Shown piece after piece: positions 1-34,413 of a stretch of 34,413 nt of DNA. The DNA comes from an uncultured Sandaracinus sp. (GTDB taxonomy: Bacteria; Myxococcota_A; Polyangia; Polyangiales; Sandaracinaceae), in assembly GCA_903828805.1 (NCBI GenBank), contig CAIKNO010000274.1, positions 1 to 34,413 on the forward strand, written 5' to 3'. The notes under the pieces are model-generated. The model made no database searches. It worked only from the letters and a program-made list of their open reading frames with translations, and was not told the origin of the DNA. A program made the position numbers and the translations under genes. Positions within the stretch are counted from its first letter, which is position 1, and every line of letters starts with the position of its first letter.

Positions 1-1
1 C

Positions 2-475
2 GCGAGCGGCTCCTCCGGCCCGGCCTTCGGCGGGGCGTCCGGCCCGCCACAGAGGCCGGCAGGGACCAACCCGGGCGGCATGATCGGGCGCTTCATCCGG
101 GAGGAGGACGCGCGCATGGCGGCCTCGGCCTACCGCGGGCCGCAGCGGATCGGCGGCCAAGACGAGAACGCCGTGCGGATCACCGAGGAGCTGCTCGAGC
201 GACTGCCGGCCGCGGAAGACGGCCCGGACGGCCCGTGTCGCGACGCGCTGAATCTTCGTGAAGCGACGGGCCAGGCGGGCGATGACGCGGAGCGGGCCGA
301 TTTCATGGCGTCGTGCCGCGCGCTTCCGCCGCTGCAGCAGCGCTGCCTGAGTCCCACCTACCAGCGGGCGAACTACGACGAGTGCACCCGCGCGACGACC
401 GCGATGCTCCGCGACGTGTCGGCCCAGACCGGCATCGACTTCGAGCATCCCGAGCGCGGACCCGCGGGACGCTGA
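2..475 (+). CDS. Hypothetical protein, C-terminal part (5' end truncated by the window edge)
   Basis: Frame is open from base 2 to the stop at 475; cysteine-containing C-terminal region (CRDALN...CRALPPLQQRCLSPTYQRANYDECTRATT). No family recognised. Confidence 0.6.
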   Translation, partial: ASGSSGPAFGGASGPPQRPAGTNPGGMIGRFIREEDARMAASAYRGPQRIGGQDENAVRITEELLERLPAAEDGPDGPCRDALNLREATGQAGDDAERADFMASCRALPPLQQRCLSPTYQRANYDECTRATTAMLRDVSAQTGIDFEHPERGPAGR

Positions 476-487
476 GGCCTTCGGCGT

Positions 488-505
488 CGGCCCGCCTCCG
501 GGCCG
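488..505. terminator. Candidate bidirectional terminator hairpin at a convergent junction
   Basis: Perfect 7-bp inverted repeat cggcccg-cctc-cgggccg between the stop at 475 (+) and the stop at 510 (-). No U-tract. Confidence 0.4.
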
Positions 506-509
506 CACG

Positions 510-1907
510 TCAGTCGTCCGAAGGGGCGTCGCCGACGGGGTCGCCGCCCTCGCGGCGAATCCCGAGCGCTCTCATCTTCTTGTAGAGGTGGCTCCGCTCG
601 AGTCCGAGGTCGGCCGCGGTGCGCGTGATGTGCCCGCGATGGTGCTCGAGCGCCCGCAGCAAGAGGCCACGCTCGGCCTCGTGCACCATCTCCTCGAGAG
701 GCGTCCCCGGGCGGTAGTGCCCGGACCCTTGTCCGGCGCCCAGGCTGCCCGCGTGCGCGCGCACGTCGGCCTCGTGCACGACCTGCCCGGGCACCAGGAT
801 CACGAGCCGCTCCACGACGTTCCGGAGCTCGCGAACGTTGCCCGGGAACGCGCATCGGCCGAGGGCGAGCAGGGCCCCTTCGCTGAAGCTCTTGCCACGA
901 CGGTCGTTGGCCGCGCACGAGAGGCGAAGGAAGTGCGCCGCGAGCAACGGGATGTCCTCGACGCGCTCCCCCAGGCTCGGCACCCGGATGGGCACCACGT
1001 GCAGCCGGTCGAAGAGGTCGGCCCGGAAGCGTCCCTCCTCGATCTCCTTCTTCAACGGCTTGTTCGTCGCGGCCACCACGCGCACGTCCACGGGGATCAC
1101 CCCGCTGCCACCGACGCGCTCGATCTCCCCCTCCTGCAACACGCGGAGCAGCTTCGCTTGCATGGGCAGCGGCATGTCGCCGACCTCGTCGAGGAAGAGC
1201 GTCCCCTTGGTGGCCCGCTCGAACTTTCCCCGCCTGGCCCGCGTCGCCCCGGTGAACGCGCCCGCCTCGTGCCCGAAGAGTTCGCTCTCGATGAGCTCGC
1301 TCGGCACCGCCGCGCAGTTCAGCTTCTCGAAGGGGCCGCGCGCCCGCCTCGACCCGCGATGGACCGCCTCCGCGACGAGCTCCTTGCCCGTGCCCCGCTC
1401 GCCGAGGATGAGCACGTTGGCGTTCGCGCTCGCGGCCAGCACGATCTGCTCCTGCAGCGCCCGCATCGGCGCGCTCTGGCCGAGCATCGCCGAGGGGTGA
1501 CCTGCACGCTCCCGCAAGGCCGCGTTCTCGCGGGCGAGGCTCGTGAACGCCAGCGCGCGCTCGAGCGAGAGCAGCAGCCTCTCGGTCCCGATCGGCTTCT
1601 CCAGAAAATCGTGGGCCCCCAGGCGCGTCGCCTGCACCGCGGTCTCGATCGTTCCCTGCCCGCTCATCACGAGGATCGGGGCCTCGACGCCCGCCTCGCG
1701 GAGGCTTCGCAAGAGCGACAGGCCGTCCGTGCCGGGCATGTTCACGTCGAGGAGGTACGCGTCGTAGGCGCGGACGCCGGCCTTCTCGAGGGCGATGGCG
1801 GCGCTGCCCGCCACGTCCACGTCGTAGTCCTCGACGCGCAGCGCGCGGGCGAGCGAGGACAGGATGTTCTTCTCGTCGTCGACGACGAGCACGGCCGCTC
1901 TGGACAT
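510..1907 (-). CDS. Sigma54-dependent NtrC-family response regulator (REC, AAA+, Fis-type HTH)
   Basis: REC (VVDDEKN, YLLDVNMPG), Walker A GERGTGKE, GAFTGA motif, LFLDEVGDMP, C-terminal HTH (ITRTAADLGLERSHLYKKMRALGI). Confidence 0.95.
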   Translation of the reverse strand: MSRAAVLVVDDEKNILSSLARALRVEDYDVDVAGSAAIALEKAGVRAYDAYLLDVNMPGTDGLSLLRSLREAGVEAPILVMSGQGTIETAVQATRLGAHDFLEKPIGTERLLLSLERALAFTSLARENAALRERAGHPSAMLGQSAPMRALQEQIVLAASANANVLILGERGTGKELVAEAVHRGSRRARGPFEKLNCAAVPSELIESELFGHEAGAFTGATRARRGKFERATKGTLFLDEVGDMPLPMQAKLLRVLQEGEIERVGGSGVIPVDVRVVAATNKPLKKEIEEGRFRADLFDRLHVVPIRVPSLGERVEDIPLLAAHFLRLSCAANDRRGKSFSEGALLALGRCAFPGNVRELRNVVERLVILVPGQVVHEADVRAHAGSLGAGQGSGHYRPGTPLEEMVHEAERGLLLRALEHHRGHITRTAADLGLERSHLYKKMRALGIRREGGDPVGDAPSDD

Positions 1908-1957
1908 GGTTCCTCACGCGGACCCGGGACGGCGAGAGCGCGCGCCCGGACGACCGC

Positions 1958-3400
<1,443 letters not shown>

Positions 3401-3408
3401 GGACACCG

Positions 3409-4917
3409 TCAATCGGACACCGGAATGCAGCCGCGCTCGCCGCCCGAAACGTCGGCCGGGCGATCCCCCGGGAGCCCGGAGCAGAAGAAGACACTCACCT
3501 CCGCGACGTTCGGCGCACCGGCGACGAGCTCCGCGCGGCCCCCGCCGACGCTGCGGCCACGCAGCATCGCGACGGTCGTGCCGAGCCCGGCGCCGGCACG
3601 CGGAGTCGAGGAGACGCTCTCCGCATGCACGCTGCCGAGCGCCGCCAGTCGCCCCGCCTGCCCTTGCAGGGCGTGCACGGCACCCGCGCCCGCGACGCCG
3701 CGGGAGGTGGCGCGCGGCGCGCCGATCGCGAGATCTCCGACTCCATCGTCGTCGAGGTCGCCCACGGCGAGCGCCGCGCCGAACGCGATCCCCTCCGCGC
3801 AGGCGGCGGGGTCGGCCACGTCGGCGCACGCGATGCGCACGGTGGACACCGGTTGCCCGGCCGCGCCGCAGGCCGGCGTTGCGCCGCCGAGGAGCGCGGT
3901 GCCGTCGAACACGTCGACCGCGTCGTCCCCGCCCACCCCGGGCGCCGCGCCCCCCGCGCGTCCGACCGCGAGGTCGGGCACCCCGTCGCCGTCGAGGTCG
4001 CCGAGCGCGAGCGCCGAGCCCCAGCCGGACATCCCCTCGAGGCACGCGCGCAAGACCGGGCTCACCCCCGCGGCCCCCGCGACGAGCGTGCCGACGAGGA
4101 CCCGCTCGGGGCTGCCTTGAGCCCAGGCCGCGAACATCACGCTGGAGGGGTCGAGCACGGCGACCGCGAGCCCAGCGCCGAGCCTGGCCTCCGGGGGGAG
4201 CGAGGCCGCACCGAGGTCGAGCCGCTCCAGCGCCGCGCTGCCCGAGGCGAGGCGGTAGACCGCGCCGCCGCCGGACGCCTCGGGGGCGCCGAAGAGGGCC
4301 ACGCCGGCGGGATGCTCGGCGGGCGCGCCCGTCGTCTCGTCCCGCGTGCCGATGCCCACGCTGGAGGCCCCGAGCCCCTCTCCGGGCAGACCTGCGACGC
4401 TCTGGAAGTTGGGCAGCTGATCCTCGCATCGGATCTGCACCTGGCCGGTCACGCTCGCCGGGACCGCGACGCAGCCGTGAAAGGTCGCCCCGCCCGGGAT
4501 GGACCATCCAGGGAAGGCCGCGATGCTGACCCCGCTGCCGGCGCTGCAATCGCCCGAGTCGCAGCCCGCGAAGGCGATCCCGTCCCCGAGCCGCATCGAG
4601 GCGGCCTGCGGCTCGCCATCGAACCCGAACAGGACACGGAAGCCCGAGCCCTCCCCCGTCCCCGGCCCCCCGCTGACGGCGAGCCGCGAGACCCGGAGCC
4701 CCCGGACCGTCGCGTCCACCGTCGAGAGGGAACTCCCGAACGCGCCTGCCCCCGCGGAGACCCCGCGGACCACGAAGACCGGCGCGTCGTCGCGGAACCC
4801 CGGGAACGGCGTCGGGTCGCACGCCGACACCCCGAGCGCCGAGGCCACGACGAGCGCGGCGCGCCGCACGCGCGGCACCGCCGACGAGAAGACCGCGGAG
4901 AAGGACGCAGCGCGCAT
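3409..4917 (-). CDS. Secreted FG-GAP/integrin-alpha-like repeat lipoprotein
   Basis: N-terminal signal with lipobox-like ALGVSAC; Ca-binding FG-GAP motifs [14 protein letters not shown] and [17 protein letters not shown]. Ends 8 bp before the downstream regulator start. Confidence 0.85.
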
Positions 4918-4919
4918 GA

Positions 4920-6539
4920 TCAGAACCTCCCCGTGAGCGCGACCCCGAGCCCACCGGCGCGCGGCTCGACGAGCGGCGCGAGCGCCCAGTCGCGCGGCTC
5001 GAGCACCGTGCCTTCCGACGGGGGCAGGGGGTCGTACAAGGCGTAGTAGAGCGAGAGGGCCCCGAGGATCCCGGCGAGCCCGAACGCGCCGTCGGCGCCG
5101 ATGGTCAGGTAGAACCCCTGATCGATCCGGGGATCCGACGTCGCCAGCACCCCCGCATCGCGGTCGAGCTGGAGCCCCCGACGGAACTCGTCGGCGACGA
5201 CGCCGAGGGCCACCCCCGCCCCCGCCGCGAGCACCCCGAACACGCCCGTGACCCACGCAGCGCTCCGGTTCACGTCGGGCCGGAGGCGGACCCGCACCGG
5301 CGTCAGCTGGCCGCGCTGCACCTCGATGGCGCGCGACCACGTCTTCATGCCGTTCGATTCGACCCGGAGCGCGTGCGGTCCCGCGGGCACGTCGCCCTCC
5401 CACGGCACCGCCCCCACGCGCTCGCCGTCGATGGAGACCCATCCCCCCGCGGTGCTCGCGAGCACCCGCACCCGACCGAAGGCGACCCGCGCCAGGTCCA
5501 CCCTCAACGGGCTGACCCTGCCGACCTGCACGTCCACCTCGCGCTCGACGGCGGCGTAGCCCGGGCGCTCGACCCACACCCGGTGGGAACCGACCGGCAG
5601 CGGGCCCTCGAACGGCGTCTGTCCGCGCGCGCCGATGCTCCGGTCGTCGATGAACACGTCCGCGCCCGGCGGCTCGGTCACGACCCGGACGTAGCCGAGG
5701 AACTCGCCCTGGCTGAGGTTGACCACGACGACGTAGACCTTGCCCGGCTCGATGGTCACGTCTTGCTCGGCGACGTTGAAATCGGAGTGCTGGATGCGAA
5801 GCCGGTACGCCCCCTGCTCGAGGGTCGCGGAGTACGGGGAGTAGCCCCGCGCCACCTCACGGCCTCCCGCATCGACGACGGTCACGGTCGCACCGACGGG
5901 CGTCGTGCGCACCGAGACGAGGGACTTGAAGTCGCGCGGAAGATCCGCCGGCGTCGAGGCCGTCGGCGTGCCCGAGGGAGGGGGGCTCGATGCGACGTCG
6001 GGGGGGCCTTGCCCCTCGTCGGCAGGGGCCGGTGCGGGGGCCGTGTTCGCCTCCGACGGCGCCTCCTCGGGGACCACGACCGCCCCCGTCGGGCCGGGCT
6101 CGCCCGACGCCGCGGCGCCCTCGGCCGGCGCACGCTCCGGCGCGCCCGACGAGGGCGGGTCCGCGGTGCCTGCGGTGCGTGACGCATCGAGCGCCAGCTG
6201 CAGGCGGCCGACGCGCCGTTCGACCGCCGCGCGATCGCTGGCGCGCGGATCGCTCGCCAGATACCGGCCGAAGTACGTGATCGCCCGGTCCGGGCTGCCC
6301 GCGTTCTCGAACGCGACCGCCGCGTTGTACAGGAATGCGCTGAAGGGCTCGGCGGCATACGCCGCCTCGAACTCCGAGGCCGCCATCAGGAAGCGCCCCT
6401 GGAGGTAGTACGCCTGACCCTGCTCCATCCGCGCGCGCGCGACTTCGATCGAAGGCCGCTCGGCCTGGGCCATCACGACCCCCGGCACCGCCACCAGGAT
6501 TCCCCACGAGCACAGCCACGAGAGCCAACACGCGCGCAT
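4920..6539 (-). CDS. TPR and PEGA domain protein with signal peptide and C-terminal hydrophobic segments
   Basis: Signal peptide [29 protein letters not shown]-like [25 protein letters not shown]; three PEGA-like units (e.g. [19 protein letters not shown]). Confidence 0.85.
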
Positions 6540-6586
6540 CGATGCACCCCGCCGAGGGGCGTAGCATACGCCCTGCGCCCGCGCGG

Positions 6587-7024
6587 TCAGTCGATGATCG
6601 CGAAACGCAGCGCGCGGCGCTCCTCGCCGCGGAGGATCACCAGATCCAGCTCGCTCGCGACGCGCAGACTCGTCCACGCCGTGTAGGCGTCCTCGGGGCG
6701 CTCGATGCCCTGGCCGTTGACGGCCACCAGCGTGTCGCCCGGGAGCAGATCGATGCCCTCGAAGAGCGCCTCGTCGTGCAGGGCCGTCAAGCGGAACCCG
6801 ACGAAGTGGCCGTCGCGCACGTCCGCCGCGGTCTCGACCGTCTGCAGGAAGCGCCCGAGGCCGCCCTCGAGCACCGCGTCCAGGGCGGCACGACGGATGA
6901 CGCTCTGATGGGCCACCACGGGCGGGGGAGGGGCGGCCTCGACCGGCGCCTGAGGTGCGGGCCGCGGAGCCGCGCCGCACGCAGTGAGGGAGAGCGCGAA
7001 CGCCGCACGAACGATGGGACGCAT
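6587..7024 (-). CDS. PDZ-domain lipoprotein (GspC-PDZ-like)
   Basis: Lipobox-like LTAC near N-terminus; PDZ core FEGIDLLPGDTLVAVNGQGIERPEDAYTAW...LVILRGEERRALRFAI. Confidence 0.75.
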   Translation of the reverse strand: MRPIVRAAFALSLTACGAAPRPAPQAPVEAAPPPPVVAHQSVIRRAALDAVLEGGLGRFLQTVETAADVRDGHFVGFRLTALHDEALFEGIDLLPGDTLVAVNGQGIERPEDAYTAWTSLRVASELDLVILRGEERRALRFAIID

Positions 7025-7089
7025 TCCCCGTCGGTTATCAGGAAGGCCCGGCCGGGTCCAGACATCGGCCGCCCCGACGCGGCGAGGGC

Positions 7090-7737
7090 TCACGCGCCGA
7101 CGACGCGGAGGGTCTCTTCCAGGATCTCGCGGGCGACCTCCTCGACGGGCCGGTGGGCGTCGATCCACACGATCCGCTCCCCGGGGAAGTGCGCCCCCAT
7201 GGACCGATAGAAGGCGGCGAGCTGGGACTGCAAACCGCGGTCGTCATAGAGCTCTCGGCCGCCGCGCCGCTCGATCCGCCGGCGTTCCGAGACCTCGTCG
7301 GGCACGTCGAGCACGAGGGTGAGGTCGGGCCTCCGGGCGTGGCGGTTGATCTCCTTGACCCAGTCCACGGTCGCCTGCGCGCCCCCGCCCGTGATCGACT
7401 GGTACGCCACCGACGAGTGGTAGTACCGATCGCTGAGCACCACCGTTCCCTCCCCGCACTGCGGCAGGATCGTCGCGTCGTTGTGATCCATCCGGTCCGC
7501 CGCGAAGAGCAGCGCCATCGTCCGCCAGTCCGGCGCCCGCGGCCCCGTCGGCCCGGGCACGACCAGCCGTCCGGAGAGGATCTGTCGGATCTGCACGCCG
7601 ATGGGGCCGTCGCTCGGCTCGCGGGTGGCGTGCACCGCCCGCCCCGATCGGCGGAGGCTGTCGAAGAGTCGCTTGGTGTGGGTCGTGGTGCCGACCCCGT
7701 CGCCACCCTCGAGCACCACGAACGCCGCGTCGGACAT
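7090..7737 (-). CDS. tmk: Thymidylate kinase (dTMP kinase)
   Basis: FVVLEGGDGVGTTTHTKRLFDSLRRSG...TREPSDGPIG, LLFAADRMDH, VVLSDRYYHSSVAYQ, LVLDVP. P-loop Lys replaced by Thr. Confidence 0.9.
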   Translation of the reverse strand: MSDAAFVVLEGGDGVGTTTHTKRLFDSLRRSGRAVHATREPSDGPIGVQIRQILSGRLVVPGPTGPRAPDWRTMALLFAADRMDHNDATILPQCGEGTVVLSDRYYHSSVAYQSITGGGAQATVDWVKEINRHARRPDLTLVLDVPDEVSERRRIERRGGRELYDDRGLQSQLAAFYRSMGAHFPGERIVWIDAHRPVEEVAREILEETLRVVGA

Positions 7738-7782
7738 GACCGCACCGTACCAGAGGTCGGGCAGCTCGCCCGCCGAGCGCCC

Positions 7783-10056
7783 TCAGAACTTGTACGTCAC
7801 GCCCGCCCGCGGATAGATCCGGAGGTCGGCCGCGTCCGCGAGGAAGCCGCTGAGCAGTCGGCGGTGGTCCCGCGGCTGGGCCAGCACGCCCTCGAAGAGC
7901 GCCCACACGTTCCAGTTCGGGCTGAGGACGAAATCGACCGCGCCGCCGAGCCGGAGGCGGGCCATCGTCTGACGCTGCGGGTCGCAGGCCAGCCCCGTCG
8001 AGGTGGCGCGGCAGATCTCCTCGCCGGGGATGTCGTGCTCCGAGCTCGCTTCGAGCTCGACGAAAGCGCCGGACTGCCTCGCGGTCGCGGCGTACTCGTC
8101 GCTCGAGACGTCGACCCCGAGCCACAACGAGACCGACGCCACCGGCTCGAGGAGCAGCGAGACCGTGCCCTCGAGCGAGAAGAGCGCGGTGTTCACCGGC
8201 ATGTCGAAGCGGGTCCCCGCACCCGGCCGCGCGACACAGTCCTGCTGGACGCTCCCCGAGCGCACGGTCTGGATGCCGGGCATGACCGGGTCGCCGTCGC
8301 AGTTCGACCACGAAGGCTCCGACAAGCTGACGCTCGGCCCGATGCCTCCACCGAAGCGCGCCTGACCCCCCACGGCGAGCTGCCGGAGGATGCGCGTGCC
8401 GACCCGGACCCGGCCCTCGAACTCCGTGATGCGCCCGAACGTGCGGATCGTGACGCCCGCATCCACCAGCTCGTGAAGGCCGATGCCGAGCCGGAGCTCC
8501 CCGAGGTACGGCCAACCGGTCGACAGGTCGAGCATCGGATGGTTCATCGCGATCGGCAGCGCCGAGTGGGAGGTCCCCTCCGCCGCCTGCTCCTCGCTCG
8601 AGTCCCGCAGCGAGGCCTCGACGGTGAGGCCCGGCCCGAACTCGACCAGGCGCTGCTCGCGGAACGTCTCGTGTCCCGGCGCACGCACCTCGAACACGTG
8701 GTCGCCGACGGGGATTCGCCCTTCGTACGGGACCGCGCCCACGTCGCGTCCGTCGATGCTCAACGTGGCGCCGCCCTCGATGTCCTGCGCGAGGCGAACC
8801 CGAAGCGGCACCGCCATCGGCACGAGCGACAACGAGCGCTCGCAGCGTTCTGCCTGCGCGGCGTCCGGGGCGGTCGAACACGTGAAGCTGACCTCCTCGT
8901 GGCCGGGCGCGCGCACGATGACGGCGTGGGTTCCGGGGTCCGGCTGGTTCACGACGTACGGCGCCGCGCGCTCGTCGCCGTCCACCGTGACCCGCGCTCC
9001 CTGCGGGCTCGTCACCACGATATCGATGCGCCCCGACGGTCCCATCTCGCGCGTCAGCTGCGCGTCGACGCTGCTCGTCTGACCGGCGGCCACCTGCACC
9101 TCGCGGCGGAACGGCAGGTACCCCTCGGCCATGACCTGCACGACGTAGTTGCCGGGGGCGAGGCCCTCCGCCGAGAACGCGCCTTCGGCGAGCTCGCGCC
9201 CGTTCACCCGGACGCGGGCCGCCCCGACGTCGGTGATGACGGCGATGGTCCCGGTCGTGGGCGCGACCGACGCCCGACGGAGCTGCGCCGTCACGGACGC
9301 CCGCTGCCCCGCCTGCACGAGTACCTGCGCGGCATACGGCTGCAGCTCCGTGCCCGCGGGGCGGATCTCGAGCTGGTGCATCCCGGCCGGCACGTCGTCG
9401 AGGACGGTCGTCGTGGCGCCGACGGGGCGTCCGTCGAGGAAGATCGGCGCGCCTTGCTCGTCCGCGGCCACCAGGATGGAGCCCGTGCGGGGGGCCTCCC
9501 GCTCGAGCATCGCCGCGACCCGGACGACCTGCCCTCCCTGCACGTCCACCCATTGCTGGAACGGCCTGAAGCCGTCCCGCTGGATCTCGACCTGATGGCG
9601 CCCCGGCGGGAGGTTCTCGACCCGCAGGGGCATGGCCCCGAGCGTGCCGCCGCCCACGGGCTGCCCGTCGATGCGCACCGTCGCGCCGCGGGCATCGTCG
9701 TTGGCCGACGCCACCTCGATCACCCCGAGCGCCCGGAGCACGGCGCGAAATGTCTCCCGACGCCGCGCCACGCTGACGCCCAGCCGCGCCTCTTCGAAGT
9801 TGGGAAGCCGGAAGATGAGCGTGTGAGGGCCGGGCACGACCCTCGCCGCAGGGATGGGCGTGACGCCGAGCGCGGGCCCCTCGGTGCTGTCGAGAAAGAC
9901 CTGCGCGCCGGGGGGAACCGACTCGATGTTCACGGGGACTTCCCGCTGCGCCGAAGCGCGCGACGGCAGCCCCGCGAACGAGCACGCGAAGGCCAAGGCC
10001 ACCGCCGAGAACGCACACAGGCTGCGCCGACTCCCACGAGCACACGACAACGTCAT
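7783..10056 (-). CDS. Six-PEGA-repeat protein with C-terminal outer-membrane beta-barrel-like region
   Basis: Signal peptide ending SRASAQ; repeated PEGA units (VPPGAQVFLDS, GAPIFLDGRPVGA, GATLSIDGRDVGAVPYEG and others); C-terminus RIYPRAGVTYKF with terminal Phe. Confidence 0.85.
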   Translation of the reverse strand: MTLSCARGSRRSLCAFSAVALAFACSFAGLPSRASAQREVPVNIESVPPGAQVFLDSTEGPALGVTPIPAARVVPGPHTLIFRLPNFEEARLGVSVARRRETFRAVLRALGVIEVASANDDARGATVRIDGQPVGGGTLGAMPLRVENLPPGRHQVEIQRDGFRPFQQWVDVQGGQVVRVAAMLEREAPRTGSILVAADEQGAPIFLDGRPVGATTTVLDDVPAGMHQLEIRPAGTELQPYAAQVLVQAGQRASVTAQLRRASVAPTTGTIAVITDVGAARVRVNGRELAEGAFSAEGLAPGNYVVQVMAEGYLPFRREVQVAAGQTSSVDAQLTREMGPSGRIDIVVTSPQGARVTVDGDERAAPYVVNQPDPGTHAVIVRAPGHEEVSFTCSTAPDAAQAERCERSLSLVPMAVPLRVRLAQDIEGGATLSIDGRDVGAVPYEGRIPVGDHVFEVRAPGHETFREQRLVEFGPGLTVEASLRDSSEEQAAEGTSHSALPIAMNHPMLDLSTGWPYLGELRLGIGLHELVDAGVTIRTFGRITEFEGRVRVGTRILRQLAVGGQARFGGGIGPSVSLSEPSWSNCDGDPVMPGIQTVRSGSVQQDCVARPGAGTRFDMPVNTALFSLEGTVSLLLEPVASVSLWLGVDVSSDEYAATARQSGAFVELEASSEHDIPGEEICRATSTGLACDPQRQTMARLRLGGAVDFVLSPNWNVWALFEGVLAQPRDHRRLLSGFLADAADLRIYPRAGVTYKF

Positions 10057-10239
10057 TCCGCCTCCGAAGTGGCGCGGGGCGGGCCCGGCGCCTCCCCGTG
10101 CATAGCCGCAGCGCACCCCGAAGATCAAGCGAAGGGGGCGCCTCGCCGCGACTCGCTGGACCTGCCTCGAGGACAGTTCGCCGGCGCCTCCCGGGCGGAA
10201 GACAAGCCTTCTCGAGGGCCTCGCCCCGAGGACGCGGAC

Positions 10240-10842
10240 TCACATGGGCAGGGGCGCTGCGCCGTCCGGGGACCCAGCGAACAGCATCGTCGCGGACTCC
10301 GGGCCCGCCCCGCGCTTCGTCGAACCACGCGGGCGGCCCCGCTTGCGAGGAGCCTCGAGCGCAGCGGTGTGCCCGGGGCGGAGCCCGCCGCCGGCGAGCG
10401 TCTCGAGCCGCGTCGAGAGCGCGGGGTCGTGCGCCGAGAACACGCGGGCATAGGCCAGGGCCTGCTGCGCGAGGCCATCGAGCGCGCCCGCGCACCCCGC
10501 GACCGATTGCCGCGCCTGCTCGAGCGCCCGCTCCGCCTCCTCGAGGCGAACCTGCGCCGACACGAGGGCGTCCTCGGCCTCCTCGAGCACCTGGCGATCG
10601 ACGTTGGGAAACCGCACCTCCGCCAGGGGTCCGGCGAAGAGGTCGAGGACGCCCTCGGCGAGCGCCGAGACCGGGCGGCGCGCCGGGCCATCGGACGCCT
10701 GCCCCGCGGGGTGCGACGGCCGCGACGGGGTCTCGGGGTCGAACGACTCCGGCATGTCTTGCGCGGCCTCGTCGGCGCGGGCGGCGAGGGCCGACGCGTT
10801 GAGCGCCGGGTCGGGAGCGAAGGACGGGGAACTCGACGACAT
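10240..10842 (-). CDS. Coiled-coil protein with C-terminal AT-hook-like motif
   Basis: Strong RBS (gaggaggcaac-ATG); helical VLEEAEDALVSAQVRLEEAERALEQARQSVAG; C-terminal APRKRGRPRGSTKRG matches an AT-hook core. Confidence 0.75.
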   Translation of the reverse strand: MSSSSPSFAPDPALNASALAARADEAAQDMPESFDPETPSRPSHPAGQASDGPARRPVSALAEGVLDLFAGPLAEVRFPNVDRQVLEEAEDALVSAQVRLEEAERALEQARQSVAGCAGALDGLAQQALAYARVFSAHDPALSTRLETLAGGGLRPGHTAALEAPRKRGRPRGSTKRGAGPESATMLFAGSPDGAAPLPM

Positions 10843-10911
10843 GTTGCCTCCTCGTGGTCGGGCCGGCGGGGTCGCGAAGCGCGGACCGGACGAGCACCTG
10901 AACAAGGTTTC

Positions 10912-10939
10912 AGTATTCACAGGCTTCGCGAGGATGCAA
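10912..10939 (-). promoter_or_regulatory. Weak candidate sigma70-like promoter for the AT-hook protein gene
   Basis: On the minus strand TTGCAT-16 bp-AATACT upstream of the start at 10842. Both boxes are poor matches. Confidence 0.25.
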
Positions 10940-11035
10940 GCCGATCCGTGCAGCGGGCGCCCGAAGGCGCGTGCCGGAGCGGCCACGCGACGGACGACCC
11001 CGGCAGGGGCGCCGAGCGCCCCGCGTCCTCGGCGT

Positions 11036-11827
11036 TCACTTCACGATGGCGAAGGTCTGCTGGTTCATGCCGACCAGGCGGCCGTCCTGCCAGAGTTCCC
11101 GGAGCTCGACGATGAAGCCATCCCGCTCGGCGACGGCCCGGGCGCGGAGGAAGAAGGGCGCCGCGGCGTCGAGCGAGCGGGGGTCGGTCAGGAACTCCGC
11201 CGTGAAGCTGACCGTCACCATCGGCCGCCAGCCGCTCTCGAGCGCCATCGCCGCCGGCCAGTGCGAGTCGAGCAGCGCGACGATCGCGGGCGCATCGACG
11301 GGCTCGGTGACGCGGCCTCTCACCCATCCCGCGCTCTCCGCAGTCGTGGCCCCCGAGAACGGCATGGGCTCGAGCACCCGGAACTCGTAGTGCTGAGTGA
11401 AGGCCGGGGCGGCGGGCGGCTCGAGCGGGGCCACCGCCACCGCCCCGTGGGCAGGCGGCGACGGAGGATCGGTCGTGATGGGGCGCGCCGGCGCGGCGCG
11501 CGGCAGGCTGAGCAGCGCGTGGCCGACCGCGACCACCTCCCCTGCCTGGAGCATCTCGGCGGCGAGGTTCGACTGCGTCTTCGCCTCGCGGAGTCGGCGC
11601 ACGCGGACCTCGACGGGCCCGGGAACGACGGGCGCGAGGAGATCGCCGGAGAACACCCTCGCAGGCCGCGCCGGATCGGAGGCGGCCTCTTCGATGGCGC
11701 GCAGCAGCGTCCCGAGCACGAGGCCGCCGAACGCGCCGCGACCTTGCTCCCACCCTGCGGGAATCTCGGCGCGAAACACATCCGGCCCGATGAGCTCCAC
11801 CTGCGATGCGAACGAGAAGGCGTCCAT
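11036..11827 (-). CDS. Thioesterase-like (hot-dog superfamily) protein
   Basis: WEQGRGAFGGLVLGTLLRAIEEA...RVFSGDLLAPVVPGPVEVRVRRLREAKTQSNLAAEMLQ, typical of double hot-dog acyl-CoA thioesterase-like proteins. Confidence 0.8.
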   Translation of the reverse strand: MDAFSFASQVELIGPDVFRAEIPAGWEQGRGAFGGLVLGTLLRAIEEAASDPARPARVFSGDLLAPVVPGPVEVRVRRLREAKTQSNLAAEMLQAGEVVAVGHALLSLPRAAPARPITTDPPSPPAHGAVAVAPLEPPAAPAFTQHYEFRVLEPMPFSGATTAESAGWVRGRVTEPVDAPAIVALLDSHWPAAMALESGWRPMVTVSFTAEFLTDPRSLDAAAPFFLRARAVAERDGFIVELRELWQDGRLVGMNQQTFAIVK

Positions 11828-12040
11828 GGACGGGGGTTCTATCGCCGACTTCGTCCCTCCGCACGGCTCGTGACGACTCGGCCCCGAGCGCGGAGGAGCG
11901 AGCGTCCGGCTTGTCGCCCGCGTTCGCCGCTCGAGGACCGCTGGCGCATCGAACGCCCGGCCATCGCGGCGGAGTGGGCGTCGCCGTCGTCGACAGGCCC
12001 GACCCGTCGTATCCTTGCGGCCTTCATCAAGGACTCCTCC

Positions 12041-14152
12041 ATGCGCGCCCTCGCCCTCGCCCTCGCGTTCTGTGCCTGCTCCCTCGCGTCGCCCGCCTCC
12101 GCGCAGGTGCGCCAACCCTCTCCCGTGGTGGAGCGGATCGAGCCGAGTTCGGGACCCCCCGGCACGTCGGTCGAGATGGTCGGCCGGTACTTCCGACCCG
12201 ACCAGAGCGTGCAGATCGGCGAGCAGGCCCTCGAGGTCGTTTCGCGCATGCCGAACCGGTGGACGGTCCGCGTGCCTGCGGGCACCCGCAGCGGGCGCGT
12301 CGTCGTGCGCGTCGAAGGGCTGCCGCCGATCGAGGGGCCCGAGTTCAGGGTGCTCGCCGCGCCCCCCGCGCCGGTCATCACCGACGTCCAGCCCCGCACC
12401 GCGGCCCCCGGAGCCGAGGTCCGGATCCTCGGAGAGAACTTCTCCCCTCGGCCCGCGGAGGACCTCGTCACGCTCGGCGCGGTGCCCGTCGTGGTCTCCC
12501 GCAGCAACCCCACCGAGCTCGTCGTGATCGTGCCGCAAGGCGCCCTCACGGGGCGCTTCTCGGTGCGGGTCGCGGGCTCCGGGGAGGCCACCGCGCCGGT
12601 GGATCTCACCCTCGGGGCGGGCTTGTCGGTGGCCACGTTCGTCCCGGCCGTCGGTCCGCCCTCGTCACGCGTGGAGCTGACGGGCGCCGGCTTCTCGACC
12701 CGCGCGACGGAGAACCGCGTGTTCCTCGGCCGCGCCCCGTGCAGGGTGCTCGCATCGACCGCGACGACGCTCTCCATCGAGGTGCCGGCGCAGGCCGCGA
12801 GCGGGGTGTTTCAGGTCGAGGTGCGAGGCGTGGGGCGCGTGTACTCGGCGGCGCCGTTCACCGTGCAGCCGATGCCGACGATCTCCGCGCTCGAGCCGAG
12901 CGCAGGCCCTCCCGGCGCCCAGTTCACGATCCGGGGCGCGCACTTCGGGGGTGACGTCCGGCTCGTGCAGGTCACGGTGGGCGGGGTCACCGCGACCGTG
13001 CGCGGTCTGCGCGAGGGCCGCGAGCTCGTCGTCGAGGTGCCCTCGACGGCCCAGACGGGTCCCGTCGAGGTGAGCGTGAACAGCGTCGGCCCGGCCCGCG
13101 CAGCGCAGGCCTTCACCGTCCTGGTGCCGCTCGGCGTGACGGGCTTCGCGCCCCGCAGCGGCGGCCCCGGCACCGAAGTGCTGCTCAGCGGTCAGGGCTT
13201 CTCGACGACGCTGACCGAGAACCGCGTGACGCTGTCCGGCGCACCATGCGAGGTCGTCTCCTCGACCCCGACCCAGCTGCGGGTCCGGGTGCCCCAGACG
13301 ACGAGCGGCCCCCTGCTCGTCGACGTCACGAACGCCGGCAGCGGACGCACGAGCCAGCCCTTCGTCGTGACCACCCCGCCGCGCGTGCAGTCGTTCGAGC
13401 CCACGCAGGGCGAACCCGGCTCCACCCTCACCCTCCGCGGAGAGGCCTTCGGCACCAACGCGTCGCTCCTCGAGGTGATGCTCGGCGACGCCCGCATGGA
13501 GGTCCGGAGCGCGAGCGAGCGCGAGATCGTCGCGGTCGTGCCCGCAGGCGCGACGAGCGCGCGCCTCCGCGTGACGGTGCGCCTCCAGGGGTCGTCGAGC
13601 CCCGAGGGTGAGTTCCTGGTCATCGGCCCCTTCGCCCTCACCGCCGTCGAGCCGGCCTCGACGTTCGCGGGGCAGTGGGTGACGCTCCGAGGGATCGGGT
13701 TCGGGACGCGTGCCGCCGTCCGGTTCAGCGGCGTCGAGGCACCGGTCACCACCGTGCGGACCGGACCGACGGAGCTGCGTGCCGTCGTCCCGACAGGGGC
13801 GGTCACGGGCCCCGTGACCGTGCGCAGCGAGGACGGCCGGGAGGTCTCGAGCGCGCTCGAACTCGTCCCGCCGCCGCCCGGGCTCGGCATCACGTCCGTC
13901 GAGCCCGTCTGCTTGCAGGGCGGGTGCGCGGTGGTGCTCCGCGGGCACGGCTTCGGCACCCGACCGAACCAGCAGACCGTGACGATCGGCACGGCGCGCG
14001 CGCGCGTCCGGAGGGCCACGCCGACCGCCCTCGAGTTCGACCTGCCGCGCACCCCCGGGACGATGACCATCCGCGTGGAGCGGAGCGGACGCGGCGGTGG
14101 TCGCGCCGAGACCGCGCCGCTCACCATCGAGGCGCCGACGCCGCCGCGGTGA
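12041..14152 (+). CDS. Secreted protein made of about eight tandem IPT/TIG domains
   Basis: Signal peptide MRALALALAFCACSLASPASAQ; eight units of about 80-90 aa with the pattern I..hxPxxGPPGxxVxhxGxxF...V.hG...hxVxxxxxxxLxxxVP. Confidence 0.9.
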   Translation: MRALALALAFCACSLASPASAQVRQPSPVVERIEPSSGPPGTSVEMVGRYFRPDQSVQIGEQALEVVSRMPNRWTVRVPAGTRSGRVVVRVEGLPPIEGPEFRVLAAPPAPVITDVQPRTAAPGAEVRILGENFSPRPAEDLVTLGAVPVVVSRSNPTELVVIVPQGALTGRFSVRVAGSGEATAPVDLTLGAGLSVATFVPAVGPPSSRVELTGAGFSTRATENRVFLGRAPCRVLASTATTLSIEVPAQAASGVFQVEVRGVGRVYSAAPFTVQPMPTISALEPSAGPPGAQFTIRGAHFGGDVRLVQVTVGGVTATVRGLREGRELVVEVPSTAQTGPVEVSVNSVGPARAAQAFTVLVPLGVTGFAPRSGGPGTEVLLSGQGFSTTLTENRVTLSGAPCEVVSSTPTQLRVRVPQTTSGPLLVDVTNAGSGRTSQPFVVTTPPRVQSFEPTQGEPGSTLTLRGEAFGTNASLLEVMLGDARMEVRSASEREIVAVVPAGATSARLRVTVRLQGSSSPEGEFLVIGPFALTAVEPASTFAGQWVTLRGIGFGTRAAVRFSGVEAPVTTVRTGPTELRAVVPTGAVTGPVTVRSEDGREVSSALELVPPPPGLGITSVEPVCLQGGCAVVLRGHGFGTRPNQQTVTIGTARARVRRATPTALEFDLPRTPGTMTIRVERSGRGGGRAETAPLTIEAPTPPR

Positions 14153-14310
14153 ACACGCCGCGGTGAACATGCCGCGGTGAACACGCCGCGATGAATACGC
14201 CGCGGTGAACACGCCGCGGTGAACACGCCGCGGTGAACCCGGCGCGCCGAACCCGGCGCGCTGAACACGCCTCGGTGAACACCGCGCGCCGAACCCGGCG
14301 CGCTTGACCC
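14143..14310. repeat. 14-bp tandem repeat, 12 gapless copies, consensus gccgcggtgaacac
   Basis: Direct reading: units start at 14143, 14157, 14171, 14185, 14199, 14213, 14227, 14241, 14255, 14269, 14283 and 14297. Copies 1-7 are near-perfect, 8-12 are diverged. Confidence 0.95.
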
Positions 14311-14315
14311 GACGA

Positions 14316-15620
14316 TCAGCGGGGCTCGGAGAGCAGCATCCCGGCCCCGACCGTCTGGTTCGTCGACTCGTCGACGAGCAGGAACGACCCGGTGGTGCGG
14401 TTGCGACGGTACTCGTCGTAGAACAGCGGCGCGGTCGTTCGCAGTTGCACCCGGCCGATGTCGTTCAGCCCGAACTGGGTCACGCCGTCCTCTCGGTGCA
14501 GCGTGTTCATGTCGAGCTTGTACTGGAGGTTCGTCACCATCGCGCGCACCCACCGCGTCGTGTGCTTGATCGCGAGGCGCGAGCGCGCGGTCAACGGCTG
14601 ATCCGACATCCAGCAGACCATCGCATCGAGGTCCTGCCCCACCATCGGCTTGTTCGCCGGGCGGCAGAGCATGTCGCCCCTCGAGACGTCCAGGTTGGTC
14701 TCGAGGTGGACCGTCACGCTGGCGGGCGCGAACGCCTCGTCGACCGGTCCATCGAAGGTGTCGATGCGGGCGATGCGGCTCGTGAAGCCGCTCGGCAGGG
14801 CCATCACCTCGTCGCCCTTCTTGAGGACGCCCCCCGCGACCTGCCCGGCGTAGCCGCGGTAGTCACGGTGCTCGGCGCTCTCGGACTGCGGCCGGATCAC
14901 CCACTGCACCGGGAAGCGCACGTCGATGAGGTTCCGGTCGGAGGCGATGTGCACCGTCTCGAGGTGGTGCAGCAGCGGCGAGCCCTTGTACCAGGGCATG
15001 TTCTCGCTGCGCTCGACGACGTTGTCGCCCTTGAGGGCGCTCACCGGGATGAACGCGATGTCCTGGACGTCGAGCTTGCTCGCGAAGTTGCGGAACTCGC
15101 TCTCGATCTCCCGGAAGCGCGCCTCGCGAAAGTCCACGAGGTCCATCTTGTTCACCGCGAACACGATGTGCGGAATCCGCAGCAGCGAGGCGATGAACGA
15201 GTGCCGCCGCGACTGCTCGACGAGCCCCTTGCGCGCGTCGACGAGCACGATGGCGAGGTTCGCGGTGCTCGCACCGGTCACCATGTTCCGGGTGTACTGG
15301 ATGTGCCCCGGCGTGTCGGCGATGATGAACTTCCGGCGGGGCGTCGCGAAGTAGCGGTACGCGACGTCGATGGTGATGCCCTGCTCGCGCTCGGCGCGGA
15401 GGCCATCGGTCAGCAGCGCGAGGTTCGTGTACTCGTCGCCGCGCCGCCGGGAGACGTCCTCGACGTGCTGGAGCTGGTCCTCGAAGATCGACTTCGTGTC
15501 GTAGAGCAGACGCCCGATGAGCGTGCTCTTCCCGTCGTCGACGCTGCCGCACGTCGAGAAGCGGAGGAGGTCCGCACCCTCCTCCATCGCCACCGGCTCA
15601 CGGACGTTCTGCGGCTCCAT
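14316..15620 (-). CDS. cysN: Sulfate adenylyltransferase subunit 1 (GTPase)
   Basis: FSTCGSVDDGKSTLIGRLLYDTK...AEREQGITIDVAYRYF...IIADTPGHIQYTRNMVTGAS...VNKMDLVDF. No fused APS kinase domain. Confidence 0.97.
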   Translation of the reverse strand: MEPQNVREPVAMEEGADLLRFSTCGSVDDGKSTLIGRLLYDTKSIFEDQLQHVEDVSRRRGDEYTNLALLTDGLRAEREQGITIDVAYRYFATPRRKFIIADTPGHIQYTRNMVTGASTANLAIVLVDARKGLVEQSRRHSFIASLLRIPHIVFAVNKMDLVDFREARFREIESEFRNFASKLDVQDIAFIPVSALKGDNVVERSENMPWYKGSPLLHHLETVHIASDRNLIDVRFPVQWVIRPQSESAEHRDYRGYAGQVAGGVLKKGDEVMALPSGFTSRIARIDTFDGPVDEAFAPASVTVHLETNLDVSRGDMLCRPANKPMVGQDLDAMVCWMSDQPLTARSRLAIKHTTRWVRAMVTNLQYKLDMNTLHREDGVTQFGLNDIGRVQLRTTAPLFYDEYRRNRTTGSFLLVDESTNQTVGAGMLLSEPR

Positions 15621-15621
15621 C

Positions 15622-16530
15622 TCAGAAGTACCCTTCCTTCTTCCGATCCTCCATCGCGGCCTCGGTGAAGCGGTCGTCGGCCCGCGTGGCGCCCCGCTCC
15701 GTCACGCGGGACGCCGCGACCTCCTCGATGACCTGCTCGATCGTCGAGGCGTCGCTCATCACCGCGCCGGTGCAGCTCATGTCGCCGACGGTCCGGAAGC
15801 GCACGGTCTCCTCGAAGGTCGACTCCCCGGGGAGCAGCTCGGTGAAGGGCGCCGTCGCGTAGAGCATGCCGTCGCGTCGGTACACGGTGCGCCGGTGCGA
15901 GAAGTAGATGCTCGGCAGATCGATCTTCTCGCGCTGGATGTACGACCAGACGTCGAGCTCGGTCCAGTTGGAGATCGGGAACACCCGGAAGTGCTCGCCC
16001 TTGCGCAGGCGGGTGTTGTAGAGGCTCCAGAGCTCCGGCCGCTGGTTCTTCGGGTCCCACTGCCCGAACTCGTCCCGATGGCTGAAGATGCGCTCCTTGG
16101 CGCGGGCCCGTTCCTCGTCGCGGCGCGCGCCGCCGATGCACGCGTCGAACTGATGGGCCTCGATGGCGTCGAGCAACGTCGTGGTCTGCAGCCGGTTGCG
16201 CGACGCGCGCGGGCCCTTCTCCTCGACGACGCGCCCCGAGGCGATCGAGTCCTCCACGCGCGCGACGATCAGCCGCTCTCCGAGCTGCTGCGCACGGCGG
16301 TCTCGGTACTCGATGACCTCGGGGAAGTTGTGCCCCGTGTCGACGTGCAGGAACGGAAACGGAAAGCGCGCGGGGCGGAACGCCTTCTCGGCGAGCCGCA
16401 GCAGCACGATCGAGTCCTTGCCGCCCGAGAAGAGGAGACACGGGCGCTCTCGCTCGGCCGCCATCTCGCGGAGGATGTGAATCGCCTCGGCCTCGAGCGC
16501 CCCGAGATGGCTGAGCTGGTAGGAGATCAT
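15622..16530 (-). CDS. cysD: Sulfate adenylyltransferase subunit 2
   Basis: MISYQLSHLGALEAEAIHILREMAAERERPCLLFSGGKDSIVLLRLA...VDTGHNFPE; immediately upstream of cysN. Confidence 0.97.
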   Translation of the reverse strand: MISYQLSHLGALEAEAIHILREMAAERERPCLLFSGGKDSIVLLRLAEKAFRPARFPFPFLHVDTGHNFPEVIEYRDRRAQQLGERLIVARVEDSIASGRVVEEKGPRASRNRLQTTTLLDAIEAHQFDACIGGARRDEERARAKERIFSHRDEFGQWDPKNQRPELWSLYNTRLRKGEHFRVFPISNWTELDVWSYIQREKIDLPSIYFSHRRTVYRRDGMLYATAPFTELLPGESTFEETVRFRTVGDMSCTGAVMSDASTIEQVIEEVAASRVTERGATRADDRFTEAAMEDRKKEGYF

Positions 16531-16564
16531 CGCGTGTTGTCTCGGACGTACCTTCGTTCAGGGC

Positions 16565-16587
16565 CCGACGCAAGGTTTCCACGTCGG
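16565..16587. promoter_or_regulatory. Inverted repeat upstream of cysD
   Basis: ccgacg-caaggtttcca-cgtcgg: perfect 6-bp arms, 11-bp spacer, 35-57 bp upstream of the cysD start. Function unknown. Confidence 0.25.
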
Positions 16588-16669
16588 AGAACGGGGCAAT
16601 GGACTCGCCCCGGGTCGCACCTGCCCGATAGCCACGTCCTCGGCCGGCCTCGGGCCCGCGCCCCAACGT

Positions 16670-17722
16670 TCAGAACAGCATGCCCTGGTTGCCCTTCGGC
16701 TCGATGCCGAGGTGACGGTAGGCGCGCTCCGTGGCCATCCGCCCCCGGGCGGTGCGGGCGAGGAAGCCGTGCTGCAGCAGGTAGGGCTCGATGACGTCCT
16801 CGAGGGTGTCCCGCGGCTCGCTCAGCGTCGCCGCCAGGGTCTCGATCCCGACCGGTCCCCCTCGATAGAACTCGATGATCGCGCGCAGGAAGCGGCGGTT
16901 CATCGCGTCGAGTCCGGCCTCGTCGACCTCGAGGCGCTCGAGCGCATCCCGCGCCTTCACGGCGTCGAGGGTGCCGTCTCCGAGCACCTCGGCGAAGTCG
17001 CGGGTCCGCCGCAGCAGACGGTTCGCGATGCGCGGCGTTCCGCGGGCCCGCCGGGCGATCTCGGCGCAGCCCTCGTCGTCGATGTTCACGCCGAGGATCC
17101 CCGCGCTCCGGCGCAGGATGCGCGTCAGGTCCGCCGGGTCGTAGTAGTCGAGACGGCACTCGATGCCGAAGCGCGAGAGCAAGGGGCCCGTGAGCAGCCC
17201 GGTGCGGGTCGTCGCGCCGACCAGAGTGAAGGGAGCGATCGGGATCTGCAGCGTGTTCGCCATCGGGCCGTCGCCGTGCACGATGTCGATACGGAAATCC
17301 TCCATCGCCGTGTAGAGGTTCTCCTCGACCACCGCGCTGAGCCGATGGATCTCGTCGAGGAAGAGCACGTCCCGCTCGCCCAGCTTCGTCAACAACGCCG
17401 CGAGCTGTCCCTTGTGCTCGATGGCCGGGGCGTGCGCGACGTGCATCGTCACGCCGAGCTCGGAGGCGAGGATCGACGCGAGCGTCGTCTTGCCGAGGCC
17501 GGGAGGGCCGAAGAAGAGCACGTGATCGAGCGGGCCGCGGCGCGCCTTCGCGGCCCCGACGTACACCGCGAGGTTCTCGACCAGCCGCGGCTGTCCGACG
17601 AACTCCGCGAAGCGACCGGGCCGGAGCGAGCCCTCGACGCGACGGTCCTCGTCCTCCACGACGGGGGCGGGATCGAGCAGGTTCTGCGGCCGGTCGCCGG
17701 CGTCCTTCGATCGTCTCGCCAT
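16670..17722 (-). CDS. ruvB: Holliday junction branch migration DNA helicase RuvB
   Basis: [69 protein letters not shown]. Confidence 0.98.
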
Positions 17723-17725
17723 GGA

Positions 17726-18355
17726 TCAGGCCATCCCCCCGAGCGCCTCGCGCAGGAGCGCGTCGACCGCTTTTCCCTCCGCGCTCTTGCTGATGGACGT
17801 GACCGCGCGCTCCGCCTCCGAGGGCTTGAATCCCATGCCGATGAGCGCCGAGTGCACCTGCCCGAGGGCGCCGGAGAACGCCGGCGCTCCGCCGCTCGGG
17901 AACGGCGCGGCCACGGACCCGGACGACGATCCGCTCCCGGCCGTCGCGAGGAAGCCCACCTTGTCGCGCAGCTCGAGCAGGAGGCGGTCGGCGATCTTCT
18001 TTCCGACCCCCGGAATTCCCTTGAACCGCGAGCCGTCCTCCCGCGCCACCGCGCGGGCGAGTTCCCCGGCGTCGAGGTGCGAGAGGATGGCCAGCGCGAG
18101 CTTGGGCCCGACCGACGAGATCCCGAGCAGCACCCGGAACGCCGCGCGGTCCTCGGCGGACGCGAACCCGAAGAGGCTGAACGCGTCCTCGCGCACGTGC
18201 GTGTGGACGTGCAGCGTGACGGGCTCGGGTGCGGACGGGAGCTTGCCGAGCGCGCCGAGCGGCACCGACACGTCGTAGCCCACGCCCCCCACGTCGAGCA
18301 CCACGGCGCCGTCGGCCCCTCGCTCCACGATGATTCCTCGAAGACGACCGATCAC
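17726..18355 (-). CDS. ruvA: Holliday junction branch migration complex subunit RuvA
   Basis: MIGRLRGIIVERGADGAVVLDVGGVGYDVSVP...HTHVREDAFSLFGF; KGIPGVGKKIADRLLLELRDK. Adjacent to ruvB. Confidence 0.97.
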   Translation of the reverse strand: MIGRLRGIIVERGADGAVVLDVGGVGYDVSVPLGALGKLPSAPEPVTLHVHTHVREDAFSLFGFASAEDRAAFRVLLGISSVGPKLALAILSHLDAGELARAVAREDGSRFKGIPGVGKKIADRLLLELRDKVGFLATAGSGSSSGSVAAPFPSGGAPAFSGALGQVHSALIGMGFKPSEAERAVTSISKSAEGKAVDALLREALGGMA

Positions 18356-18420
18356 GGCAGCACCCTACCACGAGGCCCCCTCGTCCTGCCGGTCGGACGA
18401 CGGTACAACCGGGCCCTCCG

Positions 18421-20637
18421 ATGCGTGCACCGCCCTGCTCCGCGTGGACCCTCGCGCTCTTCATCCTCGTACTCTCCATCGCCACGCGGCCGGCCCTCGT
18501 GCGCGCCGATCCGCCGCGCCTGCTCGCCCTGCCGCGGGGGGATGCAGCGCTGACCATCGACGGGGCGCTCGACGAGCCCGCGTGGGCCCAGGCCGAGCCC
18601 GGCACCGGCTTCGTGGAGCGAACGCCGCACCCGGGCGCAGCGCCGCCCGTGCCGACCTCGGTGCGCGTGCTCTACGACCACGGCGCGCTCTACGTCGGGG
18701 TCGAGCTCGGGCTCGCAGAGGGCGAGACCCCGAGGGCGCTGTGCATGACGCGCGACTCGGATGCCATCTGGAACGACGACGCCGTGAGCGTGAAGATCGA
18801 CGCGCGGCAGGACCACCGCACGACGCTGGGCTTCGTGGTGAGCGCGTCGGGCGCGCAGCTCGACTACCTCGTGCTCGACAACGGGCGCGCGTTTCGACGC
18901 GAGTTCGACATGGTGTGGGAGAGCGCGGTGCGGATCGAACGCACGCGCTGGACCGCGGAGTTCCGGATCCCCTCGACGGCCCTGGGCCTCAGCGCGGACG
19001 CCGGCGAGCGGGCCCTCGGGCTCAACGTGAGCCGCGACCACAATCGATTCGCCTCGACCTACGATTGGTCTCCGATGCCCCCCGAGTTCGGGCCCTTCTC
19101 GGCCTTGCACTACGGGGTCGTGGACGGCGTCCGCATCGGCGGCGGCGGCACGCCGGTCGCCGTGACGCCCTACTCGCTCGGCGAGCTCGTGGAGTCCGAG
19201 ACCACCGCCCCCACGGAGAGGCTGCGGGGACGCGCGGGCGGCGAGATCCTCGCCCGGCTCGACGCCGACGTCTGGGCGGAGGCGACGCTGCAGCCCGACT
19301 TCGCGCAGGTCGACCTCGACGACGCCCTCGTGAACCTCGATCGCTTCCCTCTTTTCTATCCCGAGCGAAGACCCTTCTTCCTGAACGGCCTCGACGCGTT
19401 CGACGCCGGCGTGCCCGAGACGCTCGTCCCGTTCTACTCGCGGCGCGTCGGCCTCGACGCACGCGGCCGCAGCGTGCCCGTCCTCGGCGGCGTGAAGCTC
19501 TACGGGCGGCAGGGGCCGTTGAGCTTCGGCGTCCTCGACGTGCTCACCGACGAGGCCGACGGACAGCCCGCCGCCAACGTCGTCGCGTCCCGGGCGCGGG
19601 TGGGACTCGGCTCGGGCGCGTCGTACGTCGGCGCGTTCCTCGTCTCGCGGCAGCCGTTCCGCTGGGACGGCTCGGCCCCTCAGGACGGGCAGGCGTTGCA
19701 TGCGACCGTGGGCGCCGATGGGCTCCTCCGGACCGCCGGAGACCGGCTCGAGATCTACGCGTTCGCCGCGGGCACGGCGCGGGACGGCGGCGAGGGCGCG
19801 GCCTCCGGCGAAGGCGTGGCGGCCGCCACGACGGCCCGGTGGCGGGGCCGCGAATGGCAGCCCTCGCTGACGGGGCTCTGGGTCGAGCGCAGCTTCGCCC
19901 CCGACGTGGGCTTCGCGCGACGCCCGGGCGCGGCGAGGCTCGCGCTCGAATCTCCGTTCGTCGCGCGCCCCTCGGGGGCCCTCCGCGCCCTCGTGCTCTC
20001 GCCCGGCGGCGAGGTGCAGGCCGACGACGGCCTCGATCAACTGCTCTTCTTGCGCGGCTCCCTCACCGCGTCCGTGGAAGGCACGGGGGGCTGGTTCGCC
20101 TCGTTCGTCGGGCGCTACGTCGAGGACACCGTCGCCCAGGACTTCGAGGTCGTGCCCGGCGTGACGGCGCTCGCCGGCACGTACCGCGGCGTGCAGATCG
20201 ACGTGCTCGCGGCCACGCCGACCGCATGGAACCCCACCCTCTCGGTCAGCTACCGGGTCAGCAACGCGTACTTCGGAGGCTTGCTGCACAACCCCTACGC
20301 CCGCTTCGTGGCGAACCTCGGCGCGTGGGTGTTCCTCGACCTGCGCGCGGACGTCTACCGGGTCGAGCTCCGACAAGTCCCGGCGTTCTGGACGTACGGC
20401 CTCAACGCGCTCGTGCGCGTGACCCCGACGACCGCCGTGCAGGTCGATCTCGTCGGGCGCCTCGACGGCGAGAACCGTCGCGCCGTGGGCATGGCCCGGC
20501 TTCGCTATCGGTACGCGCCCGGCAGCGACTTCTTCCTCGTGTGGCGCACCGACGCAGCGTACCCCGACGGAATGCCGACCTCGTTCTCGCATCAGCTGAC
20601 GCTGAAGATGTCGGCCCGCTTCGACCTGCGGCTCTGA
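18421..20637 (+). CDS. DUF5916 / CBM9-like domain protein, predicted outer-membrane beta-barrel
   Basis: Signal peptide; N-terminal CBM9-like region (LTIDGALDEPAWAQAEP...VRVLYDHGALYVGVEL...WNDDAVSVKID); PDFAQVDLDDALVNLDRFPLFYPERRPFFLNG. Confidence 0.85.
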   Translation: MRAPPCSAWTLALFILVLSIATRPALVRADPPRLLALPRGDAALTIDGALDEPAWAQAEPGTGFVERTPHPGAAPPVPTSVRVLYDHGALYVGVELGLAEGETPRALCMTRDSDAIWNDDAVSVKIDARQDHRTTLGFVVSASGAQLDYLVLDNGRAFRREFDMVWESAVRIERTRWTAEFRIPSTALGLSADAGERALGLNVSRDHNRFASTYDWSPMPPEFGPFSALHYGVVDGVRIGGGGTPVAVTPYSLGELVESETTAPTERLRGRAGGEILARLDADVWAEATLQPDFAQVDLDDALVNLDRFPLFYPERRPFFLNGLDAFDAGVPETLVPFYSRRVGLDARGRSVPVLGGVKLYGRQGPLSFGVLDVLTDEADGQPAANVVASRARVGLGSGASYVGAFLVSRQPFRWDGSAPQDGQALHATVGADGLLRTAGDRLEIYAFAAGTARDGGEGAASGEGVAAATTARWRGREWQPSLTGLWVERSFAPDVGFARRPGAARLALESPFVARPSGALRALVLSPGGEVQADDGLDQLLFLRGSLTASVEGTGGWFASFVGRYVEDTVAQDFEVVPGVTALAGTYRGVQIDVLAATPTAWNPTLSVSYRVSNAYFGGLLHNPYARFVANLGAWVFLDLRADVYRVELRQVPAFWTYGLNALVRVTPTTAVQVDLVGRLDGENRRAVGMARLRYRYAPGSDFFLVWRTDAAYPDGMPTSFSHQLTLKMSARFDLRL

Positions 20638-20671
20638 CGGAGAACGTCGCGACGAGGGCAAGGGCCCACCG

Positions 20672-20731
20672 ACGAGCGGCGCCACGATCGGCGGCCCGAG
20701 CGACGGCACGAGCGGCGGCACGAGCGGCGGC
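20672..20731. repeat. 12-bp tandem repeat, 5 copies, consensus acgagcggcggc
   Basis: acgagcggcgcc / acgatcggcggc / ccgagcgacggc / acgagcggcggc / acgagcggcggc, then partial acgaaccc. Lies between convergent genes. Confidence 0.85.
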
Positions 20732-20759
20732 ACGAACCCGCGCCGCACAGCGCACGCCG

Positions 20760-21722
20760 TCAATGGTCGAGGCGCCCGATCGAGGCGAGGTAGGCCCGCG
20801 CGAGGTCGTAGTTGTCGTGCTGGTCGGGATGGAAGTTCGGCCGCAGGTAATCGACGAACGCCCCGCGGAGCAGCGCCCGGCGACGCGCGCCCTCGGCGAT
20901 GAGCTTCGGGTCCGAACCCGCCGCCCGGGCGGCCGCCCGCAAATCGGTGCCGCGCGCCCGCTCCTGGGCCAGCAGATCCCTGGATGCGATGGCCCAGAAC
21001 GTCATGAGGCCGAGCGTGGCCAGCAGCATCCCCGACACGCGCAAGGACCAGCGCGGGTCCACCTTCCGGAGCACGTCGAAGGCGACCGACTTGTGCTCGA
21101 TCTCCTCGGCCGCATGCCACTTGAGCAGGTCGCGCAGCACGGGGTGCGCGCTGTCCATGACGTCGGAGCGCAGGCCGTTGTCGGCGAGGGTCGCCGTGTA
21201 GTGCTCGAGGGCCGCCGTGATGCTCAAGCGCAGGGCGGGCGACACCCGCGGCTCGCACACCTCGAACGCCCAGTGCTTGTACGAGGTCAGGAAGCGCGCG
21301 ACCTCGTAGCCCTGCGCCTCGAGGATGCGGTTGAACCGCTCGTGCTCGTGGCCGTGACGCCCCTCCTGTCCGAAGAACGCGCGGGCGCGGGCGGCCAGCT
21401 CGGGGTCGTCCCCGAGCTGGTCGAGGTAGTGCTTCACGCTGCGGATGAAGAAGCGCTCGCCCTCGGGGAAGAGGAGGTTCAGACCGTTGGCCACGTGCGT
21501 CGCGACGGCGTTGCCGTGGAACCAGGCGCGCGGGATGGAGGCGTCGAACGGGAAGCCCATCGCCCGGACCGGGATCGGCCGGGACGTCGCGCGACGGGCA
21601 CCGCGGGGCGAGGCGCCCGTCCGCTCGCTTTGCACGCCGGCCTCGGCGCCCGCATCGCCACGTGCTGCGGGTCGACCGAATCCGCCTTCGCCGACCTGCT
21701 CCGCCACCGCCATCGTGGTCAT
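20760..21722 (-). CDS. Predicted metal-dependent hydrolase (PF10118-like)
   Basis: ARAFFGQEGRHGHEHERFN, LKWHAAEEIEHKSVAFDVL; His/Glu-rich helical motifs. Start uncertain (M at 21722 or 21713). Confidence 0.8.
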   Translation of the reverse strand: MTTMAVAEQVGEGGFGRPAARGDAGAEAGVQSERTGASPRGARRATSRPIPVRAMGFPFDASIPRAWFHGNAVATHVANGLNLLFPEGERFFIRSVKHYLDQLGDDPELAARARAFFGQEGRHGHEHERFNRILEAQGYEVARFLTSYKHWAFEVCEPRVSPALRLSITAALEHYTATLADNGLRSDVMDSAHPVLRDLLKWHAAEEIEHKSVAFDVLRKVDPRWSLRVSGMLLATLGLMTFWAIASRDLLAQERARGTDLRAAARAAGSDPKLIAEGARRRALLRGAFVDYLRPNFHPDQHDNYDLARAYLASIGRLDH

Positions 21723-21743
21723 ACGCCACCTCCCGAGAGCCGC

Positions 21744-21762
21744 TGTTGAATCCAGTTCAGCA
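21744..21762. promoter_or_regulatory. Candidate TetR-family operator, site 1
   Basis: TGTTGAATCCAGTTCAGCA, pseudo-palindrome TG.TGAA.....TTCA.CA in the divergent intergenic region. Confidence 0.5.
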
Positions 21763-21774
21763 GGGCTAGCAGCG

Positions 21775-21793
21775 TATTGAATCTTGGTCAACA
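21775..21793. promoter_or_regulatory. Candidate TetR-family operator, site 2
   Basis: TATTGAATCTTGGTCAACA; 14/19 identical to site 1, centre-to-centre spacing 31 bp. Confidence 0.5.
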
Positions 21794-21814
21794 GCGCACT
21801 ACGGTGCCCAGGCC

Positions 21815-22435
21815 ATGTCCGTCGTCCCCCGCCAGCGGCTCCAGCTCGACGCGCGCCGCGCCCAGCTGCTCGAGCTGGGCCTGCGGCTCTTCACCGAGCG
21901 CTCGTACGACGGGGTGTCGATCGACGACATCGCCGACGCTGGCGGGGTGTCGAAGGGACTGCTCTACCACTACTTCGGGAGCAAGCGGGCGTTCTACGTC
22001 GCCACGGTGCGCGCCGCCGCCGCCCAGCTCCACCAGCGCGCGGAGGCCGATCCGGCCCTGCCGCCGGACGCGCGCGCGGTCGCGGGGATCGCGGGCTACC
22101 TCGACTTCGTGGAGGAGCACGCCGGGCCCTACGCCGCGCTCCTGCGCAGCGGGGTCGGCCACGACGCGGAGGTCGCCTCCGTCGTCGAGGAGACCCGGCA
22201 GGCCTTCGTCGACCGCATGCTGGGACATCTCGGCCTCTCGACCCCGCGGCCCGTGTTCCGCTTCGCGGTGCGCAGCTGGATTGGCCTCGTGGAGGCCGCG
22301 AGCCTGGAGTGGATCGAGCGCCGCGAGGTCGGACGCGACGTCGTCGAGCGGACCCTGCTCGAGTCGCTCCACGCCACCCTCGCCATCGCGGTCCGCCTCG
22401 ATCCGGACGCCGGGGTCGCGCTCGCCGGCCGCTGA
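21815..22435 (+). CDS. TetR/AcrR family transcriptional regulator
   Basis: N-terminal HTH: LLELGLRLFTERSYDGVSIDDIADAGGVSKGLLYHYFGSKRAFYVATVRAAA. Confidence 0.95.
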   Translation: MSVVPRQRLQLDARRAQLLELGLRLFTERSYDGVSIDDIADAGGVSKGLLYHYFGSKRAFYVATVRAAAAQLHQRAEADPALPPDARAVAGIAGYLDFVEEHAGPYAALLRSGVGHDAEVASVVEETRQAFVDRMLGHLGLSTPRPVFRFAVRSWIGLVEAASLEWIERREVGRDVVERTLLESLHATLAIAVRLDPDAGVALAGR

Positions 22436-22443
22436 CGCGCGCC

Positions 22444-24129
22444 TCACGGAAAGGTCGGAGTGACCGTGCCGTCCTCGACGTTCTGCAGGATGAAATCGAC
22501 GACCGACGACGGCACGGGGTTCCGATCCGAGTCGGCGGCCGTGAGCGGATCGATGTGGGTCATGAACGTCGCGTCGAGCACGCGGTACGCGCGGTCGTCC
22601 GTGCGCGGGAGCCCCTCGCCCCGACGCCCAGGCCCCAGCGCCGCGCCGCGGGCGCGGCTCTCGGCGTATCCCTCCACCGGTCGGAGGCCCGCCGCGATCG
22701 CCAGCACGGGCGCATCCATCGTCGCGCCCCCATCGACGGTCAGGCCCTCGGCCTGCTGGTAGCTGCCCTCCGCGACCGCGAGTCCGGCGACCGCCGCGAG
22801 GTCGACCGGAAGGCGGGCCGGGAAGTACCACTCCGCGAAGTTCGTGCGGCCATCGACCCAGGCGTGCGCGAGGTTGGCGAGCGGCGTCTGCTCCGGAGGC
22901 GACGCGGCCGCGGCGTCGATCCACGTGTACGTCGCCGAGGGTTCGCTCGGGTGCACGAGCGGCACGCCGAACAGAGAGTCGTACGACTCGACGGCCCCGC
23001 CGGCGTGGGTGCCGCACGACACCGCCGCGAACGAGAGCCCGTTCGACGCGTCGTCGAACGCCAGCCCGAACGCCGCGGCGTTGCTCATCGAGGGGACGCG
23101 CGCGAGCGGCAGCGAGAGCAGCGTCGAGAGCACGCGATCCCGCGCCCGGTCCTCCCGCACCTCGTCGGGTGCGCGCAGCGCGTCGAGGGCGACCATCTCC
23201 GCCTGCGCGTAGATGCCGACCCCGAGCAGCGGGATCTCGAAGAAGCGGCGGCTCGAGCGGATCTCGTCGAGGCCCGGCTGCATCATCAGCCCCATCCCGC
23301 TGCCGCCGCGGTACTCGGCCTCGGTGAGCGGCGTCTCGCCCTGCGCGCCGTCCACCAGGATGAGTCCGGCCAGCTGGTCGACGCCGTGAGAGCCGTCCTC
23401 GAAGCGCCACGCCGCGAAGGTCTCGGCGAACGATCCCCCGAGCGAGTGGCCCAGCAGAAACACGTGTCCGCGACGCAGCGACGCGGGCACGTGGGAGAGG
23501 ATCGCCTGGACGTCACCGACCTGCGTGCGGAGCCCCCACTCGCTCATCGCCGGCACGTCCTCTTGACCGAGGAAGCCCGCGAACGCGCGGCCCGCGAGGG
23601 TCTCGCCGCGCTGGTAGTAGCCGCGGGCCACCTCGGCATCGCCCGAGGCCTCGGCGGCGTCGAGCCCACGACGATCCTCGAGCAGGTTCGAGCGCCGGTC
23701 GATGGCCCAGACCTCGACCGGCGACCCGGCCACGACGGAGCGTCGAACCAGGTGCCGCGCGAGCATCTCGAAGCTGCCCGCGCCGCCGAGAAAGCCCGGC
23801 ATCGCGAGCACGATGGCGCGGGGCGTCGCGACCCCCGCCGCGCGCACGCGCAGGATGGACATCCGATCGAGGTCGGCCGGCGTGTCGTCCATCGTCGTCG
23901 GGTTCGGCGGGGCATCGAAGCCCTCGAGGACGAGCACCTCGCGCAGCAGGCCAGGCTCGGGCTCGGTCAGGGCGGGCGGCGCCGACTCGGGCCAGTCGCG
24001 CGGCGGCCCCGCGTCTGCCTGCGCGGCGTCGTGCGCGCCGCCATCGACACCGCCGGCGTCCGGGAGCGTGGGCGACCCGCCGCAGGCGGCGAGCAAGGAG
24101 AGGGCCAAGGGCCACGAAGCGCTTCGCAT
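22444..24129 (-). CDS. Alpha/beta-hydrolase fold lipoprotein
   Basis: Lipobox-like LLAAC followed by Asp/Ala-rich linker; VFLLGHSLGGSFAETFAAWRF nucleophile elbow. Confidence 0.8.
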   Translation of the reverse strand: MRSASWPLALSLLAACGGSPTLPDAGGVDGGAHDAAQADAGPPRDWPESAPPALTEPEPGLLREVLVLEGFDAPPNPTTMDDTPADLDRMSILRVRAAGVATPRAIVLAMPGFLGGAGSFEMLARHLVRRSVVAGSPVEVWAIDRRSNLLEDRRGLDAAEASGDAEVARGYYQRGETLAGRAFAGFLGQEDVPAMSEWGLRTQVGDVQAILSHVPASLRRGHVFLLGHSLGGSFAETFAAWRFEDGSHGVDQLAGLILVDGAQGETPLTEAEYRGGSGMGLMMQPGLDEIRSSRRFFEIPLLGVGIYAQAEMVALDALRAPDEVREDRARDRVLSTLLSLPLARVPSMSNAAAFGLAFDDASNGLSFAAVSCGTHAGGAVESYDSLFGVPLVHPSEPSATYTWIDAAAASPPEQTPLANLAHAWVDGRTNFAEWYFPARLPVDLAAVAGLAVAEGSYQQAEGLTVDGGATMDAPVLAIAAGLRPVEGYAESRARGAALGPGRRGEGLPRTDDRAYRVLDATFMTHIDPLTAADSDRNPVPSSVVDFILQNVEDGTVTPTFP

Positions 24130-24200
24130 GGGGGCCCAGTCTAGGGCCGACCCGAGGCGCCGACCAAGGTCCCTCGGAGGTCCTGAACAGGATGTCGCCG

Positions 24201-25565
24201 TCAACACTCCACGATGTTGAGCGCGAGTCCGCCGCGCGAGGTCTCCTTGTACTTCGTGCTCATGTCCGCGCCGGTCGCCCGCATCGTCGCGATGACCTTG
24301 TCGAGGGAGACCTTGTGCGTCCCGTCCCCGGAGAGCGCGAGGCGCGCGGCGTTGAGCGCCTTCGTCGCACCCATCGCGTTTCGCTCGATGCAAGGCACCT
24401 GAACCAGGCCGCCGATGGGGTCGCAGGTGAGCCCGAGGTTGTGCTCCATGCCGATCTCCGCGGCGTTCTCGACCTGCTCGGGCGTGCCTCCCATCACCTC
24501 GGCGAGCGCCGCCGCCGCCATCGAGCAGGCGACCCCGACCTCGCCCTGGCACCCCACCTCCGCGCCGCTGATCGAGGCGTTCTTCTTGTAGAGGCTCGCG
24601 ATCGCCGCCGCCGTCAGCAAGAACCGCATGGTCCCTTCGTCGTCCGCGTTCGGCACGAAGGTGCGGTAGTACGAGAGCACCGCCGGAACGATGCCCGCGG
24701 CGCCGTTCGTCGGCGCCGTGACCACCCGACCGCCCGCCGCGTTCTCCTCGTTCACCGCGAGCGCCCAGAGGTGAACCCAGTCGAGCGCGACCAGGGGATC
24801 GCGCCCCTGCCCATCGGCCCTCATCTTCCGGCGCATCGCGGCCGCACGCCGCTTCACCTTGAGGCCCCCCGGCAGGATCCCCTCCCGCGCGCAGCCTCGA
24901 TCGATGCAGCCCTGCATCGTCGACCAGAGGTGCAAGATCCCGGCACGCACCTCGGCCTCGGGCCGCTGCGCGCACTCGTTCTCGTACATCAACGTCGCGA
25001 TGCTGAGACCGGTGTCCTGGCAGCGCGAGAGCAGCTCCGCCGCCGTCTCGAACGGATGCGGAACCGCGGGGTTCGGCCCACCCGCGAGGGCCCCGTCGGG
25101 CGTGGTCACGAAGCCGCCGCCGACCGAGTAGTAGATGCCCTCGAGGACGGGCGCCCCGGTCGCGTCCAACGCGCGGAACCGCATCCCGTTGCTGTGCAGC
25201 GGCAAACGCTCTCGGCGATGGAACACGAGGTGCTCGGCGGGCACGAACGTCACCTGGCCGCCGCGATGCAACGTGAGGCTGCGGGTCTGCGTGATCTTCG
25301 CGATCCGTCCGGGGACCACGTCGGGATCCAGCAGGTCGGGCGCCTCGCCCTCGAGGCCGAGCATCACCGCGAGGTCGGTGCCGTGCCCCTTGCCCGTGTG
25401 CCCGAGCGAGCCGAACAGCTCCACGCGGATCCCCGCGACCCGAGCGCCGTGCCCTTCGTCGGCCAGGCGCGCCGCGAACCGGTACGCGGCGCGCATCGGC
25501 CCCACCGTGTGCGAGCTGGACGGTCCGATGCCGATCTTGAAGATGTCGAAGACACTGATGTGCAC
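24201..25565 (-). CDS. sdaA: L-serine ammonia-lyase, single-chain iron-sulfur type
   Basis: GTG start with [56 protein letters not shown]...[12 protein letters not shown] cluster ligands. Confidence 0.93.
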
Positions 25566-25714
25566 GGGAACGCTCCTGACCGCGCGGCGCGCCGTCGCTC
25601 GAAGGCTCGGTGGCCGGTGCGCCCAGGTCAAGCGGGCTCCGACGCCGGCCCGAGGCCGCGCCCCCCGGAGGCTTGCAGACGCGCGCAGACCGGGCCGCGC
25701 TATCCTCCCGCGCG

Positions 25715-28219
<2,505 letters not shown>

Positions 28220-28274
28220 GGCGACGCGGCGCGGGCCTTCCCTCGCGCGCACGGATGTGCAAGATGCCTCCGCG

Positions 28275-29948
<1,674 letters not shown>

Positions 29949-29953
29949 ACGTG

Positions 29954-29973
29954 GGCGGGGCCCGAGGCCCGCC
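29954..29973. terminator. Candidate hairpin terminator at a convergent junction
   Basis: GGCGGGGCC-CGA-GGCCCGCC, 8-bp stem with one bulged G, just after the EttA stop. No U-tract. Confidence 0.35.
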
Positions 29974-30024
29974 GCGCCGACCCCCTGCGCCCTTCGAACG
30001 GCGAGAGGGGGCGGCGGCGGCCCG

Positions 30025-31632
<1,608 letters not shown>

Positions 31633-31762
31633 GGCGCGCTCGCGAGGGGCCGAAGTACACGCTGGGGACCCGGCCGGCAACCAGGCGACGTCGGACCCTG
31701 CCGGACCCCACAAGCAGGGCCCCGGCGGCCCGCAGGCGCACACGAACCATGCGACCGGAGGC

Positions 31763-33124
31763 TCACAACGCCTTCCTCGGGGGGACGGCGGCGGTCGCGA
31801 CCAGCACCCCGGCGGCGAGCGCCATCGCGACGAGCGCCATGCGGAAGGCCGTGGACACCGCGCTCACCGCGTCGTTCTCGAGGAGTGAACGGACGGAGAG
31901 GAACCCGACGCTGCCGGGCACCAGCAGCAAGATCCCCGGCACCAGCATCAGATGGACCGGGCGATCGGCCAGCCGTGCGAAGAGGTTGGCGGCGCCGGCG
32001 ACCGCGAGCGCGGCGGTGAACGCGCCCAGCTCCGGGCCGAGCACGGGGCCGGCAGCCTGCGACATCAGGAGCCCGAGGAGCACCGCGGCGAGCACCCACC
32101 GCGCGTCGCGTGGCCTGGCCCGCAGCAGGACCGTGAACCCCAGGGCGCTCAGGAGCGGGGCCGCGAGCAGCGCCGCGCGGGGCAGCGACGACGACGTGGG
32201 AAGCTCGGGCAGATCGGGCAGCAGGTCGACCGCCTTCTGGCCGAGCGCGACCCCGAACCCGAGCTGGAGGAACGTGACGATGCCCCCCATCAGGCGCGAG
32301 GTGCCCGACACCAGGTGGGCGCTCGCGAGCTCCATCATGGCCGTCGTGACCGTGAAGCCAGGCAAGAGCACCACGAGGGCCGCGAGCAAGACGATCGACG
32401 GGCGCAAGGGCCAACCGCGCGACGCGAGGAACGACGCGAGGAAGGAGACGGAGAACGCCGCGAGGCTCGGCAGCAGCCGGCCGAACGTCGGGACGGGGCG
32501 TGCCACCACGTCCAGCGCGCCGACGACGAGGCCCAGCGCGCCCGCGATGGGCACGTCGAGTCCGCTGCCCCCCAGCAGGATCGACGCCGACGTGGAGAGC
32601 AGACCGAACGCGGCCACGCCGAGCACCGGTCCGTAGCGCGGCGTTCGGGCGAGGATGCCCTCGATGCGCTGGGCGCCGTCGCCGGGGGAGATCTCCTTTC
32701 GCTCGACGCGGCCGACGAGGTCGTGCAGCGCGCTCAGGCGTTCGAGATCGATGAGGCCGGGCTCGACGCGCACCACCCGCGTCCGCACGTCGAGCGGCGA
32801 GGTGGCCCCCGCCCGCGACATGGTCACGAAGATCGCGGTGGGCGTGCACAGCGCGTCGATCTCGAGGCCGAGGGCGACGGCCAGGCGATCGAGGGACTCC
32901 TCCACGCGGTGCGCCGACATGCCGAGCCCGAGCAGGGCGTGGGAGAGGCGAAGCGTGAACGCCAACGACGCGTCGATCCCGTCGGCCCCGGGCGCGGCGA
33001 CCGCGTCCCCCAGCACGAGCGAGTCGAAGCTGGAACGCGCGCTCCGCTGCGTCCTCTGCCGCACGACGCGGGCGGCCTGCACGATCCAGAAATCCACGCC
33101 GCCGGAGGGTACGATGTCCCGCAC
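31763..33124 (-). CDS. ThrE-family threonine/serine exporter-like integral membrane protein
   Basis: N-terminal LRLSHALLGLGMSAHRVEESLDRLA...; multiple TM segments (VLLAALVVLLPGFTVTTAMMELASAHLVSGTSRLMGG; LMLVPGILLLVPGSVGFLSVRSLL). Confidence 0.88.
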   Translation of the reverse strand: MRDIVPSGGVDFWIVQAARVVRQRTQRSARSSFDSLVLGDAVAAPGADGIDASLAFTLRLSHALLGLGMSAHRVEESLDRLAVALGLEIDALCTPTAIFVTMSRAGATSPLDVRTRVVRVEPGLIDLERLSALHDLVGRVERKEISPGDGAQRIEGILARTPRYGPVLGVAAFGLLSTSASILLGGSGLDVPIAGALGLVVGALDVVARPVPTFGRLLPSLAAFSVSFLASFLASRGWPLRPSIVLLAALVVLLPGFTVTTAMMELASAHLVSGTSRLMGGIVTFLQLGFGVALGQKAVDLLPDLPELPTSSSLPRAALLAAPLLSALGFTVLLRARPRDARWVLAAVLLGLLMSQAAGPVLGPELGAFTAALAVAGAANLFARLADRPVHLMLVPGILLLVPGSVGFLSVRSLLENDAVSAVSTAFRMALVAMALAAGVLVATAAVPPRKAL

Positions 33125-33208
33125 GACGCGGCACCCCGGCGCGGCCTTCGCGGTCTCCCGTCGGCCGGAACGGCATTGCGGCCTGTGCGTGGCCGGTCAT
33201 GCTCGGCG

Positions 33209-34030
33209 ATGCCCCGCGCGACGCCCCCGAAGCCCTCGAGGCCCGAAGGCACCCGCCCTCGCGCCGCACGCCCGGCCGGGCGTGACACCTTGGTCGCGTC
33301 GCTCTACGCCGCCGTGCACCGCGGCACGCCGGGCGACCTGGCGTTCCACGCCGCCGCCTGCGAGGGCGGCCCCCGGGTGCTCGAGCTCGGATGCGGCCAC
33401 GGCCGGGTCGCGCGGGCCCTCGCCGCGCGCGGGCACACCGTCGTCGGCATCGACAGCGACCCGGCGCTCCTCGCCCTCACCCGCCGCATGCGGGCGAGCG
33501 CCGACGTCCGCGGGCGCATCGAGCTGCGCGAGGGCGACATCCGAGCGCTCGCGCGCCACCCCGTCGAGCGCTTCGACCGCGTGGTGGTCGCGTACTCCAC
33601 GCTCTATTGCCTCGGAGACGACGACGAGGTGCGGTCGATGTTGCAGGGCGCGCGGGCGCATCTCGTGCCCGGCGGTCGCCTCGTGCTCGACGCCTACGCG
33701 GCCGATCCGTTCCACGAGACCTTCGATCCCGCGTACGACGACCCGTGGGGTGAGGTGGCCCGCGTGCGGGCGAGCGGGCGACGGTGGAGCGTGCTCGAAC
33801 AGTCGGACTGGGACCGCGACGCGCAGCGGGTGACGGTCTCCTACCGGCACGAGCCCCTCGACGGCGGCACCGCGATCGAGACCCGCATCGTGCATCGCTA
33901 CCTGCTGAAGGATCAGCTCGTTCGATTGCTGGAGGCCTGCGGCTTCCGCACGCTCTCGTGCGCCGGCGGCTTCGACGGGCGCCCCTACGACCAGGACGCC
34001 GAGCAGCTGGTCGTCGTCGCCGAAGCCTGA
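33209..34030 (+). CDS. Class I SAM-dependent methyltransferase
   Basis: RVLELGCGHGRVARALAARGHTVVGIDSDPALLALTRR...; HLVPGGRLVLDAYAADPF. Confidence 0.9.
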   Translation: MPRATPPKPSRPEGTRPRAARPAGRDTLVASLYAAVHRGTPGDLAFHAAACEGGPRVLELGCGHGRVARALAARGHTVVGIDSDPALLALTRRMRASADVRGRIELREGDIRALARHPVERFDRVVVAYSTLYCLGDDDEVRSMLQGARAHLVPGGRLVLDAYAADPFHETFDPAYDDPWGEVARVRASGRRWSVLEQSDWDRDAQRVTVSYRHEPLDGGTAIETRIVHRYLLKDQLVRLLEACGFRTLSCAGGFDGRPYDQDAEQLVVVAEA

Positions 34031-34174
34031 TCGTCCGGCCGAGGGAACCCGCGAGCCCCCCGCGCCGCGGGTAGGCCTTGACCCGGAGGACCGAAACGCG
34101 GAACCCTCGAGGATCGACGGGTGGCCTCGCCCCACGGCTCCCCCCGAACCCGCTCGATCCTTCCCGGAGACACC

Positions 34175-34413
34175 ATGAACCGAACCTCGTTTCGCCCCGC
34201 CTGGGTCGCCCTGCTGGCCCTCCTGCTGGCCGCCCCAGCCGCCAGCCTCACGGCGGGCATCGCGCACGCCCAGGTGCCGCGCACGATGACGGTGCAGGGG
34301 ATCCTGCGGGACGCCTCCGGCATCCCGGTCGAGGCGATGACGACGTTTCGCTTCGAGCTTCTCGATGGAACGGCGTCGGTGTGGATGGAGCAGCAGTCGG
34401 TGACGCCGCGCGC
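34175..34413 (+). CDS. Secreted protein, N-terminal fragment (truncated by the window edge)
   Basis: Signal peptide MNRTSFRPAWVALLALLLAAPAASLTAGIAHAQ followed by VPRTMTVQGILRDASGIPVEAMTTFRFELLDG; open to the window end. Confidence 0.7.
   Translation, partial: MNRTSFRPAWVALLALLLAAPAASLTAGIAHAQVPRTMTVQGILRDASGIPVEAMTTFRFELLDGTASVWMEQQSVTPR

Follow-up and report, generated by a model that had tools for sequence, protein, structure and literature searches.

The window analysed here, a stretch of 34,413 nucleotides, is contig C274 of a genome of 6.03 Mb in 815 contigs, and within it two genes converge on a short, highly repetitive gap. On the plus strand lies a gene for a secreted-looking multi-IPT/TIG-domain protein (12041–14152), defined by a gene call and by seven stretches matching the Pfam TIG family (E 2.5e-77). 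It faces a cysN-like gene on the minus strand (14316–15620), encoding the large subunit of a sulfate adenylyltransferase, with matches to GTP_EFTU and GTP-eEF1A_C, and 89% identical relatives in the genus; this gene in turn adjoins one of the PAPS-reductase family. The domain matches, seven TIG domains on one side and on the other the GTPase and C-terminal domains typical of CysN, show both flanking genes to be real.

The gap between them is filled by twelve 14-mers (14143–14310) running head to tail without indels over 168 bp, with the consensus GCCGCGGTGAACAC. A unit table drawn up from the sequence gave the same coordinates and the same gapless copies as a preliminary description of this DNA. 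The TRF score of the array is 205, far beyond chance, given that 40 first-order resamplings of the window scored at most 80, and the number of matches to the consensus in units 1 to 12 is 14, 13, 14, 12, 14, 14, 13, 10, 12, 13, 9 and 9, respectively. Unit 1 contains the TGA at 14150–14152 (plus strand), which both translation and gene call identify as the codon that ends the TIG-domain ORF. The earlier statement that the array starts at the upstream stop codon therefore holds in so far as the first unit supplies this TGA, but the true 5′ edge is 7 bp upstream of it; the 3′ edge lies 5 bp short of the cysN stop, as had been described. Apart from the last codons and stop of the TIG gene, the array is outside genes, as expected of an intergenic minisatellite, and its 14-bp unit, repeated 12 times in an array that exceeds chance, falls in the 10–100 bp range of head-to-tail units by which minisatellites are recognised. 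The array is real, and very probably an ordinary intergenic minisatellite, of the VNTR type, in a Sandaracinus-like myxobacterial genome of 72% GC.

Internally, the array is made up of two blocks. Units 1–7 (14143–14240) are near-identical, with 0–3 differences between any two in the unit distance matrix, and are built around a CCGCGG core (units 1–3 and 5–7; CCGCGA in unit 4), while units 8–12 (14241–14310) are mostly diverged, with cores of the GGCGCGC type (units 8, 9 and 12; CGCGCGC in unit 11), a distribution already recognised in the preliminary description. Of the two, the homogeneous 5′ block appears to be the younger. A single position separates units 8 and 11, and TRF additionally gives a 42-bp period for the array, which together suggest that a later, longer secondary duplication probably enlarged the 3′ block. 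The drifted units 8, 9, 11 and 12 have in common a paired C2G/G7C change that preserves the palindrome, and this pair probably represents a single event copied by descent or duplication. Upstream of unit 1 no seed copy is recognisable, the preceding 14 bp matching the consensus at 7 of 14 positions.

The 14-mer is confined to this junction as an array. The preliminary description had proposed looking for it at other gene ends, and a search of the same genome returned no second array of the unit, only scattered single 14-mers with one mismatch. A scan of the species collection, which possibly did not cover the array's own genome, likewise gave no exact double unit. Nor does the array appear at the 3′ ends of the TIG orthologues in G001, G002, G004 and G008; in the first of these, the orthologue is about 490 kb away from cysN. 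A search of the genome collection for TIG relatives by name yielded only one distant Nitrospira protein. As the array is unique in the genome and absent from the orthologous positions, it is local to the TIG–cysN junction of its own genome.

These distributions bear on the proposal that the array is recognised by a DNA-binding protein, in the manner of iterons or parS sites. Regular spacing and palindromic cores are what such a site would offer, and the preliminary description had considered a protein-binding array. Against this, the unit forms no other array in the genome beyond one-mismatch single near-matches, the exact double unit is missing from the collection as scanned, the 14-mer is not conserved in relatives, and the neighbours scanned (TIG, cysN, PAPS reductase, ruvA/B and thymidylate kinase) included no replication-origin or partition gene. 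The binding-site reading consequently has next to no probability, and a minisatellite remains the preferred interpretation.

The nearest relatives, G001 and G002, have genomes of 10.3 and 10.8 Mb and a CysN that is 89% identical, and in both a different gene stands opposite cysN, with a single long hairpin at the junction. In both congeners this is a near-perfect, terminator-like hairpin between cysN and the different convergent gene, at about 1430–1490 of the extracted loci (L009 and L010). One rival reading is that the array replaces this single hairpin, its serial GC hairpins terminating transcription in both directions. Pairing would occur between neighbouring units, as CGCCGCGGUG-AACA-CGCCGCGGUG on the TIG transcript and GCGCGCCG-GGUU-CGGCGCGC just after cysN, with predicted two-unit hairpins of −16.6 to −18.1 kcal/mol. 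In favour of this idea, the congeners' hairpin at this junction is strong, the plus strand of the array folds with a z of −6.7 relative to dinucleotide shuffles and the TIG–cysN junction itself has a hairpin z of −2.5; in the genus (G000, G001 and G002), hairpins better than shuffles (z<−2) occur at 14, 27 and 53% of convergent junctions, respectively, versus 9, 2 and 3% of divergent ones.

A control that retains the tandem layout is stricter. Against arrays with permuted columns, the plus strand is marginal (z −1.67, with 26 of 400 folding at least as well) and the minus strand shows no excess (z 0.44, 262 of 400); even relative to dinucleotide shuffles the minus strand is hardly better (z −1.8). 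Neither a T tract nor a terminator consensus was found in 13500–15000, and the compensatory change of the drifted units, if it arose once and spread by duplication as seems probable, lends the hairpins little. The plus-strand folding edge or the palindrome-keeping C2G/G7C change could hint at selection for structure. Selected RNA structure was considered as an explanation in its own right and set aside, being only marginal against the permuted-column arrays, and no Rfam match at the gathering score was obtained anywhere in the window. A terminator that replaces the congeners' hairpin is thus unlikely, and a terminator-like effect of the array, judged from these folding models, is possible but weakly supported, as is the transcription insulator of the preliminary description. 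A broader version, in which convergent gene ends across the family would recurrently turn single-hairpin terminators into length-variable, stop-seeded arrays of serial hairpins, with termination strength tunable by copy number, is very unlikely.

The minisatellite reading gains from a view of the family as a whole. Five genomes of the family (that of the array, two congeners and two of other genera) were scanned without bias over about 1.84 Mb. This recovered 79 noncoding arrays; their units are unrelated and their periods range from 8 to 99 bp. One further example lies in the window itself, where 5.3 copies of a 12-bp unit (ACGAGCGGCGGC; 20672–20735, identified by TRF and gene calls) sit between the convergent genes at 18421–20637 (plus) and 20760–21722 (minus). 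Array density per kb of intergenic DNA in the scan was 0.80 at convergent, 0.51 at tandem and 0.19 at divergent junctions. Genes were called for this purpose by a home-made method based on codon usage; it recovers those genes of the window that Pfam supports, but single placements may be wrong. The convergent density is about 4 times the divergent (p about 1e-4), and does not differ significantly from the tandem (p 0.10). A period of 14 as a special length could be ruled out, since it is found in 2 of the 79 arrays.

The position of these arrays relative to genes was compared with random sliding of each array inside its own gap. Array edges near stop codons numbered 24, versus 21.3 expected, which rules out stop-codon seeding as an enriched phenomenon, and edges near start codons numbered 2, versus 9.4 expected, with a value as low in 1 of 500 simulations. 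Contact with a stop codon therefore needs no special seeding, and what stands out is that arrays are kept away from gene starts. This placement pattern fits relaxed constraint at gene 3′ ends. The many stop overlaps among the contigs of G003 that were examined first reflect their selection by TGA pattern: these picks (L114–L125) are rich in 11–16 bp arrays in which the first unit contains the gene's stop, and the overlap is much rarer in unselected contigs. Elsewhere in G003 (contig C19, L017 1437–1480), the 3′ end of the gene convergent to cysN is formed by a 20-bp tandem duplication (TCCGTAGCCTGACGGAGTAG × 2.2), in which the stop codon of that gene is included. Arrays of the 7-bp unit TGAGCAG were also seen in contigs C20, C61 and C63 of G032, with those of C20 and C61 at contig ends. 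A narrow literature search for intergenic tandem repeats at stop codons in myxobacteria found no paper.

In the TIG–cysN array, the first 38 nt already hold a TGA in each of the three plus-strand frames, and the frame check thus confirmed what was first described. It could be taken to mean that the repeated TGA is selected as a series of back-up stops, catching translational read-through of the TIG gene. The same outcome is automatic, however, when a unit that includes a stop is duplicated with a period not divisible by three, and this accounts for the presence of TGA in the majority of units and in each of the three frames. Moreover, the minus strand provides cysN with no stops, arrays genome-wide overlap stops no more often than random sliding would give, and the sampled arrays suggest that stop-free units are equally common beside gene ends. 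Selection for back-up stops is accordingly extremely unlikely. The minus strand of the array has zero stops in any frame, and a translation insulator acting in both directions between the convergent genes, as the preliminary description had suggested, is therefore excluded, failing for the cysN direction.

Evidence for change in copy number comes from comparable arrays in relatives. A pattern of TGA every 14 bp, five times over, matches in 11 of 38 related genomes, including that of the TIG–cysN array, with unrelated units, and G003 has about nine such arrays. G014 belongs to another family of the order and has the same cysN end on two contigs, with flanks that are roughly 90% similar. From the cysN stop onwards, each contig has an array of a 14-mer other than that of the TIG–cysN array, with 7 units in one (C133, L088) and 4 in the other (C935, L113). 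The two contigs probably represent two strains that were merged into one assembly. In G014, the final 14 nt of cysN match the array unit at 11 of 14 positions, so that seeding from a gene end is visible in this case. G014 provides direct evidence that arrays of this kind change copy number, and the TIG–cysN array may be expected to do so by analogy.

Taken together, these results favour a simple history. A piece of the TIG gene's 3′ end may have been duplicated in tandem, through slippage or unequal exchange, and then expanded. Such an array would be tolerated at a convergent junction because no promoter lies there, and because the protein stays the same as long as the duplication retains the first stop. 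An expansion seeded from the gene's 3′ end, as the preliminary description proposed, is possible on these grounds, but contact with stops is near the random expectation across the family and no seed copy can be seen at the locus. Among the functions and classes first put forward, a hypervariable minisatellite is the best reading by analogy, given that the class is common in these genomes and that the comparable 14-bp array exists with 4 and 7 units. The TIG–cysN array would, like that array, be variable, and we infer that it has no dedicated function.

On its own, the TIG–cysN locus carries little weight, though it could be used as a marker for typing strains. Of modest value is the wider pattern, in which the family commonly has short minisatellites of unrelated units between its genes, and these avoid gene starts, not stops. 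It also brings a caution, in that a stop codon inside an array is poor ground for inferring function.

Compared with the single-hairpin terminators of the congeners, the array occupies the same place at the end of cysN and has a similarly strong GC hairpin potential. The congeners have one long stem, whereas the array offers many short alternative stems, which are mostly expected of any GC-rich tandem unit. The closer likeness is to bacterial minisatellites and VNTR loci, which share with the array head-to-tail units of about 10–100 bp, an intergenic position, and a mixture of near-identical and drifted copies; this likeness extends to copy-number variation only through the comparable array in the relative G014, and thus by analogy. 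Among the systems compared, the closest published parallel is the Mycobacterium tuberculosis MIRU-VNTR locus VNTR3239 (ETR-F), in the rnc–fpg1 gap, where the array varies between strains and the gap is a few bp in most other species (PMC2734929). Both are tandem arrays that fill an intergenic gap. Their units are unrelated, with MIRUs of 40–100 bp, and 55 and 79 bp in VNTR3239, versus 14 bp in the TIG–cysN array. They also differ in setting: the TIG–cysN array is placed between two 3′ ends, and VNTR3239 upstream of a gene, with a length that tracks expression.
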